Under the pieces are notes generated by a model. It did no database searches and was not told where the DNA came from. It saw nothing but the letters and a program-made list of their open reading frames with translations. Position numbers and translations under genes: made by a program. Positions 1 through 64,000 of a stretch of DNA of 64,000 nt are shown piece by piece. Position 1 is the stretch's first letter. Each line of letters begins with the position of its first letter. The DNA lies in contig NZ_QURN01000012.1 of assembly GCF_003403035.1 (NCBI RefSeq), positions 62,001-126,000 of the forward strand. The letters run 5' to 3'. The stretch is from Mesorhizobium denitrificans (lineage in GTDB: Bacteria; Pseudomonadota; Alphaproteobacteria; Rhizobiales; Rhizobiaceae).

Positions 1-506
1 TACGCTTTGCGCCACCATGCGGCATCGTCAGGCTGCTTTTCGATGCCAGTTTGATCTGCGCGCGCGGCACGCGTTGACGCGTTCTCGCCGGAGAGGTCGA
101 TGTTTGGCGCGATTTCCGCAAGGGGCAGCAATACGAACGGACGATCCAACATGCGGGGATGCGGAATTTCCAACCCCTCCTCATTGATCGTGTCCGAGCC
201 ATATTTAAGTATATCGATATCAATCGTGCGCGGACCCCAACGCTCAGCCCTGACGCGCTTCAATGTCTTTTCCGTTGCAAGACAAAGCTCCAGCAATTCA
301 CGCGGCGAGCGCGTGGTGCGGATCTCGGCGGCCGCATTCAGAAAATCCGGCTGATCGGTCTTGCCCCAAGGCGGCGTGCGGTAGATGGACGAAACCTTGC
401 CGATAGCGGAACGCGCGTCGGAATCCATGGTGCGGAGAGCCTGCCCCATCGCGGCTTTCGGATCGCCGAGATTCCCGCCAAGACCAATATATGCAATCTG
501 AATCAT
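1..506 (-). CDS. folK: 2-amino-4-hydroxy-6-hydroxymethyldihydropteridine diphosphokinase (HPPK), runs to the window edge
   Basis: Transfers pyrophosphate from ATP to 6-hydroxymethyl-7,8-dihydropterin, the step before dihydropteroate synthase in folate synthesis; cytoplasmic. Reading the reverse strand from the ATG at 506 gives 168 codons beginning MIQIAYIGLGGNLGDP, with the HPPK signature RWGPRTIDIDIL in the middle and the family motif IPHPRMLDRPFVLLPL after it. The last two visible bases are TA, so the stop is probably at the window edge, and the length fits a complete HPPK of about 165-170 residues. It lies 14 bp downstream of folP on the same strand, so the two are almost certainly co-transcribed. 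The folB gene that often sits between them is absent. Confidence 0.93.
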   Translation of the reverse strand, partial: MIQIAYIGLGGNLGDPKAAMGQALRTMDSDARSAIGKVSSIYRTPPWGKTDQPDFLNAAAEIRTTRSPRELLELCLATEKTLKRVRAERWGPRTIDIDILKYGSDTINEEGLEIPHPRMLDRPFVLLPLAEIAPNIDLSGENASTRAARADQTGIEKQPDDAAWWRKA

Positions 507-520
507 GATCTTGCAGATAA

Positions 521-1363
521 TTATTGATCTGATTTGTTGGTGAAAAGAACAGCATCAGCAACGGCCAGCGCATCCCTGTTCGCAGCGACATTGTGAACGC
601 GGAAGATGGCTGCACCCTTCATGCGGAGCAAAACGCTAGTCGCCGCAGTGCCGATGTCGCGGTCTTGCGGTTCACGACCAATAAGCGAGCCGAGCAGACG
701 CTTGCGCGACGTGCCAACCAGAAACGGCAGGTTGAATGCACCAAGCTCTTCAAAATGTGCCATTATCTCAATGTTTTCTTTGGCATCTTTGCCAAACCCG
801 AAGCCGGGGTCAAGCACGATGTGGTCACGCGATACGCCTGCTTCATCTGCGATCAGGAGCGATTTCTGGAGAAAGTCGAACTGATCCAGAATTGGCGCTC
901 GGCGTATTTCCCGCTCGCGGCTGTTGTGCATAACAACCAGCCCCGCGCCGGTATCTGCCGCTAGATTTGCAATGGCAGGGTCGTGTTGCAGACCCCAGAT
1001 GTCGTTCACGATGTGCGCTCCGGCTTCCAGTCCGCGCCGCGCGGTATCGGATCGGTATGTGTCGACGGAGATAATGACGTCCATCCGGCGCGAGATTGCT
1101 TCAATTACTGGTAGCACGCGCGCCTGCTCTTCTTCGGCGGTGACGGCGCTCGCGCCGGGGCGCGTTGATTCGCCGCCGATATCGACGATCGAAGCGCCCT
1201 CCTCCACCATGCGCTCTGCCTGCCGCAGAACATCATCGATAGAGCCGTAACGTCCACCATCCGAAAAACTATCGGGGGTAACGTTCAATATGCCCATAAT
1301 GTGAGCCTGCAACCCAAGATCGAGGTGGCGATTATGCGCCAAATGCCATCTAATCGATTTCAT
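521..1363 (-). CDS. folP: Dihydropteroate synthase
   Basis: Condenses 6-hydroxymethyl-7,8-dihydropterin diphosphate with p-aminobenzoate to dihydropteroate; this is the sulfonamide target. The 280 residues form one TIM barrel of normal length. Motifs in order: MGILNVTPDSFSDGG (residues 23-37), GGESTRPGAS, SVDTYRSDTA, VNDIWG, DPGFGFGK and GTSRKRLLGS with the conserved lysine. The motif that usually reads RxHDV is RVHNV here, which may be lineage-specific. It is the first gene of a reverse-strand folP-folK unit. Its ATG lies inside the same CATG tetramer (1361-1364) as the start of the divergent DUF922 gene, so its promoter must lie within that gene, or one of the two starts is wrong. Confidence 0.95.
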   Translation of the reverse strand: MKSIRWHLAHNRHLDLGLQAHIMGILNVTPDSFSDGGRYGSIDDVLRQAERMVEEGASIVDIGGESTRPGASAVTAEEEQARVLPVIEAISRRMDVIISVDTYRSDTARRGLEAGAHIVNDIWGLQHDPAIANLAADTGAGLVVMHNSREREIRRAPILDQFDFLQKSLLIADEAGVSRDHIVLDPGFGFGKDAKENIEIMAHFEELGAFNLPFLVGTSRKRLLGSLIGREPQDRDIGTAATSVLLRMKGAAIFRVHNVAANRDALAVADAVLFTNKSDQ

Positions 1364-1970
1364 GGCGCTCTATCCCTCCACTCCCATTCTCGCTGCACTG
1401 ATTGTCGCCGGGATGATTATCCCCACGGCGGCTTCTGCCGAAGCGCTTTCGCTTAGTTATTCCTATTTCACAATAGGCGGCGCAACACCGATGGATATAG
1501 AGGCCGAGATGGGCCGGTTTGGTCCCGAAATCAAGGGAAGCGAATACAGGCACCCGGGCGCGACGCGCATGGAATTTTCCAGCCGCATCGGCTACCGCCA
1601 GGATCAGAACAAGTGCCGGATCGTTTCGGCGCAGGTCAGCATCAAGGCGAAGGTTATCCTGCCGCGCTGGAAACGACCACGCAACGCAGATGCCGCGGCG
1701 CGCCTTTTCTGGGACGTGCTTTCCGCAGACATCGTGCGCCACGAGGAAAGCCATCTGGTGATCGGGCGCAACCACGCGCGCAGCCTCGAAAGACAGCTAA
1801 AGAAACTGCCCGCGCAAAAGGACTGCGACAAGCTCGCAGAACAGGCCGAAGTGCTGAAAGAAAAGATCATGGCCGAGCATGATCGTGAGCAACAGCGTTT
1901 CGACGCTATCGAAGGCAAAAACCTCGAAAAGCGGCTCGTGGGCAAGCTAAAGCGGCGAATCGAAAAGTAA
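1362..1970 (+). CDS. Secreted DUF922 protein, putative Zn-dependent protease
   Basis: A 202-residue protein with an N-terminal hydrophobic signal peptide (about residues 7-26, ending TAASA) and a DUF922-type domain, predicted to act in the periplasm. An HEESH sequence at residues 127-131 matches the HExxH zinc-protease motif, and a histidine seven residues later (GRNH) could complete the site. The C-terminal third is lysine- and glutamate-rich and helical. It is divergent from folP, sharing the CATG at the start. No strong ribosome-binding site is visible before this ATG. An internal start would cut into the signal peptide, so I keep the first ATG. Proteolysis is inferred from the motif only; substrate unknown. 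Confidence 0.8.
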   Translation: MALYPSTPILAALIVAGMIIPTAASAEALSLSYSYFTIGGATPMDIEAEMGRFGPEIKGSEYRHPGATRMEFSSRIGYRQDQNKCRIVSAQVSIKAKVILPRWKRPRNADAAARLFWDVLSADIVRHEESHLVIGRNHARSLERQLKKLPAQKDCDKLAEQAEVLKEKIMAEHDREQQRFDAIEGKNLEKRLVGKLKRRIEK

Positions 1971-2000
1971 GCCTGCCGGGAAGCAGTTCGGCTGTTTCGC

Positions 2001-2321
2001 TCAACCCTGCCGTTCAGGGACGCGAACGACGAGACCGTTCAACTCATCGCGGACCCTGATCTGGCACGAAAGACGCGAATTCGGCCGCACGTCATAGGCG
2101 AAGTCGAGCATGTCTTCTTCCATCGCCTCGGGTTCGCCGACGGCAGGCATCCACGCTTCATCCACATAAACATGGCAAGTGGCACATGCGCAGGCGCCGC
2201 CGCACTCGGCTTCAATGCCGGGAACGTCGTTTCGAATGGCATTTTCCATCACGGTCGAGCCGTTTTCGGCTTCGACGTCAAACTTTGTGCCGTCGAAGGC
2301 GATGAACGATATTTGTGTCAT
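2001..2321 (-). CDS. 2Fe-2S ferredoxin, adrenodoxin type
   Basis: Small soluble electron carrier of 106 residues. The cluster ligands are Cys40, Cys46, Cys49 and Cys86: a CX5CX2C motif (with an extra Cys44) followed 37 residues later by the fourth cysteine, which is the adrenodoxin/FdxB spacing. The acidic stretch [13 protein letters not shown] between the third and fourth ligands is the usual partner-binding surface. The SRLSCQIRV ending is also typical. It stands alone between a convergent DUF922 gene and an Hpt gene on the same strand. Likely partners are a P450 system or iron-sulfur cluster assembly, but nothing nearby decides between them. Confidence 0.93.
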
Positions 2322-2447
2322 TGAACTACGCGGACCTGCCCAAAAATGTTGCCTAGCCGGGAGATAATGCCTTGCACAAACAAGTCAACCAGCAGGACAG
2401 ACTCAGAAGCGGTCCAAGACCGACCTGCCCGGCTGCTTTCGCGACAC

Positions 2448-2825
2448 TTACCCTGCGAGAAGCTGCGCAAAGCGGCTAGCTTCATCGGCAAGCCCATCCA
2501 GCTGCTTCAAAGCTTGCGCATCGTCTGGCTGTAGCATCAGGCGCTCGGCGCAGTCGGAAAGCGCGAACGCGCCAACCGCGCGCGCAGCACCTTTCAGTTT
2601 ATGCGCCAGCCGCGTGCGATCCTCACCCTCAGCGGCAGGAATTTCCCGCCTTGCCGCGGCAAGTTGATCGATGAAAATGAGCAGTACCTCGCGCTGCAAC
2701 TCCGCATCGTTCATTGTCTGCTGAGCGAGATGGGTGATATCGATGGGTGCGCTTGCCATATTCTTGCCGCCAGAAGCCTCTCCAGAAGGTGCAAAAACCG
2801 GTTGGAAAATAGAGTTTTGCACCAT
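2448..2825 (-). CDS. Histidine-phosphotransfer (Hpt) domain protein
   Basis: A single-domain phosphorelay intermediate of 125 residues. The motif AHKLKGAARAVGA contains the expected phospho-accepting histidine (His75), set in a four-helix-bundle pattern. The first 22 residues look disordered, and translation could instead start at Met23. The first ATG has AGGA nine bases upstream, so I keep it. No kinase or receiver gene lies nearby. It is transcribed divergently from the giant polar-growth protein across a 284-bp gap, and that placement is the only hint to its role. Confidence 0.82.
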   Translation of the reverse strand: MVQNSIFQPVFAPSGEASGGKNMASAPIDITHLAQQTMNDAELQREVLLIFIDQLAAARREIPAAEGEDRTRLAHKLKGAARAVGAFALSDCAERLMLQPDDAQALKQLDGLADEASRFAQLLAG

Positions 2826-3031
2826 ATTAAGAGTTCCTAACAGGCTGTGAATAAATTGGTTCGCGTTTGAAGCACGAAACTGGAAAAGACATTAATGTTC
2901 AAGGTCTAAGCTAATTGACGTAAAAGGTGGCGTTGAAACGGAAAAACCGAGTGCGTTAACCGTATGTTTAAACTTTTACGCATTTGCGCCTTTGGATGTT
3001 TCCTTTCATCCCCCGCAAAACTACGATAGGT

Positions 3032-3053
3032 TGGACTTGCTATAATTGTGCTT
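3032..3053 (+). promoter_or_regulatory. Candidate extended -10 promoter for the growth-pole-ring gene
   Basis: A perfect TATAAT at 3041-3046 is preceded by TGC, giving an extended -10 (TGCTATAAT). No good -35 hexamer lies at 16-18 bp, as is common for extended -10 promoters. Transcription would start near 3053, leaving a leader of about 57 bases. Of the rest of the 284-bp gap (2826-3109), only the off-spaced TTAA pair recorded among the rejected items stood out. Confidence 0.42.
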
Positions 3054-3109
3054 AGTGCGCAACGCAATGAAACCCGCGTTTTTCGAGTACAGGATAGGGC
3101 CCTAGCGAC

Positions 3110-6100
3110 ATGGCGAAAAAGACGACTTCGAGCAAAGCGCTCGACCGTGACGTCGCGAAACAGCTTGAGCAGGCACTGGACAAAGATCTTGCCAATGACG
3201 GTCTGATTGAACAGCCCGAAGCGGCTGCTGCGTCCGGCAATCTTGTTACACTCAAGGAACTTGAGGTGCAGATTTCCAAGGCCGCGGACGAGCTTGCGCG
3301 CGCGGGGCGCGGCGATCCTGCAACCGAGGCGTCAGCAGCAAACGTCAATTCTGACTCGCAGCAGACGCAGCGGCCGGCCGAATTTGCACCGGCTAATGAT
3401 GACAGGCTGACCGACCGCCGCAGCTTCCGCGAACATTTCGGACGCGGCGGCTCGCGTGCGCCCTATGTTATTGCCGGCTTGCTCAGCGTTATCTGGCTCT
3501 TCATCTGCTACGCAGTGGCCGTGCGCACCCTGCCCTCCGCAATCTGGGACGCTACGCGCGTCGAGGAGATCATTCAGGATCGCTCTGCAGTATTCATGGG
3601 CGCGCTGACGCTGATCCCGATAATGCTCTTCTGGGCGTTTGCGGTGATGGTGCGCCGTGCGCAGGATATGCGTCTTGCCGCGCAATCCATGACTGAACTG
3701 GCATTCAGGCTGGTTGACCCGGAAGCTTCCGCGCACGGGCGCGTGCAGACCGTGGGCCATGCCGTTCGGCGCGAAGTGGCCGCATTGAACGAAGGAATTG
3801 AGCGCACGCTCGCGCGCGCGGTCGAGCTTGAAACACTCGTGCAAACGGAAGTGAACCAGCTCGAACGCTCCTACACGGACAATGAGGCGCGTATCCGCCG
3901 CCTGGTGGACGGTCTGGGAAGCGAGCGCGAAGCCGTTGTGAGCCATGCCGAGCGTGTGCGCGCATCCATCGCCGGTGCGCATGAAACGTTGCGCGAGGAG
4001 TTGAGTGCCGCAAGCGACCTGATCCGTCAGAACATTTTGAGCGCGTCGGAAAACCTTTCCTCGACCATCAAGGATTCCGGCACGGACATGATCCAGCGCT
4101 TCAACGAAAATGGAGCGGAGGTCTTCACGCAGATCGACGAGAAGTTCGGCTCGCTGTCGGACCGCATCACGGAGTCCGGCCAGACGATTGGCTCGATGCT
4201 GGATTCGCGTATCGCCAACCTCACCCAAGGCACGGTCGACGCAGCACAATCGCTGTCCCGCGTTCTCGAAGAGCGCGCCACCAGCATGATTTCGCTGCTG
4301 GGTTCGGCAACAAACTCGCTGAACGATGAGTTTAATAAGCGCCTGCATGACATTGAAAACACACTGACTGAGCGCGGCCAATCGCTGATCGGCGAGTTCC
4401 AGAGCCGCGCGGACGCTCTGGACGTCGGAACGGAGCGCCTGAACGTGGCGCTTGAGGCTCGCGCCCGCCAGATCAACGACACTCTGGTTGAGCGCACGCG
4501 CGAGATCGCAGGCAGCTTCGCCAGCGGCAAGGAAGACCTCGCCCGCCTCATCGAGGAAAATCAGAAGCGTATCGACTCTGAAATGTCTGCGCTGGTTCAG
4601 ACGGCGTCTGCTGCGCTCGAACAACATGCAGAGCAATTCATTGACCGTCTGGACGCTGGCCGCAGCCGTCTCTCCCGCGCGCTCGATCAAGATCTGGAGC
4701 AGTTGGCGCAGGCCCGCGCGGAAATAGATGCCGCAGCAGCCGACGAAATGCGCCAGCTTTCGCAGAGCCGCGCACAGATGATCGAAGACCTGCACAGCGA
4801 GCTTGGACAGTTTGACCGCAGCCGCGCCGAGTTTGTCGAAGAAGTAGCCGGCCACGTTGCGCGCATGGAAGAAAGCCGCACGGCAACCAGCGCTGCTCTC
4901 GCGCAGGACCTCGGCAAGGTGGAGGAATCGCGTCGTCTTATCGATCTTTCGATGGGCGAGCATTCGCGAAGCCTGAGCGAAGGACGCGAAGCGCTTTCGA
5001 ACATGCTGAGCGACGATCTCTCCCAACTCAACGAAGCGCGCAACGCGATTGATGAATCAGTTCGCGGTCACGTCAGCAAGCTGGGCGAAGGACGCGACCT
5101 GTTGAAGCGCGCGCTGGACTCCGATCTGATTCGCGTTACGGAAAGCCGCAAGGAACTCGACGAGACGTTTGCGCGCCTGGTTGCTTCGCAGTCGGAGCGC
5201 TTTGAGGAGGGCCGCAAGGCGCTGACCGATGCGCTGCAGGAAGACCTGAACAAGCTGGCCGAAAGCCGTGCCAACATTGATGGTCTGGTTGCACGGCAGG
5301 TCGAGAAATTGGCGGAAGGCCGCGACATTCTGCGCCGCGCACTGGAATCCGACCTCTCAAAGGTCGCCGAAAGCCGTACCGAAGTTGACGCCATGATCAA
5401 CGAGCTCGTCGTCTCGCAGGGCGAAAAGCTGGAAGAAGGCCGCCGCGCACTTGCGCTCGCGCTGCAGGATGATCTCGACAAGCTCGCCTCGGCGCGCTCG
5501 GACATTGATGGGCTGGTTGCGGGACAGGTGAGCAAGCTCTCCGAAGGTCGCGATATTCTCAAGCGCGCATTGCAAGCGGACCTTGAGCAGCTTTCGACGG
5601 AACGTGACGAACTGCATGGCGCAATCCAGACGCATCTGGGCAACCTGTCCAGCCATCGCGACGAAATGGCGAAGGCGCTCGAACAGGATTTGCAGCGGCT
5701 TGCTTCCAGCGGCAAGGAACTTGGCGAAGCGCTGCGCACGGCAATCGCCAGCCAGGCGGAAGGTCTGGAACATGGGCGCCGGGTACTTTCCGACGCGTTG
5801 CAGGAAGACCTTGCGCGCCTTGGCGACGACCGCGCTGCGCTGGACGGCATGGTTGGCCGGCAGGTCGAAAGGCTGGCGGAAGGCCGCAATATTTTGCGCC
5901 GCGCTTTGGAAGCCGATCTCGACAAGATCAATGAGAGCCACGCCGATCTGGGCAATCAGGTTGCGTCGATCGTTGCCGACCTCGGCCGTACATTCGAAGC
6001 GGGCCACAAGGTTATCACGCAGACGGTTTCCTCTGATCTCGCCCGCATGAACGAAAGCCGGTCTGAACTGGACAGCCAGTTGAGCGGCATGATGGCCGAG

Positions 6101-9100
6101 TTGAGCCGTACCTTCGAGGACGGTCGCAGCGCCATTGCGCAAACTGTGGCGGATGATCTTGAAAAGCTCGCAGAAAGCCGAGCGGCAATCGATTCCATGG
6201 TTGCCGGTCAGGTCGAGAAGCTGGCAGAGGGCCGCGACCTGTTAAGCCGCGCACTGGAAGCCGACATCGAAAAGCTGGATCAACATCGCGTCGGGCTTGA
6301 TTCCTCCCTTGCCCGCATGCTTTCAGAACTCAATCGCGGGTTCGAGGATGGCAGCAGATTGCTGAGCGACACTATCGAAAGCGACCTCGCCAAGCTGGCG
6401 GAAAGCCGCGTCCATGTAGACGAATTGATCTCCGGTCAGGTGCATAAGCTTTCGGAAGGTCGCGCGCTGCTCACCCGTTCGCTGGAAGCGGATTTGGCGG
6501 AGTTCGACAAGCGCCGCATCGATCTGGACGATTCACTCAAGTCTGTCGTCGAGCGCCAGAAGACCTCCTTCGATGAAGGTCGTGACGCGCTTGCCGCCGC
6601 GCTGGAAGACGATCTGGCAAAGCTGGCCGAGAGCCGCAGCAGCATAGATGGCCTCGTTTCGGCGCAGGTTGAAAAGCTGGCGCACGGCCGTAACATTCTC
6701 GTTCGCGCGCTGGAGGGCGATCTTGGCAAGCTCGCACAGAGCCGCAAGGAACTGGACGATACGCTGAGCCAGATCACCGTGCAGCTTAACGGCAGCTTCG
6801 GTGCAGGCCGCGACGCTCTCGCCGCGGCGGTGGAAGAAGACCTGCAAAAGCTGGCCGATACACGGATGCAGATTGACGAAATGGTGTCCGGCCAGATCGG
6901 CAAGCTGGCCGAGGGCCGCAACCTGCTGGTGCGCGCGCTCGAAACCGATCTGAAGCGCCTCACCGACGCCAAGTCTGAGTTTGACGGCGGCGTGGTGAAC
7001 CTCATCAATAGTTATAGCGACAACTTCACCGAAGGCCGAGCCGCCCTGTCTCGCGCGCTGGAAGACGACCTCACCAAGCTGGCCGAAAGCCGCGCGAGCA
7101 TAGACGGGCTCGTGGCCGCGCAGGTGGAGAAGCTATCAGAAGGACGCAACATTCTCGTGCGTGCTCTGGAAGCGGACCTGTCGCGCATCGGCAATAGCCG
7201 CGACGAACTGGAATCCCTGATGCAGCGCGTCGCCGTTGAGCAGGAAGAAGGGCTGGCGAAGGGCCGCGAACGGCTTTCGCAGGCGCTGGAGGACGATCTT
7301 CGCAAGCTTGCTGAATCGCGCTCCGATATTGACGGTCTGGTGGCCGGTCAGGTCGAGAAACTGTCCGAAGGCCGCAATATTCTCAAGCGCGCGCTTGAGG
7401 CCGATCTTGTAACGCTGGGCGAAAGCCGTGTCGAGCTGGATGCAGCGCTGGTGAAGATGCTCGAAGGACACCATGCCGTGTTCGAGGAGCGCCGCGCGCA
7501 GCTTAGCCGTGCGCTCGAAGGCGATCTTGAAAAGCTCGCCGAAAGCCGCGTCAGCATCGATAGCCTCGTTTCCGGTCAGGTTGAGAAGTTGGCCGAAGGC
7601 CGCAATATCCTGCGCCGCGCATTGGAAGCCGATCTCTCGGCGGTGGATGCGGCGCGTGAAAACCTGCAGGCTGCGCTCAATGGCCATATCGACGGGCTGA
7701 ACCAGGGCCGCAACAATCTTTCGGCTGCGCTGGAATCTGATTTGCAGCGGCTCGACGAAGCCCGCACTTTGCTGGATGCGCAGGCTGCAGAACACATCAA
7801 GGTATTCGCGGATCGGCGTCAGGAAATCTCCGCAGCGCTGGCTGGCGATGTCCAGCAGATCGACGCGTCCTTCCAGCGCCACATCGATGCAATTTCCGAC
7901 CGCGCGAGCGCGGTGGAGAATGCGCTTGCTACAGGCGTGGAAAACGTCCGCATCGTGCTGGAGCACAGCGCCGTGCGCACTGCCGGAGAGTTGCGCGACA
8001 AGGTTCTGGAACTGACTGCCGCCTTGACCAGCGAGGCTGGCAAAGTGTTCACCGATGCCGATCGCCAGATTGCGGTGCGCGCGGAGGAAACGGCGCATTC
8101 GCTCGCCAGCCGCACAGAGGAAATTGCACGCGCATTCGAGGATGCGGACCGCCGCATTTCCGATCGCGCGCTGGACAGCCTGCAGGGCATTACGGCGCGC
8201 GCCGAAGAAGCTGCCGACCACATTGCCGATCGCGCGCAGCGCATCGGCGAAGTGTTCGAGCGGGCAGACGAGGTCATTGCCGCACGTGCGGACGAAACCG
8301 GACGTGGCGCACAGGCCCGTGCGGCTGAGATCGAACGATTGTTCGATGATGGCGACCGCAAGCTGGCAGCGCGCGCAATCGAAAATGCGAGTGCCCTCGC
8401 CCAGCGAGCAATCGAAATTGTCCAGTTGTTTGAAAGCGCAGATGGCAGGATTTCGGAGCGCGTCAGCTCTTCTGCAGACGCACTTTCGGCTCGCGCAGAC
8501 GAACTGAGGGCCATGTTCGAGCGCGCCGACAACCTGCTGTCTTCGAACATTTCGGCTGGTGCCGACCAACTTTCTGCGCGCGCTTCGGATGTCGCGAACA
8601 TCTTCTTCGAGACGGAGCAGCGCATCGTCGCACGCACACATCAAACGTCTGCGGAACTCAGCCAGAAAACCGAAGATATCGCCAAGATCCTCGAACAGGC
8701 CGAAAACCGGATCGTGTCGCGCACGGGCGAAACGGCCGCGGAACTCGGAACGCGGGCTGGCGAAGTTGCGCGCCTGTTTGACGATGCGGATCGCAAGATC
8801 GCGGACCGCGCGGACGCACTGACCGCCGCGCTCGACCAGCGTACGGCGCAGTTTGGGGAATTGTTCGAGCAGACCGACAGCCGCCTTGTTCGCCGCACAG
8901 GCGAGACGGCACAGGAACTCGAACGGCGTGCGCGCAACATTGGAGACGCGCTGGCATCTGCCGAGCAACGCCTGGCGCAAAGCTCCGATCAGGCGGTCAT
9001 CCGCATTTCGGAAGATGTCGCACAGGCCGAGGCACGCCTCTCGCAAGCGGCAGCGGACGTACGCAGCTCGATTGAGCAGGATTTTGCAACCAGCGAAGCA

Positions 9101-10786
9101 AAACTCTCGCAGCGCGCCAACGTTATCGCGGACACGTTCTCCGCTGTCGGCAAGCACATCACCGAAACCACCAACGAAGCGGCTCGAACGCTGGGCGACA
9201 ACACGCGCGAACTGAACGAGATTCTGGAATCGCGTTCGTCCGAAATGATCCGCATCCTTGACGATACGGCACGTCCACTCGCCGAACGTTTCACCGCAGG
9301 CGGAAGCGAACTGGAACGCAGCATCGAAGCAGCGGCCGAAAAAGCAACGCAGCGGTTGCGTGCGGAAAACGCTGAGTTTGTCGAGACCTTGGCAGGCCAA
9401 GCCAATCAGGCGCTGGCCGCTGCATCGGACACACGCGCGAAGATCACCCAGGCAGTCGATCAAACCGTTGCCAAGGTTGTGGATTCGAACCGCCAGCTTT
9501 CCGAACTTGCAGGACTGGCCGAACAGAGCCTCGACACGGTTGACCGCCGCCTGAATGAAACAACGCAAGCGTTTGCGGCTTCGACCGAACGCGCCGCGCA
9601 GACCTTTGCCAGCTCGGCGCGCCTGCTGGATTCCAACACAACGCGCCTCACCACCATGACTTCGGAAACGCTGAAGGCCGTGGCGGGAATCGCCAGCCGC
9701 TTTGACGAGCACAGCAAGCTGCTGTCGTCCGCGAGCGATCTCCTCGGCTCGGCGCAGGGCAATCTCGTTACGACGCTCGGCGACCGTCAGAGCGCGCTTG
9801 AAGATCTCGCGGTTGGGCTGGTCAAGAAGTCGGAAGACATCGAAAAGATCATGAGGTCTTTCGAGGGACTGGTGATGAACTCGTTTGCGCAAGCCGAAGG
9901 TCGTGCGCAGGAAACGACCGCAAGTATCCAGAAGTCGCTTTCATCGGTGATCGACGGAGCTACACAGCGGTTCGCGGATGCGACCGACGAACTGCGCAAA
10001 GTTTCTGAAACGATCCGGCACGAGTTGGACGACACGCGCAATGCGTTGAAGAAGGGCATCGTGGACATGCCCGTCGAGGCGCGGGAATCCACAAGTGCAA
10101 TTCGCCGTGCCGTGACGGAACAGATTAACGCATTGAAGGAACTGTCCGCGATTGTCGTGCAGTCGGGTCGGACCATTGATGTCAGCGATCCTGACCGCTC
10201 CGTGATCCGTCGCCCGGTTTCCAATTCCGAGACGCGGTTGGCGGAACGCTTTGCAACACCGAGCGCACCTGAGGAAGTGAAACTGCCGCTGCGTGGCTCC
10301 ATCGTGGATGCGCCTCAGCCAAAGCCACGCGTAGCGCCGGTACCAGCGCCAGCCCCTGCACCGACTCCTGCCCCTGCAGCGCCGGCAGGCGAGGTGAAAA
10401 CCGCACCGCGCGTGGAAGTGATTACACCTGCGCCAGCCGCGCGATTGGACAACACGCTGGGGTCGCTGGCCAAGGATATCGCCAAGTCGATCGATACTGA
10501 GACACTGAGCGAGATCTGGGAACGTCGCGAGGCCGGTCGCGCGCTGGATGTTTCACGCAGGCTCTACACGTTGCGCGGCCAGCAGATTTTTGATGAGGTG
10601 GCTGATAAGTATCGCCGCGACGACGGCTTCCGTACGGCGGTGGATCGTTACTGCGACGACTTCGAGCGGTTGCTGGATCGTGTCAGCCGCACCGAAGGCG
10701 GAAAGCTGAAAGTGCGCAATTACGAGATGTCCGATACCGGCAAGGCATACATCATGCTCGCTCACGCATCGGGTCGCCTGGCGTAG
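3110..10786 (+). CDS. Giant coiled-coil polar growth protein, growth-pole-ring (GPR)/apolipoprotein-like
   Basis: A 2558-residue membrane-anchored protein. Order of parts: a soluble N-terminus (1-115); two membrane helices (about 119-138 and 162-182) with a short loop; a very long helical rod; a Pro/Ala linker around residue 2410 (PAPAPAPTPAPA); and a conserved C-terminal domain of about 110 residues ending HASGRLA. The rod holds two repeat systems: eleven units marked by IDGLV...QVEKLAEGR...RALEADL (about residues 645-1515), and 29-residue units around residues 1716-1950. Two-helix anchor, size and apolipoprotein-like rod match the Agrobacterium GPR protein (about 2100 residues), which forms a ring at the growing pole and organises unipolar growth. 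Older databases call such proteins kinesin-like. The match is from memory of family architecture; function here is inferred. Confidence 0.85.
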   Translation: MAKKTTSSKALDRDVAKQLEQALDKDLANDGLIEQPEAAAASGNLVTLKELEVQISKAADELARAGRGDPATEASAANVNSDSQQTQRPAEFAPANDDRLTDRRSFREHFGRGGSRAPYVIAGLLSVIWLFICYAVAVRTLPSAIWDATRVEEIIQDRSAVFMGALTLIPIMLFWAFAVMVRRAQDMRLAAQSMTELAFRLVDPEASAHGRVQTVGHAVRREVAALNEGIERTLARAVELETLVQTEVNQLERSYTDNEARIRRLVDGLGSEREAVVSHAERVRASIAGAHETLREELSAASDLIRQNILSASENLSSTIKDSGTDMIQRFNENGAEVFTQIDEKFGSLSDRITESGQTIGSMLDSRIANLTQGTVDAAQSLSRVLEERATSMISLLGSATNSLNDEFNKRLHDIENTLTERGQSLIGEFQSRADALDVGTERLNVALEARARQINDTLVERTREIAGSFASGKEDLARLIEENQKRIDSEMSALVQTASAALEQHAEQFIDRLDAGRSRLSRALDQDLEQLAQARAEIDAAAADEMRQLSQSRAQMIEDLHSELGQFDRSRAEFVEEVAGHVARMEESRTATSAALAQDLGKVEESRRLIDLSMGEHSRSLSEGREALSNMLSDDLSQLNEARNAIDESVRGHVSKLGEGRDLLKRALDSDLIRVTESRKELDETFARLVASQSERFEEGRKALTDALQEDLNKLAESRANIDGLVARQVEKLAEGRDILRRALESDLSKVAESRTEVDAMINELVVSQGEKLEEGRRALALALQDDLDKLASARSDIDGLVAGQVSKLSEGRDILKRALQADLEQLSTERDELHGAIQTHLGNLSSHRDEMAKALEQDLQRLASSGKELGEALRTAIASQAEGLEHGRRVLSDALQEDLARLGDDRAALDGMVGRQVERLAEGRNILRRALEADLDKINESHADLGNQVASIVADLGRTFEAGHKVITQTVSSDLARMNESRSELDSQLSGMMAELSRTFEDGRSAIAQTVADDLEKLAESRAAIDSMVAGQVEKLAEGRDLLSRALEADIEKLDQHRVGLDSSLARMLSELNRGFEDGSRLLSDTIESDLAKLAESRVHVDELISGQVHKLSEGRALLTRSLEADLAEFDKRRIDLDDSLKSVVERQKTSFDEGRDALAAALEDDLAKLAESRSSIDGLVSAQVEKLAHGRNILVRALEGDLGKLAQSRKELDDTLSQITVQLNGSFGAGRDALAAAVEEDLQKLADTRMQIDEMVSGQIGKLAEGRNLLVRALETDLKRLTDAKSEFDGGVVNLINSYSDNFTEGRAALSRALEDDLTKLAESRASIDGLVAAQVEKLSEGRNILVRALEADLSRIGNSRDELESLMQRVAVEQEEGLAKGRERLSQALEDDLRKLAESRSDIDGLVAGQVEKLSEGRNILKRALEADLVTLGESRVELDAALVKMLEGHHAVFEERRAQLSRALEGDLEKLAESRVSIDSLVSGQVEKLAEGRNILRRALEADLSAVDAARENLQAALNGHIDGLNQGRNNLSAALESDLQRLDEARTLLDAQAAEHIKVFADRRQEISAALAGDVQQIDASFQRHIDAISDRASAVENALATGVENVRIVLEHSAVRTAGELRDKVLELTAALTSEAGKVFTDADRQIAVRAEETAHSLASRTEEIARAFEDADRRISDRALDSLQGITARAEEAADHIADRAQRIGEVFERADEVIAARADETGRGAQARAAEIERLFDDGDRKLAARAIENASALAQRAIEIVQLFESADGRISERVSSSADALSARADELRAMFERADNLLSSNISAGADQLSARASDVANIFFETEQRIVARTHQTSAELSQKTEDIAKILEQAENRIVSRTGETAAELGTRAGEVARLFDDADRKIADRADALTAALDQRTAQFGELFEQTDSRLVRRTGETAQELERRARNIGDALASAEQRLAQSSDQAVIRISEDVAQAEARLSQAAADVRSSIEQDFATSEAKLSQRANVIADTFSAVGKHITETTNEAARTLGDNTRELNEILESRSSEMIRILDDTARPLAERFTAGGSELERSIEAAAEKATQRLRAENAEFVETLAGQANQALAAASDTRAKITQAVDQTVAKVVDSNRQLSELAGLAEQSLDTVDRRLNETTQAFAASTERAAQTFASSARLLDSNTTRLTTMTSETLKAVAGIASRFDEHSKLLSSASDLLGSAQGNLVTTLGDRQSALEDLAVGLVKKSEDIEKIMRSFEGLVMNSFAQAEGRAQETTASIQKSLSSVIDGATQRFADATDELRKVSETIRHELDDTRNALKKGIVDMPVEARESTSAIRRAVTEQINALKELSAIVVQSGRTIDVSDPDRSVIRRPVSNSETRLAERFATPSAPEEVKLPLRGSIVDAPQPKPRVAPVPAPAPAPTPAPAAPAGEVKTAPRVEVITPAPAARLDNTLGSLAKDIAKSIDTETLSEIWERREAGRALDVSRRLYTLRGQQIFDEVADKYRRDDGFRTAVDRYCDDFERLLDRVSRTEGGKLKVRNYEMSDTGKAYIMLAHASGRLA
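5048..7640 (+). repeat. In-frame 228-bp (76-residue) repeats within the polar growth gene, eleven copies
   Basis: Taking the isoleucine (or Val/Leu) codon of the IDGLV-like motif as the marker, copies start at 5048, 5276, 5504, 5840, 6188, 6416, 6644, 6872, 7100, 7328 and 7556. Eight of the ten intervals are exactly 228 bp. The other two are 336 and 348 bp, which is 228 plus 108 (36 codons) and 228 plus 120 (40 codons). Each 76-residue unit is itself a 36-residue and a 40-residue half, both ending in an EGR...RALExDL segment. Confidence 0.93.
8255..8953 (+). repeat. In-frame 87-bp (29-residue) repeats within the polar growth gene, eight units
   Basis: Units begin at 8255, 8342, 8429, 8516, 8603, 8690, 8777 and 8864, each exactly 87 bp apart, with the register continuing to 8951. 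The consensus is roughly FExADxRIxxRxxExxxxLxxRAxEIxxL. A related 40-residue unit precedes the run at 8135. Confidence 0.93.
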
Positions 10787-10866
10787 GGATTATTTCGCGG
10801 ATCGACTGCCGCGCCGCGTCTCTTCCTTCTGTGAGCGTCGAGCTCAATTCGGGAAAGTCAGCGCTG

Positions 10867-11031
10867 CCCCTCACCTGCCTGCCGGCATCCTCTCCCGCAA
10901 ACGGGGAGAGGCAAGCGGTGGCCAAGCCTCGCGAAATCTCGAACGTCTCCGCGTGTTCAGCGCATGCGTCAAATTTGGCGCACCGTCGAAGTTACCCGCT
11001 CCCCGCTTACGGGGGTGGGTAAGGGTGAGGG
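10867..11031. repeat. Intergenic palindromic repeat element
   Basis: The 334-bp gap between the polar growth gene and the Mla operon holds no gene. It contains a composite palindrome: outer arms CCCCTCACC (10867-10875) and GGTGAGGG (about 11024-11031), an inner hairpin CTCTCCC...GGGAGAG (10890-10910), and a second hairpin TTACCC...GGGTAA (10992-11022) with CCCC/GGGG inside it. This looks like the short repeated elements scattered between genes in Mesorhizobium-like genomes. It separates convergent genes and could also act as a terminator. Confidence 0.6.
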
Positions 11032-11120
11032 CAAAATAAGCGCCACAGGCAAACAACCAGCTGAGACGCAGAGCCGAATACCTGCACTGTATCGAGCGCA
11101 AAAATCCGCTTACGACCTGC

Positions 11121-11720
11121 TCAAATAATCGAAGCGGTCCAGCTCACAATGTCGGTAGCTGCTTTGCCAAATGCAGCGTCGAGCGCATCTACATAAGCAT
11201 TGTTGCCCGAACCGCTGACAAAGGCATCGGCCTCGAACACGCGGGCGGCGCGGACAACGCCGTTGCGATCATTAAGGATACGGACGAACAACGTCACATG
11301 CGCGCGCTGCTGCCCATCGAGCCGAATGTTGAAGGCGCGGATTTCCGTGACGACCTGATAGTCGATTGCAAGGCCCTCGCCCGGCTTGCCAACGCCAGCG
11401 AACTGGCCGGACTTCTGAAACGTCTCAGCGAGGCGCGCCTGAATGACCTTGGGCAGGCGATCCGCCCATTGCGCACCTGAGAGATATTCAATCGATCCCG
11501 CCTGTGGCTTGATGACAATGTTCTGGCTATCGAGCGCTTTCAGCGCCGATGGCTCGGTGATGAGAATTTGCACACCACGGCGCGCCTTGCCCTTGTCTGC
11601 GCCCGGAGCCGTCAGCTCATAGGTGTCCAGCGGCTTGGCCTTGCCGCCAAGCAAAGCGCAACCCGAAACAGAGAGGGAAAGCGCGACAGCGGTCGCAATC
11701 GCTCGGATCGAAACTCTCAT
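11121..11720 (-). CDS. ABC-type transport auxiliary lipoprotein of the Mla/Pqi type
   Basis: A 199-residue lipoprotein with a signal peptide and lipobox VSGC (lipidated Cys21), followed by an ABC_trans_aux (PqiC-like) domain with the typical LDTYELTAP opening. It should sit in the periplasmic leaflet of the outer membrane and receive or release phospholipid handled by the MCE protein. It is the last gene of the reverse-strand mlaE-mlaF-mlaD unit, 64 bp after mlaD. In this group of alphaproteobacteria it appears to take the place of the soluble MlaC and of MlaA, neither of which is encoded here. That replacement is inference from gene order. Confidence 0.87.
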   Translation of the reverse strand: MRVSIRAIATAVALSLSVSGCALLGGKAKPLDTYELTAPGADKGKARRGVQILITEPSALKALDSQNIVIKPQAGSIEYLSGAQWADRLPKVIQARLAETFQKSGQFAGVGKPGEGLAIDYQVVTEIRAFNIRLDGQQRAHVTLFVRILNDRNGVVRAARVFEADAFVSGSGNNAYVDALDAAFGKAATDIVSWTASII

Positions 11721-11784
11721 CCCTTACCAAATCCCACCTAACGCTGCCCCACTTGAACACGGCGCCCTCTACGCCGCACGCGCA

Positions 11785-12870
11785 TCATCGACGCGCTCTA
11801 CCATCATAACGTCTGACTTCGCCATCGCCACCGCCAAGAATGCGCTGCGGATTGCGCTCAAGATCGGTAATAGCTCCCTCGATACGATTAACCGACCGGC
11901 GAGCATCATTGATGAGTGCTTCGGCATCACGCAACCCCTGCCCCGAGAATCGAGCCAATCCATCGGTGATCGTCCCCAACTTCGAGTTGAGCGTGTCCGC
12001 AACCTGCCGATATGCCTTCAGCGTGTCGTTGATTTGAACCATAACGCCCTGCGCGTCACCAGATCCGAGCAGATTGTCGACCTTGGTCACTACCGTGTCG
12101 AACTTCTTGCCAGTCTCGGTCAGGTTCTTGGTGAAGATGTCAACATTGGTCACGACATCCGAAACCTTGTTCTTGTCGATTGCCTTGACGATTTCTTCCG
12201 CCGCCTTGAGCGTGCCATCCAGCTTTTGCGAAACGCCGGAGAGTTCGTCGGCAAGGTTGGAAACGCTGCCGAGGAATTTATCTACGCCATCCGAATTGTT
12301 CGCCAGCGCATCCGAGAACTTGCGCGCGTTCTCTGCGGTTTTCTGGAGTTCAGGGCGAACGTCTTTGGTGAAGCCCTCAAGCTCGACCAGAACCTTGTCT
12401 GTCCGGGTCAAAATCTCCTGGGCGGTTTGCAGCAGACTTGTAACAGCCGACGGGCTCGCGGTGACTTCAGGCACCTTGTTCTGCTCATCAGCCTCGGTAA
12501 ACAGATTCGGCTCCTGCAGGCTGCCACCCTTCATTTCAATGTTTGCAGTACCGGTCAGGCCAGCCAGACCGATGACGGCTTGCGTGGAGCGTGTAACCGG
12601 GGTCCGCCGGTCAACCATCGCATCGGCGATAGCAGCCGAAGGATTTGCGCGATCGATATAGACGGTCTGCACCTCACCCACGCGCACACCGTTGAACAGC
12701 ACGACACTGCCGCGCCCCAGACCCGACGCCGAGCCAGGAATGCGGAAGCGCAGCAAAGTCAGTTCGCCCTTGTCGCTGACTGCGGCGGTCCAATAGACGA
12801 ACAGAAACGCGCCGAGCACGGCAAGGACCGTGAACAAGCCGACGATTACGTAATTTGCTCTGGTTTCCAT
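11785..12870 (-). CDS. mlaD: MCE-family lipid-binding protein (MlaD)
   Basis: Periplasmic substrate-binding part of an Mla-type phospholipid transporter. The 361 residues comprise one N-terminal membrane helix (about residues 8-27), an MCE domain (about 38-115, with VRVGEVQTVYID and LAGLTGTANIEMKGG), and a long helical C-terminal region (about 145-340) that in MCE proteins assembles into a tube or needle. It is longer than E. coli MlaD (about 180 residues) and closer to the alphaproteobacterial single-MCE form. It lies 7 bp downstream of mlaF. Confidence 0.93.
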   Translation of the reverse strand: METRANYVIVGLFTVLAVLGAFLFVYWTAAVSDKGELTLLRFRIPGSASGLGRGSVVLFNGVRVGEVQTVYIDRANPSAAIADAMVDRRTPVTRSTQAVIGLAGLTGTANIEMKGGSLQEPNLFTEADEQNKVPEVTASPSAVTSLLQTAQEILTRTDKVLVELEGFTKDVRPELQKTAENARKFSDALANNSDGVDKFLGSVSNLADELSGVSQKLDGTLKAAEEIVKAIDKNKVSDVVTNVDIFTKNLTETGKKFDTVVTKVDNLLGSGDAQGVMVQINDTLKAYRQVADTLNSKLGTITDGLARFSGQGLRDAEALINDARRSVNRIEGAITDLERNPQRILGGGDGEVRRYDGRARR

Positions 12871-12877
12871 GGAAAAT

Positions 12878-13693
12878 CTAAGCTCTGTGACGCAAGTCGA
12901 GATGCCGCGCTCGCTTGCCTCTGAAATAGGATTTCACCCACGGCTCCTCGCTTTTCAGCATGTCTTCTATGGTTCCCTGAATGAGGACACGCTTATCGCC
13001 GAGGACTGCGATACGGTCGCAGGCCGTGAAAAGACTATCGAGGTCATGCGTGACCATATAAACGGTCAAGCCGAGCGTGTCGCGCAGCTTTATGACAAGC
13101 TCGTCGAACTCTGCTGCACCGATTGGGTCCAGGCCAGATGTCGGCTCATCAAGAAAGACAAGGTCGGGATCGAGCGCGAGCGCACGCGCAAGGGCGGCGC
13201 GCTTGATCATGCCGCCGGAAAGCTCAGACGGGAATTTCGGCCCAGCATCGCGCGGCAAGCCAACAAGCTCAATTTTGAGCATTGCAAGCTCGTCCATCAG
13301 CTTCTTTGGGAGGTCCAGATATTCCCGCATCGGAACCTGAACGTTTTCGAGCACGGTAAGTGCCGAAAAAAGCGCGCCGTGCTGAAAAAGCACCCCCATG
13401 CGCATGTCGATTGCCATTTTTTCTTCCGGCGTGGCCTTATCGACGTCGATGCCGAACACTTTAACGGTGCCCGCCTGCTTGCGGTTCAAGCCGAGAATAG
13501 TACGCATCAGCACAGATTTGCCCGTGCCCGAACCGCCGACGAAACCCAGAATTTCGCCGCGATAGATTTCGAGATTCAAGTTTTTCAGGACTACCTTCGA
13601 GCCGAACGCAACGGTGATGTCATGCGCGGTCAGAATAATCTCATGATCGTGCCGTTCTTCTGAAATTTCTTGCGCTTCTGCTGTGTCTGCCAT
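12878..13693 (-). CDS. mlaF: Lipid ABC transporter ATP-binding protein (MlaF)
   Basis: Cytoplasmic ATPase driving the Mla transporter; 271 residues. Walker A GGSGTGKS (53-60), Q-loop glutamine (Gln104 in LFQHGALF), signature LSGGM (158-162) and Walker B with D-loop (LVFLDEPTSGLDP, 178-190) are all intact. The PTSGLDPIGAAEFDELI stretch is characteristic of MlaF rather than of other ABC ATPases. It lies 8 bp after the permease gene and 7 bp before mlaD, so the three genes are one transcript. Confidence 0.95.
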   Translation of the reverse strand: MADTAEAQEISEERHDHEIILTAHDITVAFGSKVVLKNLNLEIYRGEILGFVGGSGTGKSVLMRTILGLNRKQAGTVKVFGIDVDKATPEEKMAIDMRMGVLFQHGALFSALTVLENVQVPMREYLDLPKKLMDELAMLKIELVGLPRDAGPKFPSELSGGMIKRAALARALALDPDLVFLDEPTSGLDPIGAAEFDELVIKLRDTLGLTVYMVTHDLDSLFTACDRIAVLGDKRVLIQGTIEDMLKSEEPWVKSYFRGKRARHLDLRHRA

Positions 13694-13701
13694 GGTTCGC
13701 C

Positions 13702-14877
13702 CTAGAAGTTGATAGTGGCGAAGAACATGGCGAACAAGCCGTCCATGATGACAACGACAAAAATGGATTTCACGACCGAACTCGTAACCTGACGGCCAAG
13801 CGACTCCGCGCTGCCGCCCACCTTCAAGCCCTCGACCGAAGCAAGAATGCCGATGATGATCGCCATGAACGGCGCTTTGACCAGACCGACCGCGATGGTT
13901 GACACATCGATTGCAGAACGCAGCCTGTCGATAAACGCTGTGGGCGGAATGTCTACATAGGCCCAGCCGACGAATATCGCGCCTGCAAGTGCCGCGAAAT
14001 TCGCGATGATGGTGAGCAAAGGCAGCGAAATAACCAGCGCGACAAGGCGCGGAAAAACAAGCACGCCAACCGGATTAAGGCCGATGACGGTGAGTGCATC
14101 GACCTCCTCGCGCATTTTCATGGAACCGATTTCGGCAGTGATAGCGCTGCCGGATCGACCGGCAACCATGATCGCAGTCATGAGCACGCCGAGTTCGCGC
14201 AGAACCAGAATGCCGACCAGATCGACCACGAAAATGTCAGCACCGAAATAGCGCAACTGGAACGCGCCCTGCTGCGCGATGATCGCGCCAACGATGGCCG
14301 ACATGAGCACGACAACGGGGATGGCGCCGACCCCCATGCGGTCAATCTGGTGAACAATGGCGGTGAAGTTGATCGACTGGCCGCGACCGGCCTTCATCTG
14401 CCCGCCACGAATGGTCGCGCCGAGAATATAAAGCGAGGCGGTGACATCGTCGCGCACGCTGTAAACAGAGCGCCCTATGCTCTCCAGCAAGCGGATCAAG
14501 ACGAAAGGCTTTGGTTCCGGCTTGGTGTCGTCTTTCGATTCCGCGGCAGGCTCGACAGCATCCAGCAGGATGGTGTCATCCTTGTTAGCGCCCGAAATGG
14601 AAACCTCTATCTTGCGTTCGCGAAACGCTTGCGTGAAACGATCCACGATCCACGCGCCTGCCGTATCGATGCGGCCAATGCTGGATATGTCGACCTCCAC
14701 CCGCTCCACACCCTTGGTGGATTGAAGTGCGCGCATCTGGTCGTCCACCTTGCCGACGCGGCGAGTGGACCAGATTCCCGTCAGTTGAACCGAAAGCACG
14801 CCGCCCTCCTGCTGGGAGGCAACGACCGGCCCGTCCTCTGGGCGACCGGGAGCGTTTGTGCGGCGTTTGGTCAACAT
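13702..14877 (-). CDS. mlaE: MlaE-family permease with N-terminal STAS-like domain
   Basis: Inner-membrane permease of the lipid transporter; 391 residues from the ATG at 14877, preceded by AAGAGGTGG at good spacing. The open frame extends 12 codons further up, but without a ribosome site. Residues about 25-125 form a STAS-like domain (VDISSIGRIDTAG, IVDRF) fused to the MlaE channel domain with its hydrophobic helices and the conserved ELGVLMTAIMVAGRSGSAI and EVDALTVIGLNP motifs. In E. coli the STAS domain is the separate protein MlaB, so this fusion explains why no mlaB is present. First gene of the mlaE-F-D-lipoprotein operon. Confidence 0.94.
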   Translation of the reverse strand: MLTKRRTNAPGRPEDGPVVASQQEGGVLSVQLTGIWSTRRVGKVDDQMRALQSTKGVERVEVDISSIGRIDTAGAWIVDRFTQAFRERKIEVSISGANKDDTILLDAVEPAAESKDDTKPEPKPFVLIRLLESIGRSVYSVRDDVTASLYILGATIRGGQMKAGRGQSINFTAIVHQIDRMGVGAIPVVVLMSAIVGAIIAQQGAFQLRYFGADIFVVDLVGILVLRELGVLMTAIMVAGRSGSAITAEIGSMKMREEVDALTVIGLNPVGVLVFPRLVALVISLPLLTIIANFAALAGAIFVGWAYVDIPPTAFIDRLRSAIDVSTIAVGLVKAPFMAIIIGILASVEGLKVGGSAESLGRQVTSSVVKSIFVVVIMDGLFAMFFATINF

Positions 14878-14954
14878 CGCCCACCTCTTACCGGCACGAC
14901 AGCGGCATGTCACTTTGCTGCCTGGTCAACAGGCGATTCGCAGAGTGCAAATTC

Positions 14955-15938
14955 ATGGGGCGTGTCCTTTCCGTCACTGGTGAAACCTTCCCGATTGCGG
15001 GCGCTTTCACGATTTCGCGCGGCTCCAAGACCGAAGCGGAGGTTTTGGTCTGCACCATCGCAGAAACGGGAAAAGAAGGTCGGGGCGAATGCGTTCCATA
15101 CAAGCGATATGGCGAAACGCTCGAATCAGTAAGCAATCAGATCGAGGCGATTGGCGCAGCTATCGCACGGGGGCTGACGCGAACGGAATTGCTGGACGCG
15201 ATGCCTGCCGGCGGCGCACGCAACGCGGTTGACTGTGCGCTGTGGGATCTGGAGGCCAAGATTTCAGGCAAGAGCGTGGTGGCCATGCTCGGCGGGGCTG
15301 CACCGCAGCCTTTGATAACTGCCTATACGCTTTCGCTCGGAAGCCCGGAGAGCATGGCCGAACAGGCGCGCAAGAATGCGGGGCGACCTTTGCTGAAGAT
15401 CAAGCTTGGCACCGACGATGACGCATCGCGGCTTCGCGCCGTCGCCACTGCGGCGCCAAACTCCAAACTGATCGTAGATGCCAACGAAGGTTGGACCGAC
15501 GACAATCTGGAAAAGCATCTGACGATTGCCGCCGAATGTGGCGTGGTGCTGATTGAGCAACCCTTGCCCGCTGGCAAGGATTCCAAGCTGGCGAAGGTGG
15601 CGCATGTTGTGCCGATCTGCGCGGATGAAAGCGTGCATGTGGCTGCAGATCTCGAAAGCCTGCGCGGCCTTTATGACGCGGTGAATATCAAGCTCGACAA
15701 AGCGGGCGGGCTGACCGAAGCGCTTAGATTGCGTGACGCGGCGCGCGCGGACGGCTTTGGCATCATGGTTGGCTGCATGGTTGGCTCATCGCTGGCGATG
15801 GCGCCTGCGGTTTTACTCGCGCAGGGCGCGGATTATGTCGATCTGGACGGCCCGCTGCTGCTTGCGCGTGACCGCACACCCGCGCTGCGATACGATGGCT
15901 CAACCGTTTCGCCACCAGAACCCACGCTGTGGGGCTGA
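14955..15938 (+). CDS. dgcA: Enolase-superfamily dipeptide epimerase / N-acetyl-D-glutamate racemase
   Basis: A 327-residue enzyme of the L-Ala-D/L-Glu epimerase group, part of which has been renamed DgcA (N-acetyl-D-glutamate racemase, D-glutamate catabolism). The capping domain opens with IAGAFTISRGSKTEAE and GRGECVPYKRYGET. The barrel carries the KIK lysine pair (LLKIKLG), metal ligands in IVDANEGW, LIEQPLP and PICADES, and the second catalytic lysine in VNIKLDKAGG. It could recycle murein peptides or use D-glutamate; no dgcN partner lies beside it, so the substrate is open. An SDR gene follows after 14 bp. It is divergent from mlaE across 77 bp. The start matches the family N-terminus, although its ribosome site is weak. 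Confidence 0.85.
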   Translation: MGRVLSVTGETFPIAGAFTISRGSKTEAEVLVCTIAETGKEGRGECVPYKRYGETLESVSNQIEAIGAAIARGLTRTELLDAMPAGGARNAVDCALWDLEAKISGKSVVAMLGGAAPQPLITAYTLSLGSPESMAEQARKNAGRPLLKIKLGTDDDASRLRAVATAAPNSKLIVDANEGWTDDNLEKHLTIAAECGVVLIEQPLPAGKDSKLAKVAHVVPICADESVHVAADLESLRGLYDAVNIKLDKAGGLTEALRLRDAARADGFGIMVGCMVGSSLAMAPAVLLAQGADYVDLDGPLLLARDRTPALRYDGSTVSPPEPTLWG

Positions 15939-15952
15939 AGGAAGGATTTCAC

Positions 15953-16714
15953 ATGGACCTGGGAATTCGTGGCCGCAAGGCCATCGTTTGCGCATCCAGC
16001 AAGGGATTGGGCAAAGGCTGCGCGATAGCGCTGGCCGAAGCTGGCTGCGACCTTGCAGTGAACGGACGCAATGCGCTGGTTCTAGCCGAAACAGCGAAGC
16101 AATTGCGTGATTTCGGCGTTTCCGTCACGGAGATTGTAGGCGACGTTTCCGATCATGGCTGTCAGCGCGAACTGCTGGGCGTATTCGCGGAACCGGACAT
16201 TCTGGTGAACAATAATGGCGGACCGCCGCGTCGCGATTTTCGCGAACTCGACCGTGACGCAATTCTTGCGGGCGTGACGCAAAACATGGTGACGCCGATA
16301 GAACTTACCAAAGCCGTGCTGGACGGCATGGCTGCGCGCGGGTTTGGCCGCATCGTCAACATCACGTCGCTCTCCGTTTATGTGCCGATACCGGGGCTCG
16401 ATCTTTCCTCGGGCGCGCGGGCCGGGCTGACATCGTTTATGGCTGGCGTTGCACGCACAGTGGCGTCGCGCAATGTCACGATCAACAATCTGCTGCCAGG
16501 CAAGCTCGATACGGATCGCCTGCGCGGTGCTTTCAAAGCGGACGTTGATGAGGCCGAACAGAAGGTGCGGCTGGCTGCAGACATACCGGCGAAAAGGCTC
16601 GGCACGGCGGAGGAATTCGGCAAGATTTGCGCGTTTTTGTGCTCAGCGCACGCCGGATATCTGACCGGACAAAACATTCCGGTTGATGGAGGCTTATATA
16701 TCAGCGCATTTTAG
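15953..16714 (+). CDS. Atypical short-chain dehydrogenase/reductase lacking YxxxK
   Basis: A 253-residue SDR-fold protein from the ATG at 15953, which follows AAGGAAGGA. The cofactor-binding loop reads CASSKGLGKG, the central motif VNNNGGPP replaces NNAG, and the C-terminus VDGGLYISAF is classical. At the catalytic site, ITSLSVYVPIPGL is followed by DLSSGARAGLTSF: the usual YxxxK is SxxxR. A clade of FabG-like proteins shows this loss, so it is probably not a sequencing error. Some other chemistry, or a non-catalytic role, is likely. It is coupled (14 bp) to the racemase gene, suggesting a joint function. Confidence 0.85.
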   Translation: MDLGIRGRKAIVCASSKGLGKGCAIALAEAGCDLAVNGRNALVLAETAKQLRDFGVSVTEIVGDVSDHGCQRELLGVFAEPDILVNNNGGPPRRDFRELDRDAILAGVTQNMVTPIELTKAVLDGMAARGFGRIVNITSLSVYVPIPGLDLSSGARAGLTSFMAGVARTVASRNVTINNLLPGKLDTDRLRGAFKADVDEAEQKVRLAADIPAKRLGTAEEFGKICAFLCSAHAGYLTGQNIPVDGGLYISAF

Positions 16715-16790
16715 GCACCCGTAAGCACGGGAGGACAGGCGCATTTCGCTAGGCGAGACGATCAGGAATCAGCGCTGGATCTGGGTCGCG

Positions 16791-18593
16791 ATGTTTTTTG
16801 CGGGCCTTGCGCTGGCTATCGCTCTGTTTGGCAGCACATTTGCAACGCGAACCTATCTGGCGCAAACCGCCCAACGCGGACAGACAACGCTCGGCTTGGC
16901 GGTAGCCGCGCTGCAAGGGCACCTCAACAGGTTTGAGCCGTTGCCTGCACTGATTGCTGACCACGAGATGATCCGCGAACTGGTGCGCGACCCGGACAAT
17001 CCGCAGCTTCGCGACGAGGCGAATAGATATCTCAAGAAAATCAACGCGTTGCTGAAGTCTTCCGACATCTATGTGATGGCACCGGACGGCACGACCATCG
17101 TCGCCAGCAACTACGACACGGATTTGAGTTTCGTCGGCGAGAATTTCAGCTACCGGCCCTATTATCAGCAAGCGATGAAGGGCGAGCCCGGGCGGTTTTT
17201 CGCGCTCGGCACAACCTCGCTCAAACGCGGCTATTACTTTTCGTCTCCTGTGCGAGACGGCGGCGCAATTCGTGGCGTCGTCGTGTTCAAGGTCGATCTG
17301 GACGACATCGAAGACTCATGGGCCAGCGGCGACTACGAAATCATAGTCACCGATCCGCAAGGGATCGTGTTCATGACCAGTCGTAGCGAATGGCTGTACG
17401 CGGGAATGCTGCCACTGACCGAGGAGCGCCTATCGCAAATGCGCGGCTGGCGGCGCTATGCCGATACGCCACTGCGCGAACTGCCGATTACAAATCAGGT
17501 CAGTGAAAATGGCCGCGATGTAATCCGCATTCGCGGCAACGGGACGGATCGCGAATTTCTAGTCGAATCCAAGGAAATGCCGGAGGCCGGCTGGACGGTC
17601 AGCGTTTTGATGGACACGCGCGCCGCGCGAGCCCAAGCGCTGACGGGCGTGATAACTGCTGTGTTGCTCGTGCTGCTGGCGGGGCTCGCAACGGCGTTCG
17701 TGCTGCAAAGACGCGCGCAGCTTGCGGAACGTTTGCGCATACAGCGCGCCGCACAAGAAGAGCTTGAAGGGCGCGTCGAGGAACGCACAGCCGACCTCGC
17801 GGCGGTCAATCAAAGGCTTGAAAATGAGGTGACGGAGCGCAGAGCGACCGAGATGCAATTGCGCCAGACGCAATCCGACCTTGTGCAGGCGGGAAAGCTT
17901 GCTGCACTGGGGCAGATGTCGGCAGCGCTTTCGCATGAGTTCAATCAGCCGCTCGCGGCAGTGAAGACCTATGCAGAGAATGGCGCGACGCTGATCGACC
18001 GGGACCGAAGTGCGGATGCGCGAGACAATCTCGTGCGGATTTCCAGCCTTGCCGACCGCATGGCGACCATCAGCCGTCACCTTCGCAATTTCGCGCGCGA
18101 GCCGAACCAGAAGCTGGGCCCCGTGCTGCTGCAAGAGGTGATCAACGACACGGTGGAAATCGTAACGCCACGGCTGAAATCGGCAGGCGTAGTGCTTGAG
18201 ACCAAAATCGATCCGCCAACGCTTGCCGTGCGTGCCGGTGCGGTACGGTTACAGCAGGTGCTGGTGAATCTGATTACCAATGCGGCTGATGCGCTGGAAG
18301 GCAGGGCTGAGCGCAACGTGACCATAAGCGCGCAGCGTAAGGGTTCAAAAGTGTTCGTATCCGTGCGCGACAATGGCCCCGGCGTAGCCGAAGCAATACG
18401 CGACAGGATATTCGATCCGTTCTACTCGACCAAGGGCGTTGGCAAGGGACTTGGCCTTGGATTGTCAATTTCATATAACATTATCAAAGATTTCAGAGGA
18501 CAACTTACTGTAAAAAATCACCCAGATGGTGGTGCATTGTTCACGCTCGAACTGGACGCCGCGCGGATTCAGCACAAAGAGGCAGCAGAATGA
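16791..18593 (+). CDS. dctB: Sensor histidine kinase, DctB type
   Basis: Membrane sensor kinase, at least 600 residues. Two membrane helices (residues 1-18 and about 287-306) flank a periplasmic double-PAS/Cache sensor of the kind that binds C4-dicarboxylates. A coiled-coil linker (ERTADLAAVNQRL) leads to the HisKA box ALSHEFNQPLAAVKTY with His382, then the ATPase motifs NLITNAADAL, DNGPGV and GKGLGLGLS. The ATG at 16791 has no ribosome site and starts inside the first membrane helix. An in-frame ATT at 16743, seven bases after GGGAGGA, would add 16 cytoplasmic residues and may be the true start. The 3' end overlaps dctD by 4 bp. Proximity to tctCBA suggests it senses a carboxylate. Confidence 0.9.
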   Translation: MFFAGLALAIALFGSTFATRTYLAQTAQRGQTTLGLAVAALQGHLNRFEPLPALIADHEMIRELVRDPDNPQLRDEANRYLKKINALLKSSDIYVMAPDGTTIVASNYDTDLSFVGENFSYRPYYQQAMKGEPGRFFALGTTSLKRGYYFSSPVRDGGAIRGVVVFKVDLDDIEDSWASGDYEIIVTDPQGIVFMTSRSEWLYAGMLPLTEERLSQMRGWRRYADTPLRELPITNQVSENGRDVIRIRGNGTDREFLVESKEMPEAGWTVSVLMDTRAARAQALTGVITAVLLVLLAGLATAFVLQRRAQLAERLRIQRAAQEELEGRVEERTADLAAVNQRLENEVTERRATEMQLRQTQSDLVQAGKLAALGQMSAALSHEFNQPLAAVKTYAENGATLIDRDRSADARDNLVRISSLADRMATISRHLRNFAREPNQKLGPVLLQEVINDTVEIVTPRLKSAGVVLETKIDPPTLAVRAGAVRLQQVLVNLITNAADALEGRAERNVTISAQRKGSKVFVSVRDNGPGVAEAIRDRIFDPFYSTKGVGKGLGLGLSISYNIIKDFRGQLTVKNHPDGGALFTLELDAARIQHKEAAE

Positions 18594-19948
18594 TGCCTTC
18601 GCTGGTGCTGCTGGTCGACGATGAGGACGAGTTGCGCCGCTCGACCGGCCAGGCACTGGATCTGGAGGGCTTGAAGGTTGAAGAATGTGCCAGCGCGGAG
18701 GAAGCGCTGGAACTGGTAACGCCCGGATTCAACGGTGTTGTGATCTCTGACATCCGCATGCCGAGCATGGACGGCATGACGCTGATGGAGCGTATTCGAG
18801 AAATCGATCCCGATATTCCGGTCATTCTGGTGACTGGTCACGGTGACGTTCAGCTTGCCGTGCGGGCCATGCGCGAAGGCGCATATGATTTTATCGAAAA
18901 ACCCTTCAACACGCGGCACCTTGCGGAAATGTCTGCGCGCGCGATGGATCGCCGTCAACTGGTGCTGGAAAACCGGGCGCTGCGCGCCGCCGCTGGCCAG
19001 CGCGACGATCTGGAAACGCGATTGCCGGGGCGCACGCAGGCGATGATTGACCTGCGCTATTTGATCCGCGCAGCTGCCGGAACGGATGCGGATATGCTGA
19101 TTGTGGGTGATACGGGTGTAGGCAAGGAAGTCGTGGCTCGCGCCGTGCATGATTTGAGCGCTCGCGCCTCACGTCCTTTCGTGGCAATCAATTGCGCCGC
19201 CCTGCCCGTTGATCTGATCGAGAGCGAACTTTTCGGCCATGAGGCGGGTGCATTTCCCGGCGCGCTGCGCCCGCGCTACGGCAAGTTTGAACATGCGCGC
19301 GGCGGCACGATTCTGCTGGACGAAATCGGCTCCATGCCGCTGAACCTGCAAGCCAAGTTGCTGCGCGTAATACAGGAGCGCGTTATAACCCGGCTCGGCT
19401 CAAACGAACCGATCCCGCTCGATGCGCGGTTCGTGGCGCTGAGCAAAGTGGATTTGGAAAAGGAAGTCGAGGCGGGCAGATTCCGCGCCGACCTGCTCTA
19501 CCGGCTGAATGTCATAACGCTGAAAGTGCCATCACTGGCCGCACGGCGCGAAGATATTCCGCTGCTGTTCCTGCAATTGCTGCGGGAGGCAGCGGGACGC
19601 TATCGCCGCGACGAGCCGACATTGCAACATGCGCTACTTGCTTCGCTTGCCCGGCGCGAATGGCCTGGAAATGTTCGCGAACTTCGCAATGCCGCCGACA
19701 GACATCTGCTTGGCCTAGACCACATGGAAAGCGAGACGCAAGCATCTGAAAGCGCTTCTTCGGGCAAGCTGGCGGATCGCGTTGCCGCATTCGAACGGCA
19801 CATCATCGCGCAGGAATTGGCGAGAAACAGCGGCAAGCTGAAGAGCGTTTATGAGGCCTTGGGAATCTCGCGCAAGACGCTCTACGACAAGATGGTGAAA
19901 TATGAGCTGGACGCGCATGATGGCGATGGCGGCGGCTCAAATGGGTAG
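18590..19948 (+). CDS. dctD: Sigma-54-dependent response regulator, DctD type
   Basis: A 452-residue NtrC-family activator. Receiver domain 5-120 with phospho-acceptor Asp54 (VISDIRMPSMDG) and Lys104 in EKPF; AAA+ domain about 145-385 with Walker A GDTGVGKE (173-180) and Walker B ILLDEI (241-246); Fis-type helix-turn-helix at the C-terminus (KSVYEALGISRKTLYDKM). The sigma-54 contact loop, GAFTGA in most relatives, is GAFPGA (220-225). It overlaps the kinase gene in ATGATG, so the pair is translationally coupled. It lies immediately upstream of tctCBA, its most likely target, although I could not find a convincing -24/-12 promoter there. Confidence 0.92.
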   Translation: MMPSLVLLVDDEDELRRSTGQALDLEGLKVEECASAEEALELVTPGFNGVVISDIRMPSMDGMTLMERIREIDPDIPVILVTGHGDVQLAVRAMREGAYDFIEKPFNTRHLAEMSARAMDRRQLVLENRALRAAAGQRDDLETRLPGRTQAMIDLRYLIRAAAGTDADMLIVGDTGVGKEVVARAVHDLSARASRPFVAINCAALPVDLIESELFGHEAGAFPGALRPRYGKFEHARGGTILLDEIGSMPLNLQAKLLRVIQERVITRLGSNEPIPLDARFVALSKVDLEKEVEAGRFRADLLYRLNVITLKVPSLAARREDIPLLFLQLLREAAGRYRRDEPTLQHALLASLARREWPGNVRELRNAADRHLLGLDHMESETQASESASSGKLADRVAAFERHIIAQELARNSGKLKSVYEALGISRKTLYDKMVKYELDAHDGDGGGSNG

Positions 19949-19995
19949 AATCTCACACATCAATTAGCCAACTGTCACCCAATTTACCCATTTTT

Positions 19996-20016
19996 GCGAA
20001 TTGGTTTTGCATTCGC
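19996..20016. promoter_or_regulatory. Candidate operator: inverted repeat upstream of tctC
   Basis: GCGAAT (19996-20001) and ATTCGC (20011-20016) form perfect 6-bp arms separated by 9 bp in the 183-bp gap between dctD and tctC. It could be a binding site for the adjacent activator. Short arms make this weak evidence. Confidence 0.25.
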
Positions 20017-20131
20017 CGGCTTTATCCGACCCCGAACGATTGTTTCGTGCGAATTTGGCGAAATAATTTTTGCAGCCACGTTTGGTCTTCGAACCCATGC
20101 GTGGAATTTTTGAGTATTCGGGAGGAATTCA

Positions 20132-21109
20132 ATGAACAAGATATTGGCCTCACTCAGCCTCGCAGCAACAATTGCTCTGACGGCTTTCAGCGTGCAGGCG
20201 CAGGACTATCCAAACCGCACGATCACCATGGTGGTTCCGTTCGCAGCCGGTGGCCCGACGGACACCGTTGCGCGGCTAGTTGCAGAATCCATGTCCAAAG
20301 ACCTCGGTCAGCAGATCGTCGTTGAAAATGTCGGCGGCGCGGGCGGCACGCTCGGTGCTGGCCGCGTGGCTAGCTCTGACCCTGATGGCTATACGATGCT
20401 GCTGCACCACATCGGCATGGCAACCAGCGCAACGCTTTATCGCAAGCTGGCTTACGACACGTTGAACGCGTTCGAATATGTCGGCCTCGTTACCGAAGTG
20501 CCGATGACCATCGTTGCGCGCAAGGATCTGGAACCTTCAGACCTCAAGAGCCTAGTCGAATACGCCAAGACCAATAAAGACACCGTGACGGTGGCCAACG
20601 CTGGTGTGGGCGCAGCCTCGCATCTTTGCGGAATGCTGTTCATGTCCGCTATCGGCACGCCGCTCGTGACCGTGCCTTACAAGGGAACGGGTCCGGCGAT
20701 GACCGACCTTCTGGGCGGACAGGTCGACATCATGTGCGACCAGACCACCAACACCACCAAGCAGATTCTTGGCGGAACCATCAAGGCCTACGCTGTAACG
20801 AGCCCTGCCCGGCTCGATGTCTTGCCGGACGTGCCGACGACCGATGAGGCAGGATTGCCGGGTATGCAGGTTGCGATCTGGCACGGCATCTACACACCAA
20901 AGGGCACCCCGGCGGAGATCAATGAGCGCCTGTCGAAATCGCTTCAGGTTGCACTAAAGGATCCGAACGTGGTTGCGCGGTTTGCTGAACTCGGCACCAA
21001 GCCGTCTTCGGAAGCGGACGCCACGCCGGCCGCGCTCAAGGCAAAGCTTGAAAGCGAAATAACGCGCTGGAAGCCGATTATCGAGGCTGCAGGCCAGTAC
21101 GCGGATTAA
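20132..21109 (+). CDS. tctC: Tripartite tricarboxylate transporter substrate-binding protein
   Basis: Periplasmic solute receptor of a TTT-family (TctABC) transporter; 325 residues. The signal peptide is residues 1-23, ending VQA before QDYPNR. The opening YPNRTITMVVPFAAGGPTD is the Bug/TctC hallmark, with the later conserved segments VENVGGAGGTLGA and PYKGTGPAMTDLLGGQVD. Ligands of this family are mostly carboxylates such as citrate, tricarballylate or terephthalate. GGGAGGA lies 6 bases before the ATG. First gene of tctC-tctB-tctA, next to a DctB/DctD-type regulatory pair. Confidence 0.95.
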   Translation: MNKILASLSLAATIALTAFSVQAQDYPNRTITMVVPFAAGGPTDTVARLVAESMSKDLGQQIVVENVGGAGGTLGAGRVASSDPDGYTMLLHHIGMATSATLYRKLAYDTLNAFEYVGLVTEVPMTIVARKDLEPSDLKSLVEYAKTNKDTVTVANAGVGAASHLCGMLFMSAIGTPLVTVPYKGTGPAMTDLLGGQVDIMCDQTTNTTKQILGGTIKAYAVTSPARLDVLPDVPTTDEAGLPGMQVAIWHGIYTPKGTPAEINERLSKSLQVALKDPNVVARFAELGTKPSSEADATPAALKAKLESEITRWKPIIEAAGQYAD

Positions 21110-21198
21110 TTGAGCTTGGGACGTCATCACCGGCGTCCCACCCCTTTTCCAGATCAAGTGCGAACGGCCGTCAAGGTCGCGCCCAAATGGGGGAAGCC

Positions 21199-21660
21199 AT
21201 GAATTCCTTTACGTTCGACAAGACAAATCTCGCATGCGGCGCATTGCTCGTCGCAACCGGCGCATTTTTCGCCGTTCAGTCTCTCTCCATGGAAATTGGA
21301 TCGACTTTCCGCATGGGGCCGGGATTTTTTCCGCTCGCGCTTTCCGCTGTTTTGATTGTGCTTGGCGTGGTCGTTCTCATACAGGCGACGCGGGTTGAGG
21401 GCGAACCTCTGGGCGCAATCGCATGGCGCGGCATGGCCTTCATACTGCCTGCGCCGATAATCTTCGGCCTGACAGTGCGCAGTCTGGGCTTTGTGCCAGC
21501 CATTTTCATAACGGCGCTAATTGCATCTTTCGCCAGCCACAAGATGTCCATGGTTGCAGCGGTCGTGCTGTCCGCTTGCGTGGCTGCATTTTCCTACACC
21601 GTGTTCTTGTGGGGCCTTGGTCTGCCCTATCAGGCGTTCGCCCCGTGGCTCGGACTGTGA
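21199..21660 (+). CDS. tctB: Tripartite tricarboxylate transporter small membrane subunit
   Basis: Small integral membrane subunit of the TTT transporter; 153 residues with four predicted membrane helices and the family motif FRMGPGFFPLALS near residue 35. The open frame also has an ATG 12 bases earlier (21187), but GGGGGAAG lies just before 21199, so I start there. It lies 9 bp upstream of tctA and 89 bp downstream of tctC. Confidence 0.92.
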   Translation: MNSFTFDKTNLACGALLVATGAFFAVQSLSMEIGSTFRMGPGFFPLALSAVLIVLGVVVLIQATRVEGEPLGAIAWRGMAFILPAPIIFGLTVRSLGFVPAIFITALIASFASHKMSMVAAVVLSACVAAFSYTVFLWGLGLPYQAFAPWLGL

Positions 21661-21669
21661 GGCGCGACG

Positions 21670-23178
21670 ATGGAACTTTTTGATAATCTCGCGCTCGGCT
21701 TCGCTACTGCGACGACGTTTTACAATATGGGATTCTGCCTGATCGGCGTGCTGCTCGGCACTCTGATCGGCGTGCTTCCGGGCATTGGCGCAACGGCAAC
21801 CATAGCGATGCTGCTGCCCATCACCTTCCAGATCGGCGACCCTGTTTCCTCGCTCATCATGCTGGCAGGCATCTATTATGGTGCTCAGTATGGCGGCTCC
21901 ACAACCGCAATCCTGATCAACATGCCGGGCGAATCTTCTTCGGCAGTGACCGCAATCGACGGCTATCAGATGGCGCGAAAAGGCCGCGCGGGCGTGGCAT
22001 TGGCGGTGGCCGCTATCGGTTCGTTTTTCGCGGGCACTGTCTCGACTTTTCTTGTCGCGATCTTTGCACCGCCGCTGACCTCCATCGCGTTGCAGTTTGG
22101 CGCGGCGGAATATTTCTCGCTGATGATCGTCGGCCTCGTTTCCTCCATCGCGCTCGCAAGCGGGTCGGTGGTAAAAGCACTCGCGATGGTCGCGCTCGGC
22201 CTGCTGCTCGGTCTGGTGGGTACCGACGTGATCTCCGGCACGCCCCGCTTCACACTTGGCATACGTGAATACGCAGACGGGCTGAATTTCGTTGCGCTGG
22301 CAGTCGGTGTGTTCGGCATTGCCGAAATACTGCGCAACCTCGAAAACGAGCGCACGCGCGAGGTGCTTGTCAGCAAAGTGACCGGCCTGATGCCCACGCG
22401 CGAGGACTTCAAGGAGATGTTTGCTCCAATTCTGCGCGGCACGGCGATAGGCTCGGCGCTCGGGATCCTCCCCGGCGGCGGTGCAATCCTCGCATCGTTT
22501 GCTTCCTATACTGTTGAGAAGCGCGTTTCGAAAAATCCGCAGGAGTTTGGACGCGGCGCAATTGCGGGCGTTGCGGGTCCAGAATCGGCAAACAATGCAG
22601 GCGCGCAGACATCGTTCATTCCGATGCTCACGCTGGGCATTCCCGCCAACCCTGTCATGGCGCTTATGATCGGCGCGATGATCATTCAGGGCATCGTTCC
22701 CGGCCCGAACGTCGCGACGGAACAGCCTGCTCTGTTCTGGGGCATCATCGCGTCGATGTGGATCGGCAATCTGCTGCTTATCATCCTCAACCTGCCGCTA
22801 ATCGGCCTGTGGGTGAAGCTGCTGACGGTCCCCTATTACGTGCTGTTTCCGATCATCATGGCGTTCTGCTCCATCGGCGTTTACAGCGTCAATTCGAACA
22901 TCTACGACCTGTTCGCGGTCGCATTCTTCGGGCTGCTGGGCTACGCGCTGCAAAAGATGCGCTGCGAACCAGCGCCGCTGCTGCTGGGCTTCGTGCTCGG
23001 GCCGCTGCTTGAGGAAAACCTGCGGCGCGCAATGATCCTCTCGCGAGGCGATCCGTCGACATTCGTGACGCGTCCCATCAGTGCAATATTGCTGGCGCTG
23101 GCGGTGATCGTGTTGGTGGTGGTGCTTCTGCCGAGTGTTCGCAAAAAGCGCGACGAAGTGTTCGTGGAGGAAGAATGA
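21670..23178 (+). CDS. tctA: Tripartite tricarboxylate transporter large permease subunit
   Basis: Main permease of the TTT transporter; 502 residues with about a dozen membrane helices. Family motifs present: [17 protein letters not shown] near residue 35, [37 protein letters not shown], and [20 protein letters not shown] with the second proline/glycine-rich loop. Driven by the ion gradient in characterised relatives. It ends tctCBA and is followed by a strong hairpin terminator. Confidence 0.96.
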
Positions 23179-23185
23179 TTTCGCT

Positions 23186-23224
23186 GTGGCTGTCTGCCCT
23201 ACCCGGCTGACAGCCACGATTTTT
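23186..23224 (+). terminator. Rho-independent terminator after tctA
   Basis: GTGGCTGTC (23186-23194) pairs with GACAGCCAC (23209-23217), a 9-bp perfect stem with a 14-base loop, followed after GA by five T residues (23220-23224). It lies 7 bp after the tctA stop and 35 bp before the tRNA. Confidence 0.85.
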
Positions 23225-23258
23225 ATGTATAGGGAACTCTGCGAGGCGGCATCGCTTC

Positions 23259-23344
23259 GGCCGCTTGCCGGAATTGGTAGACGGAAGAGACTTAAAATCT
23301 CTCGGGCTTCGCCCGTGTGGGTTCGATTCCCACAGCGGCCACCA
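23259..23344 (+). tRNA. tRNA-Leu (anticodon UAA)
   Basis: The acceptor stem GGCCGCT (23259-23265) pairs with AGCGGCC (23334-23340), followed by discriminator A and an encoded CCA (23341-23344). The D-arm contains GGTAGA, and the anticodon loop is CTTAAAA between the AGAGA and TCTCT stems, giving anticodon TAA. A long class II variable arm (CGGGCTTCGCCCG) and the T-arm TGTGGGTTCGATTCCCACA confirm leucine identity; 86 bases including CCA. Confidence 0.97.
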
Positions 23345-23528
23345 GCATCTCATCTCTTCACCTTCACAAATTCGCATCAATTCGCGACCGAAGGTGCCCG
23401 CCGCCTCCCTCGCAAGACAGGCGACGGGCGGCGCGCAGGGAGGATTCTGCGTTGCGCGCTATTGCAACCTAAAGGCGCATAACGCGAACCGAAACCAGTG
23501 GAATCGAGATATACCCAGAAATATGGAA

Positions 23529-23560
23529 AGACCCGTCTATTGCGGCAAACAGACGGGTCT
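23529..23560. terminator. Perfect 10-bp hairpin, probable terminator
   Basis: AGACCCGTCT (23529-23538) and AGACGGGTCT (23551-23560) form a perfect stem with a 12-base loop. It lies in the gene-free stretch 23345-23665, between tRNA-Leu and the stop of the convergent small secreted protein. There is no clear T-run on either side. I saw no other feature in that stretch. Confidence 0.5.
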
Positions 23561-23665
23561 CGCTTGGGGCTTGTAGTTGGTCGTAGTCTACAATCTAGAT
23601 ATTACATGTTATGTTTATTTTTCCAACCATCGGTTGCATAAAATTTACTGGATAGAAGGCGCGAC

Positions 23666-23989
23666 CTACATCTCGTTGGCATCGTTGAAGGCCTTGCAGA
23701 ACGAGCTACGCTGCGTAGTTACATTCTTGCATTCCTCCATGATCTTCGCCTTGTCGTTTTCATTCATGGCTTTTGCCGCAGCGCGCATTTCCTCCATGGA
23801 CCGCATGGTCGTCATGCTTTCGTCCGTATAAAACGGCTTCATCGCTACTGGATCGTCGAGCATACCCGGTGTTTTAGCCGAGCCGGTTGCATTATCAGTC
23901 GCGTTGGAACCACTTCCGTCGGTCTGCGCGAATACAATTCCAGACGTGGCGAGGCATATGGCTGACGCCATCAATACTGAGCGGAACAT
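23666..23989 (-). CDS. Small secreted hypothetical protein
   Basis: A 107-residue protein of unknown function. It has a clear signal peptide (MFRSVLMASAICLATSGIVFAQ, cut near residue 22), a Gly/Ser/Asn/Thr-rich linker, and a C-terminal part rich in Met, Glu and Lys with two cysteines (KIMEECKNVTTQRSSFC) 12 residues apart that could form a disulfide in the periplasm. GGGAGAA sits 4 bases before the ATG, supporting expression. It stands alone between tRNA-Leu and a small regulator gene. No family recognised. Confidence 0.75.
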   Translation of the reverse strand: MFRSVLMASAICLATSGIVFAQTDGSGSNATDNATGSAKTPGMLDDPVAMKPFYTDESMTTMRSMEEMRAAAKAMNENDKAKIMEECKNVTTQRSSFCKAFNDANEM

Positions 23990-24159
23990 AGCGTTCTCCC
24001 TTAATAAGTTTCTGATTCCAAACGGGTCTTCGCCACCAATGTTCCAAATTATTTTTATGGGTCGAGGTCACGCCTGCGTTATTTTGTGCAGTGCAAAAAA
24101 GTTAACTTGCCTTGACGGTCAGCGTATGCGCATATCTGAAACTCACGGAGAGGTTTCAA

Positions 24160-24381
24160 ATGGTTACAATCGTTGATACTCTAACCGCGTCGCTGATTTC
24201 CGGCGTGAACCCCGTCACCGCCCTGCGCGAAGCAACTGGCTACTCGCTGGACCAAATCGCAATCGCTTCCGGTTTAACCGTGTCAGACCTTTCTGACTTC
24301 GAAGCGAATGGGCAAATGGAGCCCGAAACACTGAACCGGATTACGTCCGCGCTGGGAATAACCGCGAAGATGGCGTCATAA
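24160..24381 (+). CDS. Small HTH (XRE-like) protein
   Basis: A 73-residue protein from the ATG at 24160, which has GGAGAGG 6 bases upstream. The frame is open 16 codons further, but without a ribosome site. Residues about 27-70 fit a helix-turn-helix of Cro/C1 type: SLDQIAIASGLTVSDLSDF as the HTH, then ETLNRITSALGI, a standard end of the XRE fold. Without an effector domain it may act as a dimeric repressor or antirepressor; target unknown. No toxin-like partner is visible next to it. Confidence 0.68.
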   Translation: MVTIVDTLTASLISGVNPVTALREATGYSLDQIAIASGLTVSDLSDFEANGQMEPETLNRITSALGITAKMAS

Positions 24382-24530
24382 CGACACCTGCGCTATTCAG
24401 GAATTTGGTAATGGCTGTTGCTCGAACGGGCAGCAGCCGAAATTATTCTTGCTGACCGCCAACGGCGCATCATTGATTTTCGAAAAATTCCGGTCATGTT
24501 CGGCGCGGTATTGGTTGGGAGAATGCGCCC

Positions 24531-24989
24531 TTGTACTTTCCATTCGTCATCGCGACGATGTTGGTGCTGCCGCTGGTGTCCACGGGAATCGATCTCTGGC
24601 TGCATCCAGACTTGCCCACGATGCTTTTGCTCGGACGTTGGTTCGTTTTCTGGGGTGCCGGTGTTCGGCTGTTTGCGGCTGGGCTCAAGCAAACACTTCA
24701 GCCTGAATTTACAGCCAGGCAGATTTTCAAATTGAAGACGGGCGAAGCGTTTCCGATTGTCCGCGAGCTGGGCATTTCCAACATTGCCGCGGGCATTGTT
24801 GGCATCGCGTCGATCTTTGCGCCAAGCTTTCTGCTGCCGATTGCAGTTTATGCGACCATTTTCTATGGCGCGGCAGGTTTCGGTCATATCGGCCAGAAAG
24901 ACCGCTCGGCGAACGAAAACCTCGCACTCTGGACAGACTTGCTGATTGCGGCGGTCCTGCTTGCATTCATTATATGGTCGGTAGCTTAA
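24531..24989 (+). CDS. Small integral membrane protein (DUF6790-like)
   Basis: A 152-residue protein with four predicted membrane helices (about residues 4-20, 28-50, 84-112 and 132-150) and a short charged loop TARQIFKLKTGEAFPIVRELG between the second and third. The likely start is TTG, preceded by GGGAGAA. It resembles the DUF6790 family of small membrane proteins; no function is known. Its stop is only 2 bp before the likely start of cutC, so the two may be co-transcribed. Confidence 0.68.
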   Translation: MYFPFVIATMLVLPLVSTGIDLWLHPDLPTMLLLGRWFVFWGAGVRLFAAGLKQTLQPEFTARQIFKLKTGEAFPIVRELGISNIAAGIVGIASIFAPSFLLPIAVYATIFYGAAGFGHIGQKDRSANENLALWTDLLIAAVLLAFIIWSVA

Positions 24990-24991
24990 AG

Positions 24992-25750
24992 ATGAAAAAC
25001 ACACTGATTGAAGTTTGCGTCGAAGGCATCGACGGAATGATCGCTGCGCAGGATGCGGGTGCTGACCGCGTCGAACTATGCGCCAGCCTGTTGGAAGGCG
25101 GGCTTACGCCAAGCTACGGCACGATCAAAGCCGCGCTGGATGTGGCGCGAATTCCATTCCACGTGATCGTTCGTCCAAGAGGCGGCGACTTTCTCTATAG
25201 CGAGGCAGAATTTGCCTCCATGTGTGATGACGTAAGAGCTTTGCGCGATCTTGGCGTTGCCGGTGCAGTCGTTGGTTGCCTGCTTCCGAACGGCACAATC
25301 GATGAAGGCAGAATGAGCGAACTCGTGCGCTGTGCCGGCGGCATCAACGTGACCTGCCATAGAGCGTTCGACATGACCCGCGATCCATTTGAAGCACTGG
25401 AGGCGCTAATCCGTTGCGGCGTCGGGCGCGTGCTTACAAGCGGGCAGCGCGATACGGCGGTGGAAGGTGCAGCTTTGCTTGCTGAACTGGTGCAGCGTGC
25501 TGGCAACCGCATCATCGTTCTTGGCTGCGGTGCGCTTGATCCCGGTTCAATCGGAGACGTGCATTCCGCGACCGGCTTGAGTGAAATGCATTTTGCGTCG
25601 CTGCGCGATGTGCCTAGCCCGATGGTGTTTCGAAACCCGAGTGTCGGTATGGGCGGCACTGACCTCGACCGCGAATATCGCCTGACGATTACCGATGCGG
25701 CTGTAGTGGCGGCGACGATTGCGGCGGTTCGCGGAAACGGCGATCAGTAA
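24992..25750 (+). CDS. cutC: CutC family copper homeostasis protein
   Basis: A 252-residue cytoplasmic TIM-barrel protein. The start at 24992 (MKNTLIEVCVEGIDG) matches the family N-terminus; an ATG 18 bases earlier overlaps the preceding gene. Family motifs include AGADRVELCASLLEGGLTPSYG, FHVIVRPRGGDFLYSE, VVGCLLPNGTID and VTCHRAFDMTRDP, with TSGQ later. CutC was linked to copper tolerance in E. coli, but its enzymatic role is still disputed, so only the family call is firm. The 3' end overlaps the convergent PBP1A gene by 7 bp. Confidence 0.93.
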   Translation: MKNTLIEVCVEGIDGMIAAQDAGADRVELCASLLEGGLTPSYGTIKAALDVARIPFHVIVRPRGGDFLYSEAEFASMCDDVRALRDLGVAGAVVGCLLPNGTIDEGRMSELVRCAGGINVTCHRAFDMTRDPFEALEALIRCGVGRVLTSGQRDTAVEGAALLAELVQRAGNRIIVLGCGALDPGSIGDVHSATGLSEMHFASLRDVPSPMVFRNPSVGMGGTDLDREYRLTITDAAVVAATIAAVRGNGDQ

Positions 25751-28182
25751 AGGCCGCCGCCGCCACCGTCGATTACCTGCTTGGCCGCAGGCGAAAGTGC
25801 CTCGCCGCTCGGCTGAGCGCCGGAATCCATGCCGATAACCCAATAGCTATCGGCCGGACCAGTGCCGGGCTTGAACGCCTCGACAATCATATTCGGGTCG
25901 CCCTTGGACGCCTGCATACCGGTCTTGCGATCGATCGGAATGAGCTTCATGCCCGCTGGAACCTGGAAGTCAACGACGGGCGTATCCTTGAGCGCGTCCG
26001 CCACAAATTCCTTGAAGATCGGCGCAGCCAGACCGCCGCCGGTGGTGCCTTTGCCAAGCGGCTGCGGCTGGTCGAAGCCGATGTAAAGACCGGCGACGAG
26101 ATTTGGCGTGAAGCCGATGAACCACGCGTCTTTCTCGTCATTCGTCGTGCCGGTCTTACCTGCAATCGGACGATTGAGATCCTTGAGGATCGTCGCCGTG
26201 CCGCGCTGAACCACACCTTCCATCATCGAGGTGATCTGATAGGCGGTCATTGGGTCCAGAACCTGCTCGGCATTATCGACCAGTTCAGGCTCGGGCTGGT
26301 TCTCCCAATCCTGCGCAGAACAGCCTTCACAGCCACGCTCGTCGTGCCGGAACACGGTCTTACCGTAACGATCCTGAATACGGTCGATCAGCGACGGTTT
26401 GATCTGACGGCCGCCATTCGCCATCACCGAATAGGCCGACACCATGCGCATGACAGTGGTTTCGCCGGAGCCAAGCGACATGGCGATGTGCGGTGGCAGC
26501 TTGTCGTATACGCCAAAACGTTCCGCATATTCAGATACCGTTTTCATGCCCATGTCGTTTGCGAGACGCACGGTCATGAGGTTGCGCGAGCGCTCGATGC
26601 CGCTACGCAACGTAGATGGACCGGCGGCCTTGCCGTCATAGTTCTTCGGGGTCCAGACCTGATTGCCTATCGTGATGGTTATCGGTCCATCCATGATAAC
26701 GGACGCGGGCGTGTAACCATTGTCCAGCGCCGCCGCGTAAACGATAGGCTTGAACGCGGAACCCGGCTGGCGCATCGCCTGCGTCGCGCGATTAAACTCC
26801 GACTGCGAATAGGAGAAGCCGCCGACCATGGCCAGAACGCGCCCGGTGTGCGGGTCCATGACCACCATACCGCCCGAAACGCCTGGAGGCTGACGCAGCA
26901 GATAGCCGTCGCCATCTTCCTTTTTCTCGACATAGATGACGTCGCCAGCCTTGAGCACACCGTCGGGAGCGTTCGCCTTCACGCGCTCGCCATTGACCAC
27001 GTGGCGCAATGCCCACTTCATGTCATCAGCAGAAATGAACCCCCGGTCGCGCTGGTCTGACAATTCGCCAGAACTTTCGCGGCTCGGCTGCAGGCCGATG
27101 GTGACGCCTTCTTTCGCGCTATCCAACACAACCGCAAGCTGCCATTCCGGCACGTCGTCCAGAGGCTTGATCTTGCCTAGCGGAATGCCCCAATCGCCAG
27201 ACGCGTCGATCTGGTCTTTCGGGCCACGATAGCCACGCAGCGTGTCGTAGCGGATCAGGCCGCGCTGCATCGCCTTGCGCGCGATAACCTGCATCTGCGG
27301 ATCCAGCGTTGTGCGAACCGAAAGACCGCCTTCATAAAGCGCATCTTGCCCATAACGCGCGATGATCTCGCGGCGCACTTCCTCAGTGAAATACTCACCG
27401 GCAAACAGGTAATTGTTGCGGCGACGGAGATTCACGCCGAGGGGTTCCGACTTGGCCTTGGCCCCCTCTTCCCGTGTCGCATATCCATTGTCGACCATCT
27501 GGTCGATGACCCAATTGCGCCGCTCAAGCGCGCGTTCGGCGTGGCGGAACGGATGATAATTGTTCGGACCCTTCGGAAGCGCGGCAAGATATGCGGCCTC
27601 CGCAAGCGTCAGTTCGTTGACCGACTTGTCGAAATAGGTGAGCGCCGCACCAGCAACGCCATAAGCGCCGAGGCCGAAATAAATCTCGTTCACATAGAGC
27701 TCGAGAATGCGATCCTTCGAATATGCCTGCTCGATGCGGAAGGAGAGCAGCATCTCCTTGATCTTGCGCTCGTAAGTCTGATCCGAGGTCAGCAGGAAGT
27801 TTTTCGCGACCTGTTGGGTGATCGTGGATGCGCCCTGCTTGCTGCCGGTGCGCAGATTGTTGATCGCGGCACGAAACAGGCCCGACACGTCAATGCCGGG
27901 ATGCTTGTAAAAATTCTTGTCTTCAGCGGAAAGGAACGCCGCTTTCAGGCGATCGGGCACGGCCTGAATCGGGAGATATAGACGGCGCTCGCGCGCAAAC
28001 TCGCCCATAAGTGCGCCATCCGAGGCATGAATGCGCGTCGTTACGGGCGGCTCATAGCTTGCCAGCACCTCGTAATCAGGCAGGTCTTTCGCCAAATGGC
28101 CGACGAACATAGCCACGCCCGCCGCAGCGAGCAGGCCAATCATAATCGCCACACCAAAAAAATATCCGAGAAGCCGAATCAT
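25744..28182 (-). CDS. mrcA: Penicillin-binding protein 1A (bifunctional transglycosylase/transpeptidase)
   Basis: Class A PBP polymerising and cross-linking peptidoglycan at the inner membrane; 812 residues from the ATG at 28182, which has GGAGCGGGA just upstream. The open frame starts 21 codons earlier, without support. Order: cytoplasmic tip and membrane helix (5-30); glycosyltransferase domain with catalytic Glu87 in AEDKNFYKHPGID and TITQQVAKN; an OB-like linker; transpeptidase with the active Ser (about residue 475) in QPGSAFKPIVYAA, SRNLMTVRL, and KTGTT near 673. The protein ends in a glycine-rich tail. An amidase gene follows upstream in the same orientation. Confidence 0.95.
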   Translation of the reverse strand: MIRLLGYFFGVAIMIGLLAAAGVAMFVGHLAKDLPDYEVLASYEPPVTTRIHASDGALMGEFARERRLYLPIQAVPDRLKAAFLSAEDKNFYKHPGIDVSGLFRAAINNLRTGSKQGASTITQQVAKNFLLTSDQTYERKIKEMLLSFRIEQAYSKDRILELYVNEIYFGLGAYGVAGAALTYFDKSVNELTLAEAAYLAALPKGPNNYHPFRHAERALERRNWVIDQMVDNGYATREEGAKAKSEPLGVNLRRRNNYLFAGEYFTEEVRREIIARYGQDALYEGGLSVRTTLDPQMQVIARKAMQRGLIRYDTLRGYRGPKDQIDASGDWGIPLGKIKPLDDVPEWQLAVVLDSAKEGVTIGLQPSRESSGELSDQRDRGFISADDMKWALRHVVNGERVKANAPDGVLKAGDVIYVEKKEDGDGYLLRQPPGVSGGMVVMDPHTGRVLAMVGGFSYSQSEFNRATQAMRQPGSAFKPIVYAAALDNGYTPASVIMDGPITITIGNQVWTPKNYDGKAAGPSTLRSGIERSRNLMTVRLANDMGMKTVSEYAERFGVYDKLPPHIAMSLGSGETTVMRMVSAYSVMANGGRQIKPSLIDRIQDRYGKTVFRHDERGCEGCSAQDWENQPEPELVDNAEQVLDPMTAYQITSMMEGVVQRGTATILKDLNRPIAGKTGTTNDEKDAWFIGFTPNLVAGLYIGFDQPQPLGKGTTGGGLAAPIFKEFVADALKDTPVVDFQVPAGMKLIPIDRKTGMQASKGDPNMIVEAFKPGTGPADSYWVIGMDSGAQPSGEALSPAAKQVIDGGGGGLY

Positions 28183-28369
28183 TCCCGCTCCACATCGAAC
28201 CAACAAACTAGTGGTTCGAATCCGCACTCCGCCGCACGCTGTCACGAAACAAACCCTGCCCCGTCCTGCGATGGGGATGTGGGCAAATTACGGCGAGATG
28301 ATCGTAAACCACGCGGGCGAGCCAGAAAAGCCCACGGTGTTGTCTAGTGGCAACGCGAAGCGCGCGCAA

Positions 28370-29593
28370 TTACCTTTCTGCTTGCGCAGCCGGTATTCCC
28401 TTGCGCTCTGCAAACTTTTCTACAGCCGCAGCAATGCTGTTCACCGCCTTTGCGCGCCATAGCGGATCACGCAGGCTTGATTCGTCCTCGGCGTTTGAGA
28501 GATAGCCAAGCTCGATCAGCACCGAAGGAACATCCGGCGCGCGCAACACGCGAAAACGCGCGTGACGATGCGGATTGTTGATTACACCCACGGATTTGCC
28601 GAGTTCGCCCACCAGATCCTTTGCCACATGGACGGAGTAATCCTCCGTTTCGCGGCGGACAAAATCGAACAGAATGTCTGCAACTTCGTGGCTCTCTTCG
28701 GCAGAAGCAGCCCCGCCGATTTGGTCGGCCAGGTTTTCGCGGTCGGCCAGCGCCTGCGATTCGGCGTCAGACGCACGCTCCGACCCGGTGTAAACCGTTG
28801 CGCCGCGCAGGCCCTTGAACCGTATCGTGTCCGCATGAATTGAAATGAATAGGTCGGCGGCGTTGTCTTGCGCGACCTTCACACGATCATCGAGCCTCAG
28901 AAACTCGTCGGAATCGCGTGTCATCACTACCTTGAAATTGGGCTCAGATGCCAATCGCGCCTTTAATTCCTGCGCAAAAGCCAGAGTGATGTCTTTTTCG
29001 TTGGTTCCGCTGACGCCTTCCGCGCCGCCATCAAAACCACCGTGGCCGGGATCGAGCACCACAGTGAAGGGTTTTGCAGATTCGGAATCCGGCGCTGGTT
29101 GCGCCTGAATCGCGCTCGTTGAACTCGCCTGCTCCGTCATTGCGGCTTGAAACGCGCTGTCTGTGGATTTCTCGACGGCTATCGTGAGCTTGTAGCCCTC
29201 ACCGTCGCTATCCTGCTCAACATCGACTTTTTCCACATTGAACGGCTTGCGGCTGGTGAGGATGATACGGGACCGCCCCTCGGCGGCTTTGCCATAGCGA
29301 ATGCCGTTCACAAGGCCGACCGGTTTCAGGCTGCGCGGCTCAAACGCAAAGGTCGTCTCCGGCAGCTCAATGACCAGCCGGTATGGGCCAGACAGCAAAA
29401 ACCAATGAAGATCGGGGTCCTGATCGAGCGCGATTTCCACGATTGTGCGCTCTGAGTCTCCCGAAGCGCCAAAATTTGTGGCCTTGGAAAGCGCGTGAAC
29501 CGGGCTGCAAAACAACAAAACAAACAGAAAAAGCGACGCAAACTGCGCAAAAACTCGCCTTAAACCGTTGTTTTTTGAAGCTGGCATACGCAT
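28370..29593 (-). CDS. amiC: N-acetylmuramoyl-L-alanine amidase with AMIN domain
   Basis: Periplasmic zinc amidase that cleaves septal peptidoglycan stem peptides during cell separation; 407 residues. The signal peptide is about residues 12-36 (ending VHA). An AMIN domain (about 37-130) probably binds murein or the divisome. Amidase_3 occupies about 180-400, with the zinc-site motifs VVLDPGHGGFDGG, NEKDITLAFA, LFISIHADT and the catalytic glutamate in LIELGYLSN. Start MRM is ambiguous between codons 1 and 3. It lies upstream of the PBP1A gene in the same orientation, separated by 187 bp; the two may share a role in the cell envelope. Confidence 0.92.
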   Translation of the reverse strand: MRMPASKNNGLRRVFAQFASLFLFVLLFCSPVHALSKATNFGASGDSERTIVEIALDQDPDLHWFLLSGPYRLVIELPETTFAFEPRSLKPVGLVNGIRYGKAAEGRSRIILTSRKPFNVEKVDVEQDSDGEGYKLTIAVEKSTDSAFQAAMTEQASSTSAIQAQPAPDSESAKPFTVVLDPGHGGFDGGAEGVSGTNEKDITLAFAQELKARLASEPNFKVVMTRDSDEFLRLDDRVKVAQDNAADLFISIHADTIRFKGLRGATVYTGSERASDAESQALADRENLADQIGGAASAEESHEVADILFDFVRRETEDYSVHVAKDLVGELGKSVGVINNPHRHARFRVLRAPDVPSVLIELGYLSNAEDESSLRDPLWRAKAVNSIAAAVEKFAERKGIPAAQAER

Positions 29594-30188
29594 TTAACCG
29601 TCCAGTTGTCTCGCCGACGCCGAGGTTTTTTGCCTTGAAAAGCCGGGAGCTTAACAACTGGTATGGAAAGAAGGTTAACAACCCTTTTCGTGGACTCCCG
29701 CAGAGCCACAAGCTTGTGTACCGACAATATAATTCGGGGTTGCCAGAAACCGCGCCACACCATACAAGCGAATAGATTGTGGCATGTTAGCGCGCCGCTG
29801 CGGTTTAGGGATGGATTAGGCGGATCTTCCATAAAAACCGCGTGGCATTTTGCCCCGCCGCAGTCGCGTGAGATTTTCCGAGGAAACGCAGTTGCAAGCC
29901 TCGGTGATAAACGGCCCGGAACAGCGTTCTGCGCCGGCTCCAAATGAGCGAAGAAGTCGATCCGGTGAGCCGGGTCATAGTTTAACCTTTCGCTGAACGA
30001 GGCGATGACGATAGGCACCGCACATTACAGAACCGAGACCCGGCGCGAAACGCAGCCGGTGGAGTCTGTTGCGGCCCGCACGCGCTTCGAGGCGATCCCC
30101 TATATATCCGGCGGCAGTCTGTTGCCCCTAACGCGCATTCACGGCCCCTACCGTGCGCCAGGCCAAGCTCCCGCCGGGGAGAAGAAAT
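29594..30188 (+). other. Gene-free 595-bp region: leader of rne
   Basis: Divergent gap between amiC and rne with no credible gene on either strand. A TATAAT at 29728-29733 would give an rne leader of about 450 bases, but no fitting -35 is present. Two TTAACAAC-type direct repeats lie at about 29653 and 29677. The 3' part is rich in short GC stems. Long structured leaders are common for RNase E genes, which autoregulate in E. coli; here this is only an inference from gap length. Confidence 0.4.
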
Positions 30189-32882
30189 ATGCCCAACAAA
30201 ATGCTTATAGACGCGTCTCACCCGGAGGAGACGCGGGTCGTCGTAACGCGCGGCAATCGTATTGAAGAATTCGATTTCGAATCGCAGGACAAAAAACAAC
30301 TTCGCGGAAATATCTATCTCGCTCGCGTAACGCGGGTTGAGCCATCGCTGCAGGCAGCTTTTGTGGAGTATGGCGGCAACCGCCACGGCTTCCTTGCATT
30401 CAGCGAAATCCATCCCGATTATTATCAGATCCCGATGGCGGATCGTCAGGCGCTTCTGAAAGCGGAGGCTGAGGCCGCCGCGCATGATGACGACGACGAA
30501 AGCGGCGAGCCGAAGCAGGAACGCGAACGCAGTGGCAGTCGGCGCCGCAGGCGCGGCAAGAATCGCAACCGGAACGGCGAAAACGTTCAGGCAGCTGAAG
30601 AAAAGACCGAATCCGAAGCAGATGCGCTTGATCATGCCGACGACACGGATGAGCATGACGATCACAATGAAGATGCTCCGCGCACAATGGCGGCAGAGGC
30701 AGCGTCAGACGTAATTTCCGAGCCTGTTGAACAGGTAAAGGAAGAAGCCGAAGAGGTTTCAGTACATAATGGTCAGGTCGAGGAGGTTTTCTCTGGCTCG
30801 ACGGACGAGCGCGACATTGAGTCGGTCGGCGCAGGCGATGCGCTGGACGAGGTTCGCGACCGCAGGCGCCCAATGCGCCGTCACTACAAGATCCAGGAAG
30901 TTATCAAGCGCCGCCAGATCCTCCTGGTTCAGGTCGTGAAGGAAGAGCGCGGTAACAAGGGCGCGGCGCTGACGACCTATCTGTCGCTCGCGGGTCGCTA
31001 TTCCGTGCTTATGCCGAACACGGCGCGCGGCGGCGGCATATCCCGCAAGATCACCAGCGCGCAGGACCGCAAGCGGCTCAAGGACGTGGTGAAGGAGCTT
31101 GAAGTTCCGCAGGGCATGGGCGTCATTCTGCGCACCGCCGGCGAAAACCGCACCAAGGCGGAAATCAAGCGCGACTACGAATATCTGATGCGGCTGTGGG
31201 AAAATGTGCGCAATTTGACGCTCAAATCCACTGCTCCGACGTTGGTTTATGAAGAAGGCAGCCTCATCAAGCGCTCCGTGCGCGACCTTTATAATAAGGA
31301 CATCGACGAAATTCTCGTCGCGGGCGATGACGGCTACCGCGAGGCGAAGGACTTCATGCGCATGCTCATGCCGAGCCATGCCAAGATGGTTCAGCCTTAC
31401 CGCGACACCACGCCGATGTTTGCGCGCAACGGCATCGAGGCGCAGCTGGACCGTATGGTGCAGCCGCAGGTCACGCTGAAATCCGGTGGCTATATCATTA
31501 TCAACCAGACGGAAGCGCTTGTTGCGATTGACGTAAATTCAGGCCGCTCCACGCGCGAGCATTCCATTGAAGACACTGCGGTTCAGACAAATCTGGAAGC
31601 GGCGGAGGAAATCGCGCGGCAGCTAAGACTGCGCGATCTTGCGGGCTTGATCGTGATCGACTTCATCGACATGGAGGAGTCGCGTAACAACCGGTCCGTC
31701 GAAAAGAAGCTCAAGGATTGCCTGAAAAACGACCGCGCGCGCATTCAGGTGGGCCGCATTTCGCATTTCGGCCTGCTGGAAATGTCGCGCCAGCGCATTC
31801 GCGCGAGCGTTCTCGAAAGCACGATGAAAACCTGCCCGCATTGCGGCGGTACGGGTCATGTGCGCTCGGATTCTTCGGTTGCGCTGTTGGTTGTGCGCGC
31901 AATAGAGGAGTTTTTGCTGAAGGACGCCAAGCACCACATAACGGTGCGGACACCCGCAGCCACTGCGCTCTATGTGCTCAACCACAAGCGCAGCACTCTG
32001 GTGGAACTCGAAGGTCGCTTCGGCCTCACGATCACCATCGAATCCGACGATAGCGTCGGCTCGCAGCATTACACGATCACACGCGGCGCGATTGTCGAGC
32101 ATCCTGTCGAATTCCATGAGCGGGCAAAGCCTGCCCCAATCGTGGAAATCGAAGAGGAAGAAGACATCGTTGAGGTGCTGGACGAGGAAGAAGCCAGCGA
32201 CGAAGCAACGCCCGAGTCGGCTGCGGAGCAGGCATCCAGCGACGAGCATCGTCGCAAGCGCAAGCGTCGTCGTCGTCGCCGTGGCGGACGTGATCGCGAA
32301 CAGCAGGAAGGCGCGCAGGACGCCTCTGCAAGCGAGGACACCGAAGCTGTAGCCGCTGCGGATGAGGATGAAGCAGCCGAAGCTGTAGAGGCCGTCACTG
32401 AACCAGCCGAGCAGGAAGTTGCCGCCGAGAAAGCAGACGGCAAGAAGCGCCGCCGTGGTAAGCGTGGCGGCAAGCGCAGCCGCGGCGAGGCTGATTCCGA
32501 GGCCAGTGAAGAGCAGGCAGCATCGGAAGCTTCAGAACAGGTGGCAGCGCCAGAACCTGTCGCAACGGTTCAGGCTGAGGAAGCGCCTGTAGCGGAAGAA
32601 GCACCCGTTGAGGTCAAGAAGCCCAAGGCTCGCGCAAAGCGGTCAACCAAAGCCAAAGCTGCCGAGGCGGAAATCGTGGTTGCGACTCCTGAGCCAAGCG
32701 AACCGGAGGCCGCACCAGCAGCCAAACCGCGCCGCTCGACTCGCCGCAAGCCCGCGAACGCGACCGGAGAAAATGCTGAACCTGCTGCTCCTTCGGTTTC
32801 ATCGAGCGTGAAGGCCGAAGACGCCGCTGAGACCGCAGAGCCCAAAAAAGGCTGGTGGCAGCGCAAAGGCTTTTTTGGCTAA
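30189..32882 (+). CDS. rne: Ribonuclease E
   Basis: Essential endoribonuclease and degradosome scaffold; 897 residues from the ATG at 30189, which has GGGGAGAAG upstream. The S1 domain (about 37-250) is split by an acidic/basic low-complexity insert (about residues 90-225), an alphaproteobacterial trait. The catalytic DNase I-like domain holds Asp in AIDVNSGR (about 447) and VIDFIDM (about 491), and the Zn-link CPHCGGTGH is near 549. The tail from about 640 on is disordered, alternating acidic stretches with arginine clusters (RKRKRRRRRRGGRDR; RRGKRGGKRSRG) that bind RNA. The last residues KGWWQRKGFFG resemble the GWW peptide that docks PNPase in Caulobacter. Confidence 0.96.
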   Translation: MPNKMLIDASHPEETRVVVTRGNRIEEFDFESQDKKQLRGNIYLARVTRVEPSLQAAFVEYGGNRHGFLAFSEIHPDYYQIPMADRQALLKAEAEAAAHDDDDESGEPKQERERSGSRRRRRGKNRNRNGENVQAAEEKTESEADALDHADDTDEHDDHNEDAPRTMAAEAASDVISEPVEQVKEEAEEVSVHNGQVEEVFSGSTDERDIESVGAGDALDEVRDRRRPMRRHYKIQEVIKRRQILLVQVVKEERGNKGAALTTYLSLAGRYSVLMPNTARGGGISRKITSAQDRKRLKDVVKELEVPQGMGVILRTAGENRTKAEIKRDYEYLMRLWENVRNLTLKSTAPTLVYEEGSLIKRSVRDLYNKDIDEILVAGDDGYREAKDFMRMLMPSHAKMVQPYRDTTPMFARNGIEAQLDRMVQPQVTLKSGGYIIINQTEALVAIDVNSGRSTREHSIEDTAVQTNLEAAEEIARQLRLRDLAGLIVIDFIDMEESRNNRSVEKKLKDCLKNDRARIQVGRISHFGLLEMSRQRIRASVLESTMKTCPHCGGTGHVRSDSSVALLVVRAIEEFLLKDAKHHITVRTPAATALYVLNHKRSTLVELEGRFGLTITIESDDSVGSQHYTITRGAIVEHPVEFHERAKPAPIVEIEEEEDIVEVLDEEEASDEATPESAAEQASSDEHRRKRKRRRRRRGGRDREQQEGAQDASASEDTEAVAAADEDEAAEAVEAVTEPAEQEVAAEKADGKKRRRGKRGGKRSRGEADSEASEEQAASEASEQVAAPEPVATVQAEEAPVAEEAPVEVKKPKARAKRSTKAKAAEAEIVVATPEPSEPEAAPAAKPRRSTRRKPANATGENAEPAAPSVSSSVKAEDAAETAEPKKGWWQRKGFFG

Positions 32883-32905
32883 GCTCGTAAAACAGTGGAA
32901 TTCAG

Positions 32906-32937
32906 ATCGCCCGGACCAAATCCGGGCGATTTTATTT
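32906..32937 (+). terminator. Rho-independent terminator after rne
   Basis: ATCGCCCGGA (32906-32915) pairs perfectly with TCCGGGCGAT (32921-32930) around a 5-base loop, followed by TTTATTT. It lies 23 bp after the rne stop and just before the convergent aminotransferase. Confidence 0.92.
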
Positions 32938-32950
32938 ATCCACCAAGCGC

Positions 32951-34099
32951 TTAGCGCAACCAGTTCGCAATGCGATCCGTCGCCTCAGCCATTTCTTCAA
33001 GGCTTCCAGCGTAAGAGAATCGCATGAAGCGATGGCCATAGTCGGTATCGAAATCACGCCCCGGCGTTGCGGCTACACCCGCCTCAGCCAGCATTCGTTT
33101 TGCAAACTGCATGCTGTCATTGGTCAATTGCGAAACATCGCAATAGGCATAGAACGCCCCATCCATTGGCGCGGCCAGCGGGAACCGCAGCAGCGGCAGA
33201 CGCTCGCCAAGCAATTCGCGATTTGCCGCATAGCGCTGCTTGACCGCCTCCAGTTCATCCGTTGCGGAAAAAGCTGCGACCGCCGCAATCTGCGATAGCT
33301 CCGGCGCTGAAATATAAAGGCTCTGCTGAATGCGCTCGATCGGGCGCACAAGCTTTTCCGGCAGCACCATCCAACCGATGCGCCAGCCGGTCATGCAATA
33401 ATATTTAGAAAACGAATTGATGACCGTGACAGTGTCGCTGCAGCTAAGCGCCGTGTGATCCGCACCCGTAAAATTGAGCCGATGATAAATCTCGTCGGAT
33501 ATGACGGCGATGCCAAGCGCCTCGGCAGTTTTCACCAGCATATCAAGCTCTTCGGGCGGAACGCTCGCCCCGGTTGGGTTAGCGGGGCTGGCAAACAGAA
33601 TGCCTTTCAGCGGTGCGCGCTTGTGTTCCGCCTCTACCATCTCTGCAGTCAGATATGGACGGTCTTCCAAGCGAATCTCGACGACCTCAAGACCGAGCGC
33701 AGCCATGATGTTGCGATAGGCCGGATACCCCGGCGCAGCGATGCCCACGCGGTCGCCTGCATCGAACATCGCCATGAATGCCAGATTGAAACCCGCCGAC
33801 GAGCCGGTCGTGACCGCCACACGGCAGGGCGAAACACTAACGCCGTAATGGTCCGCGTAATGTGCGGCAATTGCCTCGCGCAAAGCGCGGGTGCCGAGCG
33901 AGTCCGTGTAGCCGATACGTCCGTTTTCCAGAGCGTTGCGGGCTGCCTCGCGCACGGCGCGCGGCGCCGGGTCGGATGGCTGGCCTACCGCCATCGATAT
34001 GATCGACCGCCCTTCTCCACGCAGCCGATTTGCCTCGGCGAGAATGTCCATTGCGTGAAACGGCTCGACGTTGCCGCGGCGCGAAATCGCGATGGCCAT
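32951..34099 (-). CDS. Class I/II pyridoxal-phosphate aminotransferase
   Basis: Fold type I PLP enzyme of the aspartate aminotransferase family; 382 residues, normal length. The PLP lysine is in NSFSKYYCMTGWRIGW (about residue 230); other motifs are TTGSSAGFNLAF, SPANPTGA, ISDEIYH and the C-terminal RFSYAG with the carboxylate-binding arginine. The IYHRLNFTG and SFSKYYCMTG sequences resemble alphaproteobacterial enzymes acting on aromatic or other amino acids, but the substrate cannot be assigned. It is convergent with rne across a terminator and divergent from the M48 protease gene. Confidence 0.9.
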   Translation of the reverse strand: MAIAISRRGNVEPFHAMDILAEANRLRGEGRSIISMAVGQPSDPAPRAVREAARNALENGRIGYTDSLGTRALREAIAAHYADHYGVSVSPCRVAVTTGSSAGFNLAFMAMFDAGDRVGIAAPGYPAYRNIMAALGLEVVEIRLEDRPYLTAEMVEAEHKRAPLKGILFASPANPTGASVPPEELDMLVKTAEALGIAVISDEIYHRLNFTGADHTALSCSDTVTVINSFSKYYCMTGWRIGWMVLPEKLVRPIERIQQSLYISAPELSQIAAVAAFSATDELEAVKQRYAANRELLGERLPLLRFPLAAPMDGAFYAYCDVSQLTNDSMQFAKRMLAEAGVAATPGRDFDTDYGHRFMRFSYAGSLEEMAEATDRIANWLR

Positions 34100-34227
34100 G
34101 ATGTCTCCAAATTCCTCAGGGATTGGCTGCGCCGCACAAATGCCCGATTGGTATGGGTTTCACAAGTTCATGATCGCCCACGGCTGCACTTTTCAACCAG
34201 CCTCAGGTAATTTAGGTCTTTATAGTC

Positions 34228-35610
34228 ATGTTGATTTCTCGAATCGCGTCCGCTTTGTGCCGTAGTGCCTGTGCGCTGCTCGTCAGCGGCGCTGTGGTCC
34301 TTTCCAGTCTGGGATCGGCGGTTGCACAAAACCTGCCATTGGTGCGCGACGCTGAAATCGAAGCGCTGGTGCGGGATTACGCAAAGCCATTGCTGGCAGC
34401 AGCGGGCCTCAGCCGCAAGAACATCGAGATCGTTCTCGTCAATGACCCAAGCTTCAATGCGTTCGTCTCCGGTCGCCGCATTTTCATGAATACCGGAACG
34501 CTGATGACGGCCGAAACGCCCAACGAGGTAATCGGCGTGCTGGCGCATGAAATCGGCCACCTGGCAGGCGGGCATCAGGAGCGGCTGCGCATGCAGGTGG
34601 ACCGCGCCAAAACAATGGCGATGGTTGGCATGCTGCTTGGCATGGGCACGCTGGCCGCCGGTGCCGCGACAAAAAACGGAGAGCTTGGCGGTGTAGGCAT
34701 GGGCATGGCCACCGGCTCCACGGAAGCGGCGCGCCGCAGCCTGCTTTCCTATCAGCGCACCGAAGAAACAACCGCGGATCGCTCTGCGCTTACATATCTC
34801 GATGCGACGCACCAATCTGCGCGCGGCATGCTGAAAACATTCAAGCGTTTCCAGACGGCGCTGGCACTTTCGGGCACGCGTGTCGATCCATACCAGATCA
34901 GCCACCCCACCCCGCGCGACCGTATCGCCAATCTCGAGGTGCTGGCGCGCAAGAGCCCGTATTTCGAGATGCGCGACCCGCCGGAATTGCAGCGGCGGCA
35001 TGACAGAATGCGCGCGAAGATCGCTGCATTTACAAATGGTCGCGGCTCGACGGCTCAGCTTTTCAAGCAAAACAACGATCAGGAAGCCAAGCAATATGGC
35101 GAAGCCATTGAAGGCTATCTGCATGGCGACCCGCGCGCCGCACTCGCCAAGGTGGATGCGCTGATAAAGGCCGAGCCAAAAAATCCATATCATTACGAAT
35201 TGCGCGGCGACACGCTGATGAAGGCCAACCGACCGGCAGAGGCGGCCGATGCCTATGCCAAGGCGATAAAGCTTGATCCGGCCCGCTCAAGCGTGCTGCA
35301 GGTTTCATACGGACAGGCGCTACTCGCGCAGGGAAATCCAAAATCGGCAAAGAAGGCTGTGCAAGCGCTGGAACGCAGCGTTGCAGCGGACCCTGAAAAC
35401 ACGACTGCTTATCGCTATTTGTCCCAAGCCTATGGGCAATTGGGACAGGTGGGCGAGGCAGAGCTTGCCGCCGCCGATGGCCACTATTACAGCGGTAACT
35501 TCCAGGACGCGAAAATTTTCGCGGCACGTGCGCAACGCAAGCTTAAGCCGGGCTCGGCAGAATGGCAGCGCGCGCAGGACATCATCAACTACCGCAAACC
35601 TCGCGGTTAA
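34228..35610 (+). CDS. Periplasmic M48 metalloprotease with TPR repeats (BepA-like)
   Basis: A 460-residue secreted protease. The signal peptide ends near SAVAQ (about residue 34). The M48 zinc site is His107-Glu108-His111 in LAHEIGHLAGGHQ, with the third ligand glutamate probably in the EETTADRSA segment. TPR motifs fill about residues 285-440 (NPYHYELRGDTLMKANRPAE is one repeat). This layout is that of BepA/YfgC, which degrades or assembles outer-membrane proteins such as LptD. A DsbA-like gene starts one base after its stop, suggesting joint work in envelope protein quality control. Confidence 0.92.
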   Translation: MLISRIASALCRSACALLVSGAVVLSSLGSAVAQNLPLVRDAEIEALVRDYAKPLLAAAGLSRKNIEIVLVNDPSFNAFVSGRRIFMNTGTLMTAETPNEVIGVLAHEIGHLAGGHQERLRMQVDRAKTMAMVGMLLGMGTLAAGAATKNGELGGVGMGMATGSTEAARRSLLSYQRTEETTADRSALTYLDATHQSARGMLKTFKRFQTALALSGTRVDPYQISHPTPRDRIANLEVLARKSPYFEMRDPPELQRRHDRMRAKIAAFTNGRGSTAQLFKQNNDQEAKQYGEAIEGYLHGDPRAALAKVDALIKAEPKNPYHYELRGDTLMKANRPAEAADAYAKAIKLDPARSSVLQVSYGQALLAQGNPKSAKKAVQALERSVAADPENTTAYRYLSQAYGQLGQVGEAELAAADGHYYSGNFQDAKIFAARAQRKLKPGSAEWQRAQDIINYRKPRG

Positions 35611-35611
35611 T

Positions 35612-36421
35612 ATGGACCATTTCGCCATGCAGAAGCTCATTCCTTACGGTGTCGCAGGTGCTGCGATCGCGGTTGCCGCTCTGGTTGGCGGATATCAACT
35701 CGGCACGACTACGCGAATCAGTTCTCCGGCAATGGCCGCCGCCAGTGCCCCTGAAATGGGTGAATCGATTCGAAACTACCTGCTGGCAAATCCGGAACTG
35801 ATTGCAGAGATGCAAACCGCGCTGGAAGAAAAGCAGAAGGAAGAGCAGCGCCTCGCCTCGCTCGACACGATCAAGAATGCCAGCGCTGAAATCTTCAACT
35901 CGCCAGCAGATGCAGTGGTGGGCAACCCGCAAGGCAAGACGACGATTGTGGAGTTCTACGATTACAATTGCGGGTTCTGCCGGCGCGCGATTGAAGACAT
36001 GCAGGCGTTGACGGCCGCTGATCCCAATCTGCGCTTTGTATTGAAGGAACTGCCCATTCTGGGACCGGATTCGCAGCGCGCGCATATCGTTTCGCAAGCA
36101 TTTCACCGCCTAATGCCTGAAAAATATGCGGAATTTCACAGTCGTCTGCTTGGCGGCGGTGGCGGCAGGGCGACAGAAGAAAGCGCGATCCTGGTTGCGA
36201 CCAGCCTTGGTGTCGACGAAGCAGCGCTGCGAGCGGAGATGAAAAAGCCGGAAGTCATCGAGGCCCTGCAGAAGAATTTTCAGCTTGCAGACCGCCTTCA
36301 GATAACTGGCACACCGTCATATGTGGTGGGTGACGAAGTGGTGTTCGGCGCGCTTGGGCAGCAGGTTCTGGCTGATAAAATTGCAAGCGCCCGTGCGCAG
36401 TGTCAGACGGCTGCGTGCTGA
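35612..36421 (+). CDS. DsbA-family thiol-disulfide oxidoreductase, membrane-anchored
   Basis: A 269-residue thioredoxin-fold protein. Residues about 9-30 form a signal anchor. A helical segment (about 48-95) precedes the DsbA domain with active site CGFC (Cys120, Cys123) in VEFYDYNCGFCRRA and the cis-proline loop in TGTPSYVVGD. The N-terminal helical extension is like that of ScsC/BdbD-type relatives, where it mediates oligomerisation. Four bases back its ATG follows the stop of the M48 gene; a second ATG at 35627 is possible. Substrate direction (oxidase or isomerase) is not decided by sequence. Confidence 0.9.
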   Translation: MDHFAMQKLIPYGVAGAAIAVAALVGGYQLGTTTRISSPAMAAASAPEMGESIRNYLLANPELIAEMQTALEEKQKEEQRLASLDTIKNASAEIFNSPADAVVGNPQGKTTIVEFYDYNCGFCRRAIEDMQALTAADPNLRFVLKELPILGPDSQRAHIVSQAFHRLMPEKYAEFHSRLLGGGGGRATEESAILVATSLGVDEAALRAEMKKPEVIEALQKNFQLADRLQITGTPSYVVGDEVVFGALGQQVLADKIASARAQCQTAAC

Positions 36422-36542
36422 GACAGCATGTATTCGCAGACAGTTGTGGAAAGTAAAACAACGCACTTGTGGTCTTTTCCCCTCGTTATAAGCAAACTAT
36501 AGAGGGTCCGCGCGGCGTTAAGTCGTTCGCGGAAGGGTTTGT

Positions 36543-36977
36543 ATGTCGAAACCAATCTATGTGCTCAATGGCCCCAACCTGAACGCGCTGGGCAGGCGCG
36601 AACCGGGTATTTATGGCGGCAAGACGCTGGCCGCTATCGCTGATGAATGTCGCGCGGCCGCCAGTTCGCTCGGCTTTGAGATCGATTTTCGGCAGACGAA
36701 CCACGAGGGCGAACTTGTAGACTGGATTCATGAAGCGGGCGACAAGGCCGCAGGCGTGGCGCTCAATGCGGGCGCATACACCCACACATCCATCGCCATT
36801 CACGACGCTATTCGCGCAAATGCGCCGCTGAAAGTGGTGGAAGTTCACCTTTCAAACATACATGCGCGCGAAACTTTCAGGCACAAATCAATGATTGCGC
36901 CGGTTGCGACCGGCATGATCTGCGGCTTTGGGCCACTAAGCTACATTCTGGCGCTGCATGCGCTGGCCGCCGGCTGA
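36543..36977 (+). CDS. aroQ: 3-dehydroquinate dehydratase, type II
   Basis: Third step of the shikimate pathway, dehydroquinate to dehydroshikimate; a dodecameric cytoplasmic enzyme. At 144 residues it is normal length. Motifs: VLNGPNLNALGRREPGIYG with the active tyrosine (Tyr24), the lid arginine just before it, NAGAYTHTS, and EVHLSNIHARE with the catalytic histidine. GGAAGG lies 8 bases before the ATG. Followed closely by accB-accC, an order common in Rhizobiales. Confidence 0.96.
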   Translation: MSKPIYVLNGPNLNALGRREPGIYGGKTLAAIADECRAAASSLGFEIDFRQTNHEGELVDWIHEAGDKAAGVALNAGAYTHTSIAIHDAIRANAPLKVVEVHLSNIHARETFRHKSMIAPVATGMICGFGPLSYILALHALAAG

Positions 36978-37004
36978 ATGCCGGCACAACCGGAAGGCAT
37001 AGAA

Positions 37005-37472
37005 ATGTCGATCAAGAAGTCCGCAGTGGACCAGCAGCTCATCCGCGATCTTGCGGGGATTCTCAACGATACCAACTTGACTGAAATCGAAGTCGAATTG
37101 GGCGACCTCAAAGTGCGCGTGTCGCGGGGCGGTTCGCCCGTGCAGGCCTTCGCTGCGCCTGCCGCCTATGCGCCGGTCCCCGCAGCAGCGGCTGCGCCTG
37201 CCGCGCCCGCAACTCCCGCTGCTTCCGCCGAGCCGTCGCGCAATGCAGTGCTTTCGCCAATGGTCGGCACCGCCTATGGCGCGCCATCGCCAGGCGCGAA
37301 GGCGTTCGTCGAAGTTGGACAGCAGGTGAAAGAAGGGCAAACGCTGCTCATCATCGAAGCCATGAAGACCATGAACCAGATACCGGCTCCGCGTTCGGGC
37401 ACTGTGACGGCCATTCTGTTTGAGGATTCCCAGCCGGTGGAATTCGGTGAGCCTCTGGTGGTGATCGAATAA
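37005..37472 (+). CDS. accB: Acetyl-CoA carboxylase biotin carboxyl carrier protein
   Basis: Carries biotin between biotin carboxylase and carboxyltransferase in the first step of fatty acid synthesis. It has 155 residues from the ATG at 37005 (GGAAGG upstream); an earlier in-frame ATG abuts the aroQ stop. Layout: N-terminal helical part (1-45), Ala/Pro-rich linker (about 46-80) and biotinyl domain with Lys121 in EAMKTMNQI. Four bases separate it from accC, so the pair is one transcript. Confidence 0.96.
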
Positions 37473-37476
37473 CGCG

Positions 37477-38823
37477 ATGTTCCAGAAGATCCTCATAGCC
37501 AATCGCGGCGAAATCGCCCTTCGCGTGCTGCGTGCCGCCAAGGAACTTGGCATTCAGACAGTTGTGGTGCATTCGACCGCCGACGCGGACGCGATGCATG
37601 TGCGCCTGGCAGACGAAAGCGTTTGCATCGGACCACCGCCCTCGCGCGACAGCTACCTCAACATCCACCAGATCGTTGCGGCTTGCGAAATTACCGGCGC
37701 GGATGCTGTGCATCCCGGCTATGGCTTCCTCTCGGAAAACGCGAAATTCGCGGACATTCTCGCTGCGCATAACATCACATTCATTGGCCCGACCGGCGAT
37801 CATATCCGCATCATGGGCGACAAGATCGAGGCCAAGCGCACAGCGAAGCGCCTTGGCATTCCGGTTGTGCCGGGCTCCGATGGCGCGATTTCCGACCCGG
37901 CCGAAGCCAAGCGGGTTGCGGCCGAGATCGGCTATCCTGTCATCATCAAAGCCTCTGCTGGCGGTGGTGGACGCGGCATGAAAGTCGCGCGGGACGAATC
38001 CGATCTGGAGGTGGCACTGGCGACGGCTCGCTCGGAAGCAGGCGCTGCGTTCGGCGACGATGCAGTATACATCGAGAAATATCTCGAAAAGCCGCGGCAC
38101 ATCGAAATTCAGGTGTTCGGCGACGGTATGGGCAAGGGCGTGCATCTCGGTGAGCGTGATTGCTCACTGCAGCGGCGGCACCAGAAGGTCTGGGAAGAGG
38201 CCAACTCCCCTGCTCTCAATTCAGCCGAGCGCACGCGCATTGGCGAAATTTGCGCGAATGCGATAGCCGATCTGGGCTATTCCGGCGCGGGCACTATCGA
38301 GTTCCTGTATGAAAACGGCGAGTTCTATTTCATCGAGATGAACACGCGTTTGCAGGTTGAGCACCCTGTGACCGAGGCTATTACCGGCATTGATCTCGTG
38401 CACGAGCAGATTCGTGTGGCGTCCGGCGGCGGTCTTTCGGTCACGCAGGACGATATTCACTTCAACGGCCATGCGATTGAATGCCGTATCAACGCGGAAG
38501 ACCCGCGCACCTTTACGCCGTCGCCGGGAACGATCACGCATTTCCATACACCCGGCGGGCTCGGCATTCGCGTCGATTCGGGCGTATATTCGGGCTACAA
38601 AATTCCGCCTTATTACGACAGTCTGATCGGCAAACTGATTGTGCATGGACGCAACCGCGTTGAATGCATGATGCGGTTGCGGCGCGCGCTGAACGAGTTC
38701 GTGGTGGACGGTATCAAGACAACGCTGCCGCTCTTCCAGGAACTGGTGAACAACCCGGATATTGCAAACGGCGACTATGACATCCACTGGCTGGAAAAAT
38801 ATCTCGCCAAGACAGAGTCATAA
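37477..38823 (+). CDS. accC: Acetyl-CoA carboxylase biotin carboxylase subunit
   Basis: ATP-dependent carboxylation of biotin on AccB; 448 residues, the normal size for a stand-alone subunit. Motifs: [31 protein letters not shown], the ATP-grasp glycine loop [12 protein letters not shown], the active-site segment [18 protein letters not shown], and [13 protein letters not shown]. The carboxyltransferase genes accA and accD are not in the window. It is followed after 39 bp by aat. Confidence 0.97.
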
Positions 38824-38862
38824 GCTAAGGTCTGCTGTGTCGAAAGCAGCAGACCAAATGTA

Positions 38863-39486
38863 ATGGCGCGTCCCTTCGCACCCGGCCAGCGTATTCCTAT
38901 CGACCTCCTGTTGCGCGCATACGCGACCGGCGTGTTTCCTATGGCCGAAAGCGCCGACGATCCCGAAGTCTTTTGGGTGCAGCCGAAGTTGCGGGGCGTC
39001 ATCCCGCTCGACGATTTTCATGTTCCGCGCAGCTTGGCGAAAGTAATCCGGCGCGGGACGTTCGAAATCCGGCTGGATCACGACTTCGCCGGTGTCATCG
39101 CCGGTTGCGCGGCGTCACGCGAGGGTCGGCTGTCGACGTGGATCAATGGCCCAATCCGTGAAGCCTATGCCGAACTCTACGCACGCGGTCATTGCCATAC
39201 GGTCGAGGCATGGCGCAACGGCGCGCTTGTCGGCGGATTGTATGGCATCACTCTCGGGCGCGCGTTCTTCGGCGAAAGCATGTTTTCATATGAGCGCGAC
39301 GCTTCGAAAGTGTGTCTGGTGCACTTGGTGGATCATTTGAAACGGCAGGGCTTCGTGCTGCTCGATACGCAGTTCACCACCGATCATCTTGTGAAGTTTG
39401 GCGCAATCGACGTGCCACGCCGGAAATATGAGCAAATGCTGGCCGAGGCATTGAAAGGCAAACCTGCAAGGTTTTTGGCTGAGTGA
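38863..39486 (+). CDS. aat: Leucyl/phenylalanyl-tRNA-protein transferase
   Basis: N-end-rule enzyme that adds Leu or Phe to proteins with N-terminal Lys or Arg, marking them for ClpS-ClpAP; 207 residues. Motifs: GVFPMAES near residue 25, [44 protein letters not shown], the catalytic [15 protein letters not shown], and [16 protein letters not shown]. It probably belongs to the aroQ-accB-accC transcript and ends convergent to dnaE, 37 bp away, with no clear terminator between them. Confidence 0.96.
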
Positions 39487-39523
39487 AAACGGCGTTTTGA
39501 TCGGGTGCCGAGCGGTGGCGTCC

Positions 39524-42500
39524 CTAAACCAGTTCGACCTCGACAACGCCGGGGATAGCGCGCATCGCGGAGGCAACGCGGGTATCGAATTTGTAGCGCT
39601 CAGGCAGTTCGATCTCGACCTCGCCCTTCCCCTCATCTTTCAGCACGATGAAACTCACCTGCCCTTCGCCCTTGACGTTGAGTTGTGTTGCCAGCGCGGT
39701 AAGCGGCTTTGAATCACGCAGATAAATCCGCATTGATTTCTGAACCCGGGTCGCCTCTTGCTCCAGCGACTTCACGCTCTGAATGCGCAGGTTCACGCCT
39801 TCCGGGCGATCTTCAGCGGCTACGGTGATGACAAGCGAGCGACCGGGATCAAGCATGTCGCGATACTGCGCGAGCGTTTCCGCAAACAACACCGCCTCAA
39901 ACTGGCCGGTCGTGTCGGAGAAAACGACGACGCCCATCTTGTTGCCCATGCGGGTCTTGCGTTCTTGCCGCGATGTGACCGTTCCGGCCAACCGTCCAGC
40001 GGTCGCGCCGCGCTTCACAGCAGCGGAAAACTCGGCCCATGTCTGCACGCGCATTTTGTCCAGCGCAGCCTTATATTCATCAAGCGGGTGCGCAGACAGA
40101 TAAAAGCCGACGACTTGAAACTCCTTATGAAGACGCTCAGCCGCGAGCCAAGGCTCGGTCAGCGGCAGGCGAAGCGGTTCCGGCTTTCGCGATCCCGTCC
40201 CTGCCCCAAAAATATCGATCTGGCCGCTGGACGCACTGGATTGCGCGAACGCCGCCGCAGCCATCATCTGCTCGACGCCAGCAATCATCGCAGCGCGATC
40301 ACGCCCAAAGCAATCCAGCGCACCTGCCATGATAAGGCTTTCAAACACGCGCTTGCCAACGATCTTCGGATCGACGCGCTGGACGAAATCTTCAAGGCTG
40401 TCGAATGGCCGCTCGTTGCGGCGTTCCACTATATGCTCGACCGCCGCGTCGCCGATGCCCTTGATGGCGGCCAACGCATAGAAAATCTTGTTTTCGCCAA
40501 CCTCAAAATTTCGGAAGGACGTCATGACAGACGGCGGAATGACCTCGATGCCGAGCCGCGTAGCGTCCTGCCGGAAGTCATTCAACTTCTCGGTGTTCGA
40601 CATATCCAGCGTCATGGACGCCGCCAAAAACTCGACCGGGAAATGTGCCTTCAGATAGGCCGTCTGATACGAAACCACCGCATAGGCGGCAGCGTGCGAT
40701 TTGTTGAAGCCGTAGTCTGCGAACTTCGCCAGCAGATCGAAAATGAAATCCGCCTGCGGCTTCGCCACGCCGCGCTCGACCGATCCAGTAACAAAGCGCT
40801 CGCGCTGCTTGTCCATTTCCGCGCGGATCTTCTTGCCCATCGCGCGCCGCAGCAAATCTGCTTCGCCAAGCGAATAGCCCGCAAGCTCCTGCGCGATCTG
40901 CATGACCTGCTCCTGATAGACGATAACGCCCTGCGTTTCCGTCACCAGATGGTCGATCTTGGGGTGAATGGAGGCGATTTCCTCCTGCCCGTTCTTGCGA
41001 TTATTATAGGTCGGGATGTTCTCCATCGGGCCGGGGCGATACAACGCCACCAGCGCGATAATGTCCTCGATCCGGTCCGGCTTCATGCCGAGCAGCGCCT
41101 TGCGCATGCCCGCACTTTCAACCTGAAACACGCCGACAACCTCGCCGCGCGCGAGCATTTCATATGTCTTGGTGTCGTCCAGTGGCAGCGCGGACAGGTC
41201 GATTTCCACCCCGCGCCGCTTGATGAGTTCAACCGCCGTCTGCAATACGGTAAGGGTCTTGAGCCCAAGGAAGTCGAACTTCACAAGGCCCGCGTCCTCG
41301 ACCTTCTTCATGTTGAACTGCGTGACCGGCATGTCTGAGCGCGGATCGCGGTAGAGCGGCACCAGTTCCCACAAAGGACGGTCGCCGATGACGATGCCCG
41401 CAGCGTGGGTCGATGCATGGCGGTACAAGCCCTCCAGCTTCTGCGCCATCGCCAGCAGCGTCTCGACGATTGGCTCCTTTTCCGCTTCCTCCGCAAAGCG
41501 CGGCTCGCCCTCGATAGCCTTAGCGAGCGTTACCGGGTTGGCGGGGTTGGCAGGCACCATCTTGCAAAGCCGGTCCACCTGACCATACGGCATTTGTAGC
41601 ACGCGCCCCACATCGCGCAGCACGGCGCGCGCCTGCAGCGTACCGAAGGTGATAATCTGGCCGACCTGGTCGCGACCATATTTCTGCTGGACGTAACGAA
41701 TAACCTCCTCGCGACGGTCCTGACAGAAGTCGATGTCGAAGTCGGGCATCGAGACGCGATCAGGGTTGAGAAAGCGCTCGAAAAGCAGCGAGAAACGAAG
41801 CGGATCGATGTCTGTGATAGTCGTGGCGTAGGCCACCAGCGAGCCCGCGCCCGAACCGCGCCCCGGTCCAACCGGAATGCCCTGCGACTTCGCCCATTTG
41901 ATAAAGTCTGCGACGATCAGAAAGTAGCCCGGATATTTCATCCGTTCGATGATCGACAACTCGTATTCGAGCCGCTTGTGATAGTCCTCAACGCTGTAGC
42001 CAGGATATGGGCCGTGCGCTGCAAGACGCGCGTCCAAGCCTTCGCGGGCCTGTCGCGCAAGTTCGGCCGCCTCCGCAGCAACAACCTCGTCGGCATTCGA
42101 AGCGTCACCGCCCGTAAAACGCGGAAGGATCGGCGCGCGGCTTTTCGGATAATAAGAGCAGCGGCGCGCAATCTCGATAGTGTTTTCAATCGCCTCCGGC
42201 AGATCGGCGAACAACATGGAGATTTCAGCGGACGACTTCAGGTAGTTGTCCGGCGACAATCGCCGACGATCATCCGACGCAACCACAGAACCTTCGGCGA
42301 TTGCAATCAGCGCGTCATGCGCCTCGAAATCTTCCCGGCTCTGGAAAAACGCCTCGTTCGTCGCGACCAGCGGCAGCTCCATCGCATAGGCAAGCTCGAC
42401 CGTCGCAGCCTCCAAGCCTCGATCATATCCGCCAAGGCGCTCAAGCTCGACATACAGCCTGTCACCGAACAGTTCCCGCAATTGCGAAAGCCGGGCCTCC

Positions 42501-43054
42501 GCAATTTCGGAATGGCCTTCCTTCAGCGCCGCGCCAATTGGCCCGCGCGGACCACCGGTCAAGCAAATCAGCCCATCGGTCAGCCCGCGCAACTGTTCGA
42601 CATTGCGGTTCACGAGTTCACCAGACGGCGTTTCCAGATAGGCTGCGCTGACGATGCGCATGAGGTTCGAGTAGCCCTCACTCGTCGCGACCAGCAACAC
42701 AATGGGCGCGAGTTCCGGTCCTTGTCGCCGCGCGGCTCGCGCAATGTCCGGGCCGCCGGATTCAAAATTGAGGTCGAGCTGCATGCCGATAACCGGCTGC
42801 ACACCATCTTTCGAGGCTTTCTGCGCAAACTCAAGCGCGCCGAAAAGATTGTTGGTATCGGTGACAGCTATCGCGGGTGATTGATCCTTGACCGCATGGC
42901 CAACGATTTTGCCGTGCGGCAACGCACCTTCAAGCAGCGAATAGGCCGAATGCACACGCAGATGCACGAAAGTGCGCGCGACGGCGCGCGGCGACGCTTC
43001 GCCCTGCAGCGCGGCGCGCAAAATCGGATCACGAGGTGGTCGGTCGCCAGCCAT
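39524..43054 (-). CDS. dnaE: DNA polymerase III alpha subunit
   Basis: Replicative polymerase; 1176 residues, near the usual 1160. Domains: PHP domain from about 28 (FVHLRVHSAYSLLEGA), palm with catalytic aspartates in MPDFDIDFCQDRR (about 437-443), GPGRGSGAGSLVAY, fingers, the beta-clamp region, and an OB fold near residue 1000 (GRLAGTVTSRQERKTRMG). The N-terminal ATG lies about 27 codons before the PHP start and could be slightly upstream-biased. It is encoded 70 bp downstream of pccA on the same strand. The long open frame opposite its 3' half is an antisense shadow. Confidence 0.97.
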   Translation of the reverse strand: MAGDRPPRDPILRAALQGEASPRAVARTFVHLRVHSAYSLLEGALPHGKIVGHAVKDQSPAIAVTDTNNLFGALEFAQKASKDGVQPVIGMQLDLNFESGGPDIARAARRQGPELAPIVLLVATSEGYSNLMRIVSAAYLETPSGELVNRNVEQLRGLTDGLICLTGGPRGPIGAALKEGHSEIAEARLSQLRELFGDRLYVELERLGGYDRGLEAATVELAYAMELPLVATNEAFFQSREDFEAHDALIAIAEGSVVASDDRRRLSPDNYLKSSAEISMLFADLPEAIENTIEIARRCSYYPKSRAPILPRFTGGDASNADEVVAAEAAELARQAREGLDARLAAHGPYPGYSVEDYHKRLEYELSIIERMKYPGYFLIVADFIKWAKSQGIPVGPGRGSGAGSLVAYATTITDIDPLRFSLLFERFLNPDRVSMPDFDIDFCQDRREEVIRYVQQKYGRDQVGQIITFGTLQARAVLRDVGRVLQMPYGQVDRLCKMVPANPANPVTLAKAIEGEPRFAEEAEKEPIVETLLAMAQKLEGLYRHASTHAAGIVIGDRPLWELVPLYRDPRSDMPVTQFNMKKVEDAGLVKFDFLGLKTLTVLQTAVELIKRRGVEIDLSALPLDDTKTYEMLARGEVVGVFQVESAGMRKALLGMKPDRIEDIIALVALYRPGPMENIPTYNNRKNGQEEIASIHPKIDHLVTETQGVIVYQEQVMQIAQELAGYSLGEADLLRRAMGKKIRAEMDKQRERFVTGSVERGVAKPQADFIFDLLAKFADYGFNKSHAAAYAVVSYQTAYLKAHFPVEFLAASMTLDMSNTEKLNDFRQDATRLGIEVIPPSVMTSFRNFEVGENKIFYALAAIKGIGDAAVEHIVERRNERPFDSLEDFVQRVDPKIVGKRVFESLIMAGALDCFGRDRAAMIAGVEQMMAAAAFAQSSASSGQIDIFGAGTGSRKPEPLRLPLTEPWLAAERLHKEFQVVGFYLSAHPLDEYKAALDKMRVQTWAEFSAAVKRGATAGRLAGTVTSRQERKTRMGNKMGVVVFSDTTGQFEAVLFAETLAQYRDMLDPGRSLVITVAAEDRPEGVNLRIQSVKSLEQEATRVQKSMRIYLRDSKPLTALATQLNVKGEGQVSFIVLKDEGKGEVEIELPERYKFDTRVASAMRAIPGVVEVELV

Positions 43055-43124
43055 CTTGGAGATATAGGGGATTCGCGCGCGAACAGCGACGCCCTAGCGA
43101 GCGCCGCCCACAGATAGTCTGCGC

Positions 43125-45137
43125 TCAGGCAAATTCCATGATAACCGCATCGACCGCGAGGCTGTCGCCCGGTTTGCAATTGATCTTGGCGATGGTGAGG
43201 TCGCGCTCAGCACGCAGCACGTTTTCCATCTTCATTGCTTCGACCACGGCCAGCGTTTCTCCAGCCTTGACCTCTTGCCCTTCCTTCGCGGAGATGGACA
43301 CAACCAGACCCGGCATCGGACACAACAACATCTTCGACGTGTCCGGCGGCAGTTTGATAGGCATGAGCTTTTCAAGCTCGGCGGTGCGCGGGAGCATGGT
43401 CTTGGTTGTTACCGACATGCCCTTCCAGTCAATCCGCAAACCTTTAGGATCTGGGCGCAACTGTGCAGTTACGGATTGCCTGCCAACAGTGCCGTGCCAA
43501 ACCGGCTCGCCCGGACGCCAATCCGACGCGACGGTGACGACCTTGCCGCCATTGATCGAAAGATCAGCCTCGAACGGGATGGACACCATGCCGTCGCGAA
43601 GCGAAACCTCGACATAGTCGTCATCAATTTTGACAACCCAATCCGGCTTGATCGCGCCGGAGTGCGGCGCGAGTCGCCCGGCCAACCTGTCCAGACGGTC
43701 ACGGCGCAGCAATTCTACTGCTGTCGCGATGGCAGCGAGCACGCCCTTCTGAGACTCATCAGGCTTGATCGGCGCAAAGCCATCCGGAAATTCTTCGGCT
43801 ATGAAGCCCGTGGACAACCTGCCCTCGCGCCAGCGCGGATGCTGCATAAGCGCGGAGAGAAACGGAATGTTGTGCTCGATGCCGTCAACGACGAAGCTGT
43901 CCAGCGCATCGGACATGGCGTCGATTGCCTCAAGGCGCGTAGGCGCCCAGGTGCAGAGCTTCGCGACCATCGGGTCGTAGAACATCGAAATTTCGGAGCC
44001 TTCCGTCACGCCGGTATCGTTGCGGATAACAGCATCGCCTATCGGACCTTCGGCTGGCGGCTGATAGCGCGTCAGGCGACCGATGGATGGCAGGAAATTG
44101 CGATATGGATCTTCGGCGTAAAGGCGGCTTTCAACGGCCCAGCCATTCAGCTTGACGTCTTTCTGTCCAAACGAGAGCTTTTCACCAGCCGCAATGCGGA
44201 TCATCTGCTCAACCAGATCAACGCCTGTGATCAGCTCCGTAACCGGATGCTCAACCTGCAAACGTGTATTCATTTCAAGGAAATAGAAGTTTTTATTCTT
44301 ATCGACGATAAACTCGACAGTACCCGCACTCTGATAGTCAACAGCCTTGGCAAGCGCGACGGCCTGCTCACCCATTGCCCGGCGTGTCGCCTCATCAAGA
44401 AATGGCGATGGCGCTTCTTCGACAACCTTCTGGTTACGGCGCTGAATGGAGCATTCGCGCTCGCCCAGATAGACGGCGTTGCCGTGACCATCGGCAAGCA
44501 CCTGAATTTCGATGTGGCGCGGCTCGACGACGAATTTCTCAATGAATACGCGGTCATCGCCGAAGGAGTTCTTAGCTTCCGAACGAGCGCGATCAAAGCC
44601 GTCGCGCACCTCCGACTTGTCCCAGGCGATGCGCATACCCTTGCCGCCACCACCGGCGGAAGCCTTGATCATGACCGGATAGCCGATTTCGTCGGCAATC
44701 TTTTCGGCATGGTCCGCGTCTTCAATAACGCCTAGATAACCCGGAACGGTGTTCACCTTGGCCGCATTGGCGAACTTCTTTGACTCGATCTTGTCGCCCA
44801 TCGCCTCAATCGCCTTGGGCTTGGGACCGATGAAAATAATGCCCTGCTTCTCCAGCGATTCACAGAAAGAGGCGCGCTCGGACAGGAACCCATAGCCGGG
44901 GTGAACCGCCTCAGCACCGGTCGCCTTGCACGCCTCAATTATCTTGTCCGCCAAAAGATAGCTTTGCGCGGCGGGTGCGGGCCCGATGTGAACGGCTTCG
45001 TCCGCCATCTCGACATGCATCGCATCGCGGTCTGCATCCGAGTAGACCGCCACCGTGGCAATGCCCATCTTGCGCGCCGTTTTGATTACTCGGCAGGCGA
45101 TTTCACCACGATTGGCAATCAGTATCTTTTTGAACAT
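43125..45137 (-). CDS. pccA: Propionyl-CoA-type carboxylase alpha subunit (biotin carboxylase and biotin carrier)
   Basis: Carboxylates biotin and carries it to a beta subunit; in this lineage the substrate is usually propionyl-CoA, on the route to methylmalonyl-CoA. It has 670 residues from the ATG at 45137, with GGGAG nine bases upstream. Biotin carboxylase core 1-450 ([48 protein letters not shown]), the BT linker domain (about 455-590) that contacts the beta subunit, and biotinyl Lys636 in EAMKMENVL. No pccB lies in the window. It is distinct from the separate accB/accC pair 6 kb away. Confidence 0.93.
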   Translation of the reverse strand: MFKKILIANRGEIACRVIKTARKMGIATVAVYSDADRDAMHVEMADEAVHIGPAPAAQSYLLADKIIEACKATGAEAVHPGYGFLSERASFCESLEKQGIIFIGPKPKAIEAMGDKIESKKFANAAKVNTVPGYLGVIEDADHAEKIADEIGYPVMIKASAGGGGKGMRIAWDKSEVRDGFDRARSEAKNSFGDDRVFIEKFVVEPRHIEIQVLADGHGNAVYLGERECSIQRRNQKVVEEAPSPFLDEATRRAMGEQAVALAKAVDYQSAGTVEFIVDKNKNFYFLEMNTRLQVEHPVTELITGVDLVEQMIRIAAGEKLSFGQKDVKLNGWAVESRLYAEDPYRNFLPSIGRLTRYQPPAEGPIGDAVIRNDTGVTEGSEISMFYDPMVAKLCTWAPTRLEAIDAMSDALDSFVVDGIEHNIPFLSALMQHPRWREGRLSTGFIAEEFPDGFAPIKPDESQKGVLAAIATAVELLRRDRLDRLAGRLAPHSGAIKPDWVVKIDDDYVEVSLRDGMVSIPFEADLSINGGKVVTVASDWRPGEPVWHGTVGRQSVTAQLRPDPKGLRIDWKGMSVTTKTMLPRTAELEKLMPIKLPPDTSKMLLCPMPGLVVSISAKEGQEVKAGETLAVVEAMKMENVLRAERDLTIAKINCKPGDSLAVDAVIMEFA

Positions 45138-45159
45138 CAAGCGGACTCCCGTGCGGCTT

Positions 45160-45187
45160 CTTTTATGAGCTTGTGCTTTAGGGTCAA
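45160..45187 (-). promoter_or_regulatory. Candidate sigma-70 promoter of pccA
   Basis: On the reverse strand TTGACC (45187-45182) is followed after 16 bp by TAAAAG (45165-45160). Transcription would start near 45153, leaving only about 16 leader bases that contain the GGGAG ribosome site. Five of six -35 bases and four of six -10 bases match consensus. Confidence 0.4.
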
Positions 45188-45290
45188 GCGCAGCTTGTAC
45201 ACATCTTTCGTCGCAGACACAGATTTCCAAGGTTTGCTTGCCTGATAGGTGGAATCCTGAAAGGTTGCGCGGGCATTGCGTGAGAAGATT

Positions 45291-45938
45291 ATGCCTAGCA
45301 GCCCTATTTACCGGCACTTTTCTTTCTATTTGGGGGCGGCGTCCGGTCTTGCGGCCTTATTGTTCGGTTGGTCGTTCGGCACAGATATTACACCTGTGAT
45401 CGCGGCCAACGCGTTCTTTGCGGTCTACATCTGCACAACACTCGCGATGTTCAAGAACCTGACGCCTGACTACCTGCGTAAGCACGCGGCAAGCAGCGAT
45501 GCGCCTGTCTGGCTAATCTTCCTCATGACGCTCTTTGCCGTCGTAGCGGCGATGATCTCGCTCTTTCTGTTGATAAACGGCAGGGCTGCAGCTGAACCGC
45601 TACATCTCGTCATCGCGCTGGTATCCGTGCCGCTCGGGTGGTTTACCATCCACCTGATGGCCGCAATTCATTACGCGCATCTATATTGGCAGCCCGGCCA
45701 CGCCGCCGCAGACAAAACGGCGCGGCGCGGCTTGGAGTTTCCTGGCACAAAAGACCCACAAGGATTTGATTTTCTGTATTTTTCCTGCGTTATAGGAATG
45801 ACCGCGCAAACCTCGGACGTGCAGATCACCGGCAGGCATATGCGCTTCTTCAGTTTGATCCACGGCATTGTTTCATTCTTCTTCAACACAGTAATCGTCG
45901 CCGCCGCCGTTAACCTGGCAGTTTCGCTCGGCAATTAA
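45291..45938 (+). CDS. DUF1345 integral membrane protein
   Basis: A 215-residue inner-membrane protein with five predicted helices (about residues 11-30, 35-55, 74-98, 105-128 and 184-212). The family signature is LEFPGTKDPQGFDFLYFSCVIGMTAQTSDV split over the last loop and helix, here with the two conserved parts FDFLYFSCVIGMT and QTSDVQITGR. The start at 45291 follows TGAGAAG; a GTG 15 bases earlier is also open. Function unknown; the last loop is reminiscent of ion-channel pore sequences, but I do not claim transport. Confidence 0.85.
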   Translation: MPSSPIYRHFSFYLGAASGLAALLFGWSFGTDITPVIAANAFFAVYICTTLAMFKNLTPDYLRKHAASSDAPVWLIFLMTLFAVVAAMISLFLLINGRAAAEPLHLVIALVSVPLGWFTIHLMAAIHYAHLYWQPGHAAADKTARRGLEFPGTKDPQGFDFLYFSCVIGMTAQTSDVQITGRHMRFFSLIHGIVSFFFNTVIVAAAVNLAVSLGN

Positions 45939-46030
45939 TCGTGTCGCAGGGAGGTGACAGAGTGTCGGAGTTGGGTTATTTAGCAACTCGTCAGTGACTC
46001 GGATCCCTCAAAGGATTTTAGTCTGCCGGT

Positions 46031-46212
46031 TCGCGGGAGAGAGCAGCGCAAGCTGCCGCCGAAGGGGAAATCGCCCGAAATCTCTCAGGCAAAAGAACCG
46101 TTGCCGGTAATGACACTCTGGAAAGTCGGAACGAAAGTTCCGCGCCGAAGGTGTAAGTGCAACCGACAGAGTTCCGGTTGCGCGAGTCTCTCAGGCTTCA
46201 GACAGAGGGGCG
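46031..46212 (+). promoter_or_regulatory. Tandem glycine riboswitch upstream of gcvT
   Basis: Two glycine aptamers in tandem. The first (from about 46031) contains GCGGGAGAGAGC, GCCGCCGAAGGGG and ATCTCTCAGGCAAAAGA. The second (to about 46212) contains CCGCGCCGAAGGTGTAAG and AGTCTCTCAGGCTTCAGACA, then AGAGGGG. The CCGAAGG and TCTCAGGC pairs are the conserved glycine-binding core. A short hairpin ACCGC-TTTT-GCGGT (46221-46234) lies between the second aptamer and the gcvT ribosome site GGAGAAG (46252-46258), a plausible expression platform. High glycine is expected to switch on gcvTHP. It fills the 322-bp gap after the DUF1345 gene. Confidence 0.95.
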
Positions 46213-46260
46213 CTCATTGGACCGCTTTTGCGGTTGAACAGGCGCGACTCTGGAGAAGTA

Positions 46261-47364
46261 ATGACGGACATTTCGGCACGAGATTTACCCCTTAAAGATA
46301 TTCACCTAGCTGCCGGCGCAAAGTTTGGTCCGTTCGCGGGCTGGAACATGCCGCTGACTTATCCGGCCGGCGTGATGAAGGAACACCTCCACACTCGCGA
46401 GCATGTCGGCCTGTTCGACATTTCGCACATGAAGCTGTTTGTCGTTTCCGGTTCGGGCGCGGCAGCAATGCTTGCAAAAGCCTGCCCAATAGATGCGGCT
46501 GCGATGCCGATCCGCCAATCCAAGCTGTCCTTTTTCTTAAATGACAATGCGGGCATCATGGACGACCTAATCATCACCCGGCTGGGCGATGAGCGTTTCA
46601 TGGTCGTCGCGAATGCCGGAAACGCCGTTGCGGATGAAGCACACCTGCGCGCGGTGAGCGCGAATTTTAACGTCGTTCTCGAGCCGCTTGATCGTGTGTT
46701 TATCGCGATTCAGGGACCCGAAGCAGCTGCCGTTCTGGCCGATGCGGGCATCGATACCGGCGGTCTGGTTTTCATGAACGGCTTCGAGCCCCGCGCCAAT
46801 TGGTTCATGAGCCGGTCGGGCTATACGGGCGAAGACGGTTTTGAAATTGGCTTGCCGGAAGCAGATGCGCGGGCTTTGGTCGAAAAGCTTGTAACGGATG
46901 AGCGCGCGCAGTGGATTGGCCTCGCCGCGCGCGACAGCCTTCGGTTGGAAGCCGGGCTCTGCCTGCACGGTAACGATATCGACGCCTCGACCAATCCGGT
47001 CAACGCTGCTTTGCTCTGGGCTATCCCGAAAGAGCTGCGCGAAACGGGTACGTTTATCGGCGCAGATGCGTTGCGCGCTGCAATAGCAGCTGGCGCAACC
47101 GAAAAGCGCGTCGGCCTGAAGCCGGAAGGGCGCCAGCCGGTTCGCGGCGGTGCGCCACTCGTGGACGACGACGGCAATTCTGTCGGGCGTGTTACTTCGG
47201 GCGGTTTCGGACCATCGGCGACTCATCCGGTCGCGATGGGCTATGTGCGCGCCGATCTCGCGAAGCCCGGCGCGGCCAAACTCTTTGCAGAAGTTCGCGG
47301 CAGCCGGATTCCGGTTGAAGTCGCGCCTCTCCCCTTCACCCAACACCGTTATTTCAAGGGATAA
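46261..47364 (+). CDS. gcvT: Glycine cleavage system T protein (aminomethyltransferase)
   Basis: Transfers the aminomethyl carbon from lipoyl-GcvH to tetrahydrofolate, releasing ammonia. It has 367 residues from the ATG at 46261 (GGAGAAG upstream); the frame is open 11 codons further, without support. Motifs: [34 protein letters not shown], the folate-site aspartate region [41 protein letters not shown] and [12 protein letters not shown] near the end. First gene of gcvT-gcvH-gcvP behind the glycine riboswitch; gcvH starts 2 bp after its stop. Confidence 0.97.
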
Positions 47365-47366
47365 CC

Positions 47367-47735
47367 ATGTCGAAGACCTACTATACCGAAGACCATGAAT
47401 GGCTCACCGTTGACGGTGGCGTGGCGACTGTCGGCATCACCGAATACGCGCAGGAACAGCTTGGCGACATCGTGTTCGTCGAGGCAGCCGAGGTCGGTAA
47501 GCAGATCAAGAAGGGCGACACCGCGGTCGTGGTGGAATCCGTCAAGGCAGCATCCGATGTGTATGCTCCGGTCGATGGCGAAATCGTCGAGGCGAATGAC
47601 GCGCTCTCGTCGGATCCGGCGTTGGTGAACTCCGCTGCAACTGGCAATGGCTGGCTCTGGAAGATGAAGCTCGCCGATGAAGGCCAGCTCATCGGCCTCA
47701 TGGATGAAGCCGCTTACAAGACCCATATTGGGTAA
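47367..47735 (+). CDS. gcvH: Glycine cleavage system H protein
   Basis: Lipoyl carrier shuttling the aminomethyl group between the P and T proteins; 122 residues. The lipoyl lysine is Lys60 in [14 protein letters not shown]. Other family motifs are YYTEDHEWL at the start, [31 protein letters not shown], and [11 protein letters not shown] at the end. Two bases after gcvT, so translationally coupled; 66 bp and a palindrome separate it from gcvP. Confidence 0.97.
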
Positions 47736-47748
47736 CAACGGTCGCGCT

Positions 47749-47776
47749 TTCCCTCACCGGCCAACAGGCGAGGGAA
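47749..47776. repeat. Small intergenic palindrome between gcvH and gcvP
   Basis: TTCCCTC (47749-47755) and GAGGGAA (47770-47776) flank an imperfect CC/GG inner stem. The CCCTCACC...GAGGG arms resemble the outer arms of the palindromic repeat at 10867-11031. It lies inside an apparent operon, so it may slow or partly stop transcription, or protect the upstream mRNA. Confidence 0.5.
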
Positions 47777-47801
47777 CACAAAAAGTATAAGCCGAATCTG
47801 G

Positions 47802-50624
47802 ATGGACAACGCCATGAATAGCTACGCTTCCTTCGCTCCAAGGCACATCGGACCGGGAACAGCCGACACGCGCGCAATGCTTGCCGCGCTCGGCGTTCCA
47901 TCGCTGGAAACGCTTATCAGTCAGGCAGTGCCCAACAAGATTCGGCTCGAGCGCCCACTAAACCTTCCGGCTGCGGCAACGGAAGCAGAAGCGCTTGCGG
48001 AGCTTGCGGAAAAGATGTCTGCAAACACCGTGCTCAAGAGCTTCGTGGGCTTGGGCTATCATGGCACGCATACCCCGCCGGTCATCCTGCGCAATATGTT
48101 CGAGAACCCGGCCTGGTACACCGCGTATACGCCGTATCAGGCAGAGATCAGCCAGGGCCGTCTGGAAATGCTTTTCAACTTCCAGACATTCGTAACGGAA
48201 TTGACCGGGCTGCCGGTTGCATCCGCTTCCTTGCTGGACGAAGCGACCGCGCTTGCCGAAGCAATTGGCATCGCCTTCCGTCAGCACAGGGAAAAGCGCA
48301 CGCGCATCGCATTTGCCAACGCCCCTCACCCGCAAACGCGCGACGTCGCAAAGACGCGCGCCGAGCCGCTCGGCATTGAAATCGATGGCGACACGGTCGA
48401 CGAAAACACAGCCGCGCTCGTCGTTGCCTGGCCGGATACTTACGGCGTCTATGGCGACCAGAAGGCCAAGATCGCAGAAGCGAAGGCGGTTGGGGCGCTG
48501 GTCATTTTCGTTGCAGACCCGCTGGCGCTGACTGTTACGGATACGCCAGCCAGCCTCGGTGCGGACATTGCAGTTGGGTCCATGCAGCGCTTTGGCGTGC
48601 CGATGGGCTTTGGCGGCCCGCATGCTGCCTATTGCGCCGTGACAGACGCGCTTACCCGCCTGATGCCGGGTCGTCTCGTAGGTCAATCCGTGGATACAAA
48701 GGGTCGCCCCGGCTATCGATTGGCCCTGCAGACGCGCGAGCAGCACATCCGCCGCGATAAGGCCACGTCCAACATCTGCACCGCGCAGGCGCTGCTTGCG
48801 AATATGGCCACTGCATACGCGATCTGGCACGGACCGGAGGGCCTGCAAGCGATTGCCAATCAAACGCACGGGCTTGCGAGTCGCCTGGCTGCAGCGCTCA
48901 AGGCCAAGGGCCTCAACGTGCTCGGCGACCAGCGCTTCGATACGGTGACTATCGAACTCAAGGGACAGGCAAAGGCGAAGGCCAAGGAAGCGCAGAAGGA
49001 CGGCCGTTTGCTTCGCATGGTCAATGACGACCTGATCGGCATTACCTTCGACGAAACCTCTACCGAAGCCGATTTGCAGGCAATTGCGGCGCTGTTTGGC
49101 GCGACTGCGCCTTCCAAATCGGAGCGCACCCTGCCCGGCAAGCCGCGCGACGCGAAATCGTTCCTGACCCAGCCGGCCTTCCATGAAAACCGCTCAGAAA
49201 CGGATATGATGCGCTTCCTGCGCAAGCTGGCTGACAAGGATCTTGCGCTGGACCGCACGATGATCCCGCTCGGCTCTTGCACAATGAAGCTGAATGCCGC
49301 CGCCGAGATGATCCCGGTTAGCTGGCCGACGGTCGCCAATCTGCATCCCTTTGCGCCGAAGGCACATTCGACCGGATACAAAGCGATGTGTGACGACCTG
49401 GAGCGCTGGCTGGCCGAGATTACCGGGTTCCACGCCGTGTCGCTGCAGCCCAATGCGGGCAGTCAGGGCGAATATGCAGGGCTGCTTGCGATACGCCGTT
49501 ACCATGAGGCGCGCGGCGAAACGAACCGCAACATCTGCCTTATCCCCTCGTCCGCGCATGGCACCAACCCAGCCAGCGCAGCGATGGCGGGTATGGAAGT
49601 CGTCGTGGTGAAGTGCGCCGCGAGCGGCGACATCGACATGGACGACATGCGCGCCAAGGTGGAGCAGCACTCGGCGAACCTTGCAGCGCTGATGATCACC
49701 TATCCTTCGACGCATGGTGTTTTCGAGGAAACCATCAAAGACATCTGCCAGCTGGTCCACGACAATGGCGGGCAGGTCTATCTCGACGGCGCGAACCTGA
49801 ACGCGCTGGTCGGACTTGCACGTCCGGGTGACATTGGCGGCGACGTTTGCCACATGAACCTGCACAAGACCTTCTGCATTCCGCATGGCGGCGGCGGTCC
49901 GGGCGTTGGCCCAATCGGCGTGGCCAAGCATCTCGCGCCCTACCTGCCGGGCCACATCGACCACGGCAGCACGCATCCGGTTTCGGCGGCGCCTTACGGT
50001 TCTGCTTCCATTTTGCCGATCACGTGGATGTATATCCGCATGATGGGCGGCGACGGCCTGAAGCAGGCAACGGAGCATGCAATTCTCGCTGCAAACTATG
50101 TCGCGAACCGGCTGAAAGAGCATTATCCAGTGCTTTACAAGGGCCGCGGCGACCGCGTTGCGCATGAGTGCATTCTGGATACGCGTGTACTGAAGGACAG
50201 CGCGGGCATCACCGTTGACGACATCGCGAAGCGGCTGATCGACTACGGTTTCCACGCACCGACAATGTCTTGGCCGGTGGCCGGAACGCTGATGGTTGAG
50301 CCGACGGAATCCGAGCCGAAGCATGAGCTGGACCGCTTCTGTGATGCGATGATCGGTATCGCTAACGAAGCAGCAAAGGTTGCAAGCGGCGAGTGGTCAA
50401 AGACCGACAACCCGCTTCATAACGCTCCGCATACAGCAACTGAAACGCTGGTTGCAGAATGGACGCATCCTTATTCAAGACTCGAAGCGGCTTATCCCGC
50501 TTCTGACCCGGATACGGCAGCGAAATACTGGCCACCGGTTTCGCGCATCGACAATGTTGCGGGAGATCGCAATCTGGTCTGCTCCTGCCCACCGCTGAGC
50601 GAATATAGCGACGCTGCCGAGTAA
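47802..50624 (+). CDS. gcvP: Glycine dehydrogenase (decarboxylating), P protein
   Basis: PLP enzyme that decarboxylates glycine and loads the aminomethyl group on GcvH. It has 940 residues, the long single-chain form made of fused alpha- and beta-like halves. N-terminal motif [17 protein letters not shown]; first half with [12 protein letters not shown] and [29 protein letters not shown] in two conserved pieces; second half with [13 protein letters not shown] and the PLP lysine Lys689 in [16 protein letters not shown]. The start may be this ATG or the one 12 bases later; neither has a strong ribosome site. A terminator follows at once. Confidence 0.97.
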
Positions 50625-50631
50625 CAGTTTC

Positions 50632-50661
50632 AGGCGGGCACTCAGCCCGCCTTTCTGTTTT
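50632..50661 (+). terminator. Rho-independent terminator after gcvP
   Basis: AGGCGGGC (50632-50639) pairs with GCCCGCCT (50645-50652) around a 5-base loop and is followed by a TTCTGTTTT tract. The right arm lies inside the last codons of the convergent GGDEF gene, whose stop is at 50642-50644. Confidence 0.88.
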
Positions 50662-51796
50662 CGTCGAAGAATACGACCCGGTTTCGCCCTTCCCGCTTGG
50701 CCGCGTAAAGCGCACGGTCAGCATCAGTCAGAACGTCAACGAGACTGGACCCTGTTCCAGAACCAAAACTGATGCCGACACTAACGGTGCACTTGACCGG
50801 GCCGAGGTCCGTCTGAATCTCCCGGTCGGCATAGGCCTGCGAAATGCTGCTGGCGATCGCTTCCACCTGATGGCGGCTGACGCGAGACACAATCATGGCA
50901 AATTCTTCACCGCCAAGGCGGAAGGAATGATCGTTTGGCCGGGTATGTTCCGACATAATCGCGCTGAACATGCGCAGTGCTTCATCGCCAACGGCATGGC
51001 CGAACAGATCGTTGGTGCGCTTGAAATGATCGAGGTCAAACATCGCCACGGCGGTGAAGCGTCCAAACTGCTTGTCCGCATAAAGTGATTGCAGCGCCCT
51101 GCGATTCATCAAGCCAGTGAGAGAATCGCGCATCGCTTCAGTCTCATGCTGCACGCTGGCGCGAATGTTGTGCAATGTTAGCAGCAGGCCGCCCAGACCC
51201 GTCATGCAGGCAACAGAGACAATAATGTTGGCACGCTCCGCCCAATTGTCCGGCACATGGCCCAGTTGCCACTGGCCATTGAAAAACAACACGGCGCCGC
51301 AGGCTGCGAACGAAGCCGCGCACAGCACGAATAGCGACGAGACAAGCGTCATCAGCGCCCGCGATTCAGCACGAAAAGACCAGTGAATGAGGCCGATTAG
51401 CGTGAGCAGCAACGCGGTCATTAAATAGGCCAAGATGAAAGCCGCGCCATCGACACCACTCAACACGAGCGCTGTGGTGCCGATTGCGGAACATCCAGCT
51501 ATTAGCAAGGCATCGTGAACGCTCTTGGGCATGCCATAAAGCTGACGCGCCGAGGCAAGAACCATCGCCATGCCCGCGGGCAGTAACGCCAGCATGATGC
51601 AAGCAATCAGGCGGCTGGGGTTATTGGCGTAGATCCAGTAGAAAATGACGTGCGCAACGAGTGCGCCGACGCCCGCCGCGCTGGTGACAAGGTGTCTGTG
51701 TTGACGGGCGGGCACCCAAACGACGAGCAGCGCCACAACCAGGAACGCACCCGACAAAGCCGCCGCCAATAGCAATGAAACATAGTCTAAGGCCAT
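50642..51796 (-). CDS. Membrane-bound diguanylate cyclase (GGDEF)
   Basis: Makes cyclic di-GMP from two GTP; 384 residues. The N-terminal 215 residues carry about six to seven membrane helices without a recognised sensor fold. The GGDEF domain (about 222-380) starts DSLTGLMNRRAL, has the metal/GTP motif FDLDHFKRTND, and an intact active site GGEEF. RPND five residues before GGEEF matches the RxxD inhibitory site for product feedback. No EAL domain. It is divergent from parE; a 24-bp palindrome in the shared 235-bp gap is a candidate operator. Confidence 0.93.
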   Translation of the reverse strand: MALDYVSLLLAAALSGAFLVVALLVVWVPARQHRHLVTSAAGVGALVAHVIFYWIYANNPSRLIACIMLALLPAGMAMVLASARQLYGMPKSVHDALLIAGCSAIGTTALVLSGVDGAAFILAYLMTALLLTLIGLIHWSFRAESRALMTLVSSLFVLCAASFAACGAVLFFNGQWQLGHVPDNWAERANIIVSVACMTGLGGLLLTLHNIRASVQHETEAMRDSLTGLMNRRALQSLYADKQFGRFTAVAMFDLDHFKRTNDLFGHAVGDEALRMFSAIMSEHTRPNDHSFRLGGEEFAMIVSRVSRHQVEAIASSISQAYADREIQTDLGPVKCTVSVGISFGSGTGSSLVDVLTDADRALYAAKREGRNRVVFFDENRKAG

Positions 51797-51896
51797 GCTC
51801 GTTCCGCATCATGCCGCCGCGCATATCAATGCACGACGGATCCCTGCCGCCCCTCAGTCGTCAAAGTAATATCATCATATTTATGGAAGCATCCTC

Positions 51897-51920
51897 AAAT
51901 GGTGAGAATTTTCACTATTT
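51897..51920. promoter_or_regulatory. 24-bp near-perfect palindrome between GGDEF gene and parE
   Basis: Reading outwards from the centre, 10 of 12 base pairs are symmetric: AAAT-G-GTGA-G-AA on the left and TT-T-TCAC-T-ATTT on the right. Size and the GTGA/TCAC core fit an operator for a dimeric HTH regulator such as an FNR/CRP-like factor. It lies about 100 bp before the GGDEF start and about 110 bp before parE. Confidence 0.5.
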
Positions 51921-52031
51921 GATTCAGACCCTTGTGTAGAATGATGTCGCGCGTTATGCCGAACATAACCGGAACGCTTGTTGTTCACCCCTTCAAAATG
52001 GCAGTATCGCCAAACTGATTCGATCACGCTC

Positions 52032-54089
52032 ATGGCAGACATGGACCAACCAAGCGATCTTTTCTCTAAGCTCGACGATGCGGGCCGCGCGGCGCAGCGC
52101 AAGGCGGATACAATTGTTCAGGCTGTGAAGAAGACCGGGCAGGTCAAAGACGGCAGCGAAAGCTATAGCGCCGCCGACATTGAAGTGCTGGAGGGGCTGG
52201 AGCCCGTACGCCGTCGCCCCGGTATGTATATTGGCGGCACAGATGAAAAAGCGCTTCATCACCTGTTTGCCGAAGTCATCGACAACTCGATGGACGAGGC
52301 TGTCGCAGGTCACGCGACTTTCATCGAAGTTGAACTCGATGCGCAGGGGTTCCTGACCGTTACCGATAATGGTCGCGGGATTCCGGTGGACCCGCACCCC
52401 AAGTTTAAGGACAAGTCGGCGCTTGAAGTCATCATGACCACGCTGCACGCCGGTGGCAAATTTGACTCGAAGGTTTACGAGACGTCGGGCGGCTTGCACG
52501 GCGTCGGCATTTCGGTCGTCAACGCTCTTTCTGATGTGCTGGAGGTAGAGGTCGCGCGCGGCCGGCAATTATTTCGCCAGCGGTTTACGCGCGGCATCCC
52601 GGTCGGCAAGCTTGAAAAACTCGGTGAAGTGCATAATCGCCGTGGCACACGCGTTCGCTTCCATCCTGATGCTGAGATTTTCGGCAAGAGCGCCGCGTTC
52701 GAGCCTGCGCGCCTTTATCGTATGGCGCGCTCGAAGGCATATCTCTTCGGCGGCGTAAATATACGCTGGTCGTGTGATCCATCGCTTCTGAAAGAGAAAG
52801 ACACGACGCCTGCCAAGGCCGAGTTCCATTTCCCCGGTGGCCTGAAGGACTATCTCGCCGCCTCGCTGGGTGACGAATTTCAGGTCACCCGCGAGATTTT
52901 TTCAGGAAAGAGCGACCGCCAGGGTGGCCATGGTTCAGTGGAATGGGCTGTAACCTGGTATGGCGGCGACGGCTTCATCAATTCCTATTGCAACACCATC
53001 CCCACGCATGAGGGCGGAACGCACGAAACCGGCTTCCGCAACGTGCTGCTGCGAGGCTTGCGAGGCTATGCCGATCTGACAGGCAATAAGCGCGCGTCCA
53101 TCGTGACGAGTGAAGACGTGATGATTTCCGCTGCGGGCATGTTGTCGGTTTTCATCCGCGAGCCGGAATTTGTCGGCCAGACCAAGGACCGCCTCGCAAC
53201 GCTTGAAGCAATTCGCATCGTTGAGGGTGCGGTGCGCGATGCGTTCGACCATTGGCTTGCCGACAATCCGCAGGAAGCTTCGAAACTTTTGGAATGGGTT
53301 ATTGCCCGTGCGGACGAGCGTGTGCGTCGCCGGCAGGAAAAGGAAGTCAGCCGCAAGTCTGCGGTGCGCAAGTTGCGCCTTCCAGGCAAGCTGGCGGATT
53401 GCACGCAAAACGCCGCCGCGGGTGCCGAAATCTTCATCGTGGAAGGTGACTCGGCAGGCGGTTCGGCCAAGCAGGCGCGCGATCGGCAGATGCAGGCGGT
53501 GCTGCCGCTGCGGGGCAAGATCCTGAACGTCGCCAGCGCCGGCAACGACAAGCTTGCGGGCAATCAGCAGATAGGCGATCTCATTCAAGCGCTGGGTTGC
53601 GGCACGCGGTCGAAATATCGCGACGAAGATCTGCGCTATGATCGCGTTGTGATCATGACGGACGCCGATGTTGACGGCGCCCACATCGCCTCATTGCTCA
53701 TCACCTTCTTCTATCAAGAAATGCCCGCGCTGATACGCGGTGGCCATCTCTATATGGCCGTGCCGCCGCTCTACAAAATCAGCCAGGGCGGCAAAACCAT
53801 GTATGCGCGCGACGATGCGCATAAGGATGAATTGCTGCGCACCGAGTTTACCGGTCGCGGCAAGGTGGAGATCGGGCGCTTCAAGGGTTTGGGCGAAATG
53901 CTCGCAAGCCAGCTCAAGGAAACGACGATGGACCCGAAGAAGCGCACGCTGCTACGCGTCGAGGTCATTGACGATGAAGTGCAAACCCGCAGCGCTGTGG
54001 ATGCATTGATGGGAACCAAGGCCGACGCGCGCTTCCGCTTCATTCAGGAAAGAGCTGAGTTCGCGCAAGAAGAAGCGCTCGATATTTGA
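52032..54089 (+). CDS. parE: DNA topoisomerase IV subunit B
   Basis: ATPase subunit of topoisomerase IV, which unlinks daughter chromosomes. It has 685 residues from the ATG at 52032; the frame is open 18 codons further, and a second ATG follows at 52041. GHKL ATPase: VIDNSMDEAVAGHA, TDNGRGIPVD, ETSGGLHGVGISVVNALS. Transducer domain in the middle. TOPRIM domain with EGDSAGGSAKQARDR and MTDADVDGAHIASL; C-terminal MDPKKRTLLRVE. ParE rather than GyrB is supported by LFRQRFTRGIP, the short TOPRIM without an insert, and length under 700. No parC is in the window. Confidence 0.94.
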   Translation: MADMDQPSDLFSKLDDAGRAAQRKADTIVQAVKKTGQVKDGSESYSAADIEVLEGLEPVRRRPGMYIGGTDEKALHHLFAEVIDNSMDEAVAGHATFIEVELDAQGFLTVTDNGRGIPVDPHPKFKDKSALEVIMTTLHAGGKFDSKVYETSGGLHGVGISVVNALSDVLEVEVARGRQLFRQRFTRGIPVGKLEKLGEVHNRRGTRVRFHPDAEIFGKSAAFEPARLYRMARSKAYLFGGVNIRWSCDPSLLKEKDTTPAKAEFHFPGGLKDYLAASLGDEFQVTREIFSGKSDRQGGHGSVEWAVTWYGGDGFINSYCNTIPTHEGGTHETGFRNVLLRGLRGYADLTGNKRASIVTSEDVMISAAGMLSVFIREPEFVGQTKDRLATLEAIRIVEGAVRDAFDHWLADNPQEASKLLEWVIARADERVRRRQEKEVSRKSAVRKLRLPGKLADCTQNAAAGAEIFIVEGDSAGGSAKQARDRQMQAVLPLRGKILNVASAGNDKLAGNQQIGDLIQALGCGTRSKYRDEDLRYDRVVIMTDADVDGAHIASLLITFFYQEMPALIRGGHLYMAVPPLYKISQGGKTMYARDDAHKDELLRTEFTGRGKVEIGRFKGLGEMLASQLKETTMDPKKRTLLRVEVIDDEVQTRSAVDALMGTKADARFRFIQERAEFAQEEALDI

Positions 54090-54105
54090 GCGCTTCGAAG
54101 TGGCG

Positions 54106-55221
54106 TTAGGCCGCGCGGATTGCTAGCGCGTGCCCGCGTGCATTGGTGCGCAGCGCTTCCAGATGCACTGCTTTCAGCATGGCCGAAAGATCGCTGCCAT
54201 CATCGCCAAGCTCTTTCAGCATCAGCCAGCTTGCTTCCTGAACGCCAGCAGCGCGCTTGCCGCGAGCAACGTCTCGCCAAATCTGCAACGCACGGCGCAC
54301 CACCTCGTGGGTCCGTTCGGGCAAACCTGCCTTGCGACACAGCGCATAAAGAGCGTTGTCAAAACCGTTGGCGATAAGCGCGCTGACTTGTTCGTGCGGA
54401 TGCCCGGTGAGCGCAACGAGCGAGGCACCGAAGAAATCGACTTTCCCGTGCGCAAGGGCGCGAATGAGGAAGCGAGGCGTCAGATCACCACGCAACCGCA
54501 GATGCTCGACCAGTGCTGGAAACTCCGAGGTCGGCGTGCGATCGATCAGCGTCACAGACGCTTTCAGCCACGCATCCTTGAGAACGCGGCCTGCGCGCTC
54601 GCCGTGGAATATCGCTCTCACGAGCGGGGATTGCATGAGTGCTTCGCCGAGCCGCACAAGCAATTCGTGGCGGGATTCGGCGGGCAATCTCCGGTCGGCA
54701 ATTAGCGCTTCACGCACGCGCGCCACTCCACCGAAGCGCTCTGTGATGCGCTTGAAGCTGAGTTCGGCAATATCTGCCCCGACATTTCCGAGAAGCACGA
54801 TGCAAGCTTCCGCATCGCCCATTTCGGCGATAGCGGCAGATAAGGACATTGAGACAACAGGACGGTCGGCAATAATTGCCTGAACGGCTGGCTCCCCTAC
54901 CCGCGCACGCTCGATCAAATCGCCATCGGAAAGCAGCGGTGAGCGACCAAGCACAAGTTCGGCCACTTCCGGCTGGTCGGATGCTAGCGCACTGATGATC
55001 TGCGGTGGCGCGACGCGGCTCATGGAAAGCACCTCCGCCAGCGCCATGCGCACTTTCACCGATGGATCATCCAGCAAAAACGTCAGCGCCGCATCGGCGG
55101 CGCATCGGTCATCCACCGGCAGATCGCCATTAATATAAGTCCGCGCCAGCGCCGCAGCCGCCGCTGCTCGCTCCGTTGCCGCCGCAGTCTGTACCCATCT
55201 CAAGAAATGCTCGACAATCAT
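54106..55221 (-). CDS. DUF2336 helical-repeat protein
   Basis: A 371-residue cytoplasmic protein of the DUF2336 family, found mostly in alphaproteobacteria. It is built almost entirely of HEAT-like helices (for example CAADAALTFLLDDPSVKVRM and ASDQPEVAELVLGRSPLL). Function unknown; such repeats usually bind proteins. The start is uncertain: ATGs at 55251, 55230 and 55221 share the frame, and I prefer 55221 (MIVEHFLRW) because it resembles the family N-terminus. It converges on parE with a 16-bp gap and diverges from the MaoC gene. Confidence 0.82.
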   Translation of the reverse strand: MIVEHFLRWVQTAAATERAAAAAALARTYINGDLPVDDRCAADAALTFLLDDPSVKVRMALAEVLSMSRVAPPQIISALASDQPEVAELVLGRSPLLSDGDLIERARVGEPAVQAIIADRPVVSMSLSAAIAEMGDAEACIVLLGNVGADIAELSFKRITERFGGVARVREALIADRRLPAESRHELLVRLGEALMQSPLVRAIFHGERAGRVLKDAWLKASVTLIDRTPTSEFPALVEHLRLRGDLTPRFLIRALAHGKVDFFGASLVALTGHPHEQVSALIANGFDNALYALCRKAGLPERTHEVVRRALQIWRDVARGKRAAGVQEASWLMLKELGDDGSDLSAMLKAVHLEALRTNARGHALAIRAA

Positions 55222-55371
55222 CTGGAATCGCATTCTCCGCCACACATCCAACGCTAGGCCGGAAATGGTTTACGAAGCGTTCACCATATTCTTTAACCTC
55301 CAGTGAAGTCCGTGACAGTGCTTGCGGAGGGCGAGAGCGCCGCATATGGAGGATCGAAAAGGGAGGACTAG

Positions 55372-55824
55372 ATGGCCGGACTCTATCTTGAAGAATTTAC
55401 TGCCGGACGCGTGTTCAAACACCAACTGACCAAGACCGTGACCGAGAGCGACAACATGTTTTTCTCGGTGATGACGCTGAACCCGCAGCCGCTTCACATT
55501 GATTTTGACTTCGCGTCAAAGACCGAATGGGGCAAGCCGTTGGTCAACTCGCTTTTCACACTCGGCCTTATGATCGGCATTTCCGTGCATGACACGACGC
55601 TGGGCACCACAATTGGTAACCTCGGCATGACGGAAACGGTGTTCCCTCACCCCGTTTTTCACGGCGATACGATCCGCGTTGAAACCGAGGTGAAATCAGT
55701 GCGGGAATCGAAATCGAAGAATGATCGCGGCATCGTGGAATTCGAACACCGCGCTTATAATCAGCACGGCGAACTCGTAGCTAAAACCACGCGGCAGGCC
55801 ATGCTGAGAAAGAAGCCTTCCTGA
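55372..55824 (+). CDS. MaoC-family hot-dog hydratase/dehydratase
   Basis: A 150-residue hot-dog-fold protein with GGGAGGA before its ATG. The hydratase-like motif NPQPLHIDFDFA holds the His of the usual D-x4-H pair, but the family's aspartate position reads differently, so activity is not certain. FPHPVFHGDTI is the second conserved segment. Its stop overlaps the start of the lyase gene (TGATG), so the two proteins are made together. Mesaconyl-CoA hydratase-like or enoyl-CoA hydratase-like chemistry on a branched dicarboxylic CoA ester is the likely role, judged from the coupled lyase. Confidence 0.87.
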   Translation: MAGLYLEEFTAGRVFKHQLTKTVTESDNMFFSVMTLNPQPLHIDFDFASKTEWGKPLVNSLFTLGLMIGISVHDTTLGTTIGNLGMTETVFPHPVFHGDTIRVETEVKSVRESKSKNDRGIVEFEHRAYNQHGELVAKTTRQAMLRKKPS

Positions 55825-56699
55825 TGCGTTCGCTGTTATTCGTACCGGGAGATTCGGAGAAGAAGCTCGCCAAGGGCTTCGCGTCTGCGACAGATGTCAT
55901 CATCGTTGACCTCGAAGATTCTGTTTCGCTCGCCAATAAGGAAGCGGCGCGCGCCATCGCGGCTGCATTCATTACCGCCGAACGACACACGACGCGCGCC
56001 CAGATATTCGTCCGAGTCAACGACCTTTCGACCGGCTTGACCGACAAGGATCTTGCGGCGCTGGTTTCGGTGCGGCCCGATGGCATCATGTTGCCCAAGT
56101 CGAACAGCGGAAAAGATGTCCAGCGTTTGGCCGCAATGCTCCGCGTTCATGAAGCGGAAGCCGGATTGGGGGACGGTGACACCCGCATTCTTCCGCTTAT
56201 CACAGAGACTCCAGCAGGTGTTTTCACCGGCGGAACTTACGCCAATTGCAGCCCGCGCCTTGCCGGTCTGACCTGGGGCGCTGAAGATCTGTCTGCCGCA
56301 CTCGGCGCGCGCACCGCACGGGATGCGACGGGGCGCTATACGGATGCGTTTCGGCTCGCTCGCGCCGTTACGTTGCTTGCGGCAGCGGCGGCGGACATTC
56401 CCGCCGTCGATACGGTTTTCCCTAATTTCCGCGATATGGCAGGCTTCGAAGCAGAATGCACTGAGGCCGAGCGTGACGGCTTCACTGCGAAAATGGCGAT
56501 CCATCCAGATCAGGTGCCGATAATCAACGCCGCTTTCACACCTTCAGCAGAAGCGCTGGAGCGCGCCCGCGCGATTGTGCAGGCGTTCGCTGATGCGGGC
56601 AATCCCGGCGTTGTGGCCGTAGAAGGCAAAATGTACGATCGACCGCATTTGAGGCTGGCCGAAAGACTGATAGCACGCGCTTCCAGCGTGGCCGGCTGA
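55824..56699 (+). CDS. CoA ester lyase, CitE/HpcH family
   Basis: A 291-residue TIM-barrel lyase that cleaves or forms a malyl-CoA/citramalyl-CoA type ester. Motifs: RSLLFVPGDSEKKLAKG, the metal-site VIIVDLEDSV, MLPKSNSGKDV, PLITETPAGVF with the metal glutamate, LTWGAEDLSAALGA and MAIHPDQVPIINAAF. It is translationally coupled to the MaoC gene. Together they could act on methylmalyl-CoA or citramalyl-CoA, as in the ethylmalonyl-CoA pathway, but the key genes of that pathway are not in this window. It abuts the convergent flavin reductase with no spacer. Confidence 0.92.
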   Translation: MRSLLFVPGDSEKKLAKGFASATDVIIVDLEDSVSLANKEAARAIAAAFITAERHTTRAQIFVRVNDLSTGLTDKDLAALVSVRPDGIMLPKSNSGKDVQRLAAMLRVHEAEAGLGDGDTRILPLITETPAGVFTGGTYANCSPRLAGLTWGAEDLSAALGARTARDATGRYTDAFRLARAVTLLAAAAADIPAVDTVFPNFRDMAGFEAECTEAERDGFTAKMAIHPDQVPIINAAFTPSAEALERARAIVQAFADAGNPGVVAVEGKMYDRPHLRLAERLIARASSVAG

Positions 56700-57305
56700 T
56701 CAATCTTCCCAGCGTGGGCGCCGCATTGAAAAAACGTCGTCCACCGTTGCGAAATCCATATAGCCCAGGCGACTTACATTGCCCGCTTTCACCGTGTCGA
56801 ACAGTCCGTCCTTGAGATAGGCGTCGGAAATATAGACGCCCACGACCTGCCCGATCACCACAATCGCGTCCGTAGCGTTGCCGTTCAAATCACGGGGACG
56901 CAGCACTTCCGTGACCTTGCATTCCAGCGCAGCAGGCGCTTCCGCCACACGCGGCGGACGCACGAGACGCGAGGGCGCTGTTTCCAGTTCGGCGTAGTCG
57001 AACTCACTAACCCCACGCGGAGCGTTGACGGAACTCGCATTCATCTTGCGCGCGAGTTCGCGCCCAACGAGATTGGCGACAAACTCGCCGGTATCCTGTG
57101 CTGCGGTGGCGCTGTCCTTTGAACCATCAGACGAAAACCACACCAGCGGCGGATTGCCGCTAAGTGCGTTGAAATAAGAATACGGCGCAAGATTGAGCGC
57201 GCCGTCACGGCTCAGCGTGGATATCCAGCCAATCGGGCGCGGGGAAACGATAGCCTTGAAGGGATCGTGCGGCAGCCCATGACCAGCAGACGGTTCGTAA
57301 AACAT
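56700..57305 (-). CDS. Flavin reductase-like FMN-binding protein
   Basis: A 201-residue protein of the flavin reductase/FMN-binding split-barrel family. Motifs: AIVSPRPIGWISTLSRDG and NLAPYSYFNALSGNPP at the FMN site, then FVANLVGRELARKMNASS. It probably reduces or binds FMN, serving a partner oxygenase or reductase. It lies 15 bp downstream of a nitroreductase gene on the same strand, so both are one transcript. Substrate unknown. Confidence 0.9.
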   Translation of the reverse strand: MFYEPSAGHGLPHDPFKAIVSPRPIGWISTLSRDGALNLAPYSYFNALSGNPPLVWFSSDGSKDSATAAQDTGEFVANLVGRELARKMNASSVNAPRGVSEFDYAELETAPSRLVRPPRVAEAPAALECKVTEVLRPRDLNGNATDAIVVIGQVVGVYISDAYLKDGLFDTVKAGNVSRLGYMDFATVDDVFSMRRPRWED

Positions 57306-57320
57306 AGAGCGTTTCCCGAA

Positions 57321-57905
57321 TTATCCCTTCCAAGGGCCTGAATAATCAGAATAAAGCGTAGTGGAATCGGCGCGTGGTCGTTCAACGGCTTTGCCGTCAT
57401 AAGTGCCGATATGCACAAAACCGATCACGCGCTCGTCCGGCGCCAGTCCCAATATTGCGCGGCCTTCTTCGGTATCGGAATACCAATTCGTGATCCAGTT
57501 GGCGCCAAACCCCATCGCGCTCGCGCCGTTCAGCAGGTTCATCGCCGCAGCGCCGCCGGACAAGAACATTTCCCATTGCGGAATTTTGGGATTTTCTTTC
57601 GGCGCAAAAACAACGCCGATCACCACCGGCGCACGAGAAAACCGCGTCAATTCCTGATTGCGCCGCCCCTCGGACAACGGTCCTTCGCGTTTTTCCGCAA
57701 GCTCGGCCAGCTTCTCGCCGATCTCGTGCCGCGCCCTTCCGCGATAGACGATGAAGCGCCAGGGGGCCAGCCGGCCATGATCCGGCACGCGCGATGCGAT
57801 GCGGATCAGGGTCGAGATTGCGGCATCATCCGGCCCCGGCTCGTGCATTTCCTGAATAGGCGGCGAGGAACGCGTGAGCAGAAAATCAATTACATCTTTT
57901 TTCAA
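57321..57905 (-). CDS. Nitroreductase-family FMN oxidoreductase
   Basis: A 194-residue FMN enzyme of the YdjA/nitroreductase type. The likely start is TTG at 57905, with GGGAG seven bases upstream, matching the family N-terminus (KKDVIDFLLTRSS). The longer open frame to 57977 adds 24 residues without family similarity. Motifs: RIASRVPDHGRLAPWRFIV (FMN phosphate site), GGAAAMNLLNGASAMGFGANWITNW and ERVIGFVHIGT. It is co-transcribed with the flavin reductase downstream. Physiological substrate not deducible. Confidence 0.9.
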   Translation of the reverse strand: MKKDVIDFLLTRSSPPIQEMHEPGPDDAAISTLIRIASRVPDHGRLAPWRFIVYRGRARHEIGEKLAELAEKREGPLSEGRRNQELTRFSRAPVVIGVVFAPKENPKIPQWEMFLSGGAAAMNLLNGASAMGFGANWITNWYSDTEEGRAILGLAPDERVIGFVHIGTYDGKAVERPRADSTTLYSDYSGPWKG

Positions 57906-58012
57906 GGGTATACTCCCGGAAAGCTTCAGGTCCGGCTGGCTTTCAGCTTGGCTGGAAATCGGCCATGAAATTGCCATCGCGACTCGCTTGATGGCAAGCT
58001 ATGTATGAGGGG

Positions 58013-58984
58013 ATGAAACGTCAATTTGCACTTATTTCGATTCTGTCTGCGCTGGCTCTGCCCGCCGCAGCGCAGGATTTTAGTGCGCCCGGCATGCCGG
58101 ACCCAGCGCTGCCGAACATTTCCGGAGCCGCCCTTCCCGGCATCTCGGGCTATGCCCCTGCCGCGCCGAAAGGCCCACTTTCGCGCGTTGCAAATGTTTC
58201 GCTGAGCCTGAAAGCGAAGCTGACGGACAATGGCGAAGACCTCACGCGCGGACTGACATGGCGGGTTTTCCGCCCTGATCCGGGACCCGACGGCAAGCTG
58301 CCGCTGGTCGCGTCATCGCAAGGCGGCAGCGCCACTTTCGAACTGGTGCCGGGCAGCTATCTGGTGCACGCCGCCTTTGGCCGAGCTGGCGCAACCAAGC
58401 GCATAACGCTGCGCAAAGACGCCGCGACGGAAGTTGTGGTGCTGGATGCTGGCGGATTGAAGCTCAATGCAGTCGGGCCCGGCGGCAAGCAGGTTCACGC
58501 GGAAAAGCTGCGCTTTTCGATCTACGAAGCGAAACAGGATGCTAACGGCGATCGCCCTCTTGTCGCTAAGGATATAAAGCCGAACTCTGTCGTGCGGCTC
58601 AATGCGGGCATGTATCACGTCGTTTCCACTTATGGCGCGATCAACGCTGTGGTGCGGTCTGATATTCGTGTGGAAGCCGGCAAGCTCACCGAAGCTGCTG
58701 TCGAACATTCAGCAGGCGAAATAACGCTTAAGCTCGTTCGCGAAGCCGGTGGCGAGGCGCTGGCCGACACGAGTTGGTCGATACTGACCGAGTCGGGCGA
58801 TCCCGTTACCGAAAAAGTCGGCCCCTACGCGTCCATGGTGCTGGCAAACGGCAATTACACGGTCATTGCCAAGAATCGCGACCACATTTACCAGCGCAAC
58901 ATTACCGTCGAAGGCGGAATTGATGCCGAGCTGGAAGTGTTGGCGAATGAACAGTCCGAAATCGATCCCGGTGATGGCGAATGA
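58013..58984 (+). CDS. Secreted protein with three repeated beta modules, hypothetical
   Basis: A 323-residue exported protein of unknown function. The signal peptide is MKRQFALISILSALALPAAAQ from the ATG at 58013; the frame is open 4 codons further. After a Pro/Gly/Ala linker (about 25-58), three modules of some 75-80 residues repeat the same pattern: W/F-S-I/V-F opening (LTWRVFRP, LRFSIYEA, TSWSILTE), a middle part ending in a turn (VPGSYLVHAAFG, NAGMYHVVSTYG, ANGNYTVIAKNR), and a last strand (KRITLRKDA, SDIRVEAGK, RNITVEGGI). This fits carboxypeptidase-regulatory-like or other beta-sandwich repeats. Ends 6 bp from the convergent OmpA-type lipoprotein gene. Confidence 0.78.
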   Translation: MKRQFALISILSALALPAAAQDFSAPGMPDPALPNISGAALPGISGYAPAAPKGPLSRVANVSLSLKAKLTDNGEDLTRGLTWRVFRPDPGPDGKLPLVASSQGGSATFELVPGSYLVHAAFGRAGATKRITLRKDAATEVVVLDAGGLKLNAVGPGGKQVHAEKLRFSIYEAKQDANGDRPLVAKDIKPNSVVRLNAGMYHVVSTYGAINAVVRSDIRVEAGKLTEAAVEHSAGEITLKLVREAGGEALADTSWSILTESGDPVTEKVGPYASMVLANGNYTVIAKNRDHIYQRNITVEGGIDAELEVLANEQSEIDPGDGE

Positions 58985-58990
58985 CGTCGC

Positions 58991-59629
58991 CTATCGCTTT
59001 TTGATTGGCGAGATCTGAATTTCTATCCGCCTGTCCGCCACATTTCCGTCAGCCCCGGCCGGTCTGGAACTTCCAAAGCCTGTCACTGAAAGTCTGCGCG
59101 CATCCACACCCTGCGATGCAAGATGGCGCGCAACCGCAAGCGCTCGCTGCTGCGTTAAATCGAGATTCTTCTTTTCATCACCGCCGCTGTCGGTGTGTCC
59201 GTAAACATCTATTGTAGTGCGTTCATTCTTCTTGAGAACCGCCGCAATGCCGTTCAGTTCGTTGAGCGAGCTACGCTTGAGCGTGCTTTTGTTGGTGTCA
59301 AACAATTCGGCCGTTGGCATTGTGACGACCAGTTGGTCGCCAGCGCGCGAAATCGTCGCCGGCTTGCCATCCAATTGCTTACGCAATTCCTGATCTTGCC
59401 GGTCCATATATGGGTCTGTTTCAGCCTTCCCAACCGCATCAACCCCGGCATCGATGAGCTGACTGTCGCGCTGCTCGCGGTCGCGCCCGACAAGACCCGT
59501 CAGCGAGTCCCAACCTTTCCCGATGAAGGAGCGATCATCGACGCCCGCACCCCCGCCAGACACGCAGCCCGCGAGAGCCAGGCTCGCAAAAACGAATAGA
59601 ACGGAAACCGGGCGTTCCAACCCACGCAT
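58991..59629 (-). CDS. OmpA-family peptidoglycan-associated lipoprotein
   Basis: A 212-residue outer-membrane lipoprotein from the ATG at 59629 (GGGGAAA upstream); the open frame continues 48 codons up, without support. The lipobox is LAGC (Cys22). Residues about 100-210 form an OmpA_C domain with FDTNKSTLKRSSLNEL, DVYGHTDSGGDEKKN (Asp binding diaminopimelate), LDLTQQRALAVARHL, VTGFGSSRP and NVADRRIEI (conserved Arg). It anchors the outer membrane to the wall. Similar to YiaD-type proteins, without their transmembrane-like glycine segment. Convergent with the three-module secreted protein. Confidence 0.93.
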   Translation of the reverse strand: MRGLERPVSVLFVFASLALAGCVSGGGAGVDDRSFIGKGWDSLTGLVGRDREQRDSQLIDAGVDAVGKAETDPYMDRQDQELRKQLDGKPATISRAGDQLVVTMPTAELFDTNKSTLKRSSLNELNGIAAVLKKNERTTIDVYGHTDSGGDEKKNLDLTQQRALAVARHLASQGVDARRLSVTGFGSSRPAGADGNVADRRIEIQISPIKKR

Positions 59630-59749
59630 TATGCATTTTCCCCGATTTTGGCTCTCAAACGTGAGAAATTCCTCGGCCAGCAACCTAAACCGTTGAAGAC
59701 GAGTGTCAAACGATGCAATTGATCGCTGGTGCGGTATGAGGGATGAGAC

Positions 59750-60874
59750 GTGAGAAAACGGCAAGCTGCCCAAGCAGAATCTTTGCGTCGAGAATGGATC
59801 GATGAGGCCATCGCGCGCATCGCGGCCGATTCTCTAAGATCTGCCGACACGCATCTTTGGAAGCTGCCATTGCCTGCGCTCGCAGGCATCGACATCTATC
59901 TGAAAGACGAGTCAACCCACCCCACGGGAAGCCTCAAACACCGGCTGGCGCGCTCGCTTTTCCTCTACGGGCTCTGCAATGGGCTGATACGCGAAGGCAG
60001 CGCTGTCGTCGAAGCGTCGTCGGGCTCGACCGCCGTTTCCGAGGCCTATTTTGCGCGCATGATTGGCGTTCCATTCTACGCGGTCATGCCGCGCACGACC
60101 TCAAAGGAAAAGATTGCAGCAATCGAACACCAAGGCGGCAATTGCCACTTCATCGATGACGGCCGGAGGCTTTACGCAGAGGCCGCCGAACTCGCCGAAC
60201 GGCTGGGCGGGCACTACATCGACCAATTTACCTTTGCCGAACGCGCAACGGATTGGCGCGGGAACAACAACATCGCGGAATCCATATTCGAACAGATGCG
60301 CGCCGAGGCGCACCCGGTTCCGGCATGGATTGTGATGAGCGCTGGAACAGGCGGCACCAGCGCCACGATTGGCCGCTTTATCCGCTACAAGCGCCATGCG
60401 ACGCGGCTGTCCGTCGTGGACGTCGAGTTTTCCGCGTTCTTCGACGGATATGCGAAAGGCGACAGCACCTGCTCCTGCGAACGCTCAACGCGCATCGAAG
60501 GCATTGGTCGCCCGCGCGTGGAACCATCATTCGTACCCGGCGTCATCGACCACATGGCTCGCGTGCCGGATGCGGTGTCGCTCGCCGCCATGCGCGTCCT
60601 TTCCCGATTGCTTGGACGGCGCGTCGGAGGCTCGACGGGCACCAATTTCGCCGGCGTCTGCCTCAAGGCCGCACAGATGCGGGAGCGCGGCGAAAAGGGT
60701 TCAATTGTCTCGCTGATCTGCGATTCCGGTGAACGCTACGCCAACACCTATCACAATGACGATTGGCGAGCGGCTAATGACCTGAATACCAGCGAGTATG
60801 AGCAGCGTTTTGAAAGATTCCTCGCCGGCGGCCCGTTCTCATTTGAGTTCGAGGAAGCCAGCAACCCGCATTGA
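59750..60874 (+). CDS. PLP-dependent cysteine synthase family protein (possible cysteine desulfhydrase)
   Basis: Fold type II PLP enzyme of 374 residues. The PLP lysine lies in [35 protein letters not shown] is the substrate loop, and [18 protein letters not shown] the phosphate-binding glycine loop. Both ends are longer than in O-acetylserine sulfhydrylase, and the family is usually annotated as cysteine synthase-like or L-cysteine desulfhydrase; direction of catalysis is not clear. The start is GTG at 59750. A sugar dehydrogenase gene follows after 13 bp. Confidence 0.88.
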
Positions 60875-60887
60875 AACAGGATAAAGC

Positions 60888-61811
60888 ATGAAGCCCATCA
60901 AAATTGGCATTGTTGGCGTTGGCAAGATTGTCCGCGACCAGCATCTCCCGGCGCTGGCCGGCAACGGTGATTTCGAACTCGTGTGCGCGGCGAGCCGCAA
61001 CGCTTCCATCGATGGCATTGCGAACTTCGCGACCATCGAATCCATGCTCGAAGGCGTTGCCGATCTGGACGCGGTGTCGCTGTGCATGCCGCCGCAATAT
61101 CGCTACGACGCTGCGCGCAAGGCGCTCGAGGCGGGCAAGCATGTATTTATGGAAAAGCCGCCTGGCGCGACCGTGCGCGAAGTTGAGGACCTGATTGACC
61201 TCGCGGAGCAAAAGGGCGTTTCGCTTTTTGCAAGCTGGCACTCTCGTTACGCGCCCGCGGTGGAGGCCGCCAAGGAATTTCTCGCGGCAACGCGCATTCG
61301 CTCGGCTCGCATCGTCTGGAAAGAAGACGTGCGCCGCTGGCATCCCAACCAAGACTGGATATGGCAGGCTGGCGGGTTGGGCGTCTTTGATCCCGGCATC
61401 AACGCACTCTCCATCGCCACGCATATCTTGTCGCCAATGTATGTGACGAAGGCTGCGCTTCAGTTTCCAGCAAACAAAGATGCACCTGTCGCAGCAGAGA
61501 TCGATTTCAGAACAGCGCAGGGCACGCCTGTTAAGATGGAACTCGACTGGCTCCAGACCGGGCCGCAAAGCTGGGACATTCACGCAGATACAGACGCGGG
61601 CGAAATGGTGCTGTCGTCAGGTGGCGCGAAGCTTGCCATCAATGGCGAGGCCGTGCACGAACAGCCGGAGCGCGAATATCCTGCGCTTTACGAGCGGTTC
61701 GCCCAGATAATCCGCGACGACCATTCCGACGTAGACCTCGCACCGCTGCAGCATGTAGCTGATGCATTCATGCTGGGGCGGCGTATCGCCGTCGAGCCAT
61801 TTTACGATTGA
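60888..61811 (+). CDS. Gfo/Idh/MocA oxidoreductase, D-galactose/L-arabinose 1-dehydrogenase type
   Basis: A 307-residue NAD(P)-dependent enzyme. The Rossmann motif is [32 protein letters not shown] holds the catalytic lysine of the family EKP motif, and [15 protein letters not shown] with [15 protein letters not shown] is nearly the same as in the Azospirillum L-arabinose 1-dehydrogenase, as I remember it. The product would be a sugar lactone in a non-phosphorylating pentose or galactose route, but no lactonase or dehydratase gene lies here. It overlaps the convergent flavoprotein gene by 10 bp. Confidence 0.87.
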
Positions 61812-62911
61812 AACGCAGTGCGGTTCGCAACCAACTCGGCTATGGCGAGGCTTGATGTGAGGCCGGGCGACTCGACGCCAAACACATTCACCAGATGGGG
61901 TATGCCGTGCGCCTGCTCCGTCTGGATCAGAAAATCGGTCCCCGGCCCACCGGGCCGCTCGATCTTGGGGCGAATACCAGCATAGGCCGGCTGAAGCGAA
62001 TCTTCGGGCAACTCGGGCCAATAGCGCCTGATCGCAGCGTAGAAACTGTCCGCCCGGTGCGGATCGACGCTGTAGTCGATTTCATCGATCCATTCGACAT
62101 CGGGACCGAAGCGCGCCTGCCCGCCCAGATCGAGCGTCAAATGCACGCCTAGCCCGCCCTTTTCCGGCATCGGATAGATCAGGTGCGAAAACGGCGCGCG
62201 GCTCCCAAGCGCATAATAATTTCCCTTGGCGAGGTGCAGCGGCGGAATGAGTTCCGCGGGCATGCCGCGAAGATTGTGAGCAATGCGCTGCGCGCCGAGC
62301 CCTGCAGCATTCACCACAAACCCCGCCTTCAGCGTCATTGGCTCCGCCCCCGCCGCTTCGATAACGATGCCATCCGGCTCGACACTGCCGCCGACAACCG
62401 GCGTTGCCAGTGCCACCATCGCCCCATGCGCCTCCGCATCGCCGAGCAAGGCGCTCATATAGCCGGCACTGTCCACGATACCGGTTGAAGGCGAAAGCAC
62501 AGCGGCAACACAATGCAACGCAGGCTCCATCTCTTTCGCCTGCGCGCGGGTTAACGGCTGCAAATCATGCACGCCATTTGCTGCTGCCTGCGCCTGAATT
62601 GCCCTCAACTTTGAAATTTCATCATCGCTGGTCGCTACCAACAGCTTGCCGCAACGCTGATGCGGGACATCATACTCAGCGCAGAATTGATACAGCAGAT
62701 CGCGGCCCGCAACACACAGGCCGGTCTTGGTCAGACCGGTCGGGTAATAAATACCTGCATGGATAACCTCGCTGGAACGCGAACTGATACCCAGACCGAT
62801 ACCCTGCTCGGCTTCCAGCACCACGACTTCGCGGCCAGCACGCGCAAGCGCTCGCGCCGTCGCCAAACCGACCGCACCGGCGCCAATAACAATGCAATCT
62901 ACTTTTTCCAT
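61802..62911 (-). CDS. FAD-dependent oxidoreductase, L-2-hydroxyglutarate oxidase-like
   Basis: A 369-residue DAO-family flavoprotein from the ATG at 62911 (the frame is open 25 codons further). FAD-binding motif [18 protein letters not shown], then [20 protein letters not shown], which resembles L-2-hydroxyglutarate oxidase (LhgO); [12 protein letters not shown] and [13 protein letters not shown] follow at the substrate side. Oxidation of a 2-hydroxy acid is likely; the exact substrate is inferred from similarity. It lies downstream of rpoC on the same strand, separated by a terminator. Confidence 0.9.
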
Positions 62912-62990
62912 AATCGCTCGAATGCCAGACCACTGGGCGCTCGGTCTAGCACAAAAAAAGTGGATAACCTTTTGAAGTACCCTCAAAATG

Positions 62991-63021
62991 AAAAAGGCCG
63001 CCGGATCGCTCCAGCGGCCTT
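62991..63021 (-). terminator. Rho-independent terminator after rpoC
   Basis: On the reverse strand AAGGCCGC (63021-63014) pairs with GCGGCCTT (63001-62994) around a 12-base loop, and the transcript continues with five U residues (to 62991). It lies 22 bp after the rpoC stop. Confidence 0.9.
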
Positions 63022-63042
63022 CTCCAATAGATAGCTTTCCGA

Positions 63043-64000
63043 TTACTCGGCAGCGTTGGTCATGTCGGCCAGCATCGGATCGGCAATTTCCACGCCGGAT
63101 GCCTTGCGGCGCTCGTCGAGGATAAGCTCGTCGCGATGCGTCGCGATGCGACGGATCTGGCTCATTGTTCCGCCCGTGCCCGCCGGGATCAGGCGACCGA
63201 CGATGACGTTCTCCTTGAGTCCCTGCAGCATGTCGATCTTGCCGGCAACTGCAGCTTCCGTGAGAACGCGTGTCGTTTCCTGGAACGAAGCCGCCGAGAT
63301 GAAGGACGGAGTCTGCAGCGAGGCCTTGGTGATGCCAAGCAGCACCGGCTGGCCAGCCGCAGGCTTCTTGCCTTCCTCGATGAGACGCTCATTCACCTCT
63401 TCGAGTTCGATCGTATCGACATGATCGCCCGCGATGTAGGTCGAGTCGCCCTGCTCCGTAATCTCAACCTTCTGCAGCATCTGGCGAACGATCACCTCGA
63501 TGTGCTTGTCGTTGATGATAACGCCCTGCAGACGATAGACTTCCTGGATTTCATTGACGAGGTAGGAAGCGAGAGCTTCCACGCCCTTGATTGCCAGAAT
63601 GTCGTGCGGCGCCGGATTGCCGTCGAGGATGTAGTCGCCCTTCTCGATAGCGTCGCCGTCCTGAAGATGGAACGGCTTGCCCTTCGGGATGAGATACTCA
63701 ACCGGCTCCAGCGTCGAGTCGTGCGGCTCGATGATGATGCGACGCTTGTTCTTGTAGTCGCGACCGAAGCGGATCGTACCATCGATCTCAGCGATGATGG
63801 CGTGGTCCTTCGGACGGCGTGCTTCGAAGAGTTCAGCAACGCGCGGCAGACCGCCCGTGATGTCCTTCGTCTTCGCACTTTCCATCGGGATACGCGCAAG
63901 CACGTCGCCAGGCTTCACGTGCGAACCCGGATCGACCGAGAGAATAGCCTCGACCGAAAGCAGGAAGCGCGCATCGCCGCCCTTCGACAGCTTGCCGACC
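63043..64000 (-). CDS. rpoC: RNA polymerase beta' subunit, C-terminal part (cut by window edge)
   Basis: The last 318 codons of rpoC are present; the gene continues beyond base 64000. Recognisable segments: [19 protein letters not shown] (the conserved C-terminal region where the jaw joins the core), [29 protein letters not shown], and [19 protein letters not shown] followed by [19 protein letters not shown]. It ends with an alphaproteobacterial tail [14 protein letters not shown]. It should end the rplKAJL-rpoBC cluster, and a strong terminator follows. Confidence 0.98.

Follow-up and report, generated by a model that had tools for sequence, protein, structure and literature searches.

Phase-keeping length changes in the candidate coiled-coil rod of a GPR/RgsE-type protein from Mesorhizobium denitrificans

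GPR of A. tumefaciens (Atu1348) and RgsE of S. meliloti (SMc00190) are important for polar growth in the Rhizobiales, and it is their fold and working principle that are at issue here. Experiments in A. tumefaciens, as given in the available part of PMC8262873, place GPR in a ring at the growth pole and make it a requirement for rod shape; the same part of that source puts the extended GPR helical domain of 1,700 residues at 600 nm. RgsE has been called repeat-containing and GPR apolipoprotein-like (available parts of PMC7327166 and PMC8262873). The available part of PMC8262873 contains none of the words repeat, heptad and hendecad, no unit lengths or indel lengths for GPR/RgsE were found in the literature searched, which was accessible in part, and a search joining growth pole ring, repeat and coiled coil returned no paper.

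Two further systems are informative. FilP and Scy of Actinobacteria are cytoskeletal coiled-coil proteins associated with the pole, and their hendecad rods range from under 200 to over 1000 residues. In contrast to the protein studied here, they have a DivIVA-type N-terminus and belong to another phylum, and membrane helices are unmentioned in the available part of their description (PMC9858780). Judged by that description, the resemblance appears to be one of design, not of descent. In the synaptonemal-complex SYP proteins of Caenorhabditis, selection acts against indels inside coiled coils (available part of PMC8598163); these proteins keep coil length, whereas GPR/RgsE-type rods vary strongly, in phase-preserving quanta.

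A GPR/RgsE-type gene in the window

The window, the whole stretch of 64,000 nucleotides of M. denitrificans DNA that was analysed, contains the gene P0001 (Table 1). Its product had been described as growth-pole-ring-like, an identity backed by homology to a S. meliloti protein and by two membrane stretches. On the S. meliloti CDS of 2,089 aa, our N-terminal landmark profile scored 111.8 bits and the distal profile 227 bits, covering profile positions 1-271 of 297. The P0001 protein matched this CDS with a blastp E value of 3.9e-121 at 24% identity, mostly over coil and without composition correction, while the C-terminal domains matched at 51%. The equation of this CDS with RgsE rests on species, length and homology, since its record says kinesin; the published RgsE length of 2,089 aa is exactly that of the protein used (available part of PMC7327166). 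The likeness to A. tumefaciens GPR was drawn from published description, the sequence comparison having been made with the S. meliloti protein. On this evidence, the P0001 product is a predicted GPR/RgsE-type polar-growth scaffold.

Table 1. Features of the P0001 locus (window coordinates)
Feature	Position	Strand	Basis
Neighbour gene, (2Fe-2S) ferredoxin-like	2001..2321	-	name from S. meliloti annotation, same position
Divergent neighbour gene with Hpt phosphotransfer domain	2448..2825	-	domain match, conserved neighbour
GPR/RgsE-type gene P0001, 2,558 aa	3110..10786	+	homologue of 2,089-aa S. meliloti protein
Two hydrophobic (transmembrane) stretches, best 19-residue windows from aa 120 and aa 161	3467..3646	+	hydropathy
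N-terminal rod zone, aa 205-515, lags 33/22/11, stripe period 3.648 (figures computed on aa 180-520 and 205-520)	3722..4654	+	self-identity, stripe analysis
36/40-residue half-unit array, aa 588-1571, 14 x 36 + 12 x 40, stripe period 3.618	4871..7822	+	EM/DP segmentation
Irregular step, extra 36-residue half-unit (aa 776-887: 36,36,40), stripe phase + about 25 degrees	5435..5770	+	segmentation, phase
Irregular step, extra 40-residue half-unit (aa 924-1003: 40,40), stripe phase returns	5879..6118	+	segmentation, phase
29-residue repeat zone, aa 1600-2040, stripe period about 3.63	7907..9229	+	self-identity, stripe analysis
Distal rod segment between prolines aa 2056 and 2321	9275..10072	+	proline positions
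Pro/Ala-rich linker, aa 2361-2442	10190..10435	+	sequence
Conserved C-terminal all-helical domain, 118 aa	10430..10783	+	no Pfam match below E 0.001

The layout is that of GPR and RgsE: a pair of transmembrane segments near the N-terminus and a helical part of great length, together with a proline-rich stretch and a C-terminal domain. Among 181 unique homologues, two hydropathy peaks were seen in 132, three in 33 and another number in 16. The rod, which would lie on the cytoplasmic side, has 3 prolines in about 2,180 residues and none across 1,851 residues. Prolines bounding the distal segment are spaced 264-265 residues apart in 96 of the 148 three-proline homologues, while 429 residues separate the second rod proline from the third in S. 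meliloti; the segment is not constant across lineages, its profile matching end to end in 115 of 181 homologues. The 29-residue unit corresponds arithmetically to 11+11+7. A match to ZorA (NCBIfam; E 2.1e-4, 19.7 bits against a cut-off of 190) was dismissed as coil noise, and no solved structure similar to the whole protein was found at E <= 0.001.

The half-unit array and its geometry

The array had been placed at 5048-7640; it is there, but by EM/DP segmentation it reaches further (Table 1). A unit-head motif, EGR[ND][IL]L.RAL..DL with small variations, starts at window positions 5087, 5315, 5543, 5879, 6227, 6455, 6683, 6911, 7139, 7367 and 7595. The successive intervals are 228, 228, 336 and 348 bp, then six times 228 bp, which confirms the eight intervals of 228 bp and the single ones of 336 and 348 bp in the original prediction. 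Protein self-identity over aa 640-1520 is highest at lag 76 (0.44), followed by 152 (0.40) and by 36 and 40 (about 0.25); over the whole protein, lag 76 has a z of 23. The segmentation comprised 26 contiguous units, with one more 36-residue unit at aa 516 beyond a 36-residue gap. The alternation of half-units is broken by 36,36 at aa 588/624, 776/812 and 1460/1496 and by 40,40 at aa 924/964.

The repeats had also been called exact, which holds for their spacing alone. The highest ungapped DNA identity between same-length units is 0.75 and Tandem Repeats Finder reported no array in the half-unit region, ruling out a young DNA-level tandem array in the window. Growth by whole units and by single half-units, as proposed, agrees with the segmentation, but it does not appear to be continuing: orthologues from two other same-genus genomes have no indel over aa 90-2380, and the array is frozen among three species of its genus.

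Core positions are spaced 11-7-11-7 in the 36-residue unit and 11-7-11-11 in the 40-residue unit, so that the suggested sums, 2x7+2x11 and 7+3x11, are real core spacings. Together with a single, coherent hydrophobic stripe of period 3.618 (76/21 = 3.619), this supports the suggested mixed heptad/hendecad coil, for which a hydrophobic core at 7/11 spacing under one coherent stripe is one criterion. Each half-unit misses whole turns by about 19 degrees, with opposite signs, so the drift cancels over a 76-residue pair (21 turns), and a nearly straight rod is expected. From aa 637 to aa 1465 the stripe phase is flat apart from one rise, of about 25 degrees, between the internal extra 36 and the internal extra 40, which cancel each other. 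The 36,36 steps at both array ends shift the phase with no matching 40, which counts against the reading preferred below. Stripe periods of all 166 rods measured were 3.620-3.666. An AlphaFold model of aa 924-1267 (two sequences) likewise tells against that reading: it was weak, with a pLDDT of 62, and consisted of two helices (149 and 185 residues) interrupted by a break of 8 residues. At a helix rise of 0.15 nm per residue, 1,700 residues correspond to ~255 nm.

Our preferred reading, with a probability of about two in three, is that the P0001 product would be a near-straight coiled-coil tether that is anchored in the membrane and changes length over evolution in quanta that preserve phase. 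Two N-terminal membrane helices would hold a cytoplasmic rod, followed by the Pro/Ala linker and the conserved helical domain at the end. Mixed heptads and hendecads would make up the rod itself, a long alpha-helical coiled coil, putatively an oligomer, which changes length through duplication or loss of modules and which at the growth pole would tether the C-terminal domain or hold it at a distance. Its chains would pair in parallel and in register, and any phase-preserving length would then be acceptable.

The stripe might instead belong to an apolipoprotein-like helix of the 11-mer type that lies on membranes and organises lipid. A single membrane helix likewise needs a stripe near 3.6-3.67 and mainly phase-preserving indels, and the stripe periods, 3.62-3.67, are compatible with it. 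GPR has been classed as apolipoprotein-like, with a proposed role in lipid sorting (available part of PMC8262873). The window protein does match PF01442 (Apolipoprotein A1/A4/E) at E 2.6e-22, and the single match of the C-terminal profile in the PDB, a weak one, is apolipoprotein A-I (E 0.037), but the PF01442 score of 79.9 bits stays below the curated Pfam cut-off of 90. Members of this family have an 11/22-residue amphipathic periodicity and are punctuated by prolines, whereas the window rod is continuous and proline-poor, with its 1,851 proline-free residues, has a narrow stripe and is acidic (net charge -6 per 100 residues in the array). The lipid-binding score, a computed proxy with formula and thresholds from general knowledge, has a mean of -0.01 in the array and means of -0.2 to 0.12 across 170 homologues. 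These properties speak against an apolipoprotein-type function of the coil, which the original prediction had called one of apolipoprotein type, and a lipid-surface helix is unlikely; the apolipoprotein label may be a look-alike arising from periodicity.

Length changes among homologous rods

Relatives were found by a search with the C-terminal 139 aa, which had exactly one match per genome in 61 genomes, our own included. The best 80 of 114 related loci were kept, mostly from Mesorhizobium. Genomes were taken for 58 of 60 relatives, omitting G010 and G052 (open frames of 160 and 178 aa), and a further 59 were added, mainly as same-genus partners. Of 198 proteins, the window protein included, 191 were 5'-complete and at least 800 aa long, 181 of these were unique and 173 had usable landmarks, which were extrapolated in homologues with no end-to-end distal match. 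These 173 gave 62 disjoint pairs, and the 61 with an identity of at least 0.6 were used. Gaps straddling the variable and distal parts were scored as variable.

The 61 pairs had 101 indels in the variable rod, none of them shorter than 7 residues. Among rod indels under 60 residues, 73 of 75 have a length of the form 7a+11b; the rod indels of the pair L209/L210, 15 and 26 residues long, fall outside this rule. In the flanks, 241 of 299 indels were shorter than 7 residues. Such short indels thus number 0 in 76,721 aligned rod residues versus 241 in about 31,900 flank residues, the flanks being of lower complexity and perhaps simply more tolerant of indels. Among rod indels of 7-100 aa, 93 in all, 82 deviated from helical phase at 3.62 by no more than 45 degrees and 11 by more; 24.5% of lengths 7-100 would be expected within this limit, and 13/58 flank indels lay there. 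Disjoint pairs are no proof of independence, and binomial p values are nominal. The picture was unchanged under four gap penalties, while two weaker ones brought out 2 and 1 rod gaps under 7, and random simulated deletions were recovered exactly in 80 of 80 cases. The rule that indels in the variable rod have almost only phase-keeping lengths is new.

Indels fit the stripe period of their own rod class. Their best period was 3.664 for rods whose top lag is divisible by 11 (stripe medians 3.656-3.662) and 3.614 for other rods (stripe medians 3.624-3.626; lags 29, 36 and 94), these two classes having been defined after the lags were known. More broadly, the rule that lengths stay in phase with the helix is borne out by the pooled pairs and by each of the two length classes. 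The expected periodicity at 36, 40 and 76 residues was confirmed only in part: 36/40 half-units recur, differently arranged, in two other genera, but most homologues in other lineages have top lags of 11n, 29, 36 or 94. Lag 76 is seen in four of 134 proteins (the window protein, L112, L113 and L032, with L113 and L032 apparently from one genome). The top lags keep phase in all of the 134, near-duplicates included, but one weak case (L162, lag 125, z 4.0). On a FastTree tree of 107 rows with many long branches, a rough count puts the changes of unit class at about 13 in the 100 rows that carry a label. In contrast to the window array with its 36/40 type, the rod of S. meliloti belongs mainly to the 11n type (lags 106, 22, 44 and 11; period 3.656).

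Since the lengths seen are almost only phase-keeping ones, the rod could change length in quanta with its interface unbroken. Selection on helix phase would be the cause of the indel spectrum in the preferred reading. Unequal recombination also makes indels that are repeat multiples, with little or no selection on helix phase, and in pairs of at least 90% identity 20 of 34 inserted segments resemble the adjoining segment at 0.8 DNA identity or more (upper values, the best of many shifts being taken). Part of the quantisation may thus be down to repeat recombination rather than selection. However, recombination does not choose the repeat lengths, which keep phase in 134 top lags but one, and the rods lack the short indels that the flanks have in number, making a purely mutational pattern quite improbable. 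An assembly or annotation artefact of a repetitive gene is hardly credible: some draft homologues end at contig edges or miss the N-terminal landmark, but three same-genus genomes agree with no rod indel, and a near-identical tandem array is absent.

Under the tether reading, the natural indel record resembles a mutational scan, suggesting that an unbroken helical stripe is required and that length is otherwise negotiable; reading indels by phase could be extended to other long coils. A tentative extension would make the rod an evolvable molecular ruler with a phase lock, in which modules of opposite error (36 and 40) keep a coil of hundreds of nm nearly straight, while its length (tens to about 370 nm across homologues) might set the reach of the C-terminal domain away from the membrane at the pole and, through it, growth-zone geometry.

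C-terminal domain and gene neighbours

The C-terminal domain had no Pfam match below E 0.001 and, with Foldseek, nothing at E <= 0.001. VIA-align on 269 of 270 Foldseek chains gave a top Z of 5.8 (1tm9), perhaps just a common arrangement. For MreB, three PF06723 matches in the same genome (frames of 692, 635 and 460 aa) were taken as Hsp70- or FtsA-like by size only.

At the 132 loci with room for it, an Hpt gene lies upstream on the opposite strand in 122, within 1.5 kb in 116. The S. meliloti locus has the same Hpt and (2Fe-2S) neighbours as the window, which thus shares a conserved gene neighbourhood, a criterion for GPR/RgsE of our own and not a published definition.

Periodicity and phase of the GPR-type rod

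The gene gpr encodes a polar-growth scaffold of the type known as GPR in Agrobacterium tumefaciens and RgsE in Sinorhizobium meliloti, and the original prediction had described its rod, the long helical part, as exact 228-bp repeats joining a 36- and a 40-residue half-unit. The spacing is exact, with the unit-head motif recurring at 228, 228, 336, 348 and then 6 x 228 bp from 5087 to 7595. The DNA is not: the closest pair of units of equal length is 75% identical, and Tandem Repeats Finder called no array at the repeat region of gpr. In self-identity across aa 640–1520, the top lag (peak offset) was 76, followed by 152, 36 and 40. Segmentation resolved aa 588–1571 into 26 contiguous units (14 x 36 + 12 x 40 residues). 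The two lengths alternate with four exceptions: 36,36 at aa 588/624, 776/812 and 1460/1496, and 40,40 at aa 924/964. The two internal breaks of alternation produce the 336- and 348-bp intervals, as anticipated.

Coordinates of gpr and its neighbors in the window
Feature	Position	Strand	Remark
Ferredoxin-like and Hpt phosphotransfer genes	2001-2825	-	upstream of gpr, opposite strand
gpr	3110-10786	+	2,558 residues encoded
MlaD, ABC-ATPase and MlaE domain genes (Mla-type lipid-transport set)	11785-14913	-	downstream of gpr

The rod outside the array is periodic too, at other lengths: lags 33, 22 and 11 were among the strongest at aa 180–520, as were lags 29, 58 and 87 at aa 1600–2130. The period of the hydrophobic stripe of the helix was 3.648 in aa 205–520, 3.618 in 588–1572, 3.632 in 1580–2040 and 3.59 in 2056–2321. 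With 72-residue windows and 76/21 (3.619) residues per turn, the phase of the stripe stayed at 48 to 66 degrees across aa 637–1465, apart from an excursion between the extra 36-unit and the extra 40-unit. Past the former it reached 87 degrees in the 72-residue window at aa 889, and past the latter it was again 57 degrees (aa 997); thus, the two internal odd half-units compensate each other. The 36,36 steps at both array ends are uncompensated, with the phase moving from 21 to 55 degrees near aa 565–601 and reaching 92 degrees near aa 1537.

Indels in the variable rod

Indels were collected from 61 disjoint homologue pairs with identity of at least 60%, in parts bounded by landmarks (rod prolines and profiles). 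The variable rod held 101 indels, none under 7 residues, while the distal segment held 2 and the two flanks 299, of which 241 were under 7 residues. The commonest rod lengths were 29 (20 times), 11 (14), 22 (12), 36 (9) and 33 (6); lengths 40, 51, 66, 88 and 94 occurred three times each, and there were others besides. Among rod indels shorter than 60 residues, 73/75 equal 7a+11b, a form taken by 55% of lengths 7–59 and by 19/57 flank indels of that size; the two exceptions (15 and 26) came from a single pair (loci L209/L210). At a period of 3.62, 82/93 rod indels of 7–100 residues fell within 45 degrees of phase, as would 24.5% of such lengths (nominal binomial p = 2e-38); for the flanks, the count was 13/58. 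Rod gaps under 7 residues numbered 0, 2, 1 and 0 at four gap penalties, and the aligner recovered 80/80 simulated deletions of 1–60 residues at 20% substitution. The best indel period was 3.664 where a pair's top lags were multiples of 11 (30 indels) and 3.614 where they were not (68 indels), both near the stripe periods of the corresponding rods.

In pairs with at least 90% identity, 20/34 inserted segments resembled an adjacent segment at DNA identity of at least 0.8 (best of many shifts; rod-wide medians 0.32–0.45). Many rod indels therefore arise through module duplication or loss. We infer that selection is the main cause of the indel spectrum.

The array is frozen in the window's genus (three species) but variable elsewhere. 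Against two same-genus species (pairwise identities 77–81%), gaps were confined to aa 89 or below and aa 2381 or above, and each of the 26 window units was nearer its counterpart in one species (G002) than the best other window unit, as were 25/26 with the other species (G001). Across 134 proteins, the top lag was 29 in 59, 22 in 18, 94 in 13, 36 in 11, 11 in 10, 33 in 6, and 76 and 44 in 4 each, the rest being fewer; all four lag-76 proteins belonged to the genus of the window, and one of their genomes seems to be counted twice. A tree of 107 rows built from non-variable parts required 13 changes of unit class. Half-units of 36/40 residues recur in two other genera, differently arranged: eight 36s in a run at locus L125, and 36+11 steps at L227.

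Exactly three rod prolines were present in 148/181 unique proteins; in these, the distance between the first and second ranged from 85 to 2,202 residues, and that between the second and third was 264 or 265 in 96/148 (429 in the S. meliloti protein). Where all landmarks were present (109 homologues), the variable rod spanned 384–2,171 residues; where landmarks had to be extrapolated, some rods came out under 200 residues and one at 2,450. At 0.15 nm per residue of helix, the rod between the first two prolines of the window protein would measure about 278 nm. A role of rod length as the pole's ruler is speculative.

A predicted coiled-coil tether

The rod had been proposed to be a mixed heptad/hendecad coiled coil of apolipoprotein type. 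The 7/11 core spacing held, the core columns giving 36 = 11-7-11-7 and 40 = 11-7-11-11; the apolipoprotein type is less likely. A lipid-surface helix is disfavored, and a coiled-coil tether favored, on sequence features: V/I/L/M/F/W/Y residues account for 86% and 77% in the array's two central 30-degree sectors, the rod is acidic with a mean lipid-binding score of -0.2 to 0.12 in 170 homologues, proline is absent between aa 204 and 2056, and the PF01442 match of the window protein lies under its cut-off. The chains of such a tether would pair in parallel and in register. A single-chain structure model of aa 924–1267 was a low-confidence helix interrupted once, for 8 residues.

Homology and neighborhood of gpr

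An S. meliloti gene from a plasmid-collection record encodes 2,089 aa, the length published for RgsE; like gpr, it has Hpt and (2Fe-2S) genes upstream, and its protein is matched by our N-terminal and distal profiles. By sequence, the window protein is its homologue. Two papers describe RgsE and GPR as membrane-anchored growth-pole proteins (PMC8262873; PMC7327166) and the GPR ring as 200 nm with six foci (PMC8262873). The record itself (L229, CP090106.1) is titled pSymB and may be a mislabelled chromosome, since it is 3.72 Mb long and carries the RgsE-like gene, annotated as kinesin, and cytochrome bc1 genes.

A single C-terminal match was found in 61/61 genomes (own plus 60 relatives) and in 139/141 of a family-level draw; the two without (G078, G127) reflect gene loss or an assembly gap. 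In the own genome, none of the PF06723 matches (contigs C1, C41 and C43) was MreB-sized, as expected for a polar grower; the frames of 692, 635 and 460 aa were Hsp70- and FtsA-like, judged on size only.

Among 132 loci with room, opposite-strand upstream matches were found for the Hpt protein in 122 (116 within 1.5 kb) and for the ferredoxin-like neighbor in 124 (117 within 1.5 kb). Polar growth may be linked to a phosphorelay. Several draft contigs (G010, G072, G088, G099, L082 and L098) start only about 75–205 bases before the C-terminal match, so assemblies may be prone to breaks close to the gpr Pro/Ala linker.
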